From Zunongwangia sp. ESRF-bin46 (GTDB lineage Bacteria > Bacteroidota > Bacteroidia > Flavobacteriales > Flavobacteriaceae), in contig NTLF01000020.1 of the NCBI GenBank assembly GCA_002631855.1, positions 1 to 64,000 on the forward strand: a stretch of DNA of 64,000 nt. Direction: 5' to 3'. Below the pieces are notes generated by a model. That model saw only the letters and a list, made by a program, of their open reading frames with translations. It did not search any database and had not been told where the DNA came from. Below, piece after piece: positions 1 through 64,000 of this stretch. The first letter of the stretch is position 1. Every line of letters begins with the position of its first letter. Made by a program: the position numbers and the translations under genes.

Positions 1-2
1 AT

Positions 3-227
3 ATTGCTGAAAGTGCTATTGACCATCAAAGGGAACATTTTAAAACATTGAGCAAAGATATAACGGATATGGTGGCGATTACAGGAACAAAGAACACACT
101 GTACCAACAATTTTGCCCTATGTACGATAAGGGTAGTGCTTGGTTAAGTACAAACAACGAGATAAGAAATCCATATTACGGCAGTAGAATGCTTAAATGC
201 GGCAAAGTACAAAAGACTATTCAGTAG
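3..227 (+). CDS. C-terminal fragment of a DUF3347-type metal-binding protein (adaptor-like)
   Basis: Open from the left edge of the window; 74 residues are visible before the TAG stop. The end contains a Cys-Pro-Met start ([13 protein letters not shown]), then NEIRNPYYG and a final LKCG. The same layout closes the CusB-like adaptor at 9755-11491 (KCPMANN, WLS, KEIKNPYYG, LTCG), so the two proteins share a DUF3347-type tail thought to bind copper or another metal. Whether the missing front is an RND adaptor or a stand-alone periplasmic metal-binding protein cannot be seen. It is followed by about 490 non-coding bases, so it probably ends a separate transcription unit. Confidence 0.75.
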
Positions 228-318
228 GTAATCCCTTCCCTAAGCATTTTTTGTTGTTCTACTTTATTAGTTAACAGAATACATAAGATGTCCGGAATAT
301 CTTGAGTAGTCATTAAGT

Positions 319-375
319 CCTGTCGTGGGAAGGAAAAATAGATGATGGTTAGTGTTAGTTCCTTCCCAGGTAAGG
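319..375. repeat. Imperfect inverted repeat 1
   Basis: Arms 319-335 and 359-375. The inner nine bases (GGGAAGGAA with TTCCTTCCC) pair perfectly and the outer part pairs with a few mismatches (about 14 of 17). The 23-base loop carries the TGGTTAGTG motif. First member of the four-hairpin array. Confidence 0.7.
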
Positions 376-388
376 CAAAAATTTAAGT

Positions 389-450
389 CCTAATAAGAGA
401 GAGGGTGCATACTTTTTGGTTGGTTAATGAAACCCTTTCTCTTAATTAGG
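389..450. repeat. Imperfect inverted repeat 2
   Basis: Arms 389-406 (CCTAATAAGAGAGAGGGT) and 432-450, which pair along nearly their full length with one bulged base and one mismatch. The loop contains TTGGTTGGTTAATG. Second member of the array. Confidence 0.7.
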
Positions 451-495
451 CACAACAGATTTTGTAAAATAGAAAAGTTGATTTGGTTAGTAGCA

Positions 496-557
496 GCCTG
501 CACAAGGGAGAGGGATTAACCCCCTAAAATAATAACATCTCTCTTCTTTTGTCAGGC
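496..557. repeat. Imperfect inverted repeat 3
   Basis: Arms 496-516 and 537-557. The outer GCCTG/CAGGC pairs perfectly, followed by a purine-rich arm (ACAAGGGAGAGGGAT) facing a pyrimidine-rich arm with several mismatches. The TTGGTTAGT motif lies just outside the left arm here, not in the loop. Confidence 0.6.
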
Positions 558-595
558 AATTTAAAACTTTTGAAAAAGAGAAGTTTAGTGAAGAG

Positions 596-667
596 TACTT
601 GATTTTGGGAGGTGAACATTTGAAATGGTTGATTGGTTAATACCAGTTCGCCTCTCATTATCAAGTA
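596..667. repeat. Imperfect inverted repeat 4
   Basis: Arms 596-617 and 646-667: TACTTGAT and GAGG/GAAC blocks pair over 22 positions with about four mismatches. The 28-base loop carries GATTGGTTAATA. Last member of the array, ending about 50 bases before the small gene at 718. Confidence 0.7.
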
Positions 668-717
668 TAAATTTAGGGTTTCAGCTTCATTAAAGAAAGC
701 AGAAATATAAATAGGTA

Positions 718-858
718 ATGAAAGATTGTTGCAATACAGGTAATAGCACAGCGCAGAATAAGAACCCGTTAAAAAAGTGGTTCAATTATATAATATATAC
801 TGTTATAGCCGTCGTAGTTCTTGGGGCTATGGCACTACAGCTGATAGGGACTAATTAA
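718..858 (+). CDS. 46-residue cysteine-tagged single-pass membrane protein
   Basis: The ORF begins with ATG at 718 and encodes 46 residues. The N-terminus carries a MKDCC motif, then a basic stretch (NPLKKWFNY), then one hydrophobic segment (about residues 25-43, VIAVVVLGAMALQLI). The stop lies 12 bases before the next gene, so it is very likely the first gene of the copper operon. Paired cysteines ahead of a membrane span are compatible with a metal-handling or anchoring role. That is inference; I do not recognise a named family. Confidence 0.6.
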   Translation: MKDCCNTGNSTAQNKNPLKKWFNYIIYTVIAVVVLGAMALQLIGTN

Positions 859-870
859 AAACCATAAAAG

Positions 871-1518
871 ATGAATACAAAACATTTTTTTTCAATCATT
901 TTGGTCATTGCCTTCTTAGGTAGTTTGACCAAAACATTTGCCTTAAATGAAGAACGAAATAGCCTTGATGCAACTGAATTATCGGTCAGCATAGCATCAG
1001 CTGTACAATCAGATTCCGTGAAAGCAGATTTTGATGCGTTTCCCAACCTACACCCTATGGTCGTACATTTTCCCATTGTACTATTGCTGTTAGCGGTGGT
1101 TTTACAATTGATACAGTTGTTTACCTTGAACCGGACAATGGATTGGGTCATCCTCTTAATGGTTGGTTCTGGGTTTATTGGGGCGTATGTTGCCGGAACA
1201 TTTGTGCACCCGCACACAGAAGGACTTACCGAAATGGCAAAAAGCGTACTGGAACAACACGATAAATATGCCGATTGGACACTATGGTCAAGTGCCCTTG
1301 CAGCAGTTCTGAAAATAGTAAGCCTGTTTTGGGTCAAACTAAAGCGTGGTTTTGAAATAGTCGTTTTTTTAGTTATGGCCTTTTCGGCATATTCAGTTTC
1401 CGAAGCAGGGCATTATGGTTCACAGTTGGTATACATAGAGGGAGTTGGCCCACAAGGAAATTATATTGAAACCGAAAGCGAAGAAGGTCACGAAGAAAGT
1501 GATGGGCATTCCCATTAA
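871..1518 (+). CDS. DUF2231-type membrane protein with His-rich tail
   Basis: This 215-residue protein has an N-terminal signal sequence (residues 1-24) and then the DUF2231-like signature LHPMVVHFPIVLLLLAVVL. Three to four further hydrophobic segments follow. The C-terminus is acidic and histidine-rich (EEGHEESDGHSH), which could bind metal. DUF2231 proteins commonly sit near redox and metal-resistance genes, but their function is not established. It lies 12 bases after the small cysteine-tagged gene and 9 bases before the FMN protein, so co-transcription is likely. Confidence 0.8.
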   Translation: MNTKHFFSIILVIAFLGSLTKTFALNEERNSLDATELSVSIASAVQSDSVKADFDAFPNLHPMVVHFPIVLLLLAVVLQLIQLFTLNRTMDWVILLMVGSGFIGAYVAGTFVHPHTEGLTEMAKSVLEQHDKYADWTLWSSALAAVLKIVSLFWVKLKRGFEIVVFLVMAFSAYSVSEAGHYGSQLVYIEGVGPQGNYIETESEEGHEESDGHSH

Positions 1519-1527
1519 ACAAGAGCA

Positions 1528-3033
1528 ATGAGAAAAGAATTTATCATAACAAGCATCATTTTGGTTTTGGCATTGGCGGCCATAATCATTTTGTACCCAT
1601 TTTTATGGTGGCTCTCATTGGTATTACTTCCTTTTTTGATTTTAGGCCTATTTGATTATTTTCAAGAATCAGACAATATAAGGCGTAATTATCCACTTTT
1701 TGGAAGAGTAACTACCTTTTTGGAAAAAGAGCGCCACGTTGTCCAAGAATCCCTTTTGCTTAACAGAACAGAAGGAAAGCCCTTTAACTGGATACAGAAA
1801 GAAATAGTTTATAAGCGTGCCGCAAATGTCAATAAAAGCCAACCCTTTGGCACACAAATACCATACGGTGAAGTCGGTCGGGAATGGTTTGTTCATTCAA
1901 CGTATCCAGCAAAAGAAGTTAATGATGATTTTAGGGTAACAGTTGGAAGTTCCAATTGTGATAAACCCTATTCTGCAAGCATTCTGAATCTTGCGGGAAT
2001 GAGCTATGGCTCAATAAGCAAAAATGCGACCTTGGCTCTTAATGGTGGTGCTAAAATAGCTGGTTTTGCCCAAAATACGGGTGAAGGTGGTTTTACACCC
2101 TATCATCAGGAATATGGAGCTGACATCATATTTCAAATCGGAACCGGCTATTTCGGATGCCGTACTGAAGAAGGTAATTTTGACCCAGAAAAATTCAATA
2201 ATATCGCAGTAAACGAGGTGGTAAAAATGATTGAGATCAAAATTTCCCAAGGAGCCAAACCAGGGTTTGGTGCCATACTACCTGCAAAGAAAAATACAGA
2301 AGAAATCGCAAAATTCAGGCATGTTGAAAAGGGTACAGAAATTCTATCGCCACCGTATCATTCGGCCTTTGGAAACGATGAACAGATGATTTCTTTCGTT
2401 GAAAAATTGAGAAAACTTTCCAATGGCAAGCCCATAGGAATAAAACTATGTATAGGACAGAAGGATGAAGTTGAAAAAATGATTCGAGGTTTCGCTGAAA
2501 AGCAAAATTACCCCGATTTCATTTCCATTGACGGAGCAGAAGGTGGCTCTGGTGCTGCCCATATGGAATCCCTACATTGGGCAGGGCTTCCCATAGTGGA
2601 GGCTGTTCATTTTGTTCATTCCACATTAACAAAATACAAGCTGCGTGATGAAATAACTTTGATAGCAGCAGGGAAAATCATTTCGGCTTTTGACATCTAT
2701 CGAATGCTTGCACTTGGAGCAGATGCCTGCTATAGTGCCAGAGGAATGATGTTTGCTCTAGGCTGTGTACAATCGTTAAAATGTAATCTTGATACTTGTC
2801 CCACGGGCATTACCACTATGGTGCCGTCAAGGGTAGAATCATTGGTCGTAGAAGACAAGAAGACCAAGGTGGCTAATTACCATAAAAATACGATAGAAGC
2901 TTTTAAAGAGTTGCTGGGTTCAATGGGACTTGAAAACAGAAAAGGTATACATAAAAAATACATTTTTAGACGAATAAACGAAACCGAAACCAAGACATAT
3001 GAAGAAATTTTTATAAAACCCTCAAAGGAATGA
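1528..3033 (+). CDS. Membrane-anchored FMN-binding glutamate-synthase-family protein
   Basis: 501 residues. Residues 5-45 form one or two membrane segments, followed by the GltS FMN-binding barrel seen in the large subunit of glutamate synthase: the NLAGMSYGSISKNA, GEGGFTPYH and DGAEGGSGAAH blocks. Near residue 415, the spacing CVQSLKCNLDTCPTG (C-x5-C-x4-C) matches the 3Fe-4S ligands of glutamate synthase. No glutaminase domain is present, so this is not a full glutamate synthase. The family is annotated only as FMN-binding glutamate synthase family protein and its substrate is unknown. Its last codons overlap the next gene by ATGA, indicating translational coupling with the channel protein. 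Confidence 0.88.
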   Translation: MRKEFIITSIILVLALAAIIILYPFLWWLSLVLLPFLILGLFDYFQESDNIRRNYPLFGRVTTFLEKERHVVQESLLLNRTEGKPFNWIQKEIVYKRAANVNKSQPFGTQIPYGEVGREWFVHSTYPAKEVNDDFRVTVGSSNCDKPYSASILNLAGMSYGSISKNATLALNGGAKIAGFAQNTGEGGFTPYHQEYGADIIFQIGTGYFGCRTEEGNFDPEKFNNIAVNEVVKMIEIKISQGAKPGFGAILPAKKNTEEIAKFRHVEKGTEILSPPYHSAFGNDEQMISFVEKLRKLSNGKPIGIKLCIGQKDEVEKMIRGFAEKQNYPDFISIDGAEGGSGAAHMESLHWAGLPIVEAVHFVHSTLTKYKLRDEITLIAAGKIISAFDIYRMLALGADACYSARGMMFALGCVQSLKCNLDTCPTGITTMVPSRVESLVVEDKKTKVANYHKNTIEAFKELLGSMGLENRKGIHKKYIFRRINETETKTYEEIFIKPSKE

Positions 3034-3578
3034 GTGACGAAAAGGACATAGAAACCACGGCTGCCTTTTATGGGCAACTTTTCAATAGTTCAAAGTACGT
3101 ACTATTGGTAGTACTTATTGCTACTGCTATCGGGCTGTATGTCTTGCCTAATATTAATGCTACCTATGCTTTGATTATACTATTAGCCCTTACGCTAATA
3201 AAGATAGGATTTATCATAGCCTTATCTTTTAATCAATTGATGAAAATTATCGCAAAGAGCCATTTGCTGAGCCACGTTTTGGTGTTATTCGGATTTTTAA
3301 TTGTTCTGATTGTACTTTCATTTGCCATAGATTATATAGCATTACTTTGTTTTGATTCTGCTCATTTTAAAATAAATAATAGTTTGGAAAATAAAGGGCT
3401 GTTGGCATTTTTCGATATGTCCTATTTCAGTTTAATTACATTCTCATCTGTAGGCTACGGTGATATAGTTCCAATAACGGTTACAGCTAAAACCTTGGTG
3501 GCACTTGAGGTGGCTCTTCGATTTTTTGTACTTGTTTTTGGTATAGCAAATGTGAATAGAATTCGAGTAAATAAATAA
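3030..3578 (+). CDS. Potassium-channel-family (Ion_trans_2) membrane protein
   Basis: 182 residues. Three or more hydrophobic segments are visible, and near residue 138 a canonical K+ selectivity filter within a pore loop: ITFSSVGYGDIVP. A final membrane helix follows (LEVALRFFVLVFGIANV). No cytoplasmic RCK/TrkA regulatory domain is attached. The start overlaps the stop of the FMN/Fe-S protein by four bases (ATGA), so the two are probably made together. The K+ channel fold is well supported by the filter; its physiological role inside a copper operon is inference. Confidence 0.88.
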   Translation: MSDEKDIETTAAFYGQLFNSSKYVLLVVLIATAIGLYVLPNINATYALIILLALTLIKIGFIIALSFNQLMKIIAKSHLLSHVLVLFGFLIVLIVLSFAIDYIALLCFDSAHFKINNSLENKGLLAFFDMSYFSLITFSSVGYGDIVPITVTAKTLVALEVALRFFVLVFGIANVNRIRVNK

Positions 3579-3593
3579 CCAATAAAAGCCGAT

Positions 3594-4073
3594 ATGATGA
3601 AAAAACTAAAACTAACTGCAATCTTAACGCTAATCTTAATGACGACAAGTCAAATGTTCGGTCAAGACGTAAATACAGAAATGCAAGCCGTACTGAAAGT
3701 AATGAAAACCTATAAAGATGCGCTGCAAAACTTAACGACCAAAGATACTTTCGAGTTATTTACTAAAGACTCTGAAGTGTTTGAATCCGGGAGTGTTGAG
3801 GGTTCTTATGCACACTATATAGAACACCATTTGGGGCCAGAATTAGGACATTTCAAGAAGTTTGAATTTTCAGATTATGAGATTGATGCAGAAGTAGACT
3901 TGCCCTACGCCTTTACTACCGAAACCTACATCTATACAATCGTTCTCAACCCAGATGATAAAGGCAAAAGTAGAACGATAAAGAAAAAAGGGGTGGCAAC
4001 TTCTATCCTTAAGAAGATAGATGATAAATGGCAGATAGTAAAAACACATTCGTCATCAAGGAATGTAAAGTAA
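3594..4073 (+). CDS. Secreted NTF2-like (SnoaL/DUF4440-type) protein
   Basis: 159 residues with a clear signal peptide (residues 1-23, ending around TSQMFG). The mature part has the alpha+beta character of NTF2-like proteins: an N-terminal helix (AVLKVMKTYKDALQNLTTKDTFELF) and a conserved ending DDKWQIVKTHSSSR, typical of DUF4440/SnoaL-like domains. Similar proteins occur beside CopA and permease genes in Bacteroidota metal clusters (from general knowledge). No catalytic residues can be assigned. A second ATG three bases downstream (3597) is an equally good start. Confidence 0.75.
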   Translation: MMKKLKLTAILTLILMTTSQMFGQDVNTEMQAVLKVMKTYKDALQNLTTKDTFELFTKDSEVFESGSVEGSYAHYIEHHLGPELGHFKKFEFSDYEIDAEVDLPYAFTTETYIYTIVLNPDDKGKSRTIKKKGVATSILKKIDDKWQIVKTHSSSRNVK

Positions 4074-4083
4074 AATTTAAGCT

Positions 4084-5310
4084 GTGAGTGAATTCTTAAA
4101 ACAATGGGGCGAAGCTGCCTATACGACCACCGGATTTTTCTGGATGGCACTTTGGGCATTCATCTTGGGCTACATCATCAGTAGTATGATACAGATTTTC
4201 GTGACCGAAAAACGGATGCAGAAAACAATGGGAAAAGATGAATCCAAAAGTGTGCTTTTAGGTATGTTTTTCGGATTTATAAGTAGTTCGTGCAGCTTTG
4301 CTGCGCTGGCGAGTGCTAAGTCTCTTTTCAAAAAGGGGGCAAGCTTTGTCTCTTCAATTGCATTTCTCTTGGCATCGACCAATTTGGTTATCGAATTGGG
4401 GATTATCATTTCTATTTTCTTGGGATGGCAATTTGTTGTTGGGGAATATGTAGGTGGTCTATTGCTCATACTCATTTGTTGGGTTCTCATTCGGATTATA
4501 AATCCCAAAAAACTCATTAAAAAAGCGAAAAATAACCTTGAAGGGAAGGATGATGATGAAATAGATGATTCCAAAGACTGGAAAAAGCAGATACAACAGG
4601 AAGATAGCTGGGTACGGGTCGCGAAGAAGTATAAAATGGAATGGCAGATGGTCTGGAAGGACGTAACAGTAGGCTTTACCATTGCAGGAATCGTAGCGGC
4701 ATTTGTCCCTGATTCATTTTTCCAAACCCTGTTTATCAATAGTGGTCAAGGCAAAACGGATTTTACGTTTCTCGAAGTTCTGGAACATATTGTTGTGGGA
4801 CCAGTTGCCGCATTTTTAACTTTTATCGGTTCTATGGGCAACATACCCTTAGCAGCCCTGCTTTTTGGCAAAGGTGTAAGTTTTGCAGGGGTTATGGCAT
4901 TTATTTTTAGCGATTTGTTGGTTTTCCCCGTACTACGAATTAACGCCAAATATTACGGATGGAAAATGTCCCTTTTTATCTTGTTCCTTTTATTTACAGC
5001 CTTGATAGGGACCTCGTTGGTCTTACATTACTCTTTTGATTTGTTGAGCATTTTGCCAGACCCTTCACAGGTTAAAATTCAAGACAAAGAGCATTTCAAA
5101 ATTGATTACACCTTCTATTTAAATATCGCTTTCCTTGCTATTTCGGCGTATCTCATTTATCTCGGATTTTTCAAGAAAAAAGATGTGGAACACTCAATGA
5201 GTGAAATGGCACCAAAAAGTCCATTACTGGAAACAATATTAAAATATGCGGCCTTCATTTGCTATGTGTGGTTAGCAGGTGGATTGATTGTAAAATTCTT
5301 TATACAATAA
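4084..5310 (+). CDS. Permease of the DUF318/ArsP family
   Basis: 408 residues starting from GTG at 4084; no in-frame ATG fits better and the preceding stop is 10 bases away. About ten hydrophobic segments occur in two groups (residues 15-145 and 195-300, with two more near the C-terminus), separated by a charged cytoplasmic loop (about 145-185, KKAKNNLEGKDDDE). The SSSCSFAALASAKSLF block in the first half and GSMGNIPLAALLFGKG in the second correspond to the repeated permease motifs of PF03773. Family members move organoarsenicals or other small toxic compounds. The substrate here is unknown, but the position directly before copA suggests metal detoxification. Confidence 0.82.
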   Translation: MSEFLKQWGEAAYTTTGFFWMALWAFILGYIISSMIQIFVTEKRMQKTMGKDESKSVLLGMFFGFISSSCSFAALASAKSLFKKGASFVSSIAFLLASTNLVIELGIIISIFLGWQFVVGEYVGGLLLILICWVLIRIINPKKLIKKAKNNLEGKDDDEIDDSKDWKKQIQQEDSWVRVAKKYKMEWQMVWKDVTVGFTIAGIVAAFVPDSFFQTLFINSGQGKTDFTFLEVLEHIVVGPVAAFLTFIGSMGNIPLAALLFGKGVSFAGVMAFIFSDLLVFPVLRINAKYYGWKMSLFILFLLFTALIGTSLVLHYSFDLLSILPDPSQVKIQDKEHFKIDYTFYLNIAFLAISAYLIYLGFFKKKDVEHSMSEMAPKSPLLETILKYAAFICYVWLAGGLIVKFFIQ

Positions 5311-5312
5311 CT

Positions 5313-7814
5313 ATGAAACACAAATATCACATACACGGTATGACCTGCAATGGTTGTAGAAAACACGTTGAAGAAACGCTTTCTAAAGTAGAAGGTGTTA
5401 CCAATGCAACTGTAGATTTAGAAAAAGCTGAAACGACCATTGAAATGGAATCCCATATTCCAATAGAGAAATTTCAAGAGGCGCTTAAAGCCGATGGTGG
5501 GCAATACAGCATCCATCAGAATGGCGAACATCAGCATACCCACGATAAACAGAAGGTTGAGAAACCTAAGGGTAAAGGGACGGGAACATTCTATTGTCCG
5601 ATGCATTGCGAAGGCGATAAAACCTATGACCAACCAGGCGACTGTCCTGTTTGCGGCATGGATTTGGTTGAAGAAGTTAACATAACGGCTACTTCCGACA
5701 CCCAATATACCTGCCCGATGCATCCCGAAATCGTAAAAGACGAACCGGGAAGCTGTCCAATCTGTGGGATGGATTTAGTTCCTATGGAACCCGACCTTTC
5801 CGCAGAGGAAAAGACCTATAAAAAATTACTGAAAAAGTTCTGGATAGCGGTCGCTTTCACATTGCCCATTTTCATTATTGCAATGTCCGAAATGCTGACC
5901 AATAATCCACTTTACGATATTTTGGAATTAAAATACTGGAACTGGATTCAATTTGTACTTTCCATTCCTGTGGTTTTCTATGCCACTTGGATGTTTTTTG
6001 AACGTGCCTACCGCAGTATCAAAACGTGGAACCTCAATATGTTCACGCTTATCGGTATCGGTGCAGGCGTTGCTTGGCTCTTTAGTGTGTTCGGAATGCT
6101 CGTGCCAGATTTTTTCCCTGACCAATTCAAGACCGAAGCGGGTACGGTTCACGTCTATTTTGAGGCGGCTACGGTCATTTTAACCTTGGTATTGCTTGGT
6201 CAAGTCCTCGAAGCTCGTGCGCATAGCAAGACCAATTCAGCAGTCAAGGAACTTTTAAAATTAGCACCGAATAAGGCGGTTAAAGTGGTAGATGGCGAAG
6301 AACAGGAAGTGGCCATCGATAAAATTAAATTGGGCGATATCCTACGTGTGAAGCCGGGCGATAAGATTCCCGTGGATGGGGTTATTACCGAAGGCGAAAC
6401 TTCCATCGATGAATCGATGATTACAGGCGAACCCATTCCAGTAAACAAATCTACCGATGATAAAGTAAGCAGCGGCACTATTAATGGCAATCAATCCTTT
6501 TTAATGAAAGCTGAAAAGGTAGGTTCCGATACCTTGTTATCACAGATTATACAGATGGTCAACGATGCCAGTCGTAGCCGTGCACCCATCCAGAAATTGG
6601 CCGATACCGTTTCGGGATATTTCGTACCAATCGTTGTTATAATCGCTGCTTTGACCTTCGGCATTTGGGCAATTTGGGGTCCGGAACCGGCCTATGTATA
6701 TGCCTTGGTCAATGCCATTGCCGTATTAATTATCGCTTGTCCCTGTGCTTTGGGGCTTGCGACACCAATGTCCGTTATGGTCGGTGTCGGTAAAGGTGCA
6801 CAAAATGGTGTGCTCATAAAGAATGCCGAAGCTCTTGAAAAAATGGATAAGGTAGATACCCTCATTGTCGATAAGACCGGAACGATAACTGAAGGAAAAC
6901 CTACAGTTGAGAAAATGGGATCTTTCGACAACGGTTTTACGGAAAGCGAAGTGCTACAGTTTATTGTTTCCCTTAACAGCCAAAGTGAACATCCGCTCGC
7001 AGAAGCCACCGTAAAATATGGAAAAGAACAAAACGCAGAGTTTTTAAACGCAGATGGATTCAATGCAGTTACCGGAAAAGGGGTTGAAGGTAAAGTGAAC
7101 AATAAGGAAGTGGCTTTAGGCAACGCCAAAATGATGGAACAGGCAAATGCCACGCTTACCGAAGCTATGAAAAACGAGGCACAATCCTACCAAAAACAAG
7201 GGAAAACGGTTTCCTATCTCGCAGTAAATGGTAAGGTTTCTGGCTACGTGGTCATAGGTGATAAAATAAAGGAAACGAGCGCAAAAGCTATCAAGGATTT
7301 GCAGGATAAGGGAATTGCAGTCATTATGCTTACTGGTGATAATCACGACACCGCCCAAGCTGTCGCGGATGAACTTAACCTTGCGGATTTTCAAGCAAGT
7401 ATGCTGCCAGAGAACAAATTACAAGAAGTCGAGAAATTACAAGAGCAAGGCAAGGTGGTTGCAATGGCAGGCGACGGCATCAACGATGCACCTGCACTCG
7501 CTAAAAGTGATGTAGGCATCGCAATGGGAACAGGAACAGATGTCGCCATTGAAAGTGCAGCCATTACCTTGGTGAAAGGCGATTTACACGGTATCGTAAA
7601 GGCAAAAAACCTAAGTGATGCAGTAATGCGCAATATCAAACAAAACCTCTTTTTTGCAATGATTTATAACACGCTGGGTATCCCTATTGCAGCAGGACTA
7701 CTGTATCCGTTTTTCGGAATACTCTTATCGCCAATGATTGCGGCCTTGGCAATGAGCTTTAGTTCGGTTTCGGTAATTGCCAACTCATTACGTCTAAAAA
7801 GTAAAAACATATAA
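5313..7814 (+). CDS. copA: Copper-translocating P1B-type ATPase (CopA) with HMA and two heavy-metal-binding modules
   Basis: 833 residues from ATG at 5313, two bases after the permease stop. An upstream in-frame start at 5259 would lie inside the permease and lacks the metal-binding beginning, so it was rejected. Domains: HMA domain with MTCNGC (C12, C15); two tandem YHS-like heavy-metal-binding modules (about 94-119 and 133-158), each with CPMH and CPxCGMDL; membrane segments; CPC ion-binding motif in IACPCALGLATP (C476, C478); phosphorylation motif DKTGT (D520); SEHPLAE histidine-proline motif; and GDGINDAPAL near 720. This is a Cu(I)-exporting ATPase of the inner membrane. Confidence 0.95.
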   Translation: MKHKYHIHGMTCNGCRKHVEETLSKVEGVTNATVDLEKAETTIEMESHIPIEKFQEALKADGGQYSIHQNGEHQHTHDKQKVEKPKGKGTGTFYCPMHCEGDKTYDQPGDCPVCGMDLVEEVNITATSDTQYTCPMHPEIVKDEPGSCPICGMDLVPMEPDLSAEEKTYKKLLKKFWIAVAFTLPIFIIAMSEMLTNNPLYDILELKYWNWIQFVLSIPVVFYATWMFFERAYRSIKTWNLNMFTLIGIGAGVAWLFSVFGMLVPDFFPDQFKTEAGTVHVYFEAATVILTLVLLGQVLEARAHSKTNSAVKELLKLAPNKAVKVVDGEEQEVAIDKIKLGDILRVKPGDKIPVDGVITEGETSIDESMITGEPIPVNKSTDDKVSSGTINGNQSFLMKAEKVGSDTLLSQIIQMVNDASRSRAPIQKLADTVSGYFVPIVVIIAALTFGIWAIWGPEPAYVYALVNAIAVLIIACPCALGLATPMSVMVGVGKGAQNGVLIKNAEALEKMDKVDTLIVDKTGTITEGKPTVEKMGSFDNGFTESEVLQFIVSLNSQSEHPLAEATVKYGKEQNAEFLNADGFNAVTGKGVEGKVNNKEVALGNAKMMEQANATLTEAMKNEAQSYQKQGKTVSYLAVNGKVSGYVVIGDKIKETSAKAIKDLQDKGIAVIMLTGDNHDTAQAVADELNLADFQASMLPENKLQEVEKLQEQGKVVAMAGDGINDAPALAKSDVGIAMGTGTDVAIESAAITLVKGDLHGIVKAKNLSDAVMRNIKQNLFFAMIYNTLGIPIAAGLLYPFFGILLSPMIAALAMSFSSVSVIANSLRLKSKNI

Positions 7815-7833
7815 TCTAACTAATTGAATACTT

Positions 7834-8418
7834 ATGAAATATAAAATTTTGATAATCCTATTGGTAGTTGCTGTCAGCGGATGTAAAAACGAAGGAAAGA
7901 ACAATTCCGAAATAGGGACAGAACACAATCATACCCAAAGTGAACCTAAATCCGAGAACAAAAAATCCCTTAGCCCACATACATCGGCAATGGCGATGAT
8001 AGGCGATGCACATATCCATATAGATTATTCGTCGCCAGGCGTAAGAGATAGAATTATTTTCGGTGGACTGTTGGCTTACGACCAAGTCTGGCAGGCTGGT
8101 GCCCATATGGCTACTTGGTTGGAAACAAATAAGGATTTAGAAATTGACGGTAAAGAATTGAAAGCTGGGAAATACGGGTTTTTTGTAATTCCAAATCAGG
8201 AAGAATGGACAGTCATTTTCAACAGGAATTGGAACCAACACGGTAAGGACGACTATACTGAAAAAGATGATGTATTAAGATTTAAAGTGACACCTAAAAT
8301 TTCCGAAGAAATTAAAGAACATTTAGAGTATAAAGTAGATAAAACAACTGAGACTTCCGGAACAATATCAATGAGTTGGGAAAAAGTAACGATTGAATTT
8401 CCTTTTGAAATAAAATAA
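7834..8418 (+). CDS. DUF2911 lipoprotein
   Basis: 194 residues. A lipoprotein signal (LLVVAVSGC, lipidated Cys near residue 17) precedes a hydrophilic His-containing linker (TEHNHTQSE) and a DUF2911 domain (about 45-190: SPGVRDRIIFGGLL, VWQAGAHMATWLE, LKAGKYGFFVIP, WTVIFNRNWNQHG). DUF2911 proteins are widespread in Bacteroidota with no established activity. The position 19 bases after copA and one base before the PepSY gene places it in the copper operon. The histidines before and at the start of the domain might bind metal (inference). Confidence 0.85.
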   Translation: MKYKILIILLVVAVSGCKNEGKNNSEIGTEHNHTQSEPKSENKKSLSPHTSAMAMIGDAHIHIDYSSPGVRDRIIFGGLLAYDQVWQAGAHMATWLETNKDLEIDGKELKAGKYGFFVIPNQEEWTVIFNRNWNQHGKDDYTEKDDVLRFKVTPKISEEIKEHLEYKVDKTTETSGTISMSWEKVTIEFPFEIK

Positions 8419-8419
8419 T

Positions 8420-9127
8420 ATGGTGAACAGAAAAACAGCGAAATGGATTAGAAAAGCGCACCGCTATTTGGGTATTTTTTTAGGTATTCAGTTTTTGATG
8501 TGGACGATTAGCGGGATGTATTTCAGCTGGACGGACATTGACGAGATACACGGTGACCATTTTAAGAAATCGGCACCTGTGCAGACCTCTTTTAATGATT
8601 TGCTCGGCACAACCCAACTGGCTACAAAAGAATCCGTACAATCTTTGGAACTACTGGAAATAGCAAATGAACCTTATTATTGGATTAATGAAGCACAGCT
8701 TTATAATGCAAGAACGGGACAAAGGAAAAATGGAATTTCTAAAAAAGAGGCACAACAAATTGCAAGTAGGTATATGTTGAACGATTTAGAAATAGCAAAA
8801 ATTCAATTAGTCGATTCTGTTGGGCCACATCACGAATATCGCGGTCGCCCACTTCCAGCTTATGAAATCTCGTATGAGACACCACAAAATTTAAAAGCCT
8901 ATGTGGCGGTTGAGAATGGCGCATTTCAAACGGTGAGACACAGGAATTGGCGCTGGTTTGATTTTCTTTGGATGACCCATACAATGGATTATCAGGGAAG
9001 GGATAATTTCAACACGTTGCTATTAAGGGCATTTTCACTTTTAGGATTGATAACAGTCTTAAGTGGCTTTGTATTATGGTACATCAGTTCCCCATCAATT
9101 AGAAAATTAAAGAAGAAGATTAAATAG
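8420..9127 (+). CDS. PepSY-domain inner-membrane protein
   Basis: 235 residues. An N-terminal amphipathic stretch and membrane segment (about 14-35, YLGIFLGIQFLMWTISGMYF) is followed by a periplasmic region with a PepSY-like segment (ISKKEAQQIASRYM). The HRNWRWFDFLWMTHTMDY block precedes a second membrane helix (LLGLITVLSGFVLWYIS). This is the layout of PepSY-associated TM proteins, often annotated near iron or copper uptake and reduction systems. The start is one base after the DUF2911 stop. The molecular role is unknown. Confidence 0.82.
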   Translation: MVNRKTAKWIRKAHRYLGIFLGIQFLMWTISGMYFSWTDIDEIHGDHFKKSAPVQTSFNDLLGTTQLATKESVQSLELLEIANEPYYWINEAQLYNARTGQRKNGISKKEAQQIASRYMLNDLEIAKIQLVDSVGPHHEYRGRPLPAYEISYETPQNLKAYVAVENGAFQTVRHRNWRWFDFLWMTHTMDYQGRDNFNTLLLRAFSLLGLITVLSGFVLWYISSPSIRKLKKKIK

Positions 9128-9151
9128 ATAATAACTTAAAAACCAAAAACA

Positions 9152-9649
9152 ATGGATTCAAAAGAAAACACACAAGACGGAATGAAGAAAAATACTTACG
9201 GTAAGTTTATGGCTATGCTTGGGCTTTCATTTATAGCAATGTACATCACAATGTATCTTAACACCTATGAATGGGATCATGTCTGGTTTAGCCTTACAAG
9301 ATTTTATATGGTTTGCCTCGGAATAGCTGCAATGGCAGTAATTATGTTGTCATTAATGCTAAATATGTACAAGAACAAAAAAAAGAACATAGCCATTTAT
9401 TTGGGAAGTTTAATACTCTTTGTGAGTGCATTGGGTTTGGTACGCGAACAAAAATCAACAGTAGGTGACGTTCTCTGGATGAAAGCAATGATTCCACACC
9501 ACTCTATCGCTATCTTAACGAGTAAAAGAGCCGATATAAAAGATCCGGAAGCCAAAAAACTTGCTGAGGAAATTATAGAGGCACAGTTGCGTGAGATTGC
9601 TCAAATGAAAAAGATAATATATAGATTAGAAAACCAAAAAGAGGAATAG
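9152..9649 (+). CDS. DUF305 membrane protein
   Basis: 165 residues with three hydrophobic segments (about 20-40, 52-72 and 79-95). A DUF305-type helical domain follows with the conserved WMKAMIPHHSIAILTSKRA motif and the later EIIEAQLREIAQMKKII helix. DUF305 folds are ferritin-like helical bundles that recur beside copper ATPases; the paired histidines (MIPHH) are the usual candidates for metal binding. It closes the packed run begun at 718; a 105-base gap follows. Confidence 0.85.
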   Translation: MDSKENTQDGMKKNTYGKFMAMLGLSFIAMYITMYLNTYEWDHVWFSLTRFYMVCLGIAAMAVIMLSLMLNMYKNKKKNIAIYLGSLILFVSALGLVREQKSTVGDVLWMKAMIPHHSIAILTSKRADIKDPEAKKLAEEIIEAQLREIAQMKKIIYRLENQKEE

Positions 9650-9694
9650 TAATTGTACTTATTCTTTTAAAAGTAAAGCTTGTCCGCAACAATA

Positions 9695-9732
9695 CTTAAG
9701 ACTTAATTATTTAAGATTTAAGCAGTCTTAAG
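9695..9732. promoter_or_regulatory. Inverted repeat upstream of the adaptor gene (candidate operator)
   Basis: The arms CTTAAGACT (9695-9703) and AGTCTTAAG (9724-9732) are perfect complements, and the AT-rich centre repeats the TTTAAG/TTAAGA theme. It lies 22 bases before the adaptor ATG at 9755, in the only larger gap of the cluster. No T-run follows the second arm, so an operator for a metal-responsive regulator is more likely than a terminator. No such regulator is encoded in the window. Confidence 0.4.
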
Positions 9733-9754
9733 AACAAATAATAAATTAGATGAT

Positions 9755-11491
9755 ATGAAAAAGAATGTAATATTCATAGGTCTTGCTCTTATAGTAGGCT
9801 TATTAGGAGGGTGGCTCATATTTGGAGGCTCAACGAATGATGGAAGTCCAGTAAATGACTTATCGGATATGTCTGATCAACACAATCATTCTGAGGAAAG
9901 CACTGATCAAATGTGGACCTGCTCGATGCATCCACAGATTATGCAACCAGAACCTGGAGATTGCCCGATATGTGGGATGGACTTAATCCCTGCGGAAGCT
10001 GGTGCAGATGGCCTCGCAGCAAACGAAATAAAAATGACCAAAAATGCAATGGCATTGGCAAATATCCAAACCACTGTCGTGGGAAATGCACAAGGCAGTG
10101 ATGATGGGATTATATCCCTTTCGGGAAAAATTGCCGCAAACGAAGAAAATAATACTGTGCAAGCCAGTTATTTTAAGGGAAGGATAGAACGACTCAACGT
10201 TAACTATGAAGGTCAGCAAGTAAACAGTGGTCAGCTATTGGCAACCATTTACGCACCAGACCTTGTAGCGGCACAGCAAGAATTGATTACCGCAGCATCA
10301 TTAAAAGAATCGCAACCCGCTTTATACAAAGCCGTGCGCAATAAACTCAAAAACTGGAAACTTTCAGATACTCAAATCAATGCTATTGAAGAAAGTGGAG
10401 CGGCGCGTGAGAATTTCCCAATTTATGCGACTGTTTCAGGTACAGTTTCAGAAGTGATGGCAGCTCAGGGCGATTATGTAAATCAAGGACAACCTATTGT
10501 GAAGTTGAGCAACCTAAATTCCGTTTGGGTAGAATTTGATGCTTATGAAAATCAGATTGCACAATTTAGCGTTGGGCAAAAAATTAACATCACGACCAAT
10601 GCCTATCCTAACAATGATTTTGAAGGAACTATCTCCTTCATCGATCCTGTTTTGAATAATACCACACGAACAGTGACGGTTCGTGCAACCCTGCAAAATC
10701 GAGACGACTTATTTAAGCCAGGAATGTTTGTGACAGGTAAGGTCAAAGGCGTAACACAAACTATGGAAAATACACTTAACGTGCCTACAAGTGCTGTGCT
10801 ATGGACGGGCGAGCGCTCTTTGGTATATGTTAAAACTAATCCTAATGAGCCTGTGTTTGAAATGCGTGAAGTGACCTTGGGCAATCGCTCTGGAGAATAT
10901 TATCAAGTATCGGCTGGATTAAATAATGGCGATGAAATAGTAACCAATGGAACCTTTACGGTAGATGCAGCAGCACAACTCCAGGGTAAAAAATCAATGA
11001 TGAATCAGCAGATGATGCAAGATGAAAAAGTTTTGATGGGCGAAATGGAAATGAATTTTAGTAATACTTTTAGTTCTAACTTCAATGAAGCACTACCATC
11101 GTATCTCAAATTGAAAGATGCATTTGTGGCGAGCGATGTTACGCAGGTTTCCACGTTCGCAAGAGCAACAGCGAAAAAATTAAAAACAATATCGACCGAG
11201 GATTTAGACACGATGGAAAAGCAACACCTAACCAAAAGTATTGAGATGCTGGATGCTATTACAACTAACGACAACCTGGAAAACCAGCGAGCTCATTTTA
11301 TAATTCTAAATACGAATATCGTGCCTATCGCAATGAATATAAAAAGCTCATCCAATTACTATGTCCAAAAATGTCCGATGGCAAATAATAACAAAGGCGC
11401 GGTATGGTTAAGTAGGGAAAAAGAAATAAAGAATCCATATTACGGCGATTCAATGTTGACTTGCGGAAGTGTGATTGATTCGTTGAAATAA
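9755..11491 (+). CDS. CusB-like periplasmic adaptor of an RND metal-efflux system
   Basis: 578 residues. N-terminal membrane anchor (about 5-25); heavy-metal-binding module (about 54-78, CSMHPQI and CPICGMDLIP); membrane-fusion-protein core with paired lipoyl halves (GRIERLNVNYEGQQVNSGQ, YATVSGTVSEVMAAQGDYV), beta-barrel (VWVEFDAYENQIAQFSVGQ) and membrane-proximal domain. A DUF3347-type tail (about 425-578) ends KCPMANN, KEIKNPYYG and LTCG. This is the CusB adaptor architecture with an extra C-terminal metal-binding domain. Unusually, no RND pump (CusA) or outer-membrane channel gene lies beside it here; they may lie left of the window or elsewhere. Confidence 0.9.
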   Translation: MKKNVIFIGLALIVGLLGGWLIFGGSTNDGSPVNDLSDMSDQHNHSEESTDQMWTCSMHPQIMQPEPGDCPICGMDLIPAEAGADGLAANEIKMTKNAMALANIQTTVVGNAQGSDDGIISLSGKIAANEENNTVQASYFKGRIERLNVNYEGQQVNSGQLLATIYAPDLVAAQQELITAASLKESQPALYKAVRNKLKNWKLSDTQINAIEESGAARENFPIYATVSGTVSEVMAAQGDYVNQGQPIVKLSNLNSVWVEFDAYENQIAQFSVGQKINITTNAYPNNDFEGTISFIDPVLNNTTRTVTVRATLQNRDDLFKPGMFVTGKVKGVTQTMENTLNVPTSAVLWTGERSLVYVKTNPNEPVFEMREVTLGNRSGEYYQVSAGLNNGDEIVTNGTFTVDAAAQLQGKKSMMNQQMMQDEKVLMGEMEMNFSNTFSSNFNEALPSYLKLKDAFVASDVTQVSTFARATAKKLKTISTEDLDTMEKQHLTKSIEMLDAITTNDNLENQRAHFIILNTNIVPIAMNIKSSSNYYVQKCPMANNNKGAVWLSREKEIKNPYYGDSMLTCGSVIDSLK

Positions 11492-11603
11492 ATTATTTGG
11501 GGTTATCTCAGTAACTACGTAAATATAAGTATAGAGAATGTTAACATAGATTATTAAATTACTCGATTCCTAACCCCATTTTTAAAGATTTAAAGTTATA
11601 ATA

Positions 11604-11635
11604 GAAGAAGGGTCGGCAATTGCCGACCTTTCTTC
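11604..11635. terminator. Bidirectional terminator between adaptor and parB-like gene
   Basis: A 16-bp stem with one wobble pair: GAAGAAGGGTCGGCAA with TTGCCGACCTTTCTTC. It lies between two convergent genes (plus-strand stop at 11491, minus-strand stop at 11648). The hairpin centre has no separate loop, so the innermost pairs must open. Confidence 0.75.
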
Positions 11636-11647
11636 AAATAACAAAAG

Positions 11648-13435
11648 CTACTCGTTGAGTTCCTGAATTTGTTTTTCAAGAACTGTGATGCGCTCTTTCA
11701 AACGTACCTCACGCTTGTCTCGTTTTTCAGCATATTCCTTTTCAATGCCGGCAATCTTGGATTTGTAATATCCTTGCATTGCATTGTAGAATGAAATGTT
11801 CGTTACATTATTGACGTGATTGCTTTCGCCAAAATGCACTTGCTTTGTGAGCATAAAGCGTATCAACTTGTGAAAGATTTCCTTTTTGAACTTCTTCTTG
11901 AAATTCTCGACCAATTCAACTTTGGTCATCTTAGAAGTGTCGCCCAAGAACTTTGAGAAATACTTTTGCTGGCTCATATAGTCCACATTGTTCTCAAATA
12001 GCGATATCGAGAACGCCACCATTTCACCTGTTGAAAGTGTCTTCTTCGTATCAATGTATTTCGTCCCACGAATCATTTCTACAACTTCTTCAAACTGCTT
12101 GTTGTTCTCAATTTGCTTCTTCCGGACTTCCCTTTCGTTGATTTTTACGATTTGTTCTTCAGGCGTACAATCTGCCATTTTTCTGTTGGCCAATGGTGCT
12201 GAATATTCCGTAGAATCATTCTTTGATTTTTCAACAATCTTTACAAAGATTTCCTTGTGCTGGAATGAATCTGGATGGAACACGATGCCGTTTTTAAATC
12301 CATCTTCTTTTGCTGAATTGAATTTTTCCAATGCTTCTTTATAATTCTGCATTGCTTCATCCAATTCTGCCTTTAATTCATCTTCAGAATAATCGTAATG
12401 CTGATACTCTTTCTGAATAGCTTCGATTGTTGGCTCAATCGGATTCTTTATAATTTCAACATCGTCTAGCAGATATACCGTCAATCCATTCTTTTCCAAT
12501 TGCGATATAATGAGCAGATTACTTTCGTCATCTGCCCAATACTTTCGAATTTCAGGGATTAAAAGGATGTTCTCTTTCTTGGATTTTTCAATCAGGTTCA
12601 AGAGCGATTTGTTTTTCTTCGTTTCAAAACAAGCTGCTTTAGTACAGACCATTTTACCATTGCCAAAAAGATTTCCTTGATTTGCTGCATTAAATGGACA
12701 TTCTACACAAGACCCAGCTTTTGGAACCAATTTTTTATCGGCTACATCAAAAGATGCTTTGTCCAAGTCATAAGTCTGGTCTTTTATCATCCTGTTTATC
12801 TGGTGCGCATTAAAATCCTCGCCCATTGTTTCCAACATCATTTGCTGTTCTTCCGGCTCGAATAGTGCTACACCAACACCCAAGGAAATTGTCATTTCGC
12901 CATTACGTACAAATTGCTTGAAACCGTCAATCAATCCAGCCAATTTTAGACGCTGTCTGATAAAGTTATCCGTTCTGCCCAATCGCTTTGCAATTTCTGA
13001 TGGCGAATACTTTTCACTTAAATAAGCAATTGCTTCAGCCTCTTCTGTAGGCTCAACGTCCTGTCTTTGTAGATTTTCGATTATCTGAACTTCAAGCACA
13101 TCATTGTTCTCATAAGTTCTCACGATACAGGGTACAGTCTTCTTTCCTGCCAATTTACTTGCACGATATCGGCGTTCGCCCATCACAATGACGAAATGGC
13201 CATTTAGTTGCCTTACCGTGATTGGCTGCAACACACCGTGTTTTTCAATACTTTCAGAAAGTTGCTTCAATGCATCTTTGTTAAAAGTCTTTCTTGGCTG
13301 TTCTGGATCAGGCTTAATTTTGCCCAGTGGTAAATTGTGAATTTGAAGTACAGATGTTTTCTTTCCGTTCACTTCTTTTTTGACAGCTACTTTTGTTCCG
13401 CTGCGCTTCTTTGTGGTACTCGCTTTTGTTGTCAT
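11648..13435 (-). CDS. Large ParB/Spo0J-like partition protein
   Basis: 595 residues from ATG at 13435; a TTG three codons upstream is possible. The ParB N-terminal domain spans about 30-110 (IKPDPEQPRKTF, GVLQPITV, GERRYRASKLA at about 86-96), followed by the helix-turn-helix region (SPSEIAKRLGRTDNFIRQRLKL). Chromosomal ParB is usually near 300 residues; this one continues with a cysteine cluster (about 248-282: CVECPF, CTKAACFE), long charged helices and a C-terminal coiled coil. Large ParB-like proteins of this kind are typical of plasmids and integrative elements in Bacteroidota. No parA is adjacent. Confidence 0.85.
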   Translation of the reverse strand: MTTKASTTKKRSGTKVAVKKEVNGKKTSVLQIHNLPLGKIKPDPEQPRKTFNKDALKQLSESIEKHGVLQPITVRQLNGHFVIVMGERRYRASKLAGKKTVPCIVRTYENNDVLEVQIIENLQRQDVEPTEEAEAIAYLSEKYSPSEIAKRLGRTDNFIRQRLKLAGLIDGFKQFVRNGEMTISLGVGVALFEPEEQQMMLETMGEDFNAHQINRMIKDQTYDLDKASFDVADKKLVPKAGSCVECPFNAANQGNLFGNGKMVCTKAACFETKKNKSLLNLIEKSKKENILLIPEIRKYWADDESNLLIISQLEKNGLTVYLLDDVEIIKNPIEPTIEAIQKEYQHYDYSEDELKAELDEAMQNYKEALEKFNSAKEDGFKNGIVFHPDSFQHKEIFVKIVEKSKNDSTEYSAPLANRKMADCTPEEQIVKINEREVRKKQIENNKQFEEVVEMIRGTKYIDTKKTLSTGEMVAFSISLFENNVDYMSQQKYFSKFLGDTSKMTKVELVENFKKKFKKEIFHKLIRFMLTKQVHFGESNHVNNVTNISFYNAMQGYYKSKIAGIEKEYAEKRDKREVRLKERITVLEKQIQELNE

Positions 13436-13622
13436 AATACTCAAATTTTTGATTAAACAATATTTGAGCAGAAACCAAACGGAAGATAAAATCTTGGCTC
13501 AAAAGGAAACGGAATAAATGAGTAAGGGAAGAAGTGCTGGTTTTATGCCGTAGTCTTTTGATGGAAGTATTTTACGAGTTTACCTTGCGTGTATATTGTA
13601 TGATAATAACCTATTAATATTT

Positions 13623-16391
13623 TTACTCCTCTCTAAATAACTTCAACCTTTTAAGATACCTGTTGTAGATAGGTTTTAGCCCTTTAATCGTATCTTTTGT
13701 ATTAAGCCAATCGATGATGGTATACATCTCTCTGTATTCTGCAGTGGTAAGCTGCTTATACCTTTTGGAAACACTAATGGCAACAGATCTTGATATACCA
13801 CTTGATATCAAGTTTTTTACATCTTTATCCCTTGTTCCTAATTCTAAAGCTGTAGGAATCCCCAATGTTATTTTGTATTTTTCCTTTTCTTCTGGACTAA
13901 GTATATCGTCGAGGATATCCACTAACAGTTTCGTGTACTTAACAAGTAAGTATGTTACGACCGAAGAGTTAATTTTTATAATCTTGTTAATTAACTTATT
14001 AACTTGGTGCTTATTATTAGGATCTAATCGTTCATCTTCTGACACCCTTTCATCTGTTGAATAAAATCGAATATCATTATCAATAAGTTGTTTGTAGCTT
14101 AACCCTTGTAGCCACGTGGTCGCGTGAATTGCTAAAACAGTCGGGTTCATTCTTTTTATACTATATCTTTCAAAAGCCTCTTGGCTGAGATTAAAGATGT
14201 TTTCCAAACCTTGAAATATAGTGAGTAGCTGCCAAAAAAAAGGTCGGTCGTAATTCGGTTTGTCTTCGACATCCTCTTTGCGCTTCCTTTTTTCTAAAAT
14301 TGGGTTAGGACTGATAACCCAATTTGAAATATCGCCATTCTTTACCGCTATATAAAGCTCATTTTGCAATAATGGGTCAATGGACTGGTTTTCAACAACT
14401 ATTGCTCTTGGGATTTCAATATTGGCCAATGTTTTTTTAAGGACATCTATATGCTCTCCAACATAGACTTCTGGAACTCCTTTACCAATTAGGTACTGAC
14501 CTACGCTATTTGGATTCTTTATATATCGGTTTCTAATAAATAACGTTAGCTGCTTTTGCCGTAATATGGCATCTCTATCCCTTTTCCCATCTTCCCTTAA
14601 TATCTCTATGTCATTAATGTTTACTTCTAAATATTTAAAATCATATTCCGGAATATTCTTAGTTGAATAAGTTATTATCTCTTTATCGTAATCTGCATCA
14701 AAATACTCGTTGGGATGCTTTCCTTTAAAATCTGGTTTTTCAATAAAATAAATAGTTCCATATAGAGATTCACTTAATCTTCCTGCCCTACCAATCAAAT
14801 TACCAAACTCAAAATCAGTAAGGTCTTTCAGATTCTTTCGAGGGGTAACAATAAATAAATTATTAGCTGGTAAATTTACTCCTTCGATGAGGGTAGATGT
14901 ACAAAAAAGATTGTTTATTTCTCTATCTTGAAATAATTCCTCAACTTCTTTTCTTATAATATCTGGCAACTTACCGTGGTGAAATGCAACTCCTTTTTCC
15001 AAACAGTCAATTAAGTAATAATCTTTATTGAATTCATCTTTTAGAAAATCTATAAGCTCCCTTACCCTTTCAGAATTTACAACATAACTTATAGATTCTT
15101 GGTATTCCTGAGCCCATTTTTCAGCATAATCACCCCTGTTGCTGTAAATAATATTTGATTTATCAGGAGCGACCAGGTTTACAATATTTTGTAGTATGCT
15201 ACCGTTTGTTCCATTTTTCAGTAATGTCTCCGCATTAAAGTCTGTTTTGGCTTCAATTAGGATGGGCTTGTTTATTCCATCTCTTACTTCTATTTCTACA
15301 TTTTGAGCTTCGTTGAATCGTACAATTTTTTTAAACTGAATTACAGGTGAAAGCTGTGTCACAAATGCTTGGGCTTCTCTACTAAAAAGTTCTCCATAGG
15401 TTTTCTGCGGGTTCAAAATGTGTGGTCCGGCAGTTATAAGTTGCGCCCTAGGAAATTGAATGGAAAGATCTTCAAATACGTTTTCAAAAGTTGCGCCACG
15501 ACCTTGTTCATTCTCGACACCTTGTATTTCATCAATGAAAATAAAATCTAATACAATTTTTGTCTCTAAGTCGGCAGACAACAATTTGATACAACGCTCT
15601 GGAGTTAGAACATATAATATTTTAGGTTCACGATGCACTTCTTTTTGTAGAACTTCTCTATCCTCATTGATCTCATCGTCATTTTCAATATATGCAGTGC
15701 GTATTAAAGTATTAGAATTTTTAAGCACAATCCTAAATTCCTCACTCACTTGATTTATTAATGCTCGGCTGGGAACAACGTACAGTGCGTGATAGCTTTC
15801 TTGAACGAAAAAGGTTTCAACAAGAAATTGTTTAATTATAAATGACTTTCCAGAAGAAGTGGGAGCTGATACCGCTAAATTTGGAATTTCGTTTAATCCA
15901 TTCCAAAGACCTTTTTGAAATGTTGTGAGCAATACTGAACCCGTATTAGTTATAATAGTATTTTTTTGCCTTTGCAAGCTTAACTCTAGTGAAAGAACAC
16001 CATCATATCCAAAAACTGGAAAAGGACTATCGATTTCGTTGTTAAATTGGAGTTTTTTAAAGAAATGTGTTGCAGTAAGATTGCCTAATCTAGAGAATAA
16101 GATATAACATACTCCAATTATGTAATCATTATCATTCTTATCCGCATTGGTCAGGTAAAGTAATGAAGCAAATCGTTGTGCTCTAATCCGATGCGCCTCC
16201 ATATCACTATCTGCAAGTATAGAGCATAGCCAAACTGCTTTTTTCAATACTTGAAAGTCAATTTCAATCTGCTTATTTTCTGTGTAGGCAAAATGAGGAC
16301 TATGAAGAAAATTTAAATTAAATATAGAAACAACTTCAAATAAGGTTACGTGAGTATAAGCTTGATGTGATAGACTTTGATTTTCTTCCAT
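13623..16391 (-). CDS. hamB: Hachiman HamB-type DEAD/DEAH helicase
   Basis: 922 residues from ATG at 16391; a GTG at 16394, overlapping the hamA stop by one base, is an alternative. Superfamily-2 motifs: Walker A in SAPTSSGKS (about 175-183), DEIQ Walker B (287-290), motif V region STLIEGVNLPANN, and GRAGR motif VI (534-538). The remaining 380 residues lack a recognised domain. Pairing with the DUF1837 gene immediately upstream identifies the two-gene Hachiman anti-phage system, in which the helicase is thought to sense or process phage-associated DNA and control the nuclease. No active-site motif looks broken. Confidence 0.85.
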   Translation of the reverse strand: MEENQSLSHQAYTHVTLFEVVSIFNLNFLHSPHFAYTENKQIEIDFQVLKKAVWLCSILADSDMEAHRIRAQRFASLLYLTNADKNDNDYIIGVCYILFSRLGNLTATHFFKKLQFNNEIDSPFPVFGYDGVLSLELSLQRQKNTIITNTGSVLLTTFQKGLWNGLNEIPNLAVSAPTSSGKSFIIKQFLVETFFVQESYHALYVVPSRALINQVSEEFRIVLKNSNTLIRTAYIENDDEINEDREVLQKEVHREPKILYVLTPERCIKLLSADLETKIVLDFIFIDEIQGVENEQGRGATFENVFEDLSIQFPRAQLITAGPHILNPQKTYGELFSREAQAFVTQLSPVIQFKKIVRFNEAQNVEIEVRDGINKPILIEAKTDFNAETLLKNGTNGSILQNIVNLVAPDKSNIIYSNRGDYAEKWAQEYQESISYVVNSERVRELIDFLKDEFNKDYYLIDCLEKGVAFHHGKLPDIIRKEVEELFQDREINNLFCTSTLIEGVNLPANNLFIVTPRKNLKDLTDFEFGNLIGRAGRLSESLYGTIYFIEKPDFKGKHPNEYFDADYDKEIITYSTKNIPEYDFKYLEVNINDIEILREDGKRDRDAILRQKQLTLFIRNRYIKNPNSVGQYLIGKGVPEVYVGEHIDVLKKTLANIEIPRAIVVENQSIDPLLQNELYIAVKNGDISNWVISPNPILEKRKRKEDVEDKPNYDRPFFWQLLTIFQGLENIFNLSQEAFERYSIKRMNPTVLAIHATTWLQGLSYKQLIDNDIRFYSTDERVSEDERLDPNNKHQVNKLINKIIKINSSVVTYLLVKYTKLLVDILDDILSPEEKEKYKITLGIPTALELGTRDKDVKNLISSGISRSVAISVSKRYKQLTTAEYREMYTIIDWLNTKDTIKGLKPIYNRYLKRLKLFREE

Positions 16392-16393
16392 CA

Positions 16394-17419
16394 CTAAAGT
16401 ATTTTATCATCCATAGCCGTCCTAAACTTAGAAACATTATCTACAGGAAATAGAAAAAAATCTAAAAAGCTGTGCTCAAGATTTTGTTTTTTGAGATGAT
16501 TGGTTATAAGATCAAAAACTTCTTGCTTTCGTTTTAAACGTTTTAAAAGTTCCTTAGCTACCAGTTCTTTGAATTCATCATTTGTTCTTGCCTTCCTTTG
16601 TATTCGTGTAATGTAGGCACGCTCGTACATCAAAATAATTGGATGTACCAAAAGTTGTGATTTGTAAGTTTCTGTAGTTGGGTCTAAGCGGTCATAAATA
16701 GTATCGATATCAACACCATCTACGTCATATTTATGAATATCCTCTCTTGCAATTAAAAGCTCGTGACTTCGATTGTGCGCATTTTCAGCATCATTATGGT
16801 ATCTGTTTATAGACTTTAAGGCATCCACGACAGAATCAGACATACTTTGCATAATCTTAGACTCCCCAAATAATATTGCCTTTTCTCCATTATAATCACC
16901 TAAGAAAACACCATCACTACCTTTAACTTCATCATTCACATTAGTAAGGTGTTTTATTTTGTGAGCCATCATTTTACAATCCAACACGCTTTCAACAAGA
17001 GCAAAAAGAAGCAATTCACCATATTTTCCACCTATATAACTTTCTCCTTTTTTACGAAAAAAAATACGGCTCTGATTAAAAATTTCTGACCACGTATCCC
17101 TCTCAACACGCTCACTTTCATTACTAATTAAACTTAAAATTTCAGGTTCTGATAGCAATGGATTAGCTCTTCTAATTGCAACTTCATTACGCTTTTGTTG
17201 TCTTTCAATATCTTTCTCAATCTCTTTAATACTGAAAACGTAATGCGGTATAATTTTGGTCAAAAAACTACTAAGTGAGACATAATCCATCTGTGTAGAA
17301 GATGGCATTACCGTATATACTCGCATTTGAACCTTATCGCCAATTTTTTCTGTGAGGTGTGAAATAAGTTCTTCATCAACCCATCGCTTATCAATTTGAA
17401 TAAGATTGTTTTTTCTCAT
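16394..17419 (-). CDS. hamA: Hachiman HamA-type (DUF1837) nuclease
   Basis: 341 residues from ATG at 17419. A longer in-frame reading to 17581 adds 54 hydrophobic, non-conserved residues and runs toward the tRNA terminator, so it was rejected. The C-terminal half has the DUF1837 pattern: GGKYGELLLFALVES (E135), KGSDGVFLGD (D169) and ILFGESK (E186, K188), matching a PD-(D/E)xK-like nuclease core. The stop and the hamB start are contiguous (TAG then GTGATG), indicating coupling. HamA is the proposed effector that degrades DNA when HamB is activated. Confidence 0.85.
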   Translation of the reverse strand: MRKNNLIQIDKRWVDEELISHLTEKIGDKVQMRVYTVMPSSTQMDYVSLSSFLTKIIPHYVFSIKEIEKDIERQQKRNEVAIRRANPLLSEPEILSLISNESERVERDTWSEIFNQSRIFFRKKGESYIGGKYGELLLFALVESVLDCKMMAHKIKHLTNVNDEVKGSDGVFLGDYNGEKAILFGESKIMQSMSDSVVDALKSINRYHNDAENAHNRSHELLIAREDIHKYDVDGVDIDTIYDRLDPTTETYKSQLLVHPIILMYERAYITRIQRKARTNDEFKELVAKELLKRLKRKQEVFDLITNHLKKQNLEHSFLDFFLFPVDNVSKFRTAMDDKIL

Positions 17420-17551
17420 AAATACCTTAAAGCGACGAAAGATACTAAGATTTAAATAAACAAAAGACCTGAAAAAGACATAACTAACTGTCAGAGATGT
17501 AAAAAGGAAACAATTAAATATAAATAAAATGAACCTCCGCGAAATTCTAAA

Positions 17552-17573
17552 TATTCTGTACCTATTCTGTACC
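17552..17573. repeat. Tandem 11-bp direct repeat beside the tRNA
   Basis: TATTCTGTACC occurs twice without a spacer (17552-17562 and 17563-17573), between hamA and the tRNA terminator. An 11-bp period equals about one helical turn, as expected for adjacent protein-binding sites. Similar GTACC-rich repeats near tRNA-integrated elements could be integrase arm sites; that reading is inference. Confidence 0.6.
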
Positions 17574-17587
17574 CATTGCAAAAAAGA

Positions 17588-17613
17588 AAGGCTTCACATT
17601 TCTGTGAAGCCTT
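17588..17613 (-). terminator. Terminator of the initiator tRNA gene
   Basis: An 11-bp perfect stem (AAGGCTTCACA with TGTGAAGCCTT) with a four-base loop (GAAA on the minus strand), followed in the minus direction by TCTTTTTT. It lies 11 bases after the tRNA 3' end. Confidence 0.9.
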
Positions 17614-17624
17614 GTCATTCTTAG

Positions 17625-17697
<73 letters not shown>

Positions 17698-17811
17698 ATG
17701 TGGACGGCAAAGATACAAAGGATTTTTAATCTAACAAGTAATTAAACAACAAAATTTAACAGCTTTTCATAAAGTTTTCGTCTTCAAGATACTGTTTCGT
17801 ATTTTTAAGTG

Positions 17812-19371
17812 ATGACAAAAAAAATACGGGTCTTTATAATCGTCTTAGTTTCGGTATCAATACTCTTTATTGGTGGAATTATTGCAATCAATTATTTTCT
17901 GAAAAATAAAGTAGAAAATTTTTTGGCAACGCGATTACCAGAAAATATTATTCAGTCGTATGATGATCTTAGACTCGATATATATGAAGGTACATTGACA
18001 CTCATCAACCCCTCTGTACAAATTCAGAATAAAGAAGACCGTAAAACGCACACAAGCATTTCAGTAAAGAAATTGGTTATTGATGATATTAGTTATTGGG
18101 ATTACTTGCTTAATAACAAAATTCATATCGATGAAATATTGATTAATAAGCCAGACATTGTGTATTATAAAAACAAGCTAAAGAAAAGCCAGGATAGTGC
18201 ACAGTCTGGTGTTATAACGATGAATAGGCCTGTTTTTCTGGATCGTTTAAAAATTGAAGAAGCTAGAGTAAGCATTTTTGATGGCAAAAAAGATTCATTA
18301 ATGCTTTTTACAAATCATTTTTCTCTTGAAGTTGACTCTATTACCACTAATAAAAAAATCATTAAACAACGGTTGCCAGTTGCTTTTGGAGACTATAGAG
18401 CCCAAACAGATTCTGTTTTTGTAAAAGTGAGCGATTATGAAAATGTAACGGTGAAAAATCTACGGTTAGAAAATAAAAATATAGCCATTGCCGATATTCA
18501 CCTATACACCAAATATTCCAGAACAGAACACGCACGCATTATTCCAGTGGAAAAAGACCATTATAATTTGAAAATAGATTCATTTTTAGTTAAAAAAGTT
18601 GATTTTGGTTTCCAAAACAGAAAGTTGTTTATTTCTGGCAACTCTGTAAAATTAAACAACCCTTCATTGGATATTTACAGAAATAAGTTGGTTGCAGATG
18701 ATAAAACCATCAAACCGCTCTATAGCAAAATGCTAAGAGACATCCGGTTTGATTTGACTTTAGATTCAGTAAACATCAATAACGCAGCAATCGTTTATAC
18801 CGAAAAAGTAAAAAAGGAAAACAAAGGCGGAACAATTAATTTTAAAAACCTAAATGCTAATATTAGCAACGTTAGTAATACGTACAAGGATTCAAAAAAG
18901 ACACACATAAGGGTAGATGCCATTTTTATGGACAGTACACCTTTTACAACCGATTGGAGCTTTGACGTGAATAACACAAACGATACATTTCTTTTTAAAG
19001 CCGATGTAGGAAGTTTGCCCGCGGAAGATATTAATAGCTTTACCGTGCCAAATCTTAAGGTGCAATTAGAGGGTGAAGCCAATAAAACCTACTTTACTAT
19101 TGATGGAAATAATACAGCGTCACAAGTTGATTTAAAGATAAATTACGATAAGTTTAAAATAAACGTATTGAATAAAAAAGGGGATAAAAAGAACGGCTTT
19201 TTATCGGCAATTGCTAACATTTTTATTTCAAAAGACAGCGATAAAAGTGAGGGTGATTTTAGGGAAGGCTCTGGAGAAGTTAAGAGAGATAAAACTAAAT
19301 CTTTCTTTAACTATTTGTGGCTTAATGCGGAAAAAGGACTTAAAAGTAGTTTAACGGGTGGGAAAAATTAA
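17812..19371 (+). CDS. AsmA-like membrane-anchored protein
   Basis: 519 residues from ATG at 17812; a GTG one codon earlier is possible. One N-terminal membrane helix (about 5-28) leads into a long beta-rich region of the AsmA/DUF748 style: LRLDIYEGTLTLINPSVQI, VKKLVIDDISYWDYLLNNKIHIDEILINKPDIVYY. Proteins of this superfamily span the periplasm and are linked to lipid transport or outer-membrane assembly; the specific role here is unknown. The C-terminus is charged (KSEGDFREGSGEVKRDKTK). Confidence 0.65.
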   Translation: MTKKIRVFIIVLVSVSILFIGGIIAINYFLKNKVENFLATRLPENIIQSYDDLRLDIYEGTLTLINPSVQIQNKEDRKTHTSISVKKLVIDDISYWDYLLNNKIHIDEILINKPDIVYYKNKLKKSQDSAQSGVITMNRPVFLDRLKIEEARVSIFDGKKDSLMLFTNHFSLEVDSITTNKKIIKQRLPVAFGDYRAQTDSVFVKVSDYENVTVKNLRLENKNIAIADIHLYTKYSRTEHARIIPVEKDHYNLKIDSFLVKKVDFGFQNRKLFISGNSVKLNNPSLDIYRNKLVADDKTIKPLYSKMLRDIRFDLTLDSVNINNAAIVYTEKVKKENKGGTINFKNLNANISNVSNTYKDSKKTHIRVDAIFMDSTPFTTDWSFDVNNTNDTFLFKADVGSLPAEDINSFTVPNLKVQLEGEANKTYFTIDGNNTASQVDLKINYDKFKINVLNKKGDKKNGFLSAIANIFISKDSDKSEGDFREGSGEVKRDKTKSFFNYLWLNAEKGLKSSLTGGKN

Positions 19372-19728
19372 TTAGTGCTCGGCAATCCAAGCTATGGCTT
19401 TCATACGTTCTTCTGAAGTAAAATTCTTAGTGTTAGAATTTGTAAAAAGAGACACAATTTCGCCACAAGAATGAATCCATTTTCTATCACTTACTACAGC
19501 AACTTTATTAAAATGGTCTGCATGTTTTATTTTAAACATCACTTCTTTAACCACTGCCGGCAAGGAAAAGGTTTCTATGCCTGTATCTTCAATGTATAGG
19601 TTGATTTTATCGAATTGCTCTAACTTAGCTTTAATTTTTTCGATAAAAGTATCCACAGTCTCCGAGTTAAAGTTTCCTTCAATTAGAAATCCAACTGTGG
19701 TATCTGAAAAACTAAAATCTGATAGCAT
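19372..19728 (-). CDS. SpoIIAA-like (STAS-fold) protein
   Basis: 118 residues with the SpoIIAA-like pattern: an N-terminal beta pair (VGFLIEGNFNSETVDTFIEKIKAKL), a central strand (KINLYIEDTGIETFSL) and VAVVSDRKWIHSC before the last helix (SEERMKAIAWI). STAS-type domains act in protein-protein or lipid interactions, but no partner is encoded nearby. Its stop abuts that of the AsmA-like gene, so the two are convergent with no spacer. Confidence 0.75.
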   Translation of the reverse strand: MLSDFSFSDTTVGFLIEGNFNSETVDTFIEKIKAKLEQFDKINLYIEDTGIETFSLPAVVKEVMFKIKHADHFNKVAVVSDRKWIHSCGEIVSLFTNSNTKNFTSEERMKAIAWIAEH

Positions 19729-19770
19729 ATAATAAGCAATAAGTTAGACCTATTAAAGGTACTGAAAATA

Positions 19771-19950
19771 TTATTGTTCAATACTTTCTACTGAAAAGGC
19801 TACCAATTCACCATTTTGAAACGTTGCTGAAACTTCTATTGGGTTACAGCAAATTTCACAATCTTCAACATAAGTAGTAGATACCGAAGGGTCCAACAGC
19901 ATGGAAATCTGTTCCCAACAATAGGGGCATTGAAAAAAATGCTCTTCCAT
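19771..19950 (-). CDS. CPXCG-motif cysteine-rich small protein
   Basis: A 59-residue ORF. It begins [20 protein letters not shown] and has a second pair CEICC (residues 31-35). These are the two zinc-ribbon cysteine pairs of the CPXCG-motif family common in Bacteroidota and gammaproteobacteria. The 4-Cys arrangement suggests a zinc-binding fold; the function is unknown. It is 8 bases downstream of nothing else and lies between the ABC-F gene and the SpoIIAA-like gene, all on the minus strand. Confidence 0.85.
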
Positions 19951-19958
19951 CGGTTAAG

Positions 19959-21896
19959 TTATTTTAGTTCTTCTAATTTTAAAGTTACTGACTCCCAATC
20001 TTCCATTAAACTGTTCAACTTTTTCTTTTTTGCTTGGTAGCTATCAAAAAAGTTGGGTTTGGCAATGGTTTCGTCATAATTTACAGCCAGTTCCACATCA
20101 ATTTCCTTGATTTCTTTTTCCAGCTTGCTAATTTTGCTTTCAGTATTGCTAAGTTTATTCTGAAGCGATTTCAGCTTCTTTTGCATTTCATAATCTTCTT
20201 TTCCAGAAGTAGCTTTTTGCTCCTCTTTGCCTGCCTTAGCGGTAGACTTTTTTTCTGTAACGGTCCGCTTTTCGGCTTCGCGCAGGTTTTCAAGATTACG
20301 TTGTTCTAAGAAATAATCAATATCCCCTAAATATTCTTTTATTTTTTGGTCTTTAAACTCGTAGATTTTATCGGTCATACCCTGAAGAAAATCCCGGTCG
20401 TGTGATACTAATAGCAATGTGCCTTCAAATCTCTTTAATGCATCTTTTAAGACATTTTTCGACTTAATGTCCAAGTGGTTGGTAGGTTCATCCATTACCA
20501 ACACATTAAAAGGTTCTAATAGTAATTTTGCCAAAGCCAACCGGTTGCGCTCCCCACCTGAAAGTACACGGACGTATTTATCAACTTCTTCACCTCTAAA
20601 TAGAAAGGCACCCAATATATCTCGAACTCGAGGACGGCTTTTCATATCGGCAGCATCGATCATTGTTTCTTCAACTGTTTTTGAACCGTCCAAGTATTCA
20701 GCTTGGTTTTGCGCAAAATAACCTATCTGAACATTGTGGCCCAAGTTGAGCTTTCCTTGGTGCTCAATTTCGCCTACAATAATTTTGGCCAACGTGGATT
20801 TACCTTGACCATTTTGCCCAACAAAGGCAAGTTTACTATCGCGATCTACTTTTAGATCAATATTACTTAATACGTGGTTGTCGCCATACGTTTTCGAAAT
20901 ATTTTCAGCTTCTATAACTACTTTCCCTGGTGTTACTGAAATAGGGAACGATAAACTCATCACGCTGTTATCGTCTTCATCTACTTCAATGCGGTCTATT
21001 TTGTCAAGCTTTTTAATTAGCGATTGTGCCATGGTTGCCTTACTGGCTTTGGCCCTAAATTTTTCAATAAGTTTTTCAGTGGTTTCTATTTGTTTTTGCT
21101 GATTTTTCTGTGCTGCAAGTTGCTGCTCTCTCAATTCGGCGCGTTGAACTAAGTATTTCGAGTATGGATAATTGTAATCGTAAATTTTTCCGAGGGAAAT
21201 TTCAATGGTTCTATTGGTTACGTGATCTAAAAACATTTTATCGTGCGAAACTACCACAACTGCTCCAGCATAGCCGTTTAAAAACTCCTCCAACCAAAGA
21301 ATGGACTCAATATCCAAGTGGTTGGTAGGCTCATCCAGAAGCAAAATATCATTGTTTTGAAGTAGCAATTTGGCCAATTCAATTCGCATACGCCATCCTC
21401 CAGAGAAAGTTTCAGTAAGCTTGCCGAAATCTTCTCGCTTAAAACCTAGTCCCTGTAAAATGCGCTCGGTTTCACCTTGATAATTATACCCGCCGTGAAT
21501 TTCATATTGATGTTGTACATCGTTTAGGTCTATCATTAGCTGATTGTAGCTGTCGCTTTCATAATCAGTGCGCTCTGCCAATTGCGTATTGATGTGTTCT
21601 AGCTTCTTTTCAAGCTTTTTAATTTCGGTAAAAGCTTCATAAGACTCTTCAAGAACGGTTTTCCCTTTTGTAAAATCGATATCCTGCTTTAAAAAACCAA
21701 TGGTAACCTCCTTATCGGTAGCAATTTGGCCTTCATCATACTCTTGCTCTTTAGAAATGATACGAAGCAACGTAGATTTACCAGCACCGTTTTTACCCAC
21801 AAGGCCAACGCGGTCCCCAGGCGTAAGTTGAAAGGTTATTTTTTCAAAAAGGTACTCACCTTGAAAAGAAACAGAAAGATTGTGAATGTTCAGCAT
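19959..21896 (-). CDS. ABC-F family ATPase (ribosome-associated)
   Basis: 645 residues from ATG at 21896 (MLNIHNLSVSF, the usual beginning of the first ABC domain); an upstream ATG at 21929 adds 11 unrelated residues. Two ATPase domains: first Walker A GKNGAGKST and signature FSGGW with LLLDEPTNHLD; second Walker A GQNGQGKST, signature LSGGERNRLALAKLLLEP and VMDEPTNHLD. A linker helix pair lies between them, and there is a C-terminal coiled-coil domain (about 575-645). No membrane segments are present, as expected for ABC-F proteins acting on the ribosome. The subgroup (Uup/YheS-like) cannot be settled. Confidence 0.93.
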   Translation of the reverse strand: MLNIHNLSVSFQGEYLFEKITFQLTPGDRVGLVGKNGAGKSTLLRIISKEQEYDEGQIATDKEVTIGFLKQDIDFTKGKTVLEESYEAFTEIKKLEKKLEHINTQLAERTDYESDSYNQLMIDLNDVQHQYEIHGGYNYQGETERILQGLGFKREDFGKLTETFSGGWRMRIELAKLLLQNNDILLLDEPTNHLDIESILWLEEFLNGYAGAVVVVSHDKMFLDHVTNRTIEISLGKIYDYNYPYSKYLVQRAELREQQLAAQKNQQKQIETTEKLIEKFRAKASKATMAQSLIKKLDKIDRIEVDEDDNSVMSLSFPISVTPGKVVIEAENISKTYGDNHVLSNIDLKVDRDSKLAFVGQNGQGKSTLAKIIVGEIEHQGKLNLGHNVQIGYFAQNQAEYLDGSKTVEETMIDAADMKSRPRVRDILGAFLFRGEEVDKYVRVLSGGERNRLALAKLLLEPFNVLVMDEPTNHLDIKSKNVLKDALKRFEGTLLLVSHDRDFLQGMTDKIYEFKDQKIKEYLGDIDYFLEQRNLENLREAEKRTVTEKKSTAKAGKEEQKATSGKEDYEMQKKLKSLQNKLSNTESKISKLEKEIKEIDVELAVNYDETIAKPNFFDSYQAKKKKLNSLMEDWESVTLKLEELK

Positions 21897-21963
21897 GTAT
21901 GTAACAATTGTGACGGTAAATTTTTGCAAAGATGCTTAAATTTGTAATGGTAAAAAAATAACT

Positions 21964-22338
21964 ATGAAAGGCTCTAAATTGTACAGCATATTTACAGGAA
22001 CGTGTCCTGTGTGTCAAACTGGGAAAATGTATAAAACCAAAAACCCATATATTTTTTCTGAAACATTAAACATGCACGATAACTGTCCGCACTGTAACAC
22101 CAAGTTTAAAATTGAACCTTCTTTTTTCTACGGAGCAATGTATGTGAGTTATGCAGTAGGTGTGGGGTTTGCGGTAGCTGCCTTTATTATTGCCTACTTC
22201 TTTATAGGCTTAGGACGGTTAAACACCTTTTTTGTTATTACTGGAACATTGTTCGTTTTTTTCCCAATAATATTACGGTTATCGAGAAATATTTGGATTA
22301 ATTTTTTCTTCAAGTATAATAAGGAAAAAGCAAATTAA
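21964..22338 (+). CDS. DUF983 membrane protein with zinc-ribbon cysteines
   Basis: 124 residues. The N-terminal half has two cysteine pairs (CPVCQTGKM at about 14-17, CPHCNTKF at about 40-43) and the FFYGAMYVSYAVGVGFAV block; two membrane helices follow (about 55-77 and 83-103). This is the DUF983 layout, found in many bacteria beside respiratory or cytochrome genes but without an assigned function. Its stop overlaps the stop of the convergent oxidoreductase by a few bases. Confidence 0.9.
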   Translation: MKGSKLYSIFTGTCPVCQTGKMYKTKNPYIFSETLNMHDNCPHCNTKFKIEPSFFYGAMYVSYAVGVGFAVAAFIIAYFFIGLGRLNTFFVITGTLFVFFPIILRLSRNIWINFFFKYNKEKAN

Positions 22339-23378
22339 TTTTTGAATCGGGCAATGTTAACTTCGGAAAGTAAATTTTCATTTTTTTCTGAAAAATCATA
22401 CAGCCATTCAGATAGGAGAGGAGCCATTAAAATACCTCTAGTTCCAAGACCGTTAAAAAACAGAAGGTTTTCGTGTTCTAAATTTCCCAAAAGTGGTTTA
22501 CGGTCTTTTACCGTAGGACGCACGCCAGCTATTTGATCGATAATTTCATAGTCGCAAGAAATCATCTTTTCTAATTTTGAAACAATCGTTTTTCGAGCTT
22601 CGTCGGTAGCATCTTTGCTGAAATCATCTCGGCTGTATGTAGCGCCTACTTTATAAATATCATCACCTTGTGGGATTATAAACAACGGGCCTTTTAAAAT
22701 AGCTTCACTCTGAAGTTTGGGTGCTTTTATAATAATATATTCTCCTTTGTTTCCCACAAAATTATCCGTTGGAAAAAATGGGTTTTGTACTACTGAAGCC
22801 CCTTCAGCAAATACAATTTTTGTTGACGAAACACCTTTGTAAATAACAGAATCAGTTTCTAATTGAAGTTGTTTGTAGTCAAAAGTTTCAGTAATCAATT
22901 GATTGTTTTTCTGAAGATAATCGCGATATGCTGAAATTAATTTGGTTGGATTTATTTTACCACATTCCAGCACTTTTCCGAAACCGTAAGGCGCTTTTAT
23001 AGCAGTGTTATCGTTCTTTATTATTTCCGTAGAAAGAAAAGGGGAAAGGGCTTTTTTATCACTGGCAACCATCCAGTCGTTTTGTTCTTCAATGCTGTTT
23101 AAAACTCGGTAAATAGGCGTGTTTTCCAACAAATCAACCTTCAGTTGTTTTGAAATTTCTTCGTAAAAAGGAATAGCTTTTTCTAAAAACTCGCTTCCTT
23201 TCCAAACGGCAGTAAATCGTTTTAAAACCACTGGATTAAAAACCCCGCCAGAAACTACCGTAGAATGATTGATACCAGTATCATACACCACGAAATTCTT
23301 TTTGTTTTTGCGCAATGTCTTACAAAAAGCGATTCCGGCGATTCCTAGTCCTACGATAATGTAATCAACTTCTTTCAT
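22335..23378 (-). CDS. FAD-dependent amine-oxidoreductase (DadA/DAO family)
   Basis: 347 residues. The N-terminal dinucleotide-binding motif is VDYIIVGLGIAGIAFCKTL (GxGxxG at about 11-16). The C-terminal IAGVRPTVKDRKPLLGNL and NGLGTRGILMAPLLSEWL motifs are typical of DAO-family FAD oxidases. Such enzymes oxidise amines or amino acids; the substrate is not predictable. It stands alone on the minus strand, with the fabD terminator just upstream. Confidence 0.85.
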   Translation of the reverse strand: MKEVDYIIVGLGIAGIAFCKTLRKNKKNFVVYDTGINHSTVVSGGVFNPVVLKRFTAVWKGSEFLEKAIPFYEEISKQLKVDLLENTPIYRVLNSIEEQNDWMVASDKKALSPFLSTEIIKNDNTAIKAPYGFGKVLECGKINPTKLISAYRDYLQKNNQLITETFDYKQLQLETDSVIYKGVSSTKIVFAEGASVVQNPFFPTDNFVGNKGEYIIIKAPKLQSEAILKGPLFIIPQGDDIYKVGATYSRDDFSKDATDEARKTIVSKLEKMISCDYEIIDQIAGVRPTVKDRKPLLGNLEHENLLFFNGLGTRGILMAPLLSEWLYDFSEKNENLLSEVNIARFKN

Positions 23379-23420
23379 ACTGCAATTTAGGTATATTAGT
23401 GGTTGCCAAAGCTACAAAAC

Positions 23421-23455
23421 ATAAAGTGCCACAAACTTAATTTGTGGCACTTTAT
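23421..23455 (-). terminator. Terminator downstream of fabD
   Basis: A perfect 15-bp stem ATAAAGTGCCACAAA / TTTGTGGCACTTTAT with a 5-base loop, beginning 20 bases after the fabD stop on the minus strand. Confidence 0.8.
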
Positions 23456-23474
23456 AAATACTTCAAATAGGTTT

Positions 23475-24356
23475 TTAAATTTCAGCTTTCTCAGTCGTTT
23501 GACTACGATCAATTTTCTTAACCAAACCTTGTAATACATTTCCGGGGCCTACTTCTATAAAGTGATCAGCACCATCTTTAATCATATTCTGAACACTCTG
23601 CGTCCATTTTACAGGGGCTGTTAATTGAAAAATAAGGTTTTTCTTAATTTCTTCAGGATCGGTTACGGCAAACGTACTTACGTTTTGGTACACAGGGCAG
23701 GTAGGTTTTGAAAAATGAGTGTTTTCAATAGCTGCGGCTAATTCTTCTCGAGCGGGTTCCATTAGAGGGCTGTGAAAAGCACCACCAACAGGAAGCATTA
23801 GTGCACGACGTGCTCCAGCTTCTTTTAAAGCTTCACAAGCGGCTTCTACGGCTTTTATCTCACCTGAAATAACCAATTGCCCGGGACAGTTATAGTTTGC
23901 GGCAACCACGACGCCATCTATATCGGCACAAATGGCTTCTACTACATGGTCTTCTAGACCTAATACGGCAGCCATTGTCGATGGTTTTAATTCGCAAGCG
24001 TTTTGCATCGCCTGCGCTCTTCTAGAAACTAAAATCAAAGCATCTTCAAAAGCTAAAGCTCCATTGGCTACTAACGCAGAAAATTCACCCAAAGAATGTC
24101 CTGCAACCATATCAGGTTTAAAGTTGTCACCCATTACAGTTGCTAAAATGGTTGAATGTAAAAAAATAGCAGGCTGTGTTACTTTAGTTTCTTTCAGTTC
24201 TTCAGCTGTACCTTCGAACATGGTTTTGGTAATATCGAAGCCTAATAACTCGTTGGCGCGATCAAATAATTCTTTTGCTTTATCTGAAGTTTCATATAAA
24301 TCTTTACCCATTCCCGGGAATTGAGCTCCCTGACCGGGAAATACGTATGCTTTCAT
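23475..24356 (-). CDS. fabD: Malonyl-CoA:ACP transacylase
   Basis: 293 residues. The N-terminal FPGQGAQFPGMGKDLY and the nucleophile elbow GHSLGEFSALVA (serine near residue 92) define FabD; later GGAFHSPLM supplies the catalytic histidine, followed by the IEVGPGNVLQGLVKKI ending. It loads malonate onto acyl-carrier protein to start and extend fatty acids in the cytoplasm. It is monocistronic by spacing, with its own terminator. Confidence 0.96.
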   Translation of the reverse strand: MKAYVFPGQGAQFPGMGKDLYETSDKAKELFDRANELLGFDITKTMFEGTAEELKETKVTQPAIFLHSTILATVMGDNFKPDMVAGHSLGEFSALVANGALAFEDALILVSRRAQAMQNACELKPSTMAAVLGLEDHVVEAICADIDGVVVAANYNCPGQLVISGEIKAVEAACEALKEAGARRALMLPVGGAFHSPLMEPAREELAAAIENTHFSKPTCPVYQNVSTFAVTDPEEIKKNLIFQLTAPVKWTQSVQNMIKDGADHFIEVGPGNVLQGLVKKIDRSQTTEKAEI

Positions 24357-24392
24357 AGTTGGTTGTTTTATGCTGTAAAAGTAAAAATAAAA

Positions 24393-24420
24393 ATCCCCTT
24401 TTCATAAATTGAAAGGGGAT
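24393..24420 (-). terminator. Terminator downstream of the stress-type PNPOx gene
   Basis: A 9-10 bp stem (ATCCCCTTTC / GAAAGGGGAT) with an 8-base loop; the minus-strand transcript then runs into a T-rich tail (TTTTTATTTTTAC). It lies 14 bases after the stop of the gene at 24434-24934. Confidence 0.85.
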
Positions 24421-24433
24421 AGTATAAAGTTAA

Positions 24434-24934
24434 TTATAAATCCATTTTACCAGAAGTGCCAATGTCTTTATCATCACCAGTTACGGCCGCTGCTTGTAGC
24501 TTTAAAAAAGTAACTAATTGGTTGCTGTCATTGTTCCAGTAAGCGGCTTCTTTGGGATGAAATTTAATGGCGGTTAAGTTTGGGTCTTCTTTGCCATCAA
24601 ACCAAGCGTTGTCTTTTTTGTTATATAAATCGTCTAAAACAGCTTGATCGGTAATGATTTCTGCGTCACCATATACGCTTACAAATTTCATGGAACCTGG
24701 GTCACTGTATAATAGTTGAGTTTCAGATTGTTTCAGTAAGTCACTGTTATGGTCACTATCATTTCGGCTTAAAAACCAAATGTTTCCTTCTTTGTCTACT
24801 TCCTTGGTGTGCATTGGCACCACGCTTAAAGGCTGTTTGTTTAATCGGGTGGCGAACATGGCAACTTTAATATCGGCTACCATGTCTTTGAATTTCTTTT
24901 TTGCTTCGTCGTTGCTTACATTTTCGGTACTCAT
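24434..24934 (-). CDS. Pyridoxamine-5'-phosphate-oxidase-like general stress protein
   Basis: 166 residues with a split-barrel flavin-binding pattern: VADIKVAMFATRLNKQPLSVVPM, GNIWFLSRNDSDHN, LLYSDPGSMKFVSVYGDAEI. The helix KKDNAWFDGKEDPNLTAIKFHP is typical of the general-stress-protein-26 group. These proteins bind FMN or FAD and probably reduce unknown small molecules. It is too short and lacks residues for true PNP oxidase activity. Single gene with its own terminator. Confidence 0.88.
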   Translation of the reverse strand: MSTENVSNDEAKKKFKDMVADIKVAMFATRLNKQPLSVVPMHTKEVDKEGNIWFLSRNDSDHNSDLLKQSETQLLYSDPGSMKFVSVYGDAEIITDQAVLDDLYNKKDNAWFDGKEDPNLTAIKFHPKEAAYWNNDSNQLVTFLKLQAAAVTGDDKDIGTSGKMDL

Positions 24935-25018
24935 ATCTTTTTCTTTTCAAGTTACAAGTTTTAACCGCCTTAAAGCGTCAATTTTTTATTAAAGTATGTC
25001 CAATAGTTTGTTAATATG

Positions 25019-25861
25019 CTATTGATATTTTTTCACAATACTTTGTACACGAGATAGATATCCTGATCCAAAAATATTGAGATGAACCAATAAATAATAC
25101 AATTGCCATAAGGAAACACGTTGCTTCCAATTGTTTTCTAGTGGAAAAATGGAATGATACTGAGTAAAAACTTCTTCTGAAAACCCACCAAATAGTTGCA
25201 TCATGGCCAAATCCATCTCACGAGGTGCAAACGAAACAGCGGGATCGATTAAAGTAGGTATTTCATTTTTTGAAACCATATAATTTCCGCCCCATAAATC
25301 GCCGTGGATTAAGGCTGGTGGTTCGTCTGGTATTTCTGAAGAAACATTTTTATAAAATACGTCCAAATTTGAAAAATCGAAACCTTGTTCTTTTGCCATT
25401 TTAAACTGTGGCGCTAACCGCTGATTGATATAAAAATCGGCTGCTGAGGTTTCTGTTCCATTATATTGGGGAAGACTACCTATATAATTGCTATGATCTA
25501 AGCCAAAAGTTGACTGAGTGGTTTTGTGTAGTGTGGCTAAATTTTCAGCAAAATGCTTCCAAAAACTACTGGATGTTGAACCTTCGGGTATATATTCTAA
25601 CAATAAATATGAGGTATTTTCAATAACTCCATAATTAATTACTGAAGGGATTTTAAAACTGTTTGAACTTCTCAGGAAGTCTAAACCTTTGGCTTCGGCT
25701 TCAAACATTCCGGGGAATTTTGAAGCAATATTTGTTTTAACAACAAGTTTTTTTGAAACACATTCCAGTAAAAATACATCGTTAATATCACCACCAGAAA
25801 GAGGTGTAGATTCAAGTAAATTCAAGTTGTTTTCTTCGGCTATTTTGGTAAGAATATTCAA
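25019..25861 (-). CDS. Fructosamine-kinase-family protein
   Basis: 280 residues from TTG at 25861; no ATG lies near the N-terminus, and the TTG is preceded by a purine-rich GGAAATAAA overlapping the folA stop, so the non-standard start is likely real. Kinase-fold motifs: LVVKTN lysine strand, LLLEYIPEG hinge, ALIHGDLWGGNYM catalytic loop and LIDPAVSFAPREMDLAMMQLFGG. The family deglycates proteins by phosphorylating fructosamine or ribulosamine adducts. It sits three bases after folA and is probably co-translated. Confidence 0.88.
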   Translation of the reverse strand: MNILTKIAEENNLNLLESTPLSGGDINDVFLLECVSKKLVVKTNIASKFPGMFEAEAKGLDFLRSSNSFKIPSVINYGVIENTSYLLLEYIPEGSTSSSFWKHFAENLATLHKTTQSTFGLDHSNYIGSLPQYNGTETSAADFYINQRLAPQFKMAKEQGFDFSNLDVFYKNVSSEIPDEPPALIHGDLWGGNYMVSKNEIPTLIDPAVSFAPREMDLAMMQLFGGFSEEVFTQYHSIFPLENNWKQRVSLWQLYYLLVHLNIFGSGYLSRVQSIVKKYQ

Positions 25862-25864
25862 AAT

Positions 25865-26347
25865 TTATTTCCGTTCGTAGGTTAAATATGAAAACGAATA
25901 ATTATGCTTTTCGTCTTTTTCGTGTTTCACTTCAGAAATTAATTGCCATTTGTCCATATCAATTTCAGGAAAATAGGTGTCGGCTTCAAAAGTTCCGTGA
26001 ACTCGGGTTAGTTCAATTTTGTCGGCAGTGTCTATGGCTAAATTATAAATTTCGCCACCACCAATAACAAAAGGTTGTGGATCATTTTGGGCCTTTAATA
26101 ATGCTTCATCTAAGCTATGCACAACAATAGCACCTTCTTTTTGGTACTCTTTGTTTCTGGTAATGACCAAATGCGTTCTATTGGGAAGTGGTTTTGGGAA
26201 CGACTCAAAAGTTTTACGACCCATGATAATATGATGGCCGGTGGTGAGCTTTTTAAACCGTTTAAAATCATCCGGCAAGTGCCAAACAAGGTCGTTGTCC
26301 TTCCCTAACTCATTGTTTTCACCAGCTGCTGCAATTAAAGTAATCAT
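25865..26347 (-). CDS. folA: Dihydrofolate reductase
   Basis: 160 residues. MITLIAAAGENNELGKDNDLVWHLPDDFKRFKKLT carries the conserved IxxA, WxLPxDxxxF signature; IIMGRKTFESFPKPLPNR and FVIGGGEIYNLA complete the cofactor and folate sites. The enzyme regenerates tetrahydrofolate for thymidylate and purine synthesis. Its start overlaps the stop of the 2TM-domain gene by ATGA, and the kinase gene follows closely. Confidence 0.95.
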   Translation of the reverse strand: MITLIAAAGENNELGKDNDLVWHLPDDFKRFKKLTTGHHIIMGRKTFESFPKPLPNRTHLVITRNKEYQKEGAIVVHSLDEALLKAQNDPQPFVIGGGEIYNLAIDTADKIELTRVHGTFEADTYFPEIDMDKWQLISEVKHEKDEKHNYSFSYLTYERK

Positions 26348-26775
26348 TGTACGTCTGGGGGTAAGGGGTTGTTGTCCTCCTTTTTTTTTACTTCCTCTTT
26401 TTTGGGAAGTTGAACATCTTTATTCACCTTTTTTTCGAGCTCTTTAATACGGTCTGCTTGTTTGGCTTTTAGCTTTTCAAGTTGACGGTTCTCCCATTCT
26501 TTCCCCATAAACTTGCTCATTACAAATACATTAAATACGTGGATTAACAGTATAAATGCCCAAATAAGTACCACCCAAACGGACCAATTTGGGAAAAGAA
26601 TATCGGCTCCTTTTTTAAGCACTAAATCAATTACTAAAAGAAAAACAGAGCCTATTAAAAAGAAAATAAAATGCCGCATTAAATTCTTTTTCTCTTTAAT
26701 ACGTCTACGCGCGTATTCGTATTGTTCGCGTTGTTCCGAGTCGATTCTTTCGGTTTTTTTGGATTTTGAAAACAT
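26344..26775 (-). CDS. 2TM-domain protein
   Basis: 143 residues: a charged N-terminus (DSEQREQYEYARRRIKEKKNLMRHF), two membrane segments (about 34-55 and 66-86, hydrophobic with a VWVVLIWAFILLIHVFNVF second helix), and a lysine/glutamate-rich cytoplasmic tail. The EYARRRIKEKK start and WENRQLEKL segment after helix two are typical of the 2TM family in Bacteroidota, sometimes fused to histidine kinases. Function unknown. Upstream member of the folA operon. Confidence 0.85.
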   Translation of the reverse strand: MFSKSKKTERIDSEQREQYEYARRRIKEKKNLMRHFIFFLIGSVFLLVIDLVLKKGADILFPNWSVWVVLIWAFILLIHVFNVFVMSKFMGKEWENRQLEKLKAKQADRIKELEKKVNKDVQLPKKEEVKKKEDNNPLPPDVQ

Positions 26776-26835
26776 AGTTAGTTACTTTTATGTCTAAAGT
26801 AAAAATACCTATTTTTAATTGTTTAATCCAACTTG

Positions 26836-27912
26836 ATGCAAGATTTTAAAAAACACTTTCCGGCTTTACAAGGGCGCACGTATTTAAATACACCTGCTTC
26901 TGGGCTTCTTTCAAAACCTGTATATAACTGGCGCAAAGAACAGGAAAAGAATTTTTTAGAAAATGGCAATGATTACGGCGCTACTCTTGAAACGCTTGTA
27001 GCTATCCGAAAAAAAGTAACTGATTTTTTTAGGGCTTCGGAAGAAAATATTGCTTTGGTTCCTAATTTTTCATTTGGGTTAAATACGTTGCTGGAAGGAT
27101 TGCCACAAAAACAGAAAATCCTACTGCTAAAAGATGATTACCCATCAATTAATTGGCCAGTACAAATGCGTGATTTCGATATTTGTTTTACTGAAACAAC
27201 TGGAAATGTTGAAGAAAATATAGAAGCTGCAGTAACTAAATATCGACCAACGGTTTTTATTTTCAGTATTGTGCAATGGCTTAGCGGGGTAAAAATAGAT
27301 TTTGATTTTTTAAAAGAATTAAAAGCGTATCACCCAGACCTTTTATTGATAGCGGATGGGACACAATATTTAGGTACTGAGAAATTTAATTTTGAAGATA
27401 GCCCTTTCGATGTTGTAGGAACAAGTACCTATAAGTGGTTGCTTTCGGGTTATGGGAATGGCTTCTTTTTGTTTAAGGAATCTATGAAGGAAAAAATATT
27501 TCCAAAAACCATTGGTTTCAACTCTGCTGCCAATTTTAATAGTAACCCTGAAGAAACATCGTTCGTAAAACATTTTGAACCGGGACATTTAGCTGTCTTA
27601 AATTATGGTAGTTTACAGCAATCGCTTCAGTTTATGGAAGAATTAGGGGTTGATACCATTCAAAATAAAATTGAAATGTTATCAAAAAAAGCAAAGTCAG
27701 CTTTTGTGGAATTGGGGTTGTTATCTGAAACAATTGTGAATAGAGAAAACCATTCAGCTATATACAATATACAAGGGGATGATGCTCTATTTCAGAAATT
27801 AAAAAAGAATAACATTATTTGTTCCCAGCGGGGTGGCGGTATCCGGGTGGGATTCCATTTTTACAATTCAGAAGAAGATTTGGAAAAACTTTTAGAAGTT
27901 TTAAAAAAATAA
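26836..27912 (+). CDS. Class V PLP-dependent aminotransferase/cysteine-desulfurase-like enzyme
   Basis: 358 residues from ATG at 26836; a TTG one codon upstream is possible. Fold-type I features: YLNTPASGLLS start, LIADGTQYLG (cofactor-binding aspartate), and the Schiff-base lysine in GTSTYKWLLSGYGNGFF near residue 203. The enzyme may be an aminotransferase or a desulfurase; the substrate is unknown and no cysteine-desulfurase loop is evident. It is divergent from the 2TM/folA operon. Confidence 0.85.
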   Translation: MQDFKKHFPALQGRTYLNTPASGLLSKPVYNWRKEQEKNFLENGNDYGATLETLVAIRKKVTDFFRASEENIALVPNFSFGLNTLLEGLPQKQKILLLKDDYPSINWPVQMRDFDICFTETTGNVEENIEAAVTKYRPTVFIFSIVQWLSGVKIDFDFLKELKAYHPDLLLIADGTQYLGTEKFNFEDSPFDVVGTSTYKWLLSGYGNGFFLFKESMKEKIFPKTIGFNSAANFNSNPEETSFVKHFEPGHLAVLNYGSLQQSLQFMEELGVDTIQNKIEMLSKKAKSAFVELGLLSETIVNRENHSAIYNIQGDDALFQKLKKNNIICSQRGGGIRVGFHFYNSEEDLEKLLEVLKK

Positions 27913-28194
27913 TTACTCAACTACTTCAACGCCTTTCCAAAAAGCGACATATCCTTCTATCGACTTGGCAGCGTGAGAAGCTTCTGGGTAAAACCAAGCG
28001 GCATCTGGATTTTTTTCGCCATCTACTTCAATTGTGTAATAAGAAGCTTGCCCTTTCCACGGACAATGGCTATGTGATTCACTTTTTGTGAAATATTCTT
28101 CGTTTATAGTATTTGGCGGAAAGTAATGATTGTTTTCAATAACAATCGTATCATCACTTTCGGCTACTATTGTGTCGTTCCAAATGGCTTTCAT
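27913..28194 (-). CDS. DUF427 protein
   Basis: 93 residues. MKAIWNDTIVAESDDTIVIENNHYFPP and CPWKGQASYYTIEVDGEKNPDAAWFYPEA match the DUF427 beta-tent fold, including the conserved CPWKG turn. Function unknown. Last gene of the ergothioneine operon, nine bases after the DUF3124 gene stop; its stop abuts the convergent PLP-enzyme gene. Confidence 0.9.
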   Translation of the reverse strand: MKAIWNDTIVAESDDTIVIENNHYFPPNTINEEYFTKSESHSHCPWKGQASYYTIEVDGEKNPDAAWFYPEASHAAKSIEGYVAFWKGVEVVE

Positions 28195-28203
28195 AGTGTG
28201 TTC

Positions 28204-28722
28204 TTATTTTTTTCGAACTCCCCGCGTGGTAAATGACAGTCCCTGTTGCCCAGCGGTCGATATCATTACAGCTTCAAATAACGGTTCGAGTTTATTTTTT
28301 TTAGTTGCCCAATCAAACACAAAGTTGGCACCGGTACCACCACCTTCATCTTCTTCATCTACTACTATTTCTATAGTTTCCATAGGCTGTACATAAACAG
28401 GGTGATCTAAATATTGCCTTATTCTCTTTCCGTAGGTGTCATAATAATCGGCTTTGTAGATGTAGATAGTATCTTTTAAACTTATATTTCTAATACTGAC
28501 AGTTGTAGTTAAGCTGAAGGTAAAACTCTTGTTTTGTTGGTAGATTTCAGAATAAACAGGCAAGTATGTGCTTCCTTTGGTTAAAAGACTATCTGGTGTA
28601 CTGATTTTTATTTTTCTGTTTTCCCAATCATGGGTGAGATCAACTTCTGCCAACTGCTTTTTCATTGGGTCTTCGCAAGCAGACAGTGATAATAAGAGAA
28701 GGAAAAGGCCTAGGTACTTCAT
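28204..28722 (-). CDS. DUF3124 lipoprotein
   Basis: 172 residues. A lipoprotein signal (LFLLLLSLSACEDP, Cys16) is followed by the DUF3124 pattern: STYLPVYSEIYQQ, FTLTTTVSIRN-like strands, YIYKADYYDTYGK, LDHPVYVQPMETIEIVV and EGGTGANFVFDW. The domain is a beta-sandwich of unknown function. Twenty bases after egtD, it is probably part of the same operon. Confidence 0.88.
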   Translation of the reverse strand: MKYLGLFLLLLSLSACEDPMKKQLAEVDLTHDWENRKIKISTPDSLLTKGSTYLPVYSEIYQQNKSFTFSLTTTVSIRNISLKDTIYIYKADYYDTYGKRIRQYLDHPVYVQPMETIEIVVDEEDEGGGTGANFVFDWATKKNKLEPLFEAVMISTAGQQGLSFTTRGVRKK

Positions 28723-28742
28723 TAGTTTGGTTTTGCTGAAAA

Positions 28743-29720
28743 TTACGCATTTTTTCGCTTAAACACATAGTTTTTATAATACCCTTTGCTATCGGTAAAC
28801 GAAGTTTCAATTTCGAGTCCAGATTCATCGGCTAACCAATCTACCACTTTATCTGTATATTTTTGTGAAATTTCAGTGTGTATTGTTTCCCAAGGGTTAA
28901 ACTGAATGGTAAGGTCTAAACCTTTGACATTGACCTTCATTTCTTTTTTTGCGACCAAAAAACTTTTTGCAGTTCCTGTTTCAGGATTATAGGTTTCCCA
29001 ATGTTTAAAGTTATCAATATTAAAATCGGCGTCTAATTCGTGATTGATTCGTTTTAAAATATTTTTGTTAAATGCGGCAGTAATCCCGGTTTCATCATTA
29101 TAGGCATTGAGTATGGTTTCTGGTTCTTTTTTTTGATCAAAGCCCATAAAAAGCATATCATCTTCCTGCATCGTGTCTTTTAGTTTTGAAAGAAAATCAA
29201 TAGCGCGCGGATGTAATAAATTGCCAATATTAGAACCCAAAACGACAATCACTTTTTTTCGGGTGTTATATTGTTTAAGGCGTTCTAAGACTTCAAAATA
29301 TTCGCCTTTTTCAGGGTCAACAGCAACGTTAGGTAATTCTTCTTGTAGTTTTTCTGAAAGGCTATCGATGGCATTTTGGCTAATATCGATAGGTTTGTAC
29401 ACAAAGTTGAAGTCGTTTTTTGAAAGGTATTTCAGTAGTATCTTCGTTTTCTTACCGTCACCAGCACCTAATTCAATAAGGTCAAACCCATTTTCTTTTC
29501 CACGGAAATATTCTGCAATGGGTTTTGTGTGAGTTTCTAAAATTTCAAATTCACAATCAGTTAAATAATATTCTGGCATCGCCATAATATCTTGAAATAG
29601 TTTATCTCCAGCTTTATCATAAAAGTATTTTGAAGAAAGATATTTAGGAAACGCAGTTAGTCCTTCATACACCTCTTTTTTGAAAGAAGTGTCTAGTTTA
29701 GTTTGAGTTTTTGTTGTCAT
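28743..29720 (-). CDS. egtD: L-histidine N-alpha-methyltransferase EgtD
   Basis: 325 residues. Conserved EgtD features: FPKYLSSKYFYDKAGDKLFQDIM (PKxLxxKYxYDxxGS-like start), GADLIELGAGDGKKTKILL SAM-binding motif, VVLGSNIGNL, LMGFDQKKEP and AFNKNILKRINHELDADF. The enzyme trimethylates histidine to hercynine, the first step of ergothioneine synthesis. It lies 16 bases after egtB, giving a two-enzyme operon. Confidence 0.93.
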   Translation of the reverse strand: MTTKTQTKLDTSFKKEVYEGLTAFPKYLSSKYFYDKAGDKLFQDIMAMPEYYLTDCEFEILETHTKPIAEYFRGKENGFDLIELGAGDGKKTKILLKYLSKNDFNFVYKPIDISQNAIDSLSEKLQEELPNVAVDPEKGEYFEVLERLKQYNTRKKVIVVLGSNIGNLLHPRAIDFLSKLKDTMQEDDMLFMGFDQKKEPETILNAYNDETGITAAFNKNILKRINHELDADFNIDNFKHWETYNPETGTAKSFLVAKKEMKVNVKGLDLTIQFNPWETIHTEISQKYTDKVVDWLADESGLEIETSFTDSKGYYKNYVFKRKNA

Positions 29721-29736
29721 ATATAAGAAGTCGGAA

Positions 29737-30903
29737 TTATCTGGCTAACCTTAACCCGGTAAACTGCCAACGTAGATTAGTTTGAAAAAAATTGCGATAA
29801 GTTGAGCGGGTATGTTTAGGTGATGTGGCTACCGAGCCACCGCGTAATACTTTTTGGTTAACCATAAACTTCCCGTTGTATTCACCAATAGCTCCCGGTG
29901 CTTTTGTATAACCGGGATAGGGAAGGTAGGCGCTTTCTGTCCATTCCCAGCGGCTCCCCCAATTAAATTGATTTTGTGCCACTTCCCATTCAAATTCAGT
30001 AGGTAAGCGGCAGTCTTTCCATTGGGCATATGCAAATGCTTCGTAGTATGAAATATGTGATACAGGTGCATCCATATTTAATTTTTCCAGTCCTTGCATG
30101 GTATATTGATGCCATTCCCCATCAATAACATGCCAATATTGTGGTTGTGAAATACAGTTTTCATTAACCCAATCCCAAGCTTCGGCATGCCAAAGGTTAT
30201 GGTCTTTATATCCGCCGTCCTCAATAAATGCTACATATTCAGCATTGATGATTAACTTATTCGAAATTTCAAAATCGTGCAAATACACTTTGTGCCTTCC
30301 CAGTTCATTGTCGTAGCAAAATGCATCAGGATTATCGTGGCCAATTTCATAAACATCTTCTGAAATGGGAATCCATTTCTGTTCAAATTTCTGAATCGGG
30401 TTTTCAGAAAAAGAATCATTGTACTTTGGTAGTAATGGGTTGTTTCCGAGGATATATTTTATATCGGTTAACAAAAGTTCTTGATGCTGCTTTTCGTGAT
30501 GGATACCAATGTGTAATACTTCTTCTATTTCTGAAGTGACAGCATTAGATTCCAAAAATTCTTTCAATTCATTGGTAACATAATGGCGATAATCATACAC
30601 TTTTGCAACGCCTGGTCTTGTTAGGTTACCACGATTATTTCTTACAACACGTTTACCAACAGTTTCGTAATAGCTGTTGAAAACAAAGGCAAAATCTTCA
30701 TGAAACAACTGATAATTGGGTTTATGTGGTTTTAAGATGAATTCTTCAAAAAACCATGTAGTATGGCCTAAATGCCATTTTGGGGGAGAAACATCGACTA
30801 TGGGCTGAACCACATAATCCTCAATTTCTAGAGGTTTGCATATAGTTTCTGTATGTTCGCGGGTTTCCAGAAAAAAGGAAACGAGGTTTTTGGTTTTAAT
30901 CAT
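29737..30903 (-). CDS. egtB: Ergothioneine biosynthesis sulfoxide synthase EgtB
   Basis: 388 residues. The N-terminal DinB-type domain carries the iron-binding HEKQHQE (H-x3-H-x-E) with an earlier HLGHTTWFFE histidine; the C-terminal formylglycine-generating-enzyme fold has GHDNPDAFCYDNELG, WHAEAWDWV, CRLPTEFEWEVAQ and the ending NFFQTNLRWQFTGLRLAR. EgtB joins hercynine to a thiol substrate with oxygen. No egtC or egtE is nearby, so the sulfur donor and final lyase step are not determined. A hairpin lies directly before the start codon. Confidence 0.93.
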   Translation of the reverse strand: MIKTKNLVSFFLETREHTETICKPLEIEDYVVQPIVDVSPPKWHLGHTTWFFEEFILKPHKPNYQLFHEDFAFVFNSYYETVGKRVVRNNRGNLTRPGVAKVYDYRHYVTNELKEFLESNAVTSEIEEVLHIGIHHEKQHQELLLTDIKYILGNNPLLPKYNDSFSENPIQKFEQKWIPISEDVYEIGHDNPDAFCYDNELGRHKVYLHDFEISNKLIINAEYVAFIEDGGYKDHNLWHAEAWDWVNENCISQPQYWHVIDGEWHQYTMQGLEKLNMDAPVSHISYYEAFAYAQWKDCRLPTEFEWEVAQNQFNWGSRWEWTESAYLPYPGYTKAPGAIGEYNGKFMVNQKVLRGGSVATSPKHTRSTYRNFFQTNLRWQFTGLRLAR

Positions 30904-30908
30904 AACAA

Positions 30909-30936
30909 TAAAGTGTCGGGTTTTGCCGACACTTTA
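30909..30936 (-). terminator. Hairpin between the tonB-like gene and egtB
   Basis: An 11-bp perfect stem TAAAGTGTCGG / CCGACACTTTA with a six-base loop, ending about five bases before the egtB ATG on the minus strand. It may terminate the upstream tonB-like transcript, but it has only a short T-run (ATTGTT). Being next to the start codon it could also affect egtB translation. Confidence 0.6.
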
Positions 30937-30993
30937 AAGATACCAATTCTTTTTTGTGAAAGATGTTTAGGGTTTGTTAAAGGAAATGATTTC

Positions 30994-31428
30994 CTACTTC
31001 CCAGTTTTAAACGTTATAGGAACCGTAAACTTAATAGCACGTGGCTTGCCGCCCATCATACCTGGTTTTGTCATTTTAGGCATAGCCATAATATTACGTT
31101 TGGCTTCTTCTTGCAGAGCGGCGGTTCCACCACTTACATTTTTAATTTCAACCAATCCTTTTTCATTGATTATAAACTTTACAACAACCCGACCTTGATC
31201 ATTTTTTTTGTAGGCTTGTGGCGGATATTTAAAGTTTTTGGCAATGTGTTGCGCCAGCATATTATTGAAACAGGCATCACGTTTTGCAACGTTTCCTTTT
31301 TCACAGCCTGGCCAAACCGGTGGAATTTCTTTTAGGGTTACTACATTTTTCTGTACATCTCCCCATTCTTCTTGGGCAAAAAGTGCAGTTGAAAATAAAA
31401 TACAAAGTACTAGTAGGGCATTTTTCAT
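30994..31428 (-). CDS. TonB-family energy transducer C-terminal domain protein
   Basis: 144 residues with a signal peptide (1-19, CILFSTALFA). The TonB C-terminal domain spans about 55-140: PPVWPGCEKG, MLAQHIAKNFKYPPQAYKKNDQGRVVVKFIINEKG, VEIKNVSGGT and MTKPGMMGGKPRAIKFTVPITFK. It lacks the N-terminal membrane helix and proline-rich linker of full-length TonB, so it is probably a secreted TonB-like protein, common in Flavobacteria. It lies 11 bases after thyA. Confidence 0.88.
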   Translation of the reverse strand: MKNALLVLCILFSTALFAQEEWGDVQKNVVTLKEIPPVWPGCEKGNVAKRDACFNNMLAQHIAKNFKYPPQAYKKNDQGRVVVKFIINEKGLVEIKNVSGGTAALQEEAKRNIMAMPKMTKPGMMGGKPRAIKFTVPITFKTGK

Positions 31429-31439
31429 ATTAATAGGTT

Positions 31440-32264
31440 TTAAATAGCTACCGCCCCTTTAATATGTGGGTGCGGATTATAATCTTCTAGGGTAAAGTCA
31501 TCAAATTTAAAGCCAAAGATATCTTTTACCTTCGGATTTAGTTTCATTTTTGGTAATGGTCGTGGCTCTCTGGATAATTGTAATTCAACCTGTTCCATAT
31601 GGTTGCTGTAAATATGGGCATCGCCAAAGGTATGCACAAAATCTCCTGCTTGGTAACCGCAAACTTGAGCCACCATCATAGTTAATAAAGCATATGAAGC
31701 AATATTAAATGGAACACCCAAGAAAATATCAGCACTGCGTTGGTATAATTGACACGATAATTTTCCATCCGCTACATAAAACTGAAAGAAAGCATGACAC
31801 GGTGGAAGCGCAGCTTTTCCGTTTGCTACATTTTCTGAAAAAGGTTTGCTCGTGTTTGGCATCACACTAGGATTCCAAGCGCTGACCAACATTCTACGAC
31901 TATCTGGATTAGTTTTTAGGGTTTCAATAATTTCTGAAATTTGATCAATCTCTTCACTGTTCCAGTTTCGCCATTGATGTCCGTAAACAGGTCCAAGATC
32001 ACCTTTCTCATCAGCCCATTCGTTCCAGATTCTAACGCCGTTTTCTTGTAGATATTTTATGTTGGTATCACCATTTAAAAACCAAAGCAATTCATAAATA
32101 ATTGATTTTAAGTGTAGTTTTTTTGTGGTGACCATTGGGAATCCTTCGCTAAGGTCAAATCGCATTTGGTAGCCAAAAACACTTTTTGTGCCAGTGCCGG
32201 TACGATCGTGTTTTTCTGTTCCGTTTTCTAAAACGTGTTTTATAAGGTCATGGTATTGCTTCAT
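31440..32264 (-). CDS. thyA: Thymidylate synthase
   Basis: 274 residues from ATG at 32264; a TTG two codons earlier was not preferred. Signature residues: [39 protein letters not shown], the catalytic cysteine in [13 protein letters not shown] and [23 protein letters not shown], then [10 protein letters not shown]. It makes dTMP from dUMP using methylene-tetrahydrofolate, which feeds the folate pool used by folA. Clear full-length match to the family. Confidence 0.97.
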
Positions 32265-32362
32265 CGTCAAAAATTTAAGTCGTTAAATGTAAAAAAACGA
32301 AGCTGTATTTTAAAACTGGCAGTCGTTTCACTTATTAATAGTTATTAACTATTCAGAAAAAA

Positions 32363-34138
32363 TTATCCAATTATCATTCCTGCAATAGTAGCAGAAATTA
32401 AAGAAGCTATGGTTCCTCCAATTAAAGCTTTCATTCCAAATCTTGATAACTGTTTACGTTGTCCCGGTGCTAAAGAGCCAATTCCTCCAATTTGTATCCC
32501 GATAGAGGCAAAATTGGCAAACCCACATAGCATATAGGTGGCCATAATGATTGACTTTTCGTATTTTAAATGAAGGTCGTTCGTTACATCTTTTAAATCA
32601 GCTAGCTGAATGTAACCTACAAATTCACTAGCGGCGAGTTTTATTCCCAGCAATTGTCCCATTAACATCATATCTTCACTGGAAACTCCAATAAGCCACA
32701 TAAGTGGTGCAAATAGATATCCTAAGATAAATTCTAAAGAAAGCTTATCGTAAGGGGTGTACATAGCAATTACTTCATTTAAAGAAGTAAAATGCCAATC
32801 TATTTTTAAAGATTTAATAGCAAAGCCATCAAAACCAGCTATTCCGCCTAAAACCCCGTTTACTAAAGCAATCATTGCAACAAAAACCAGCAACATCGCT
32901 CCAACATTTACGGCTAAACGCAATCCTTCTGTAGTTCCGTTTGCGATGGAATCTAACAGGTTAGAGCCTATTTTTTCAGAAGAAACTTTTGCGTCCGTAT
33001 TAACTATTTCGGTTTGAGGATATAATATTTTTGAAATTACAATAGCTCCAGGTGCTGCCATTACCGATGCTGCTAACAAGTGTTTTGCAAAGGTAAGCCT
33101 TAAAAGAGGATCGTCACCTCCCAAAAAGCCAATATATGCAGCGAGAACAGCCCCTGCTACGGTTGCCATACCGCCTATCATAACAAGTAGTATTTCCGAC
33201 TTGTTCATTTTTTCTAAATAGGCTTTTATTAAAAGTGGGGCTTCAGTTTGTCCTAAAAAGATGTTTCCGGCAACACTTAAACTTTCCGCGCCAGAAATTT
33301 TTAATAATTTGGATAATAACCAAGCTAACGCCCGAACTACTTTTTGAATAATACCTAGATAGAATAACACTGAGGTTAAAGCTGAAAAGAATATAATGGT
33401 AGGAAGCACTTGGAAAGCAAATATAAATCCAAAGGTATCCATATCCACCACTAACCCTTCGAACAAAAATTTACTTCCTGCTTGGGTATATTCTAATATA
33501 CTAATGAAAACATTCCCGATGGCTTCAAAAATACTTTGTATAAAAGAAACTTTTAATACTCCAATTGCAATTACAAGCTGAAATGCTAAACCAATTCCTA
33601 CTGTTTTCCAGTTAATTGCCCTGCGGTTAGAGCTAAATAAAAAGGCTATGAATATTAATGAAATCATACCTACCACACCTCGCCAAAGGCTATTAAAAGA
33701 AAAACCTTGTGCAGGCACTATCTCGTCTGTGTCTTTAGTGATTGTTGGTGTTTCAGTTGTTGTAGCTGTAATTATTTCGTCGTTTCGCTTACTTTTAAAA
33801 TTATAAATCACTTGATTTTTAGAAAAAACGAGTGACGAGTCTGTTAAGGTTTCTACTCGGTAGCGGCGTATGATGTTTTTTGGGGTATCATAAAAAAACA
33901 CCAAAAGGTTGTTTTGGTAAATATAATCACCAGAGGCTTTTATAGAGTCCTTGGTCTGTAAACCATATTCAAACCTCCCATTTTCTATGTTTAAATAATC
34001 TTGATTAGGGTCTAGGTTAACTAAGGAAGTACTTTTTTGATTTTCAACTTTTTGAAACAACCAGTTTTTTTCAATAGTTTGTGAAAAAACGGTAGAACAG
34101 AAAAAACATAAAAAAGCAATCAATAAAAAATTCCGCAT
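32363..34138 (-). CDS. CNT-family Na+/nucleoside transporter with an extra N-terminal secreted domain
   Basis: 591 residues. Residues 1-19 form a signal peptide. About 20-125 look like a small beta-rich lipocalin-type domain (KNWLFQKVEN, FEYGLQTKDSIKASGDYIYQNNLLVFFYD, YRVETLTDSSLVFSK). The concentrative nucleoside transporter proper follows (about 145-591) with many membrane helices and conserved blocks EAPLLIKAYLEKM, GGMATVAGAVLAAYIG and GFANFASIGIQIGGIGSLAPGQR. Typical CNTs are about 400 residues, so the front domain is an addition. Likely role: uptake of nucleosides, with the added domain on the periplasmic side (inference). Confidence 0.88.
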   Translation of the reverse strand: MRNFLLIAFLCFFCSTVFSQTIEKNWLFQKVENQKSTSLVNLDPNQDYLNIENGRFEYGLQTKDSIKASGDYIYQNNLLVFFYDTPKNIIRRYRVETLTDSSLVFSKNQVIYNFKSKRNDEIITATTTETPTITKDTDEIVPAQGFSFNSLWRGVVGMISLIFIAFLFSSNRRAINWKTVGIGLAFQLVIAIGVLKVSFIQSIFEAIGNVFISILEYTQAGSKFLFEGLVVDMDTFGFIFAFQVLPTIIFFSALTSVLFYLGIIQKVVRALAWLLSKLLKISGAESLSVAGNIFLGQTEAPLLIKAYLEKMNKSEILLVMIGGMATVAGAVLAAYIGFLGGDDPLLRLTFAKHLLAASVMAAPGAIVISKILYPQTEIVNTDAKVSSEKIGSNLLDSIANGTTEGLRLAVNVGAMLLVFVAMIALVNGVLGGIAGFDGFAIKSLKIDWHFTSLNEVIAMYTPYDKLSLEFILGYLFAPLMWLIGVSSEDMMLMGQLLGIKLAASEFVGYIQLADLKDVTNDLHLKYEKSIIMATYMLCGFANFASIGIQIGGIGSLAPGQRKQLSRFGMKALIGGTIASLISATIAGMIIG

Positions 34139-34217
34139 AGAGTTTATAGATTATTAATTACTTCTGAAAAAGGTTAGGATACATAATAATATGTTTACTG
34201 AAAGTCTTATTAAAAGC

Positions 34218-34847
34218 TTATTCTCGTTTAGAAATTTCATCCCTGATGCTGGCCGCTCTTTCATAGTCTTCGTTAGCAACAGATTCGTCCAGCATTTCAT
34301 TTAATTCTTTTAAGGAAAATTTACTGAAATTCTGTTTTGAAGGTGCAATAGACTCTTTGTCTTCTCCGCCAATTAATTCTTCTAACACAGACTCTTCATC
34401 TTTTGAGATCTTATCTTTTTTCTTTTTAGGTGTAGTTTTTAAAAAGATACCAGCCTTGTCTAAAATATTTTTATAAGTAAAAATAGGTGCGTTAAACCGA
34501 AGTGCTAACGCAATAGCATCACTTGTTCGTGCGTCTACTATTTCTTCCAACCCATCACGTTCACATATAATGCTTGAGTAAAAAACACCATCCACTAATT
34601 TATGAATAATCACTTGTTTGATGACGATTTCAAATCGATCTGCAAAATTTTTAAAAAGATCGTGGGTGAGAGGGCGAGGGGGTTTAATTTCCTTTTCCAA
34701 AGCAATGGCAATGGATTGTGCTTCAAAAGCTCCAATAACAATTGGCAGTTTCCGTTCTCCATCCATTTCGCTCAATATTAAAGCGTATGCACCATTTTGC
34801 GTTTGGCTATAGGATATTCCTTTTATGTTTAGTCTTACAAGACTCAT
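34218..34847 (-). CDS. Bifunctional nuclease family protein (DUF151) with UVR motif
   Basis: 209 residues. The N-terminal DUF151 domain (about 1-130) shows LNIKGISYSQTQNGAYALILSE, LPIVIGAFEAQSIAIALE, RPLTHDLF and ARTSDAIALALRFNAPIFTY. The C-terminus (about 170-205) carries a UVR-like helix pair (LKELNEMLDESVANEDYERAASIRDEISKRE). Members have been described as DNase/RNase or regulatory proteins; the activity here is not established. It stands alone on the minus strand. Confidence 0.9.
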   Translation of the reverse strand: MSLVRLNIKGISYSQTQNGAYALILSEMDGERKLPIVIGAFEAQSIAIALEKEIKPPRPLTHDLFKNFADRFEIVIKQVIIHKLVDGVFYSSIICERDGLEEIVDARTSDAIALALRFNAPIFTYKNILDKAGIFLKTTPKKKKDKISKDEESVLEELIGGEDKESIAPSKQNFSKFSLKELNEMLDESVANEDYERAASIRDEISKRE

Positions 34848-34911
34848 TAAAGAAGTATAATTTCAATGTTAAAGGGTATAACGTATTAATGTGAAAACCC
34901 TTATAAAAAAT

Positions 34912-34954
34912 AAAGCTGTTTAAAAAAGGAAGTTTCCTTAATTAAACAGCCTTT
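34912..34954 (-). terminator. Terminator downstream of etfA
   Basis: A stem made by AAAGCTGTTTAA (34912-34923) and TTAAACAGCCTTT (34942-34954), with an inner GGAAGTTTCC palindrome in the loop. The minus-strand transcript continues into a T-rich tail. It lies about 25 bases after the etfA stop. Confidence 0.75.
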
Positions 34955-34979
34955 TATATTAGGCACAAAGTAACAAAAA

Positions 34980-35948
34980 TTATGCGTTCTGTGCTTTGAA
35001 TTCTTTTAATTTTTCATTCAGCTTCGGCACTACTTCAAATGCATCGCCTACAATACCGTAATCTGCATTTTTAAAGAACGGTGCTTCTGGGTCGTTATTG
35101 ATTACAACTTTTGTTTTTGAAGCATTAATACCAGCCAAGTGCTGTATCGCTCCAGAAATACCAATTGCAATGTAAAGATTTGCAGCTACTGGCTTACCAG
35201 TTTGTCCTACGTGTTCACTGTGAGGTCTCCATCCCATATCACTAACGGGCTTAGAACAAGCGGTTGCAGCACCTAGAATATCCGCCATTTCTTCAATCAT
35301 TTCCCAGTTTTCAGGTCCTTTAAGTCCACGACCTCCCGAAACTACAATTTCGGCATCGGCTATAGTTACCTTATCGGTTGCTTTGTCCACAGAAACCACA
35401 TCTACTGAAAAGTCTTCAGAAGAAAGTTCTGGTGCAAAATCTTCAGCAGTTCCAGCTGCTTCGTTTTCTTTAACACCGTAGGCGTTTTTTGCTAACCCTA
35501 TTACTTTTACATCGGTTTTAAATTCGGTAATAGAAAACGCTTTGTTAGTGAAAACACTGTGTTTTACTTTGAAAGGCTCTGTGCTTTCTGGAAGTTCGCT
35601 TACGTTTGGCACGTAGCCTGCATCTAAATTTACAGCTAATAGCGGTGCCATATATTTACTGTTGGCACTACTAGAAACCACAACTACTTTGGCGTCTTCC
35701 TTTTTTGCTGCTTGTGCTACTGCATCTGCATATGCTTCAGCATTAAACTTATCTAATTTGTCATTAGAAACATTCAGCACCTTATCGGCACCGTATTTTC
35801 CTAATTCACTTGTGTCGCCACCATTAATAGTAACGGCTGTTACTGGAGTGCCCATTTTGTCTGCAATTCCTTTAGCGTAGGAAACAGCTTCTTGAGCTAT
35901 TTTTTTAAACTTTCCTTCTTCGGATTCTGTATATACTACTACTGACAT
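34980..35948 (-). CDS. etfA: Electron transfer flavoprotein alpha subunit
   Basis: 322 residues. The C-terminal FAD domain has VVSGGRGLKGPENW, GAATACSKPVSDMGW, QTGKPVAANLYIAIGISGAIQHLAGI and VINNDPEAPFFKNADYGIVGD, the full ETF-alpha signature. With ETF-beta it accepts electrons from acyl-CoA and other flavin dehydrogenases and passes them to ETF:quinone oxidoreductase. It lies about 100 bases after etfB and is followed by its own terminator. Confidence 0.95.
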   Translation of the reverse strand: MSVVVYTESEEGKFKKIAQEAVSYAKGIADKMGTPVTAVTINGGDTSELGKYGADKVLNVSNDKLDKFNAEAYADAVAQAAKKEDAKVVVVSSSANSKYMAPLLAVNLDAGYVPNVSELPESTEPFKVKHSVFTNKAFSITEFKTDVKVIGLAKNAYGVKENEAAGTAEDFAPELSSEDFSVDVVSVDKATDKVTIADAEIVVSGGRGLKGPENWEMIEEMADILGAATACSKPVSDMGWRPHSEHVGQTGKPVAANLYIAIGISGAIQHLAGINASKTKVVINNDPEAPFFKNADYGIVGDAFEVVPKLNEKLKEFKAQNA

Positions 35949-36047
35949 ATTTTAATTTTTTTTGAATTCTGAAAAAAATCAGATTGTAATTTTAGTTTGC
36001 TTTAGATTTCAAATACTCCCGAAATATTCTTCGGAAACACAATGTCT

Positions 36048-36788
36048 TTAGATTACTTTAGCTTCGTTATGAAGTAAATCAACTAATTCGTCAACGGTTT
36101 CAACCAATTTGATGTCACCTTTTGGAGCTGGTTTTTCAAATTGTGCCGTTTGTGTTTCAGCATTTGCGTCTACAGCATCTTTTACTGTTAATGGTTTTTT
36201 ACGGGCTTGCATAATACCACGCATATTCGGGATACGAAGATCACTTTCTTCTACAATACCTTTTTGTCCCCCTACTACTAAAGGCAATTTAGCCTTTACA
36301 GTTTCTTTACCTCCATCAATTTCACGGATGGCGGTTGCTGTATCACCTTCAATTTCAAGGCTTATGCAGGTGTTTACAAAATTAGCACCAGTTAATTGCG
36401 CAATCATTCCAGGGACCATTCCGCCATTGTAATCAATAGATTCACGACCTCCAAGTACAAGGTCGTAACCACCTTCTTTTACTACATTGGCCAATTGCTT
36501 AGCAACTGAAAAACCATCGGTAGCTTCAGCGTCTACTCGAATCGCTTCGTCTGCACCTATGGCAAGAGCTTTTCTTAGCGTAGGTTCAGTTTCGGCACCG
36601 CCCACATTAACAACATGTACGCTAGCACCTTGCTTTTCTTTAAACCACATAGCGCGGGTAAGACCAAATTCATCATTAGGATTGATTACAAACTGTACCC
36701 CGTTTGTATCAAATTTGGTATCGTTATCGGTAAAATTAATTTTTGAAGTAGTGTCCGGTACGTGACTTATACACACTAAAATTTTCAT
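36048..36788 (-). CDS. etfB: Electron transfer flavoprotein beta subunit
   Basis: 246 residues. MKILVCISHVPDTTSKINF, VQFVINPNDEFGLTRAMWFKE and ALAIGADEAIRVD define the AMP-binding ETF-beta fold, with the family signature region VGGQKGIVEESDLRIPNMRGIMQARKKPL near the C-terminus. It forms the heterodimer with EtfA encoded just downstream. Together they serve fatty-acid and amino-acid oxidation. Confidence 0.95.
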   Translation of the reverse strand: MKILVCISHVPDTTSKINFTDNDTKFDTNGVQFVINPNDEFGLTRAMWFKEKQGASVHVVNVGGAETEPTLRKALAIGADEAIRVDAEATDGFSVAKQLANVVKEGGYDLVLGGRESIDYNGGMVPGMIAQLTGANFVNTCISLEIEGDTATAIREIDGGKETVKAKLPLVVGGQKGIVEESDLRIPNMRGIMQARKKPLTVKDAVDANAETQTAQFEKPAPKGDIKLVETVDELVDLLHNEAKVI

Positions 36789-36956
36789 ATAATTTGTATC
36801 TTTTTGAGTAATATTTTTTTTGGGTAATTCAATGCTAAATTTGCTTTGAATTACTCAGGCACGAAGATAGGGATATATTTCCAAAAAATGCTATGCACGC
36901 ATAATAAAATTCCGTTAAATGTTAATAAAAAGTGCGTTCACACATTCAGAATATAC

Positions 36957-36964
36957 TATTTTTG
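36957..36964 (+). promoter_or_regulatory. Candidate Bacteroidota promoter -7 box upstream of pdhB
   Basis: TATTTTTG at 36957-36964 matches the TAnnTTTG box exactly, 43 bases before the pdhB ATG. No clear TTG is visible at -33 (GTT only), so support is from one box. Confidence 0.45.
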
Positions 36965-37006
36965 TCACCTTGACAAATTTTTCAGAATAGAAAAGAAGTA
37001 CTACAG

Positions 37007-37984
37007 ATGAAAACACTACAATTCCGTGAAGCGATACAGGAAGCCATGAGCGAAGAAATGCGTCGCGACGATACTATATATTTAATGGGTGAAGAAGTGG
37101 CCGAATACAACGGCGCTTATAAGGCCAGTAAAGGAATGCTCGATGAGTTTGGGGCAAAACGAATTATCGATACCCCAATTTCTGAACTTGGTTTTTCGGG
37201 AGTTGGTGTCGGTTCTGCCATGAATGGTAACCGTCCTATTATTGAATTTATGACGTTTAATTTCTCGTTAGTAGGAATTGACCAAATAATAAACAATGCT
37301 GCAAAAATGCGCCAAATGAGTGGCGGGCAATTTAATATTCCTATTGTATTTAGAGGGCCAACCGCTTCTGCAGGGCAATTGGCGGCAACACACTCGCAAG
37401 CTTTTGAAAGCTGGTACGCAAACTGCCCAGGATTGAAAGTTGTGGTGCCTAGTAATCCTAAAGACGCTAAGGGACTGTTGAAAAGTGCCATCCGTGATGA
37501 CGATCCAGTAATTTTTATGGAAAGTGAGCAGATGTATGGTGACAAAGGTGAAGTGCCTGAAGGGGAATATTTAATCCCATTGGGCGTTGCTGAAGTAAAA
37601 CGTAAAGGAGCTGATGTGACAATTGTTTCCTTCGGAAAAATTATCAAAGCCGCATACAAAGCTGCCGAAGATCTTGCAGAGGAAGGAATAGAGTGTGAAA
37701 TTATTGACCTTCGTACCGTGCGCCCTATGGATCACGAGACGATTTTAGAGTCGGTTAAAAAAACAAATAGATTAGTAATTTTAGAAGAAGCATGGCCTTT
37801 TGGCAATATCGCAACCGAAATTACGTATCAAGTACAAAGCCAAGCTTTTGATTATCTGGATGCACCTATCGTTAAAATAAACACAGGTGATACTCCGGCG
37901 CCATATTCACCAGAATTATTAAAAGAATGGTTGCCAGGACCAGCCGATGTGGTAAAAGCAGTGAAAAAAGTGATGTACAAATAA
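37007..37984 (+). CDS. pdhB: Pyruvate dehydrogenase E1 component, beta subunit
   Basis: 325 residues. MKTLQFREAIQEAMSEEMRRDDTIYLMGEEVAEYNGAYKASKGM begins the transketolase-like pyrimidine-binding domain; RIIDTPISELGFSGVGVG, GGQFNIPIVFRGP and HSQAFESWYANCPGLKVVVPS follow, then the transketolase C-terminal domain (DLRTVRPMD, EEAWPFGNIATEI, PAPYSPELLKEWLP). This is the E1-beta half of pyruvate (or branched-chain 2-oxoacid) dehydrogenase. The alpha subunit and E2 are not adjacent, so the exact substrate is inferred from sequence resemblance. Confidence 0.92.
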   Translation: MKTLQFREAIQEAMSEEMRRDDTIYLMGEEVAEYNGAYKASKGMLDEFGAKRIIDTPISELGFSGVGVGSAMNGNRPIIEFMTFNFSLVGIDQIINNAAKMRQMSGGQFNIPIVFRGPTASAGQLAATHSQAFESWYANCPGLKVVVPSNPKDAKGLLKSAIRDDDPVIFMESEQMYGDKGEVPEGEYLIPLGVAEVKRKGADVTIVSFGKIIKAAYKAAEDLAEEGIECEIIDLRTVRPMDHETILESVKKTNRLVILEEAWPFGNIATEITYQVQSQAFDYLDAPIVKINTGDTPAPYSPELLKEWLPGPADVVKAVKKVMYK

Positions 37985-38092
37985 AAACGTATAAAGTGGC
38001 ATCGGCTTTGATGCACACTTATTTATAAAACCTTCCTTACTTTTGTAATGTAAGGTTTTTTTATCTACTAAACGTAGCAGATTTAAACCTAT

Positions 38093-40570
38093 ATGAAGCA
38101 TTTTCTTTTTTTGTTTTTATTCTTATCCACTTCAATTTTGGTAGCTCAAACCAAAGTTAGCGGGCTTGTCAAGGATGCTTCTGGTGAACCACTGCCTTTC
38201 GTTAACGTAATTTTTAAAGATTCAAACGAAGGAACTATTTCTAACGAAGAAGGTCGGTTTTATATTGAAAGTGATTCAAGTTACGATGCAGTAGTGTTTT
38301 CATTTATAGGTTATAAAACCAAGGAGGTTACTTTAGGGGCTAAGAACACCTATAAAATGGAGGTGGTTTTAGAAGAAGAAGCTGCCGCCTTAGATGAGGT
38401 AGTCCTTATAAGTGGTAAACAGCCTAAAGAAAACAATCCAGCGATTGATATTCTTCGTAAAATTTGGGAAAACCGACGCGAAAATGGGGTTAAAAAATTT
38501 AAGCAATACAGCTACGATAAATATGAAAAGCTAGAATTTGACTTAAATACTATTGACAGTACCCTCATTAAAAGCCGAATTTTTAAAGGGATGGAGTTTA
38601 TCTGGGGCCAGATTGATACTTCAAACGTTACCGGGAATTCATACTTGCCTATTTTTATCAACGAGGCGTATTCTAAAGTGTACGGGGATAATGTTTTAAA
38701 TGAAGAAAAAGAGGTTTTAAAAGGAAATAAAAATTCTGGTTTTGAAAACAACCAAACCTTAATTGCTTTTGTAAAAGACTTGTACAAAGAATATAATGTC
38801 TATGATAATTACCTGAAATTTTTTGATAAAGCCTTTACTAGTCCATTGTCCAGAACGGGAATTGATGTTTACAATTACAAGTTGTTAGATAGTGCTTATC
38901 GTGATAATAAGTGGTGTTATAATATTGTTTATTATCCACGTAGAAAAAACGAGCTTACTTTTAAAGGTGATTTTTGGGTTAATGATACTACATGGGCCAT
39001 TAAGGAAATTAACTTGCAGGCTTCAAAAAGTGCTAATATAAACTGGGTGCGTGAAGTGTATATAGAGCAAGAGTTTGATGTTTTAAACGATAGTACTTTT
39101 TTAATAACCCGTGATCATTTTTTAAGTGATTTTAGTCTTCAGAAAAAAGAAGAAGCCCAAGGAATTTACGGTAAAAGGACAACGCTTTATGACAATTACG
39201 AGTTTGACATAAAAAAAGACAAAAGTTTCTACGGCGAGCAGACAGATCCCTACAACGAAGAAATATACAATCGCCCAGATAGCTTCTGGGATCAAAACCG
39301 AATGGAGGGATTGAGCAAAGATGAAAAAGGTATTTACACTATGCTCGATACCTTAAAAACCATCCCCCGTTTTAAGGCATTATACAATATTGGGGCAACC
39401 TTGGCAAGTGGCTATTACGAAGTTGACAATTTTGACGTTGGTCCCGTGTTTTCCATATTCGGATTTAATGAAGCCGAAGGATTGCGTATTCGTTTAGGAG
39501 GACGAACGTATTTTAGTCAGAACGATCCTTGGCGAATTGAAACCTTTGGGGCCTATGGCTTTAAAGATAAACGATTCAAATTCGGGGTCTCAGGAAAACT
39601 GTTGTTAGATAGAAAATCACGATTAACCATTTTTAGTGGGTATCGAAAAGATGTAGAACAAACGGGAGCGACTTTAACTACGAGTAATGATGTTTTAGGG
39701 CGAAGTTTAGCTTCTTCATCTTTAATTTCAGTGGGAGCCAACGATCGGCTTACACGAATAAAATTAGCCACTGCTGGATTTTCGGTTGAACCAGCAAAAA
39801 ACTTTACAATTCGGGTAACTGGATCCCACCGAAAATTAATATCTGCTACTGATACTTTCAGTCTCGATTATTTTACTGAAGATGGAAGTATAAAGAGCAC
39901 CATTTCGCAACCTGAAATTGAACTAGGCCTCTTTTACACGCCTAGTAGAAAAACCTCTGGGTACGGAGTAGAAAGGACCATTATAAACGATGGTGATTTC
40001 CCTAGCTTTTATTTGGGCTATACCTATGGTTTAAAAAATATACTGGATGGTGATTTTGAATATAAAAAACTACAAGCTTTTTACACCCAGCCGTGGAATA
40101 TTGGAGGTTTTGGCCGACTATATTCAACCATTGAGGTAGGAAAAATTTTCGATCCAGTTCCGTTAGGGTTATTAAGTCCGGTGCCTGGTAATCAAACCTA
40201 CTTTAGCTTATATAATGCGTTTACAAACTTAGATTATTATGAGTTTGTAACCGATACTTATACATCATTACACTTACAGCACAATTTTGGAGGCCGAATT
40301 TTTGGTCGTATTCCTGGACTTCGCGATTTAGACCTTCGTGAAATTATTGGGTTTAGAGCTGTTTATGGTGAAATATCCGATGAAAACAGAGCGTTAAATG
40401 CTTCAAATATTGTGTATCGTGCACCCGAAGACATTTACTGGGAATGGAGCGTGGGTGTTGGAAATATTTTCAGAATTTTCCGTCTTGATTTTAACTTCCG
40501 AGGAAATTATTTAGGCAATCCCGATGCTCGTGAGTTTGGAGTTACTGGTATTTTTGGCTTTTCTTTTTAA
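38093..40570 (+). CDS. DUF5686 outer-membrane protein with carboxypeptidase-regulatory-like domain
   Basis: 825 residues: signal peptide (1-19), a carboxypeptidase-regulatory-like domain (about 22-100, VSGLVKDASGEPLPFVNVIFK and GRFYIESDSSYDAVVFSFIGYK), then a long DUF5686 region ending in beta-strand-rich sequence with a terminal aromatic residue (FGVTGIFGFSF), consistent with an outer-membrane barrel. Such proteins are characteristic of Bacteroidota; the function is unknown. Free-standing gene between pdhB and the MATE pump. Confidence 0.88.
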   Translation: MKHFLFLFLFLSTSILVAQTKVSGLVKDASGEPLPFVNVIFKDSNEGTISNEEGRFYIESDSSYDAVVFSFIGYKTKEVTLGAKNTYKMEVVLEEEAAALDEVVLISGKQPKENNPAIDILRKIWENRRENGVKKFKQYSYDKYEKLEFDLNTIDSTLIKSRIFKGMEFIWGQIDTSNVTGNSYLPIFINEAYSKVYGDNVLNEEKEVLKGNKNSGFENNQTLIAFVKDLYKEYNVYDNYLKFFDKAFTSPLSRTGIDVYNYKLLDSAYRDNKWCYNIVYYPRRKNELTFKGDFWVNDTTWAIKEINLQASKSANINWVREVYIEQEFDVLNDSTFLITRDHFLSDFSLQKKEEAQGIYGKRTTLYDNYEFDIKKDKSFYGEQTDPYNEEIYNRPDSFWDQNRMEGLSKDEKGIYTMLDTLKTIPRFKALYNIGATLASGYYEVDNFDVGPVFSIFGFNEAEGLRIRLGGRTYFSQNDPWRIETFGAYGFKDKRFKFGVSGKLLLDRKSRLTIFSGYRKDVEQTGATLTTSNDVLGRSLASSSLISVGANDRLTRIKLATAGFSVEPAKNFTIRVTGSHRKLISATDTFSLDYFTEDGSIKSTISQPEIELGLFYTPSRKTSGYGVERTIINDGDFPSFYLGYTYGLKNILDGDFEYKKLQAFYTQPWNIGGFGRLYSTIEVGKIFDPVPLGLLSPVPGNQTYFSLYNAFTNLDYYEFVTDTYTSLHLQHNFGGRIFGRIPGLRDLDLREIIGFRAVYGEISDENRALNASNIVYRAPEDIYWEWSVGVGNIFRIFRLDFNFRGNYLGNPDAREFGVTGIFGFSF

Positions 40571-40611
40571 AAAAAACTTTTCAGAAATAAAAACATACTA
40601 AATAAATATTC

Positions 40612-40619
40612 TATATTTG
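40612..40619 (+). promoter_or_regulatory. Candidate -7 box upstream of the MATE gene
   Basis: TATATTTG (40612-40619) matches TAnnTTTG. No TTG lies at the expected distance. It would give a leader of about 130 bases containing a seven-codon ORF and the hairpin at 40707-40724. Confidence 0.4.
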
Positions 40620-40706
40620 TTTCATTATGAAGTCAATGGATATTGCATAACGACACATTCTATTAAAAAGCGTAGTTAATCAAACTCTTTTTTATTAGGA
40701 ATGTTC

Positions 40707-40724
40707 CCTCTCTTTTTAGAGAGG
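40707..40724 (+). terminator. Leader hairpin, possible terminator/attenuator before the MATE gene
   Basis: A 7-bp stem CCTCTCT / AGAGAGG with a four-base loop, followed by TTTTATTG. It may end the DUF5686 transcript, or act inside the MATE leader. Confidence 0.5.
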
Positions 40725-40758
40725 TTTTATTGTATGTACTAACCAACATCTTCAACAA

Positions 40759-42165
40759 ATGACTTCATTAAACAATACCCTAGTAAATTTTATAAAACTT
40801 TTTAAACAAGCTATTTCAGGAAAAGAAATAGACTATACCAAAGGAAGTATTCGCAAAGCTATTTTCTTGCTTTCTGTACCCATGATTCTTGAAATGTGTA
40901 TGGAATCAATTTTTGCTTTGGTTGATATCGCTTTTGTTTCACAAATAAGTACCAACGCAGTTGCAACTATTGGTCTCACCGAATCGGTAATAACCCTTGT
41001 ATATGCTGTGGCTGTGGGTCTAAGTATGGCGGCAACTGCTGTTGTGGCAAGACGTATTGGAGAAAAGGATACTTCTGGCGCCAATAGAGCCGCAGTGCAA
41101 GTAATTATTTTGGGTGTTTTGGTAGCTATTGTCGTATCGGTATTCGGGATTTTATATCCAAAAGAAATATTGGGTCTTATGGGTGGCGAACGCGATTTAA
41201 TTGAAGAAGGCTATCGGTATACTCAAATTCTTTTCGGTGGAAATATTACCATCGTATTATTATTTCTTATCAATGCTATTTTTCGAGGAGCTGGGAATGC
41301 TTCTATGGCGATGTGGGTGTTAATTCTTTCCAATGGATTAAATATTATGCTCGACCCGATATTTATTTTTGGTTTGGGGCCTATACCCGAATACGGAGTC
41401 GCCGGAGCTGCAATTGCTACTACAATTGGTAGGGGTGTGGCTGTGTTGTTTCAGTTGTTTATTCTTTTTTATGGAGCTACGCGAATAAAATTAGCTTTTA
41501 AAGATATAGTGATTAATATTTCAGTAATGTGGAACCTCATAAAGGTTTCGTTGGGTGGAATAGGCCAATTTATCATTGGTACGTCTAGCTGGATATTTTT
41601 AATGCGAATTATGAGTGAGTTTGGCAGTGAAGTACTAGCAGGTTATACAATCTCAATACGTATTATGATGTTTACCATGATGCCCGCTTGGGGAATGAGT
41701 AATGCTGCGGCAACTTTAGTTGGTCAAAATCTTGGAGCTAAAAAACCAGATAGAGCAGAAACTTCGGTTTGGAAAACCGGAAAGTACAATGCTTGGTTTA
41801 TGTTAATTGTTTCCGTTTTTTATTTTGCTTTTGCTGAAGCTATAGTCGGCTGGTTTAGCCCACAACCGGAAGTGATTAAATACGGGGCTCTAAGCCTGCA
41901 AATTATTACGGCTGGGTACGTTTTTTATGCCTATGGAATGACGATTACGAATGCTTTTAATGGTGCCGGAGATACTAAAACGCCTACTGTTATTAATTTC
42001 TTTTGTTTTTGGGTGCTTCAATTACCTTTCGCATATATTGCAGCCATTTGGCTTGATTGGGGCCCCACGGGAGTTTTTTGGGCTATAACAATAGCAGAAG
42101 TGCTTATAGCCATCATAGCCATAATTTGGTTTAAAAAAGGGAAGTGGAAACTGGTCGAAGTGTAA
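40759..42165 (+). CDS. MATE-family multidrug efflux transporter
   Basis: 468 residues with about twelve membrane helices in two halves. The first half starts IRKAIFLLSVPMILEMCMESIFALVDIAFVSQI and has VGLSMAATAVVARRIGEKD; the second has IIGTSSWIFLMRIM and WGMSNAAATLVGQNLGAKKPDRAE. It is likely a Na+- or H+-driven exporter of cationic compounds in the inner membrane; the substrate is unknown. A shared terminator separates it from the convergent TonB receptor. Confidence 0.92.
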   Translation: MTSLNNTLVNFIKLFKQAISGKEIDYTKGSIRKAIFLLSVPMILEMCMESIFALVDIAFVSQISTNAVATIGLTESVITLVYAVAVGLSMAATAVVARRIGEKDTSGANRAAVQVIILGVLVAIVVSVFGILYPKEILGLMGGERDLIEEGYRYTQILFGGNITIVLLFLINAIFRGAGNASMAMWVLILSNGLNIMLDPIFIFGLGPIPEYGVAGAAIATTIGRGVAVLFQLFILFYGATRIKLAFKDIVINISVMWNLIKVSLGGIGQFIIGTSSWIFLMRIMSEFGSEVLAGYTISIRIMMFTMMPAWGMSNAAATLVGQNLGAKKPDRAETSVWKTGKYNAWFMLIVSVFYFAFAEAIVGWFSPQPEVIKYGALSLQIITAGYVFYAYGMTITNAFNGAGDTKTPTVINFFCFWVLQLPFAYIAAIWLDWGPTGVFWAITIAEVLIAIIAIIWFKKGKWKLVEV

Positions 42166-42166
42166 T

Positions 42167-42200
42167 AAAAAAGGTTGCTTAATATTAAGCAACCTTTTAA
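42167..42200. terminator. Bidirectional terminator between MATE and TonB-receptor genes
   Basis: A 15-bp stem AAAAGGTTGCTTAAT / ATTAAGCAACCTTTT (42169-42183 and 42184-42198) with T-runs available on both strands. It lies 2 bases after the plus-strand stop and about 20 bases after the minus-strand stop. Confidence 0.9.
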
Positions 42201-42219
42201 AACTTATCTTAAAAAGAAA

Positions 42220-44625
42220 TTAAAAATCTGCTCTTAATGATAGGATGAAATTCCTTCCTGTACCTGAAATACCAGAACTATATGGACGGTACCTTCGGTC
42301 TGTAATATTTTCAAGTCCGCCAGTAACGGTAAACGTATCGTTTAGTTGGTAACTTGCTTTGTAGTTAAGTGTATACCAACCTGCAGCGTATGGGTTGCCA
42401 TTTTCATCAATTGCATAGATTTCCGTTTTACCTTGTTCAGACTCTGGTAAATCTTCGAAGTCACGTTTGCCGCTGTAATTCATATACAATTGCATATTCA
42501 AGTTTTGGGCTCTATATGTTAGTCTTGAAACCCCAAACCAAGGAGCGGCGTGCCGGGAACGGCTTGTAGTGCCGTCATCCAACTCTTCTTCACCATATTG
42601 GTAATTAAAATCTGAAGAGAAGCCAAAACCACTAGGCAGTTTTACTTCTACACCCGCCTGCACACCATATACATTTGCTTCAGCAGCGTTTTGGATGGCT
42701 TGCACTTGACTTAATTGACCATCATAAACAATACTGTCTTGACCGTTTAGTTTAAAATCACGACGAACCAATGCATTTTTTAAATGCGTATAATAACCAG
42801 TAACATCTACTTTTACAACATCGTCAAACACCTTTGCAATCCCTAAATCGATATTATAGGCATATTCAGCATCTAAATCAGGGTTTGGAACTACTACCGA
42901 ACCTGGTTCAGAATCAAACACCTTCCCAACATCATCCACATTGGGTGCTCTAAAAGCTGTAGAAGCATTAGAACTAATTACCCAATCGTCACTTGGACGG
43001 TAAACCACACCTAAGCTTCCGGTAAGGTTGCCGTTTTCCAAATCTGCTTTTTCAAAAGGAAATGGATAAAACTGCGTGTCAAACTCGGCATCTAGCTTGA
43101 TAAAATTATACCGAAGACCACCTTGTAATAATATTTGATCGTTAATAGTAAATTGATCTGAAACATAAGCTGCATATGATGACCAAGTTGCTTCTGGATA
43201 GCGGCTTGGCCCCGGTTGGCTAAGGCCAGTTTCAATATTAAGGTCAATTCCTGTTGAGTTCACCTCGTTAGTAACAGCTTCGAGGCCGTAATATAATTCA
43301 TGTTTCTCGCCTAAAGCCTTTACAAAATCTACATTGGCAGAATACGCATCTACTTTTTCAACACGTGTTTCACGATTAGGATCATTAAAGTTTCGGCTTA
43401 TACGGCTTTCTTCAAAATTTTGAATCGCTAAACGTACTGATAACTGATCATAAATAGTACTTTGTTTGCTATGAGTAATATTTAAATTATTCATCATCCA
43501 TTTTTGTGGACCATATTTCCACTCACCATAACGAGGTGTACCATCGCGAGTTCGTAAATGACGGTCATACCTTCCGTATTCAGAGGTTTCAGAATAATGT
43601 AAACCATACTGGAAGTCCCAGTTTTCGTTAGGTTGAAAACGTACTTTTTGCATCAAGTTAATTTGAGAATAAGCCGAGGGTGTTTGTACACGAGGATCTT
43701 CATTATTAACCACTACATCCATACTGTCTTGGCGTTTTACAAAGTAAGGGCGTAAAAATTCATCGGGACCTTCGCTACCTTGTTTTAAATCTTCATAATC
43801 GTACGAAGTTATACTGGTGGTGAAAGCCCATTTTTCCCAACCCACATTAACATCTAAATGCGCAGTTTTTTCATTGTTAGCCGAAGCATATCGCGTCACC
43901 GCTTTACCTGTAATAAAAGGTTTATCATCTAATGAAAACTGTGGTGTAAGAGTTTTAAAGCTCATAACTCCACCAATGGCATCACTTCCGTATATAACTG
44001 AGCCCGGACCAAAAAGTACTTCAACGTTTTCAGTGGCAAAAGGATCTAGTGAAATTACATTTTGCAGATTTCCACCTCTAAAAATCGCTGTGTTCATCCG
44101 TACACCATCGATGGTGTAAACCAAACGATTGGTAGCGAAACCACGAATCATTGGGCTTCCACCACCTTGCTGACTTTTTTGGATGAATACTTCCCCCGAA
44201 ATCCCTAACAAATCGGCAGCAGTTTGTGGGTTTTGCAATTTAATTTCTTCCGAGGAAATAGACGTAACTTTTGAAGGGACATCAGATGAAGATTGGTTCC
44301 ATCGTGTTGCCGAAACAATCACCTCATCCATACTTATGTTTGAAGCCTCCATTAATAAAAGAAAGTCTGCAGCTTGCAATTCCGCATAACTTTTAACTTC
44401 AGTTTTATAACCGAGGGTTCGTATTTCAATTTTTTCAGCATCTTTTAAAGCCGAAATATTTGCCTTTCCTTTAGAATTAGTCGTGGCATAGGCATTCGTA
44501 CTTTTACTGATGAGGGTGACCAGTTCCAGAGGTTGTTCTGTTTCCTGATCTTTTATGGTAATTACTTGGGCGCTTGCTGTATAGGCAAAGCCTAATAATA
44601 CCATCAATAAAATAATTTTTTTCAT
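42220..44625 (-). CDS. TonB-dependent receptor (heme/hemoglobin-type features)
   Basis: 801 residues: signal peptide (1-19), a carboxypeptidase-regulatory-like domain (about 22-95), plug domain with DEVIVSATRWNQ, MIRGFATNRLVYTIDGVRMN, GPGSVIYGSDAIGGVMSF, then a 22-strand-type barrel ending IDRRYRPYSSGISGTGRNFILSLRADF. The RGFATNRL/DGVRMNTAIFRGGNLQNV region resembles receptors of the hemoglobin/transferrin group, so iron or heme uptake is plausible but not proven. The ligand cannot be read from sequence. The 44729-45265 gene is upstream on the same strand. Confidence 0.85.
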   Translation of the reverse strand: MKKIILLMVLLGFAYTASAQVITIKDQETEQPLELVTLISKSTNAYATTNSKGKANISALKDAEKIEIRTLGYKTEVKSYAELQAADFLLLMEASNISMDEVIVSATRWNQSSSDVPSKVTSISSEEIKLQNPQTAADLLGISGEVFIQKSQQGGGSPMIRGFATNRLVYTIDGVRMNTAIFRGGNLQNVISLDPFATENVEVLFGPGSVIYGSDAIGGVMSFKTLTPQFSLDDKPFITGKAVTRYASANNEKTAHLDVNVGWEKWAFTTSITSYDYEDLKQGSEGPDEFLRPYFVKRQDSMDVVVNNEDPRVQTPSAYSQINLMQKVRFQPNENWDFQYGLHYSETSEYGRYDRHLRTRDGTPRYGEWKYGPQKWMMNNLNITHSKQSTIYDQLSVRLAIQNFEESRISRNFNDPNRETRVEKVDAYSANVDFVKALGEKHELYYGLEAVTNEVNSTGIDLNIETGLSQPGPSRYPEATWSSYAAYVSDQFTINDQILLQGGLRYNFIKLDAEFDTQFYPFPFEKADLENGNLTGSLGVVYRPSDDWVISSNASTAFRAPNVDDVGKVFDSEPGSVVVPNPDLDAEYAYNIDLGIAKVFDDVVKVDVTGYYTHLKNALVRRDFKLNGQDSIVYDGQLSQVQAIQNAAEANVYGVQAGVEVKLPSGFGFSSDFNYQYGEEELDDGTTSRSRHAAPWFGVSRLTYRAQNLNMQLYMNYSGKRDFEDLPESEQGKTEIYAIDENGNPYAAGWYTLNYKASYQLNDTFTVTGGLENITDRRYRPYSSGISGTGRNFILSLRADF

Positions 44626-44728
44626 TGTTGGGTAATTAAGTTTTAAAATAAAATAATGTAGTACAGTTGTAGGTATAACTGACTAATTCACCTAGTGTAA
44701 GGTGAAAAATATATAGTTGAATGTGTTC

Positions 44729-45265
44729 TTAACTTACCCGGGGAGGTGTGTCTGGTGGTGGAAAAGAAATAGACCTATAATGTATTGCAGAGTAACTAAT
44801 TTCTTCTTTAAGATTATTTGTTTTTAAAGCATTAGGGTGCCAAGTATGTTTCTTTTGAATAAATAAAGTAAGGTAAAAAGTATTGAGTCGCTTTTGTTTT
44901 TCTTTGGTTTGATTGTCTTCACCTAAAACTCCTATAAATATTTTATTTAGCTTTTTATTCAATTTGGTTTCTTCATAATCCCACCAGCACCAATACGCAA
45001 CACTGTCTTTAGTGATTTTGGTTTCAACAATGTCGTACATTTGTCCATTATACTCAAACTCTTTAGCGTGTTCCCACCTTAGTTTTTTATCTACTTCAGC
45101 TTTTGAAAATTTCAGTAAAACAAGCTCTTCTTTGTCAATACCAGCGATAAGTTTCCACTTAACCTCTTTTTTAAGGTTTTTTTTATGAAAAGTTAACCAT
45201 ATGTAGGTGCCTGCTGAAGGTAGCAGTAAGCAAACTAATAGAAATATGCCTATGTATTTCTTCAT
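44729..45265 (-). CDS. Hypothetical membrane-anchored protein upstream of the TonB receptor
   Basis: 178 residues from ATG at 45265; an upstream ATG at 45289 adds eight residues without a signal-like start. A hydrophobic N-terminus (KKYIGIFLLVCLLLPSAG) acts as signal or anchor. The rest is charged, with a central WKLIAGIDKEELVLLKFSKAEV and the ending RSISFPPPDTPPRVS. No domain recognised. It stands about 100 bases upstream of the receptor gene and might be a surface partner or be expressed with it (inference). Confidence 0.6.
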   Translation of the reverse strand: MKKYIGIFLLVCLLLPSAGTYIWLTFHKKNLKKEVKWKLIAGIDKEELVLLKFSKAEVDKKLRWEHAKEFEYNGQMYDIVETKITKDSVAYWCWWDYEETKLNKKLNKIFIGVLGEDNQTKEKQKRLNTFYLTLFIQKKHTWHPNALKTNNLKEEISYSAIHYRSISFPPPDTPPRVS

Positions 45266-45375
45266 ACAGGTTAAAGGTATAGCTAGCAAATGTAATTAAT
45301 TTCATGCTTCTTCTATCCCGTGCTAAGTTGAGTTTTGAAAACGCTCCTTTTTTTAATGTAAAATTAAAGTTGTTT

Positions 45376-45409
45376 TTGCTGTATTAACCGTCTAAAAGAG
45401 TTATTTTTG
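45376..45409 (+). promoter_or_regulatory. Bacteroidota-type promoter upstream of ppa
   Basis: TTG at 45376-45378 and TATTTTTG at 45402-45409 (consensus TAnnTTTG) with a 23-base gap, 60 bases before the ppa ATG. Confidence 0.55.
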
Positions 45410-45468
45410 CACCCCCAAAGTAAACTGGTTTTACAGTTAAAAAAGAAGATAATAATAAACTGAATAAA

Positions 45469-45996
45469 ATGACTGCAGACAAAGTACAGACTTTCGATGT
45501 ATTGATCGAGATCCCGAAAGGAAGCCGAAACAAGTATGAGTACGATTTTGATTTGAAGAAAATACGCTACGACCGTATGATCTTCTCATCTATGATGTAC
45601 CCAGCAGATTATGGCTTTATGCCAGAAACATTAGCTTTAGATGGTGATCCATTAGATGTATTGGTTTTAGTAACCGAGCCAACCTTCCCAGGTTGTGTAA
45701 TTGAAGTAAAACCTATTGGAGTATTCCATATGGCAGATGAAAAAGGACCAGATGAGAAAGTAATCTGTGTGCCCGTAAGTGATCCAATTGCAAATAATGT
45801 GAAAGACCTTAATGAGTTAAACCCACATTTAATTAAAGAAATTGAACACTTTTTTCAAGTATATAAAGACTTAGAAGAAAAGAAAGTTGACGTTGGCGGT
45901 TGGGGTGATGTTAATGAAGCAAAAGAAATTGTTGCTAAGTGTGTAGATCGTTTTAGAGAAAGTGATATACCTTTTCAAGAAGTAAGTATTCGTTAA
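45469..45996 (+). CDS. ppa: Inorganic pyrophosphatase (soluble, family I)
   Basis: 175 residues. FDVLIEIPKGSRNKYEYDFDLKKIRYDR, MMYPADYGFMPETLALDGDPLDVLVL and the DGDPLDVL metal-binding aspartates define family I pyrophosphatase, with ADEKGPDEKVICV and the WGDVNEAKEIV tail. It hydrolyses PPi to phosphate in the cytoplasm. A terminator separates it from the membrane pyrophosphatase gene downstream; having both forms adjacent is noteworthy. Confidence 0.96.
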   Translation: MTADKVQTFDVLIEIPKGSRNKYEYDFDLKKIRYDRMIFSSMMYPADYGFMPETLALDGDPLDVLVLVTEPTFPGCVIEVKPIGVFHMADEKGPDEKVICVPVSDPIANNVKDLNELNPHLIKEIEHFFQVYKDLEEKKVDVGGWGDVNEAKEIVAKCVDRFRESDIPFQEVSIR

Positions 45997-46033
45997 TATT
46001 TTTTTCCTTTAAGATACTATTACCAAAAATTAG

Positions 46034-46070
46034 AAAGCAATAACCAACTTGGTTATTGCTTTTTTGTTTT
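46034..46070 (+). terminator. Terminator downstream of ppa
   Basis: A near-perfect palindrome AGCAATAACCAA / TTGGTTATTGCT (46036-46047 and 46049-46060) followed by TTTTTG. It lies about 40 bases after the ppa stop. Confidence 0.88.
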
Positions 46071-46119
46071 GTCCTATTTTGTTACTTTAGCATCGCTTTA
46101 ACAAAATCTTTATAAAATT

Positions 46120-48552
46120 ATGGAACAAAACATTATTTATGTGCCTATAGTATTGGCTATTTTAGGTCTTCTTTTTATGCTCGTTAAAATGAGTTGGGTA
46201 AAAAAACAACCAGCAGGAAGCGAGCGTATGCAATCTATTTCAAAAAGTATTAAAGAAGGCGCACTCGCATTTTTAAGTGCAGAATATAGGCTGTTGGCCA
46301 TATTTGCAGTCATAGCAGGAGTGTTGCTTTTTATTATTTCTACATTGGTGCCATCTACTAGTTGGATGATTGTTCCTGCCTTTTTTATCGGTGCTATCTT
46401 TTCGGCATTGGCTGGAAATATAGGAATGCGCGTTGCTACCGAAGCAAACGCACGTACTGCTGAAGCTGCTAAAACTAGTTTGCCACAAGCACTGAAAGTT
46501 TCTTTTGGAGGTGGTACAGTAATGGGACTTGGTGTAGCCGGACTTGCGGTTTTAGGCCTTAGTTTGTTCTTTATGTTTTTCGCCAGTCAGTTTATTACTG
46601 AAGGCGGTGATTTTTATGGGGATATGACTATTGTTTTGGAAGCCTTAGCAGGATTCTCACTTGGTGCTGAAAGTATCGCACTTTTTGCTCGTGTGGGTGG
46701 TGGAATTTACACCAAAGCAGCCGATGTAGGTGCCGATTTGGTTGGTAAAGTAGAAGCTGGAATCCCGGAGGATGATCCGCGTAACCCAGCTACAATTGCG
46801 GATAACGTTGGGGACAATGTAGGTGATGTTGCAGGGATGGGTGCCGATCTCTTCGGAAGTTATGTTGCAACCGTTCTAGCCGCCATGGTATTGGGTAATT
46901 ACCTAATTCGCGATATGAGTGTAGATGGACAGTTTACAGATGCCTTCGGAAATATGGGGCCGATTTTGTTACCTATACTAATCGCTGGTGTTGGAATTTT
47001 AGCCTCTATAATCGGAACCTTTTTAGTCGGAATTAAAAGTAATGATGCCAAAGAACCACAAGTACAAAGAGCTTTAGATATGGGTAACTGGACGTCGATT
47101 ATTCTTACCTTAATTGCTAGTTGGTTTTTAATAGACTGGATGTTGCCAGAAACTATGAGCATGGCATTCTTTGGCGAGGGTGTTAAAGAAATACCTAGCA
47201 TCAACGTATTTTGGGCCGCTTGTATTGGATTAGCGGTAGGAGCACTTATTTCGTTTGTAACAGCACATTATACTAGTTTGGGTAAAAAACCAGTTATGGA
47301 TATTGTTCAAAATTCATCTACAGGTGCTGCAACCAATATTATTGCAGGGTTGGCTGTTGGAATGAAATCTACTTTTTGGAGTGTGCTACTTTTTGCCGCT
47401 GCCATTTATGGATCATATGAGTTAGCTGGATTCTACGGGGTAGCGTTAGCTGCATCTGCGATGATGGCAACTACTGCAATGCAATTAGCAATCGATGCTT
47501 TTGGGCCTATTGCCGATAATGCTGGTGGTGTTGCCGAAATGAGCGAACTAGAACCCCACGTTCGTGAACGTACTGATATTTTAGATTCTGTAGGAAACAC
47601 AACAGCAGCAGTAGGTAAAGGATTTGCGATTGCCTCAGCGGCTTTAACTGCATTGGCTTTATTTGCGGCTTACGTTACGTTCACAGGAATTGATGGTATT
47701 AATATTTTCCGTGCGGATGTGTTGGCAATGTTGTTTGTAGGTGGAATGATTCCAGTAGTATTTTCAGCATTAGCGATGAAATCGGTAGGAAAAGCAGCGA
47801 TGAAAATGGTGCAAGAAGTTCGCCGTCAGTTTAAAGAAATACCTGGTATTATGGAAGGGACTGCCACGCCAGAATATGGAAAGTGTGTAGATATTTCAAC
47901 TAAAGCTGCATTACGGGAAATGATTCTTCCAGGTTTATTAACCATTGTAACCCCTGTTGTTATCGGACTAATATTCGGTGCAGAACCTTTAGGGGGGTAT
48001 ATGGCTGGTGTTTGCGTAAGCGGTGTAATGTGGGCGATATTTCAGAATAATGCTGGAGGAGCTTGGGACAACGCGAAAAAATCATTTGAAGCTGGTGTTA
48101 TGATCAACGGCGAAATGACTTATAAAGGAAGCGATGCCCATAAAGCTGCTGTTACAGGTGATACGGTTGGAGATCCGTTTAAAGATACTTCAGGACCATC
48201 GATGAACATTTTAATTAAATTAACGTGTTTAGTGGGTCTAGTGATCGCCCCAATTTTAGGTGGTCACGGAATGGATGAAGAAATAAAAGGCGAAAATGTT
48301 TCAGAAGAAATGTATATGATCGATGAAGATGGAAACCAAACGTTGTTAACCGATAACCAAGCGGAACAGGTGAAAGAAGTTTCAAAAGAAATTATGGTAA
48401 GCTTATCATCAAATGATACCTTAACAACTGCAGATGTGACCATCAAAACAACAAAAGATGGAGAAACAACTACCGAAAGTAAAACCTTTAAAGGAACAGA
48501 AGAAGAGGTAAATGCTCAAATTGAAGCGCTAAGAGATCAATCTCAAGAATAG
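46120..48552 (+). CDS. hppA: Membrane-bound ion-pumping pyrophosphatase
   Basis: 810 residues with about 16 membrane helices. Substrate-binding blocks: [57 protein letters not shown] and [27 protein letters not shown] carries the alanine typical of K+-dependent enzymes. The pump uses PPi hydrolysis to move Na+ or H+ outward; which ion is not settled. About 93 residues after the last helix (from MDEEIKG, about 718) form a charged, non-membrane tail not usual for the family. Confidence 0.94.
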
Positions 48553-48575
48553 TGCTTCTTTGTTAAAATTAATGT

Positions 48576-48605
48576 AAACCCTGATTAACAGTCAGGGTTT
48601 TTTTA
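48576..48605 (+). terminator. Terminator downstream of hppA
   Basis: A 9-bp stem AAACCCTGA / TCAGGGTTT (48576-48584 and 48592-48600), then TTTT. It lies 24 bases after the hppA stop and 25 bases before the next start. Confidence 0.9.
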
Positions 48606-48629
48606 TGTTTTTATAGTATCTTTCAGATA

Positions 48630-49895
48630 ATGAACTACGACGATTTAATAACATTGGGGATAGCTTTTGGCTTAGGAATGTTGGTTGGCTTACAGCGTCA
48701 ACGGACCGATAATAAAATGGCTGGCGTTAGAACGTTCACGCTTATTTCCATTCTTGGTGTTGTGTCAGGTTTTTTAAGTAGGGATTTTGACAATCCATTT
48801 ATACTTCCGGTTATGGGGTTGGCTGTCACAGGATTACTAATCACCGCCAATATAATAAAGCTTAAAAAGCTAAATGAAGCTGATATAGGTCAAACCACTG
48901 AGGTTGCTGCCTTGCTTATGTTTGCTATTGGGGGCTATTTAGTACTTGGTGATCAAGTAATAGGTGTTGTGGTCGGTGGTGTTATGGCTGTACTATTATA
49001 CGTAAAGGAGCATCTTCACGATTTTATTGAAAACTTAAAAGACAAAGACTTAGCAGCAATCATGACATTTGCCGGGATTTCATTGGTTATTTTACCAATA
49101 CTACCAAATAAAACCTATGGCCCTTTAGATGTTATAAACCCTAAAAATATATGGTTAATGGTTACACTTATTGTAGGGATAAGTGTAATAGGTTACTTTA
49201 TTTACAAATTTGTAGGTAAAAAAGTAGGTGTTATTTCAAATGGGGTTTTAGGAGGCTTAATTAGTAGTACCGCTACCACAGTAAGCTATGCACGAAAAAC
49301 TAAAGATGCCAAGAACATTGGAAAAATGGCTGCTTTTGTTATAACCGCTGCCTCTGCCATAGCATTGGTAAGGGTATTGATAGAAGTAGGGGTGGTCATC
49401 CCTGAAAAACTTCCTCAAATAATGCTACCGATTATAGTTGAGCTTATAATTATGATAGTGTTGTGTGTAGGCTTGTTTTATTTGTTTAATAATGACGAAA
49501 AAGATGACGAAATGCCAGAGCCTAAAAACCCAGCTCAATTTAAAAGTGCACTAGTATTTGGACTTTTATATGGACTTATTTTATTAGCTGTAGCATTTAC
49601 AAAAGAAGAATTTGGCAACGAGGCTTTATATATTGTCGCAATTATAAGTGGTTTAACAGATGTAGATGCTATCACACTTTCTTTATCACAAACTATGAAA
49701 GGAGGAGGGTTGAATACTGAAACAGGATGGCGTTTAATCCTCTTGGCATCCCTTTCAAACTTACTTTTTAAAGGTATTATGGCGGCTGTTTTGGGAACCA
49801 AAGAGTTAACTAAATGGATTGCAATCTCATTTGGTATATCCATTGCAGCAGGTTTATTATTAATGTGGTTGTGGCCAGAAACTTGGGTGTTGTAA
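48630..49895 (+). CDS. MgtC/SapB family membrane protein with DUF4010
   Basis: 421 residues. The N-terminus has the MgtC motif LGIAFGLGMLVGLQRQR and TFTLISILGVVSGFLSRDF; the C-terminal half is DUF4010, rich in membrane helices (GVLGGLISSTATTVSYARKTKD, ISGLTDVDAITLSLSQTMKGG). Proteins of this type are linked to Mg2+ or low-phosphate adaptation in other bacteria; the function here is unproven. It starts 77 bases after hppA and one base before the App1-like gene. Confidence 0.88.
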   Translation: MNYDDLITLGIAFGLGMLVGLQRQRTDNKMAGVRTFTLISILGVVSGFLSRDFDNPFILPVMGLAVTGLLITANIIKLKKLNEADIGQTTEVAALLMFAIGGYLVLGDQVIGVVVGGVMAVLLYVKEHLHDFIENLKDKDLAAIMTFAGISLVILPILPNKTYGPLDVINPKNIWLMVTLIVGISVIGYFIYKFVGKKVGVISNGVLGGLISSTATTVSYARKTKDAKNIGKMAAFVITAASAIALVRVLIEVGVVIPEKLPQIMLPIIVELIIMIVLCVGLFYLFNNDEKDDEMPEPKNPAQFKSALVFGLLYGLILLAVAFTKEEFGNEALYIVAIISGLTDVDAITLSLSQTMKGGGLNTETGWRLILLASLSNLLFKGIMAAVLGTKELTKWIAISFGISIAAGLLLMWLWPETWVL

Positions 49896-49896
49896 T

Positions 49897-50901
49897 ATGG
49901 GGCTATTCAAAAAAGATCCATTACAAATAATTACTTTTCACAGTTATGGAACGGATTCTCATTTGTATTTACGTGGAAGAGCGTTAGAAGATGAAAACAT
50001 CGACCTTTCCAAAAACGGAATTTTCAGCTTGATAAAAAATACCTATAAACGTTTTGAAACCGACGAAATCCCATTTTCAAAACTTAAAATAACATTACCG
50101 GATGATTCAGTTTATTATACTGAAACCGATAAAAGAGGTTATTTTAAATTTAAGGAAACCATTCCGGGCTTAGATAAACTCACAAATGAAGAGGGTTGGT
50201 TGCAATATGAAATTTCTTTTGAAGAATCATTCCCCAATAGAATTATAAATAATCAAAACCGGTTTCCTGGTGAGATGCTTATTCCTTCAAGAAAAAGTGA
50301 ATTTGGTGTGATTAGCGATATTGACGATACCATAATCCATACAGGTGTTGCTTCATTTTTAAAATTAAAATTAGTTTTTAATACTTTTTTCAGAAATGCG
50401 GAAAGTAGATCACCTTTGGAAGGTGCTTCAGATTTTTATCAGTTATTGCATCAAGGAAAGACTGGAGAGGAAGTAAATCCATTATTTTATGTTAGTCACA
50501 GCCCTTGGAACTTATATCGATATCTGGAATTGTTTTTAAAAGCAAATACCTTCCCCAAAGGACCTATTTTATTGAGAAGCCTTCCTAGACCTTTCAGAAG
50601 AAAAAAAGAAGAAGAGAAACCACAAAAACAGAAAGAAATTCTCAACATTCTAAAAACTTACCCAAATAAAGGCTTTATTTTAATTGGCGACAGTGGCGAG
50701 CACGATGCTGATATTTATATAGAAATAGCCGAAAAGTATCCAAAACAAATTAAGGCAATCTACTTACGGAGTGTGAGACACAAAAAGAAAATGAAGCGTA
50801 TTAAAAGCTTGTTCTCAAATTATGATACAACACCTGCTTTATTGGTAGAAGATAGTAAAGAGGCAATTAAACACGCAAAATCACAAGGATTTATAAAGTG
50901 A
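49897..50901 (+). CDS. App1-like phosphatase (DUF2183)
   Basis: 334 residues. The HAD-type catalytic motif ISDIDDTIIHTG (about 146-157) is preceded by a beta-rich front; YVSHSPWNLYRYLELF and LRSLPRPFRRKKEEEK, then GFILIGDSGEHDADIYIEIAEKYP, match the App1/DUF2183 domain of phosphatidate phosphatases. It may remove phosphate from phosphatidic acid or a related lipid; no membrane segment is seen. One base after the MgtC gene, and convergent with ppk1. Confidence 0.88.
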   Translation: MGLFKKDPLQIITFHSYGTDSHLYLRGRALEDENIDLSKNGIFSLIKNTYKRFETDEIPFSKLKITLPDDSVYYTETDKRGYFKFKETIPGLDKLTNEEGWLQYEISFEESFPNRIINNQNRFPGEMLIPSRKSEFGVISDIDDTIIHTGVASFLKLKLVFNTFFRNAESRSPLEGASDFYQLLHQGKTGEEVNPLFYVSHSPWNLYRYLELFLKANTFPKGPILLRSLPRPFRRKKEEEKPQKQKEILNILKTYPNKGFILIGDSGEHDADIYIEIAEKYPKQIKAIYLRSVRHKKKMKRIKSLFSNYDTTPALLVEDSKEAIKHAKSQGFIK

Positions 50902-50902
50902 A

Positions 50903-52936
50903 TTAGGACAGGTCTTTAAAATAGTCATACGTATCATATTGTGCCCGTACGGCTGGGTTGCCGTGTTTTACGTATTCATTTTTTTGGTCGGGATCAATTA
51001 TTCGTGCTTTTACATTATCGTTTAATTGTATTTCTATTAATTCCCTAATTGTATTGTGGTGGTCTTGATCTAAAACAGGAGTAACTACTTCTATACGGTG
51101 GCTCAGGTTTCGTTTCATCCAATCTGCGCTACCAATGTACATTTTTTCATTGCCATCATTCCCGAAAATATAAATACGGCCGTGCTCTAAAAACCGATCG
51201 AGGATACTAGTAACTTGAATGTTTTCACTTTGATCTTTAATGCCAGGCACGATTGAGCAGATACCGCGTACTAATAATCTAATTTTTACACCTGCATTGC
51301 TAGCTTTATAAAGCATTTTTATCATGCTTTTATCTTGTAGGCTATTCATTTTGGCAATAATGTAAGCGTCTTTACCTGCTTTAGCCAGTTCCATTTCATT
51401 TTCTATTAAATCTTCAAAAGTATCTCGTAGTGTAAAGGGTGAAACTAAAAGCTTATCAGGTTTTGGGATAATCATTTTTCCTTGAAGAACTAAAAACAGT
51501 TTGTTAAGGTCTTCTGTAATGGTTTTGTTGGCAGTCATGATGCCGAAATCAGTATATAATTTAGCCGTATTCTCATTAAAATTACCCGTTGCAATGTATC
51601 CATACCGTTTTGATGATTCGTTTGTTTCACGCTCAATACATAGTATCTTTGAGTGGATTTTTATAGCTGGAAAACTATAAATTACGTGTGCACCATTATC
51701 TTCAAATAATTTACCCCACTTTAAATTGTTGTGCTCATCAAAACGAGCTTTTACTTCTATAAAAACAACAACTTCTTTTCCGTTTTTTGCCGCTTTTGCA
51801 ATGGCATCGTTTAACCTTGACTCACTGGCAGCCCGATAAATGGTCATTTTAATAGTGGTGACTTTTGGGTCGTCTGCAGCTTCTTCTAATAGTTTTATTA
51901 CCGGTTCGAAATTTTGGTAAGGGTAATGTATAAGTTGATCCTTTTCATCAATAGCTTTAAAAACGGAATCACAATCTGCCAAAACGGGATGTGGTAACGG
52001 AGGTAATTCTTCAGTAGATAAGTTTTTTGAAGTTGGGTTAGGAAACCCAAAAAAGTCTTTGAAGTTATGATATGTTCCACCCTTAACAATGTCAGTGTTA
52101 TAAACCTCTAAAGCGTTCTTTAAAACTTCTTCAAATTGCTTAGGCATTTTATTATCAATCAATAAACGGGTTGCCTGCCCTGTATTACGCTTAGGAAGCG
52201 ATTTTTTTATCCGTTCCATTACGTTGCCAGAAAACTCATCCTCTATATACAATTCAGCATCTCTAGATTTTTTGATGGAATAAAAGATGATATTTTCTTC
52301 CTTTTGAGGAGTTTGTTTTAAACTATACTTCAAAACATCATCAATAAAGGTTATAAAATATTTCCCGTTATGCTTCGGAAATGTAAAAAACCGAGGTTTA
52401 TCATCAGGGATTTTAACCAACTTAAACGTATCGTTTTCTAACTGAGCAGCGAGATACAATGCTTCATTTTCAATAAAAACAGTATCGCTATTTGAACATG
52501 GATTGCAACTTATCTCTAACTTATCTTTTAGCGAATCTTCAAAATACGATTTAGCGATTTCTTTTTGAGTAGCAGAAAACTCTTTGTAATCAATTAAATG
52601 AATGTTTTCTTCTTTTAAATCTGGAATAATCTGTTTTTTGAAAATATCGCCAAACTCTTCCTGTTGCAATTCAACCTGCTTTTTTATTTCTTTTAAAACC
52701 TTATTGGGCTTGGTAATCAGTTTTTTTCTGAAAGGTTTTTCAATCTCTTTAATTTGTCGAATATCGGACACGCGAACTCTAAAAAACTCATCCAAATTGG
52801 AAGAGAAAATTGCTAAAAACTTGATGCGTTCGTATAGAGGGTTTTCCCTATCTGCTGCTTCTTGTAAAACCCTGTGATTAAACCGAAGCCACGAAAGATC
52901 GCGGTGATAATATTTTGTGTTGTATAGTTTTGCCAT
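50903..52936 (-). CDS. ppk1: Polyphosphate kinase 1
   Basis: 677 residues. It contains the N-terminal PPK domain (YYHRDLSWLRFNHRVLQEAADRENPLYERIKFLAIFSSNLDEFFRVR), the middle domain (HPVLADCDSVFKAIDEKD), and the phospholipase-D-like catalytic part with the HSKILCIERE histidine and ARFDEHNNLKWGKLFEDNGAHV. It makes polyphosphate from ATP. It sits in a group of phosphate-related genes (ppa, hppA, App1), on the opposite strand to the App1-like gene. Confidence 0.95.
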   Translation of the reverse strand: MAKLYNTKYYHRDLSWLRFNHRVLQEAADRENPLYERIKFLAIFSSNLDEFFRVRVSDIRQIKEIEKPFRKKLITKPNKVLKEIKKQVELQQEEFGDIFKKQIIPDLKEENIHLIDYKEFSATQKEIAKSYFEDSLKDKLEISCNPCSNSDTVFIENEALYLAAQLENDTFKLVKIPDDKPRFFTFPKHNGKYFITFIDDVLKYSLKQTPQKEENIIFYSIKKSRDAELYIEDEFSGNVMERIKKSLPKRNTGQATRLLIDNKMPKQFEEVLKNALEVYNTDIVKGGTYHNFKDFFGFPNPTSKNLSTEELPPLPHPVLADCDSVFKAIDEKDQLIHYPYQNFEPVIKLLEEAADDPKVTTIKMTIYRAASESRLNDAIAKAAKNGKEVVVFIEVKARFDEHNNLKWGKLFEDNGAHVIYSFPAIKIHSKILCIERETNESSKRYGYIATGNFNENTAKLYTDFGIMTANKTITEDLNKLFLVLQGKMIIPKPDKLLVSPFTLRDTFEDLIENEMELAKAGKDAYIIAKMNSLQDKSMIKMLYKASNAGVKIRLLVRGICSIVPGIKDQSENIQVTSILDRFLEHGRIYIFGNDGNEKMYIGSADWMKRNLSHRIEVVTPVLDQDHHNTIRELIEIQLNDNVKARIIDPDQKNEYVKHGNPAVRAQYDTYDYFKDLS

Positions 52937-53033
52937 AGTAGTTAGACTGGCAAAATAACCATATTGCTACATCTTTTGTGTGAGCGAAATGTTAACTTTT
53001 ATAGCAATAAAAGATTGTAATGTTGTTTTCTTG

Positions 53034-53648
53034 TTAAAACAACCCGTGCAGCTCAGCATCAATTTTACTAATTACTTGTCCTAAATGTTCAGGGTCATCT
53101 ACAAAATCAAGATTGTCTACATCTAAAATGATGAGGTTTCCTTTGTCGTAATCGTGTATCCAGGCCTCGTAACGCTCATTTAACCGGCTTAAGTAGTCAA
53201 TACTTATAGAATTTTCATACTCACGGCCGCGTTTATGTATTTGGTTTACCAAATTAGGAATAGAACTGCGTAAGTAAATTAATAAATCGGGACCTTCGGT
53301 TACACTTTCCATCAAATCAAACAGAGAGCGGTAATTTTCAAAATCACGGTTGGTCATCAACCCCATGGCGTGTAGATTGGGTGCAAAGATGTAAGCGTCT
53401 TCATAAATAGTACGATCTTGAATAACATCCTTCCCTTTTTCGCGAATTTCGAGAATTTGGCGAAACCGGCTGTTCAAAAAGTAAATTTGCAAGTTAAAAG
53501 ACCACCGTGCCATTTGGTTGTAAAAGTCATCTAAATAGGGGTTGTCTTCAACGTCTTCAAACTGGGGTTTCCATTTGTAGTGTTTTGCCAGTAAGCGGGT
53601 TAAAGTCGTTTTTCCGGAGCCAATGTTTCCTGCAATTGCTACGTGCAT
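53034..53648 (-). CDS. Deoxynucleoside kinase
   Basis: 204 residues. The Walker A motif HVAIAGNIGSGKTTLTRLL begins the protein; QDRTIYEDAYIFAPNLH carries the DR-x-E motif of the deoxynucleoside kinase family and RGREYENSISIDYLSRLNERYEAWI the lid region. It phosphorylates deoxynucleosides for salvage, which fits with the nucleoside transporter and thyA elsewhere in the window. Five bases after the hypothetical gene upstream. Confidence 0.9.
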   Translation of the reverse strand: MHVAIAGNIGSGKTTLTRLLAKHYKWKPQFEDVEDNPYLDDFYNQMARWSFNLQIYFLNSRFRQILEIREKGKDVIQDRTIYEDAYIFAPNLHAMGLMTNRDFENYRSLFDLMESVTEGPDLLIYLRSSIPNLVNQIHKRGREYENSISIDYLSRLNERYEAWIHDYDKGNLIILDVDNLDFVDDPEHLGQVISKIDAELHGLF

Positions 53649-53653
53649 AGTGT

Positions 53654-54451
53654 TTACTTCTTAGGTGCGGTTAGTTTAAGGATGTGGATGTTTTTTCCGT
53701 CATAAATATACAGGAATTCCTGTGTAAGGTGCAAGTCTTTTATGGTTATTTCGGGCAATGATATTTTTATTGCTTCAGGGTAGATTTTGGTTTTTCCTTC
53801 ACTTATATCGGCTAAATAATAAAGTGAATTTTCTTTTACGCCCATTACCTTTTCATCTTGCTGAATTACTTTAGTATAGCCTTCCACGGTTATTTCAGAA
53901 AGTAAACTTCCATAGACATTAAAAACTCGTGCTTTGTTTTCGGTTAGTAGGTAGCAGTAGTTAAAATTACTGGTCTGCGATACCAACGTGCCCGAAAAAG
54001 GTTGTGAAACTACAGTGTTGGTCAATGATCTGTAATTGAACAGCTCTAATTGTTGTGTATCTATGTTAAAAATCCAAAGTCTATTATTACCGGCATTGGT
54101 TGCTGTGTTAATGTTCAAAAACTGGGGAAGGTTGTTAAAATTAATACGTTCTATTTCGTTTAATTTATTATCGAGTAAAACAACGGTGTTTGTATCTTCA
54201 TAAAAGAGAACAACATTTAACGGGTTGATTATATCTACTGATGTTATTGGCCCTAACTGAAGATCGTTGAAAACAAAATCACCATCTAAGCCTGCTTTGT
54301 GCAACTCCATATTAGTGGTGAAATAAATATTTTCAAAGGCATCAATGCCTATAAACTCGTCTGCTTTCAAAGGTGTTTTTGAAATAGATTCAACCTGTTG
54401 CGCCAGTAAAACTGGTGTAAATAATAAAAAAAAGAGGTACACGGCTTTCAT
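53654..54451 (-). CDS. Hypothetical secreted protein, beta-propeller-like repeats
   Basis: 265 residues from ATG at 54451 (MKAVYLFFLLFTPVLLAQQ signal peptide); an upstream ATG adds six residues. The mature part shows repeated short beta-strand units (FENIYFTTNMELHKAGLDGDF, NPLNVVLFYEDTNTVVLLDNKLN, NNRLWIFNIDTQQLELFNYRS, KARVFNVYGSLLSEITV), as in six- or seven-bladed propellers. No catalytic motif. Five bases upstream of the deoxynucleoside kinase, so co-transcribed. Confidence 0.65.
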   Translation of the reverse strand: MKAVYLFFLLFTPVLLAQQVESISKTPLKADEFIGIDAFENIYFTTNMELHKAGLDGDFVFNDLQLGPITSVDIINPLNVVLFYEDTNTVVLLDNKLNEIERINFNNLPQFLNINTATNAGNNRLWIFNIDTQQLELFNYRSLTNTVVSQPFSGTLVSQTSNFNYCYLLTENKARVFNVYGSLLSEITVEGYTKVIQQDEKVMGVKENSLYYLADISEGKTKIYPEAIKISLPEITIKDLHLTQEFLYIYDGKNIHILKLTAPKK

Positions 54452-54498
54452 AGGAAGTTCAAGATACAAAAAGCGTGCTATATATTATGGGCTTTGTT

Positions 54499-54879
54499 TT
54501 AAAGGCTTCGAGCCTGAGTATATTTTTGACTGGCTTTTTTGGCTATCTTCAGATATTTTTCATCTATTTTCTCAGTCCTTATTTTTTGCTTTTCTTGTAT
54601 ACAAGCAATAACACGGAAGGTACTCATATATTCTTCCTGTAGATCGTAAACTGTTTCAGCAAGAGAAAAGAGTTCTTCATTCTCGCTTTCAGAAAGTTTT
54701 TCCTTGATTTTTTTTGCTAACACAAGTAATTCATCACTAAGCGCATCAAATTTTTCTTGATTTTTTAAAAACCGAGATAAAATAGCGTCTATCTCATTGC
54801 TAGTTTCATTGGCGTTTTGTGCCAATTGCTTTACTGTGTTAGTGGATTTATCCTGTTGGTTAGTTGAAAAAAATCCCAT
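54499..54879 (-). CDS. Hypothetical coiled-coil protein
   Basis: 126 residues, highly charged and helical over almost its full length (QNANETSNEIDAILSRFLKNQEKFDALSDELLVLAKKIKEKL, SESENEELFSLAETVYDLQEEYMS). No signal peptide or membrane segment and no recognised family. It is encoded 47 bases upstream of the secreted hypothetical gene on the same strand. Confidence 0.6.
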   Translation of the reverse strand: MGFFSTNQQDKSTNTVKQLAQNANETSNEIDAILSRFLKNQEKFDALSDELLVLAKKIKEKLSESENEELFSLAETVYDLQEEYMSTFRVIACIQEKQKIRTEKIDEKYLKIAKKASQKYTQARSL

Positions 54880-55008
54880 TGATTAGTTAATTTGTTCGAA
54901 ATATACACAAAAACCTCCTTGTAGCATAATTCTTACATAAATTTACGTATTTGTACGTAGTCCAAAAAACAACTATATAATTCCGTATCTTTAATGAAAA
55001 ATTGAGAT

Positions 55009-55623
55009 ATGCGAAAGATACTTCTAGGCGCGGTTATAGCCGTTATTATCGTATTTGGACTACGTTACTGTGAGCACAATAAAGACCAAAAGGAACAATT
55101 GGAAGCCAATACGGCACTCATACAAAAAGAGCTGAAAAATGTAGGAAAACTGATTGTCACTGAAGGTAGTTACGCTCAAGTTTTTACCTACGAAGATTGG
55201 AAAAAATTCTACTTAGATGTTTTTTCAGCCCGTAAAAAAGCACTGGTTGTAGTAAATGCAAAAGCAACTATTGCATATGACCTTAGTAAAATTAAAACGG
55301 AAGTAAATCAAGAAACTAAAACGGTTACAATAACCCATATTCCAGAACCAGAATTAAACATCAACCCAAATATTGAGTATTACGATGTAAAACAGGATTA
55401 TCTAAACCAATTTAAAGCGGAAGATTATAATAAAATAAAAAAGCAAGTTGAGTCTTCTCTTCGGAAAAAAATAGAAGCTTCAGAATTGGTTACTAATGCA
55501 GAAAACAGATTAATTTCTGAACTTCAGAAAATTTATATTCTTACTAGCTCTATGGGGTGGACGCTTCAATATCAAAGTGAAACAATTGAAGACGAAGCGG
55601 ATTTGGAGAAGATTAAATTATAA
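55009..55623 (+). CDS. DUF4230 protein
   Basis: 204 residues with an N-terminal membrane anchor (about 1-20, LLGAVIAVIIVFGLRYC). The mature part has KELKNVGKLIVTEGSYAQVFTYED, KKALVVVNAKATIAYDLSKI and a long charged helix (YNKIKKQVESSLRKKIEASELVTNAENRLISEL), matching DUF4230. Function unknown; probably on the periplasmic side. Its last bases overlap the convergent rhodanese gene. Confidence 0.85.
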   Translation: MRKILLGAVIAVIIVFGLRYCEHNKDQKEQLEANTALIQKELKNVGKLIVTEGSYAQVFTYEDWKKFYLDVFSARKKALVVVNAKATIAYDLSKIKTEVNQETKTVTITHIPEPELNINPNIEYYDVKQDYLNQFKAEDYNKIKKQVESSLRKKIEASELVTNAENRLISELQKIYILTSSMGWTLQYQSETIEDEADLEKIKL

Positions 55624-55923
55624 CTTCTTTTCAAGAGACTTCCAGCCACCACCATTAATCGCTTCAATATTATTTTTGTTTAATGTTTTAGCAGCATTGC
55701 CACTGCGAACACCACTGGCACAATAGGTAATTACAGGTTTGTTCCATTGTTTAATTTCTGAAATTTTAGCGTCAATTTCATTGACGGGAATATGTTTAGA
55801 CCCCGAAATAGCCCCAGCATCGTACTCTTTCTGTGTGCGAACGTCTAAAATTACGGCATCCCGATTTTTAAAATCTTGGATTTCCTTAGTGTTACTTCCG
55901 AATAAAAAATCTAATAATCCCAT
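55618..55923 (-). CDS. Rhodanese-like domain protein
   Basis: 101 residues, a single rhodanese domain: AVILDVRTQKEYDAGAISGSKHIPVNEID and the active-site loop VITYCASGVRSGNAAKTL with the catalytic cysteine. No signal peptide, so it is cytoplasmic. It lies two bases downstream of the aromatic amino-acid hydroxylase gene, indicating co-transcription. Confidence 0.92.
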   Translation of the reverse strand: MGLLDFLFGSNTKEIQDFKNRDAVILDVRTQKEYDAGAISGSKHIPVNEIDAKISEIKQWNKPVITYCASGVRSGNAAKTLNKNNIEAINGGGWKSLEKKL

Positions 55924-55925
55924 AG

Positions 55926-57713
55926 TTAGTTAGTTGCTTGTTTGGTGTTCTTTTCAATTAGTAGTAACCCGTCATCAATTAAATGAGCAACGTTCGGGCG
56001 TTCCTTTTTAAGCGCTAATAGATGTTTTAAAACCTTTTCAGAAAAAGTACTGTTTTCTGAAGCAACGAGTTCAAATATTTCTAAAGGAAGCAACCAGTCT
56101 TTTGGATAATCATTCTCTAGAGTTTCAAATATGTTTTTTAACTCAGGAAGTTTTTCTTCAAAGGATTTATGTTCTTCTTTATTCCGAAGTAAACGTATCT
56201 GTTTATAAAAATTATTCAACTTAATTTCTTTTTCAGAAAGGTTAGAACGATTGGTTTTTGTATCACTTAATTTATGAAGCGAAATAGGGAAAGATAGATA
56301 ATCGGCGGCGCCTGTAAAAGCAGATACAATTTCTTTACCAACGGCCATGTCAAAATCACCCATTTCAGGTGTAAATAACACTTCGTCCTTATACGTAACC
56401 GTACAATTTGTAAACTGAATAAGCATCAACTCACCTCGTAAATTTCGCATTCCGGTAACGTTTAAACCTTCGACGGTGATGCCACTTTCAAACTCGAAAG
56501 CAATAGGTTTACCATCGTAAAAATTATAAGCCTGTAAGTCGCGAGGTCCCATATTTTCGATAGCGAGATTTATTTTTTTAAGTTTTCCCAGTGGTGATCT
56601 AAAACCGTTAGTATGACGGCTAATTCCGTGGCCAATTACTTCTTTTTCGCGGTATGCGAGCGCAGTTCTACCTTCGGTTTCAAAATAAACAACCTCATTG
56701 TCTTCATTTTGAATCATTCGAGAAAAATGACCGCTTACTTGAAGACCGGTACTCAATTCAATCGTACCAATTTGTTTAGAATTTATTAATTTTTTTAATC
56801 CGCGCCAACCACCTTTTCTTATGGCCATTGTATTTGCAAATTCTTCCAAAACTTCTTGTAAGTATGCAAAATCTGGGGTTACATATAATTGTGGTTGTGG
56901 TTTGGTGATATCAAACTCTTGGTAAGCTGCATCGATGGAATACGGTATTTTCTTTACTTCATCTTTCATACACCACGTACTTTCCCCAATAGAAGAAAGC
57001 AAGCCAGCACCATAAATTTTAGTTTTTTCAACAGTGCCTACCAGTCCGTACTCAACAGTCCACCAATGTAAATTTCGTATAAGTGCAATTTCAGAAGGTT
57101 CTACTTTTTTATGCTGAAGTTCTTCTACTCGTTCTTCAGCTGCTTTTATGATGGTTTCTGAAATACCATCCGCTTCTTTTAAAATAGAAAGTTCTCGTAC
57201 GGCTTCATACATTTCCATATCATGCGCACTAGAAATCGCTTTCGCGCCAATCTCGCCAAAACGGCGTAGGTATTCGGCATAATCGGGACTAGCAATAATG
57301 GGTGCGTGTCCGGCACCTTCGTGAATAATATCTGGGGCAGGAGTGTATTCAATATTTTCAAGCTGACGAATATCGCTGGCAATCACCAAAACTTTATACG
57401 CCTGAAATTCCATAAATGCATTAGGCGGAATAAACCCATCAACGGCAACGGCTGCCCAGCCAATTTCTTTTAAAATACGGTTCATTCCGTACATAGAAGG
57501 AATAGTATCGATTGAGATACCTGTTTTTCTAAGGCCGTCCAAATAACTTTCGTGTGCCACTTGGCTTAAATAATCTACGTTTTTGCGCATTACATACCGC
57601 CAAACTGCTTGGTTTATTGGTGTATATTGATCGTAATCCTGAGGTTTTATGTACTGCTTTAAATGCGGTGGTAACCTTTCCAGTAGTTCGTTGGTCTCAA
57701 TGCGTTCTTCCAT
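55926..57713 (-). CDS. Aromatic amino-acid hydroxylase (phenylalanine-4-hydroxylase-like) with C-terminal extension
   Basis: 595 residues from ATG at 57713; a TTG three codons upstream was not preferred. The catalytic domain (about 30-310) contains the iron ligands HEGAGHAP (H131, H136) and the glutamate in HWWTVEYGL (E222), with YLRRFGEIGAKAISS. Bacterial phenylalanine hydroxylases are usually 260-300 residues; here about 285 further residues follow with no recognised domain. It hydroxylates phenylalanine or tryptophan with a pterin cofactor. The rhodanese gene is coupled downstream. Confidence 0.9.
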   Translation of the reverse strand: MEERIETNELLERLPPHLKQYIKPQDYDQYTPINQAVWRYVMRKNVDYLSQVAHESYLDGLRKTGISIDTIPSMYGMNRILKEIGWAAVAVDGFIPPNAFMEFQAYKVLVIASDIRQLENIEYTPAPDIIHEGAGHAPIIASPDYAEYLRRFGEIGAKAISSAHDMEMYEAVRELSILKEADGISETIIKAAEERVEELQHKKVEPSEIALIRNLHWWTVEYGLVGTVEKTKIYGAGLLSSIGESTWCMKDEVKKIPYSIDAAYQEFDITKPQPQLYVTPDFAYLQEVLEEFANTMAIRKGGWRGLKKLINSKQIGTIELSTGLQVSGHFSRMIQNEDNEVVYFETEGRTALAYREKEVIGHGISRHTNGFRSPLGKLKKINLAIENMGPRDLQAYNFYDGKPIAFEFESGITVEGLNVTGMRNLRGELMLIQFTNCTVTYKDEVLFTPEMGDFDMAVGKEIVSAFTGAADYLSFPISLHKLSDTKTNRSNLSEKEIKLNNFYKQIRLLRNKEEHKSFEEKLPELKNIFETLENDYPKDWLLPLEIFELVASENSTFSEKVLKHLLALKKERPNVAHLIDDGLLLIEKNTKQATN

Positions 57714-57816
57714 AGTGGTCAAAAATAACGAAATTAGAAATACTTAAGTCGTAATTAATAATACCTTATAACAGATTTATGAATGAGTTTGTAAAAACTG
57801 TATCTTGCAGAATACT

Positions 57817-58386
57817 ATGAAACCGGCTTCCCGAAAAACCGAAATAATAACCACAGCGTCCCGTCTTTTTAAAGAAAAAGGATACAATGCTGTTTCTATG
57901 CGCGACATTGCACAAGCTATGGGGATAAAGGCTTCTAGCTTGTACAATCATATTTCGGGGAAGCAAGAGATTCTTTCAACCTTAATATTGACGGTGGCTC
58001 GCGAGTTTACTAGCGGAATGGAGCAAGTGCTTTCAAAAAAGCTGAATTCAGTACAAAAGATTGAAAAGATTATTGAGTTTCATATTGATATAACCGTTAC
58101 CTATTCCGAAGCGTTAGCAGCACTGAACAATGATTGGATGCACCTACTAGATGACGACTTAAAGCAATTTGTAAAAATGCGGGACGATTATGAAAATAAC
58201 GTCCGGATTATTATTAATGAAGGAATAAAAGCCGGTGAAATAGAAGCTAGGCATCCTGAAGTTATTTTGTTTTCGATGCTTTCTACCTTACGAACGTTGT
58301 ACTTATGGTATGAAAAAAGAGGAAAACTTGATGTAAACGTTTTAAAAAGAGATATGGTTGCCGTTCTTTTAAAGGGGATTGTATAG
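57817..58386 (+). CDS. TetR/AcrR-family transcriptional regulator
   Basis: 189 residues from ATG at 57817; a TTG four codons earlier is an alternative. The N-terminal helix-turn-helix is RKTEIITTASRLFKEKGYNAVSMRDIAQAMGIKASSLYNHISGKQEIL; the C-terminal all-helical ligand domain has WMHLLDDDLKQFVKMRDDYEN. It is divergent from the hydroxylase gene (about 100 bases between starts), so it may regulate that gene; that is inference. Confidence 0.92.
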   Translation: MKPASRKTEIITTASRLFKEKGYNAVSMRDIAQAMGIKASSLYNHISGKQEILSTLILTVAREFTSGMEQVLSKKLNSVQKIEKIIEFHIDITVTYSEALAALNNDWMHLLDDDLKQFVKMRDDYENNVRIIINEGIKAGEIEARHPEVILFSMLSTLRTLYLWYEKRGKLDVNVLKRDMVAVLLKGIV

Positions 58387-58388
58387 TA

Positions 58389-58417
58389 TTGCCATTGTTA
58401 GAAGTTCTGTACTTTTG
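58389..58417 (+). promoter_or_regulatory. Bacteroidota-type promoter upstream of the SpoU methyltransferase gene
   Basis: TTG at 58389-58391 and TACTTTTG at 58410-58417 are separated by 18 bases, matching TTG-N17-23-TAnnTTTG. It overlaps the end of the tetR gene by position order only and leaves a very short leader before the ATG at 58423. Confidence 0.65.
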
Positions 58418-58422
58418 CAGCT

Positions 58423-58884
58423 ATGCAACCCAATAATTTCACTACAGAATTCTTCGGAATAGGAATCCAAAACGGGAAAACACCTGAAAATCTCGGTGTG
58501 CTTTGGCGAACCGCCCAAAATATGGGGGCTAGTTTTATTTTTACTATCGGTAATCGTTACGCAAATCAATCTAGTGATACGCATAATGCCGTAAAATCGC
58601 TTCCGTATTTTCATTATGAAACCTTTGAAGATTTTTATAAACATTTACCAAAAGGCTGCCGTATTGTTGGGGTTGAAAAAACAGAGAAAGCCGTTCAATT
58701 AGAAAACTTTGAACACCCAAAACGTTGTGTTTATTTGTTGGGAGCCGAAGATCACGGATTGTCCAACCAAGCTATTGATAAGTCACATTTTTTAATTCAA
58801 TTTCCTTCAGAAAAAAGTTTAAATGTCGCTGTGGCTGGCAGTATTATTTTGTACGATCGAGGGCGTACCAAACCGAAAGTTTAG
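58423..58884 (+). CDS. SpoU/TrmH-family RNA 2'-O-methyltransferase
   Basis: 153 residues. FGIGIQNGKTPENLGVLWRTAQNMGASFIF holds the NxG...RT...GA motif 1, VYLLGAEDHGLSNQ motif 2 and LNVAVAGSIILYDR motif 3 of the SpoU superfamily (deep trefoil knot). It is a small single-domain member, so the tRNA or rRNA target cannot be predicted. It precedes the GreA/B-like and era genes. Confidence 0.9.
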   Translation: MQPNNFTTEFFGIGIQNGKTPENLGVLWRTAQNMGASFIFTIGNRYANQSSDTHNAVKSLPYFHYETFEDFYKHLPKGCRIVGVEKTEKAVQLENFEHPKRCVYLLGAEDHGLSNQAIDKSHFLIQFPSEKSLNVAVAGSIILYDRGRTKPKV

Positions 58885-58966
58885 AATATTCAAAAAGAAA
58901 GCAAGTATAATTTTAAAAATACCCGCCGCAGTTTATATTGAGCGGCTTCGAAATACGGGCATTGAT

Positions 58967-59470
58967 ATGAGTAGAGGATTTGTAAGAGAAGGTGATCAAG
59001 AAGAACCACCTATGATTCCGCCACGGGCAGCGTTGCCGGAAGGAGTGACAAATTATGTTACACCAAATGGCATGGATCAGTTAGTGCAAGAACGGGAAAC
59101 ATTACAAACTGAAATTAAAGAATTAACCATTACCGATGAGCGAGAACGAAGACGAACGTTAGCCGTTATTGAAGGAAAACTTAAATTGCTCAATGAACGC
59201 ATTCATTCTGCGCGAGTTCTTGACCCAAAAGATCAGGCGAAAGATGAGGTGCGTTTTGGTGCCACGGTAAGTCTTCAAAATAAAAGCAACAATACCAAGC
59301 AGCAATTTACTATTGTGGGTGTAGATGAAGCCGATGTGACGAAAAGTAAAATTGCTTTTGTTGCCCCAATTGCTAGAGCAGTAACGGGAGCTAATAAAGG
59401 AGAAGAGGTAGATTTTAAACTGGGAAATGAGATACGTGTTCTCAAAATTTTAGATATACAGTATCAGTAG
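58967..59470 (+). CDS. GreA/GreB-family transcript cleavage factor
   Basis: 167 residues from ATG at 58967. A longer reading from 58823 runs over the previous stop context and adds a non-conserved front, so it was rejected. The N-terminal coiled-coil (about 35-80, MDQLVQERETLQTEIKELTITDERERRR) and the C-terminal FKBP-like domain (VRFGATVSLQNKSNNTKQQFTIVGVDEAD, IGRAVTGANKGEEVDFKLG) match Gre factors. The acidic tip expected for cleavage activity is only weakly present (ITDERE), so it may be a Gre-like anti-factor. It starts about 80 bases after the methyltransferase stop. Confidence 0.85.
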   Translation: MSRGFVREGDQEEPPMIPPRAALPEGVTNYVTPNGMDQLVQERETLQTEIKELTITDERERRRTLAVIEGKLKLLNERIHSARVLDPKDQAKDEVRFGATVSLQNKSNNTKQQFTIVGVDEADVTKSKIAFVAPIARAVTGANKGEEVDFKLGNEIRVLKILDIQYQ

Positions 59471-59482
59471 CGTATTATAAGC

Positions 59483-59510
59483 TTGATAACACCAAAAACA
59501 CGTACCTTTG
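59483..59510 (+). promoter_or_regulatory. Bacteroidota-type promoter of era
   Basis: TTG at 59483-59485 and TACCTTTG at 59503-59510, separated by 17 bases, just after the GreA/B-like stop (59470). It predicts a leader of about eight bases before the era ATG at 59525 and argues against a start further upstream. Confidence 0.7.
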
Positions 59511-59524
59511 CCAAAAACTTATAC

Positions 59525-60409
59525 ATGGCACATAAAGCAGGATTTGTAAATATTATTGGTAACCCAAATGTTGGGAAAAGCACGCTTATGAATGCTTTTG
59601 TAGGCGAACGGCTTTCTATTATTACTAGTAAAGCACAGACTACGCGTCATCGTATTTTAGGAATTGTAAATGGTGAAGATTTTCAGGTGATTTTAAGCGA
59701 TACACCTGGTATTATAAAACCAGCGTACCAATTACAAGAAAGTATGATGGGTTTTGTGAAATCTGCTTTTGAAGATGCCGATATTTTACTGTACTTGGTT
59801 GAATTAGGTGAGAAGGACCTTAAAGACGAGGCGTTTTTTGAAAAAATAAAAAATGCTAATATTCCCGTGTTACTTCTTATCAATAAAATAGATAAAGGAA
59901 ACGAAGAAAAATTAACCGAAGCCCTACAGATGTGGCAAGAAAAAGTTCCTAATGCGGAAATTTTTGCTATTTCAGCTTTGGAAAATTTTGGGGTGCCAGA
60001 AGTATTTAAACGAATCATCGAATTATTGCCAGAATCACCTGCTTTTTATCCAAAAGACCAATTAACCGACAAACCAGAACGTTTTTTTGTAAACGAAACC
60101 ATTCGGGAAAAAATCCTGATGCACTACAAAAAAGAGATTCCCTATTCTGTAGAAATTGATACCGAAGAGTTTTTTGAAGATGATGATATTATCCGTATCC
60201 GAAGTGTGATTATGGTAGAACGCGAAACCCAAAAAGGAATCATCATCGGCCATAAAGGTTCGGCACTTAAACGGGTAGGAGTAGAAGCGCGTAAGGATTT
60301 AGAGAAATTCTTCGGAAAACAGATACACTTAGAAACGTATGTGAAAGTTAATAAAAACTGGCGTAGTGATGATAGACAATTAAGACGCTTCGGATATAAT
60401 CAGAAATAA
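59525..60409 (+). CDS. era: Ribosome-assembly GTPase Era
   Basis: 294 residues from ATG at 59525; an upstream ATT-initiated reading would begin on the promoter itself. G-domain motifs GNPNVGKST (G1), DTPG (G3), NKID (G4) and SAL (G5); the C-terminal KH domain has MVERETQKGIIIGHKGSALKRVGVEARKDLEKFFG. Era binds 16S rRNA and assists 30S maturation. It is one of the core genes of this end of the window. Confidence 0.96.
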   Translation: MAHKAGFVNIIGNPNVGKSTLMNAFVGERLSIITSKAQTTRHRILGIVNGEDFQVILSDTPGIIKPAYQLQESMMGFVKSAFEDADILLYLVELGEKDLKDEAFFEKIKNANIPVLLLINKIDKGNEEKLTEALQMWQEKVPNAEIFAISALENFGVPEVFKRIIELLPESPAFYPKDQLTDKPERFFVNETIREKILMHYKKEIPYSVEIDTEEFFEDDDIIRIRSVIMVERETQKGIIIGHKGSALKRVGVEARKDLEKFFGKQIHLETYVKVNKNWRSDDRQLRRFGYNQK

Positions 60410-60499
60410 TTAGTTCACTACTTATATTTTATAAGAAATACTTGAAATTTGTATATTAGGGTATTTCAGAAAAACATATTAACTACCATTAAAATGCAG

Positions 60500-60507
60500 T
60501 ACTTTTG
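60500..60507 (+). promoter_or_regulatory. Candidate -7 box upstream of der
   Basis: TACTTTTG (60500-60507) matches TAnnTTTG, 24 bases before the der ATG. No TTG is found at the expected distance, so it is a single-box match. Confidence 0.4.
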
Positions 60508-60531
60508 CATTTTTAAAATAAACAGAAAGTC

Positions 60532-61833
60532 ATGAGCATAGTTGCTATCGTAGGAAGACCAAATGTAGGGAAATCTACTTTTTTTAATAGATTAATCCAA
60601 CGACGGGAAGCTATTACCGATGCAGTAAGCGGTGTTACCCGTGATCGTCATTACGGAAAAAGTGACTGGAACGGCAAAGAGTTTTCATTGATTGATACTG
60701 GTGGGTATGTTAAAGGAAGCGATGATATTTTTGAAGCCGAAATCGATAAACAAGTTGAATTGGCCATTGAAGAGGCCGATGCTATCGTTTTTATGGTCGA
60801 TGTAGAAAGCGGCTTAACCGGAATGGATGAAGAGGTTGCTACCTTGCTTAGAAAGTCTAAAAAACCATTTTTTTTAGCTGTAAATAAAGTAGATAGTGCC
60901 ACGCGTGAAAATGATGCGGTGGAATTCTATTCTTTGGGAGTTGAAAAATATTACACCCTATCCAGTATTAATGGAAGTGGAACAGGGGAGTTGCTGGATG
61001 ATTTAGTAAAAGCCTTACCAGAAAAAGAAGAAGAGGAAGAAAGTGAATTACCACGTTTTGCTGTGGTAGGAAGACCAAACGCAGGGAAATCATCCTTTAT
61101 CAACACGCTAATAGGTGAGGAACGGTACATTGTAACCGATATCGCCGGAACTACACGTGATAGTATTGACACTCGCTACAATCGTTTTGGATTTGAATTT
61201 AATCTAGTTGACACCGCTGGAATTAGACGAAAAGCAAAAGTAAAGGAAGATCTAGAGTTTTATTCCGTGATGCGAAGTGTCCGTGCTATTGAGCATTGCG
61301 ATGTGATGATCTTGATACTTGACGCCACTCGTGGTTTTGACGGACAAGTACAGAATATTTTCTGGTTGGCACAGCGCAATAACAAAGGGGTTGTGATTCT
61401 GGTAAATAAATGGGATTTGGTTGAAAAAGAAACCAACACCGTAAAAGACTTTGAAAAACACATTCGTCAAGAGTGTGAACCGTTTACCGATGTCCCAATC
61501 GTATTTATTTCCGTATTGAACAAACAACGTATTTTCAAGGCAATTGAAACAGCGGTTGAGGTTTATAAAAACCGAAGCAAACGGATTAAAACAAGTAAAT
61601 TGAACGATGTATTGTTACCCATTATTCAAGCTACGCCACCGCCACAATACAAAGGGAAATACGTGAAAATTAAGTTTATAACGCAATTACCAATGCCTTA
61701 CCCTACTTTTGCGTTTTTTGCCAACTTACCACAATATGTAAAAGACCCATACAAACGGTTTTTGGAAAATAAGCTTCGTGAAAATTTCGACTTTACAGGA
61801 GTACCGGTTAAAATTTACCTTCGGAAGAAATAA
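60532..61833 (+). CDS. der: Ribosome-assembly GTPase Der (EngA)
   Basis: 433 residues with two GTPase domains: first [18 protein letters not shown]; second [26 protein letters not shown]; then a C-terminal KH-like domain (about 345-433, [27 protein letters not shown]). The double-GTPase layout is diagnostic of Der, required for 50S maturation. It follows era with a 122-base gap. Confidence 0.97.
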
Positions 61834-61925
61834 GCTGAATTTTTTCTTGATTGTTTTTAAAGTTATACGAAAAGGGTGTTATCTTCGTTTCGATTATAAC
61901 TAACATCAATCAAATCAAAATTCTT

Positions 61926-64000
61926 ATGAAGCACCTATTACTAGGAACCTTGCTTTTGCTTTCTTTTGCATCTTTCTCACAAACCAAAGACTTTGAAATT
62001 TCCGGACAGCTTATTTCCGAAGAAAAAAAAGAACCATTAGAGTCGGCTACCATATACCTTCAGCGAGTTAAAGACAGCTCGTTGGTTACGTATACCATTT
62101 CAGATAAACAAGGGGATTTCTTTTTAAAAGGTAGAACCGCAGATGAGAAGTTAAACTTATACATTTCATATGTTGGCTTTAAAACCTATTTTAAATCTAT
62201 TTTTATAGATAAAGAAGAAATTAATTTAGGGGAAATTCCACTCGCTGAAGACGATAATGTATTAGATGAAGTGCTCATCAAATCGCAAGCACCGGTTACG
62301 GTTAAAACAGATACGTTAGAATTTAATGTAGCTTCTTTCAAAACTAAAAAAGATGCCAATGTTGAAGATTTACTGAAAGAACTTCCAGGTGTGGAAGTAG
62401 ATTCCGAAGGAAATATCAAAGTAAATGGCAAACCGGTAAATAAGATTTTAGTGAACGGAAAACCCTTTTTTGGCGATGACCCTACCATTGCGACTCGAAA
62501 TCTTACCAAAGAAATAGTGGATAAGATACAAGTTACCGATACGAAAACAGATTCTGAAGCTTTCACTGGTGAAAAAGGAGATGAAGAGAATAAAACAATT
62601 AATATCACCATCGATGAAGAGAAAAACAAAGGAATTTTTGGTCGGGTAGCAGGTGGCGCGGGTACCGATGAGCGTTTTGAATACGCAGGGCTGCTTAATT
62701 ATTTCGATAACGACCTACGAATAAGTGCCCTAGCTGGAGGTAACAATATTAACTCACCTGGGTTTAGTTTTGGTGAAATTCAAAAAATGTTTGGTAACGC
62801 CCGTTATATGAGTGTTAACAGTAATGGTACTTTTAATATTGATGGTAGAATGTTTGGTGGCGGAGATGGAATTACAAATTCCAGAACGGCAGGTGCCAAT
62901 TACGCAGATGATCTTGGAAAAGAAACCGATTTAACAGCAGATTACTTTTATTCCGCAGCCAACTCATTTAATGATGAAATACGCAATCGTGAGAACATTT
63001 TACCAGACGATCGTTACTTTTCAAATACCACTTCAAGTTCAAAAACTAATTCCGATAGCCACGCAGCTAATTTGCGTTTTAAAACCCAAATAGATTCAAC
63101 CTTTCTTATCAATATTCGTCCGCAATTTCGATATAATACGGGGGAATCGTATTCCAATAACAATGAAGAGACCACACGTTTAAATGGCGAGTTGACTAAC
63201 CAGTCTACTACAGAACGAAGTTCAGAAAATATTCAGAAATCGTTTGAAAATCGATTTAACTTAACTAAAAAGTATGGTGATAAGGGTGGTTTTTTTAAGC
63301 TAACAATTACGAATGAAATTGAAGATTCAGAAATTGAAAATAAAGCAAATTCGAACACTGAAATTTTTGGTGATGAACCGGAAACTATAATTAGAAATCA
63401 ATTTACCGATGGCGAGCAAAGCTCGAATCAATATGAAATTACCCCAGAATTTAGACTTCCTATATTGGCTAAAAAACTTTATTTAGATTTAGAGTATTCT
63501 TACCGAAATGATAAACGAAAAGACCGCCAGAGTGTGTTCGATTTTGATGAAACTTCTCAAGATTTTTCACTATTCAACCTTGATCAAAGTACCGATTTTA
63601 CAAATACAGATAGTAGGTCACGTCCAGAAGTAGGGCTGCGTTACAATGATGATAAATTACGAACCGGGATTAATGTGGGTTATGTAATGAGAACGCTGGA
63701 AAGTGAAGATGTGTTGCGCGACATTAATTTTGAAAACGATTTTAATGCGGTAGAACTTTCAGCAAATTTAAGTTATAAGTTTAGCCAAAAGTTTAGAATG
63801 TATTCTGGCTATTATTTGCGTAATGATGCACCGAATGTTTCACTATTATCACCGTATGTTGATGTTTCAGACCCATTAAATATTGTTCAAGGAAATCCAA
63901 ACTTAAGTCCATCAAATAATCACAGCATTTATATGGGTTTCAATAATTATGATTTTCAAACAAAATCTGGGTTTTATAGTAATTTCAACGGAAACTTCAC
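61926..64000 (+). CDS. Outer-membrane beta-barrel receptor-like protein (partial)
   Basis: Open to the right edge; 691 residues are visible. A signal peptide (1-19, LLLLSFASFSQ) leads into a carboxypeptidase-regulatory-like domain (about 24-105, ISGQLISEEKKEPLESATIY, LYISYVGFKTYF), then a plug-like region (VLIKSQAPVTVKTDTLEFN, DVEDLLKELPGVEVD-like, KVNGKPVNKILVNGKPFFGDD). Barrel strands then dominate, with an OMP_b-brl-type layout. The plug resembles Bacteroidota outer-membrane beta-barrel receptors without a conventional TonB box. The ligand is unknown. Confidence 0.88.
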   Translation, partial: MKHLLLGTLLLLSFASFSQTKDFEISGQLISEEKKEPLESATIYLQRVKDSSLVTYTISDKQGDFFLKGRTADEKLNLYISYVGFKTYFKSIFIDKEEINLGEIPLAEDDNVLDEVLIKSQAPVTVKTDTLEFNVASFKTKKDANVEDLLKELPGVEVDSEGNIKVNGKPVNKILVNGKPFFGDDPTIATRNLTKEIVDKIQVTDTKTDSEAFTGEKGDEENKTINITIDEEKNKGIFGRVAGGAGTDERFEYAGLLNYFDNDLRISALAGGNNINSPGFSFGEIQKMFGNARYMSVNSNGTFNIDGRMFGGGDGITNSRTAGANYADDLGKETDLTADYFYSAANSFNDEIRNRENILPDDRYFSNTTSSSKTNSDSHAANLRFKTQIDSTFLINIRPQFRYNTGESYSNNNEETTRLNGELTNQSTTERSSENIQKSFENRFNLTKKYGDKGGFFKLTITNEIEDSEIENKANSNTEIFGDEPETIIRNQFTDGEQSSNQYEITPEFRLPILAKKLYLDLEYSYRNDKRKDRQSVFDFDETSQDFSLFNLDQSTDFTNTDSRSRPEVGLRYNDDKLRTGINVGYVMRTLESEDVLRDINFENDFNAVELSANLSYKFSQKFRMYSGYYLRNDAPNVSLLSPYVDVSDPLNIVQGNPNLSPSNNHSIYMGFNNYDFQTKSGFYSNFNGNF

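Follow-up and report, generated by a model that had tools for sequence, protein, structure and literature searches.

Stem-loops that serve mRNA stability or processing between cistrons occur in polycistronic bacterial transcripts. The hairpins analysed here resemble these elements in lying between the stop and start codons of operons with no U-run, but they conserve loop and basal sequences across genera and are also found behind promoter-like sites. Integron attC sites share with them the imperfect hairpins, the diverged stems and the adjoining genes, whereas the present family lacks the conserved attC core and displays an RNA-type strand bias. Small repeated hairpins before functionally related genes are likewise a feature of mini-ykkC and similar tandem leader RNAs, although their sequence, loop and taxa are unlike those of the present family, which has no Rfam match; the architecture of mini-ykkC is termed suggestive of protein binding in a survey of candidate RNA motifs (PMC2864571). 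Table 1 of that survey also lists a GUCCY-hairpin, a candidate motif of Bacteroidetes and Proteobacteria rated uncertain as RNA and carrying no Rfam accession (Weinberg et al. 2010, PMC2864571). Its name implies a hairpin with GUCCY in Bacteroidetes, and the base of the present family reads GUCCU or GCCCU; on the other hand, the motif extends to Proteobacteria, whereas none of the 68 stretches retrieved with our strict pattern, which may be too strict, was titled Proteobacteria. Compared by name, taxa and ratings only, as that table gives them, the two may be the same. Finally, RbpPg1, an RRM protein of Porphyromonas whose top ligand is a zinc-efflux transcript, provides a precedent in Bacteroidota for metal efflux being controlled after transcription, but RRM_1 proteins are absent here and the passages of that article consulted describe no such hairpin (PMC12119571). 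In the literature searched, we found no description of a hairpin of this kind in a copper or metal context.

Four diverged hairpins precede a copper operon

We analysed a 64,000-nt stretch of contig NTLF01000020.1 from Zunongwangia sp. ESRF-bin46 (the window), position 1 of which is the contig start. Its hairpin array occupies a gap inside a run of same-strand genes, as judged from mechanically called ORFs and incomplete assemblies. The features are listed below, with bit scores from two covariance models (R1, eight units; R2, 45 sequences).

3..227, + strand: C-terminal part of a DUF3347 protein, the upstream neighbour (Pfam PF11827, E 3e-6); the contig end cuts the gene
314..379, + strand: hairpin unit u1, core family member AAGUCCUG...AAGGCA; R1 70.5 bits, R2 68.9 bits; z -4.7
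346..354, + strand: u1 loop motif TGGTTAGTG, from the sequence and an exact motif search
384..454, + strand: hairpin unit u2, core family member AAGUCCUAAU...UUAGGCA; R1 70.4 bits, R2 64.1 bits; z -5.2
421..429, + strand: u2 loop motif TGGTTAATG, from the sequence and an exact motif search
484..492, + strand: motif TGGTTAGTA just 5' of hairpin 3; relatives keep GATTTGGTTAATAGCAGCCTG
492..562, + strand: hairpin unit u3, diverged member AGCCUG...CAGGCAA; z -3.9; most of 20 distinct relatives keep the pairing
592..672, + strand: hairpin unit u4, diverged member UACUUGAUU...UUAUCAAGUA with loop UUGAUUGGUUAAUA; z -7.0
634..642, + strand: u4 loop motif TGGTTAATA, from the sequence and an exact motif search
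718..858, + strand: small 46-aa protein MKDCCNTGN...KKWFNYIIYT, first gene after the array, probably with one membrane span; no Pfam match
871..1518, + strand: DUF2231 membrane protein (Pfam PF09990)
4084..5310, + strand: ArsP_1-type permease (Pfam PF03773, E 3.5e-56)
5313..7814, + strand: ORF of a CopA-like P-type ATPase with an N-terminal HMA motif, assigned by the motifs GMTCNGC (HMA), CPC and DKTGT rather than by a family search

The first-pass annotation had proposed four inverted repeats at 319-335/359-375, 389-406/432-450, 496-516/537-557 and 596-617/646-667, and all arms are present as placed. Folding of 228-717 as + strand RNA yielded -148.3 kcal/mol (z = -7.2 against shuffles), as compared with -115.4 kcal/mol (z = -4.8) for the - strand. 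Each of u1 to u4 beat 1000 of 1000 dinucleotide shuffles, and the array holds four strong non-overlapping 75-nt windows (<= -20 kcal/mol), a number that never exceeded two in 100 shuffles. The motif TGGTTARTR, announced near 346, 421, 484 and 634, was recovered exactly at all four positions; shuffled sequences contained it 0.02 times on average and reached four occurrences in 0 of 2000 trials. The occurrence at 484 is not in the loop of hairpin 3 but immediately 5' of that hairpin. The even layout of about 75 bases that had been described proved wrong, since successive hairpins begin at intervals of 70, 108 and 100 nt. Likewise, the view that the stems differ and are not copies of one repeat holds only as to their divergence, the units being paralogues of one family. 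Indeed, u1 to u3 have in common the basal sequence (G)(Y)CCU...AGGC(A), and u1 and u2 can be aligned via their ends, their 5' bases both reading AAGTCCT(R), their 3' bases AGGCA and their loops GGTT(A/G)GT.

Pairing of u4 is kept in 13 distinct sequences, u4-like units at other loci score 25-29 bits with R2, and the u3 and u4 stems of relatives are maintained mostly by interchange of G-U, A-U and G-C pairs. A DNA-level search recovered the array from the genomes of several relatives. The number of units varies, as indicated by the clean absence of u2 as one unit between conserved u1 and u3 in three genomes (G001, G004 and G036, at L006, L005 and L007, respectively). Another genome (G016) has two such hairpins only, ending 10 nt before a homologue of the small CC protein. 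No Bacteroidota-type promoter was found inside the array region of the window. A search of window positions 1-1000 returned no intrinsic terminator, that is, no stem followed by a U-run, and the T-runs after the hairpins are mostly 1-4 nt long; we consequently discarded a terminator reading. Taken as a whole, the array is probably a conserved RNA hairpin present in four diverged tandem copies within a polycistronic mRNA, where it forms a cis-acting element.

Two further candidates were considered and rejected. Kissing loops between u2 or u4 (GGUUAAU) and u3 (AUUAACC) are possible in the window but are not conserved in relatives, and an upstream ORF in the loop (AUGGUU...) differs in reading frame between members. 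Separately, the loop core UUGGUUAG, present in hairpin loops such as that at window positions 340-360, recalls the D-loop of bacterial tRNAs, probably by coincidence. We also observed that the genome (G000) carries, on its 3.4-kb contig C7, a second copy of the right-hand half of the array together with its genes, 92-97% identical, and that contig C22 of this genome overlaps window positions 1-118 at 98%. Contigs C7, C9 and C22 (L011, L016-L019 and L095) and the left end of the window contain a copper island that is repeated and was split by assembly.

The hairpin family recurs at metal loci of Flavobacteriaceae

The consensus of the family consists of AAGYCCUR, a purine-rich arm, a loop that often contains UUGAUGGUUAGUG, a pyrimidine-rich arm and YAGGCACAA. 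The basal strands AAGYCCUR and YAGGCACAA are conserved and include one bulged pyrimidine, and the loop is large, its motif being absent from some members (L075, L085). As the first-pass annotation had advised, relatives were searched with a covariance model for the same hairpin, and the family was found to recur in many genera beside metal genes. R1 matched 33 of 149 Flavobacteriaceae genomes at a loose threshold (most with E < 1e-6), and R2 matched 61 of 397, with 1-5 copies in each and mostly 1-2. When 395 genomes were sampled evenly across the phylum, seven had a match; six are Flavobacteriaceae, the window's own genome included, and the seventh is a marginal site (L209) that looks like a chance match. 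A strict pattern run over GTDB genomes retrieved 68 stretches, mainly from marine Flavobacteriaceae, in genera that include Leeuwenhoekiella, Zunongwangia, Aequorivita, Dokdonia, Nonlabens, Aquimarina and Galbibacter. Against Rfam 15, no family reached its gathering score at the array: the window gives only a tRNA, and positions 200-800 only weak chance matches. Plasmid and viral collections contained no match. We regard the hairpin as a candidate family of cis-acting mRNA hairpins without an Rfam match.

Several copies are letter-identical across genera, and the long flanks of some are 94-100% identical, which indicates that whole operons moved recently. One of the 68 stretches is titled Membranihabitans maritimus (L165), a species of Saprospiraceae, and its hairpin matches copies from several Flavobacteriaceae genera letter for letter; this occurrence in a record of another family's genus suggests that the copper operon was transferred recently. 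The identity of copies between genera, together with tandem copies and with presence or absence among homologous junctions, could also be read as the marks of a REP- or MITE-like mobile palindrome that sits in the copper island by chance. We consider this extremely unlikely, because the whole-genome search detected two strong copies, both in the array, and relatives have at most 5; moreover, copies are in sense orientation and nearly all at metal loci, and whole-operon transfer explains their spread.

Pairing is constrained and biased to the coding strand

In 83 distinct sequences, 95.9% of the paired cells can pair, as opposed to 42-67% when the partner is slid. Two-sided changes affect 9 of the 13 model pairs, and the covariation score was equalled in 0 of 500 shuffles; here the models were seeded with the window's own units and the alignment tested was fitted to such a model. 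Counts for single pairs are approximate, as the RNAalifold register averages u1-type and u2-type stems, which differ by a one-base shift. The + strand folds better in 79 of the 83 distinct sequences, with 234 G-U pairs on the + strand versus 38 on the - strand, and strong copies are on the same strand as the surrounding genes. Identity within the hairpin is 0.66-0.71 (gaps counted as differences), as compared with 0.34-0.49 at third codon positions of the upstream gene. These computations show that the hairpin is under selective constraint.

Between the two readings offered by the first-pass annotation, a structured leader RNA and structure-selected sites (recombination sites, attC-like or protein-bound hairpins), covarying pairing, + strand bias and metal-gene context speak for structured RNA. 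The recombination or attC-like part of the proposal found no support. Alignments place AAGYCCUR and YAGGCACAA at the hairpin base, where no attC core (GTTRRRY/RYYYAAC) was found; the best integron integrase match in the genome (TIGR02249) scored 120 bits against a curated cut-off of 265, with weak matches in all 14 controls too, and each genome holds 1-5 copies. What might still suggest a recombination site, or a module joint for cassette exchange, is the variability of the genes 3' of the hairpin and the clean loss of one unit in relatives. Collinearity does frequently stop at the 3' edge of the hairpin; for instance, two loci (L068, L058) are 99% identical to a third (L179) until 6 nt past the hairpin, where a different gene follows before CopA. 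However, among 53 distinct recent 3' breaks, only 6 fall at the hairpin edge, 32 in other intergenic positions and 15 in ORFs, and 6 of 53 is about the expectation for one junction among several, so we give the hairpin no special role in exchange. In view of this, and of the absence of cassette arrays and the G-U bias typical of RNA, a recombination function seems highly improbable. Genes come and go at the junctions, and the hairpin remains with its upstream neighbour. The sequence comparisons support a structured mRNA element, and support neither an attC, a REP nor a terminator reading.

Hairpins lie between conserved upstream and variable downstream genes

Nearly all copies are on the coding strand of copper or metal operons, and most follow either a gene for a protein with a haem-binding domain (PF14376) or the DUF3347 gene (PF11827) that comes after it. 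The genes 3' of the hairpin encode CopA, an ArsP_1 permease, an HMA protein or a small protein starting MK(D/E)CC. Indeed, the first ORF after the hairpin starts M..CC at 56 of 112 sites, and homologues of the product of window positions 718-858 follow the pattern MK[DE]CCK...KKWFNYIIY; this product is a candidate small copper-handling protein. The next start codon is often 10-17 nt past the hairpin, and within 20 nt of it at 29 of 112 sites; the hairpin touches the preceding stop codon at 30 of 112. In arrays, the later units (u3, u4) occupy the distance to the next gene, and in two genomes (G172, G078) hairpins divide blocks within long operons.

Four copies precede a TolC/HlyD/RND efflux operon and have unrelated genes on their upstream side, such as that of an ISL3 transposase at L077. 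At these four RND sites, a CTTTA-N6-CTTTAGA direct repeat and a TAnnTTTR box lie ~8-35 nt 5' of the hairpin. The repeat is reminiscent of response-regulator sites, and the two may serve metal efflux as a regulator-binding box and a promoter. With both just 5' of the hairpin, the RND message would begin at or close to the hairpin. A fifth site, next to a DUF347 gene (L085), has similar repeats farther from the hairpin. Homologous RND operons have similar promoter-like sites without a hairpin (L213, L214) or a hairpin that has decayed (L211). As a side observation, CTTTA-N6-CTTTAGA repeats with a period of ~11 bp occur before RND efflux operons at L075, L077, L205, L206 and L085, and also at L211-L214, with TAnnTTTR following them.

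Among the genomes with close homologues of the haem-binding protein, most have the hairpin; in the remainder it is a diverged copy (L218), altered (L216), reduced to remnants (L217) or absent. Its absence or decay at the homologous junctions L217, L219-L223 and L211 indicates that the hairpin is not essential to the operon. At one further locus (L083), the conserved basal strand has decayed and no metal gene was seen downstream, a single case that favours a downstream role.

The constancy of the upstream haem-binding/DUF3347 pair and the variability of the downstream genes also fit a role at the 3' end or in processing. The hairpins would then be plain intercistronic stability or processing elements, which shield the upstream haem-binding/DUF3347 message at its 3' end, or the downstream one at its cleaved 5' end, and set stoichiometry with no sensing or specific partner. 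The frequent overlap with the upstream stop codon, the separation of blocks in the long operons of G172 and G078 and the lack of a terminator signature are all consistent with such elements. Nonetheless, we deem this explanation unlikely, as basal strand and loop sequences are conserved beyond the needs of stability alone and the hairpin also occurs immediately after the promoter-like sites of RND operons, where the upstream genes are unrelated.

A proposed role in cis on the downstream metal gene

We infer that the hairpin most likely acts in cis in the mRNA, where it would control how the downstream metal gene is translated or how stable its transcript is. The closeness to start codons and to the promoter-like site points to the downstream gene as the target, and a factor that recognises the hairpin is suggested by the conserved loop and the bulge at its base. 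Accommodating these features, the hairpin would act in cis within the message of a mobile operon for copper handling in marine Flavobacteriaceae. It would flag where the downstream cistron begins, typically at 10-17 nt upstream of the start codon, or else lie near the 5' end of an efflux transcript. A putative protein or RNase would recognise it, thereby altering translation or decay of the downstream cistron, and repeated units would add dose. That a trans factor recognises specifically the loop and the basal bulge is a tentative proposal, which we hold possible but somewhat doubtful.

A direct response of the hairpin to its signal would be an alternative to a reader. The association with copper and metal genes, the tandem copies and the position near start codons would all suit an RNA that responds to a metal or metabolite in the manner of a riboswitch, with copper or a copper-stress signal sensed by the hairpin itself. 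Yet this is a single hairpin with a large variable loop, in which neither an alternative structure nor an expression platform was seen, and small repeated hairpins more resemble protein-binding sites, making a sensor of this type very unlikely.

With regard to the reader of the cis-acting hairpin, we considered an RRM_1 protein, the obvious RNA-binding candidate in Bacteroidota, and dismissed it, as neither this genome nor 146 of 149 genomes of the family encode one; the reader would hence be something else. A broader scheme, rather unlikely in our estimate, is a post-transcriptional copper and metal regulon in which a putative dedicated RNA-binding factor, or metal status, reads one to four hairpins and tunes translation jointly, with no RRM protein involved. 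If true, it would cover CopA, permeases, HMA proteins, small CC proteins and RND pumps.

How Bacteroidota regulate genes after transcription is poorly understood, and defence against copper is usually ascribed to DNA-binding regulators alone. The covariance model can be used to annotate these copper operons, and the candidate family provides a handle for finding RNA-level metal control and its reader in these bacteria.
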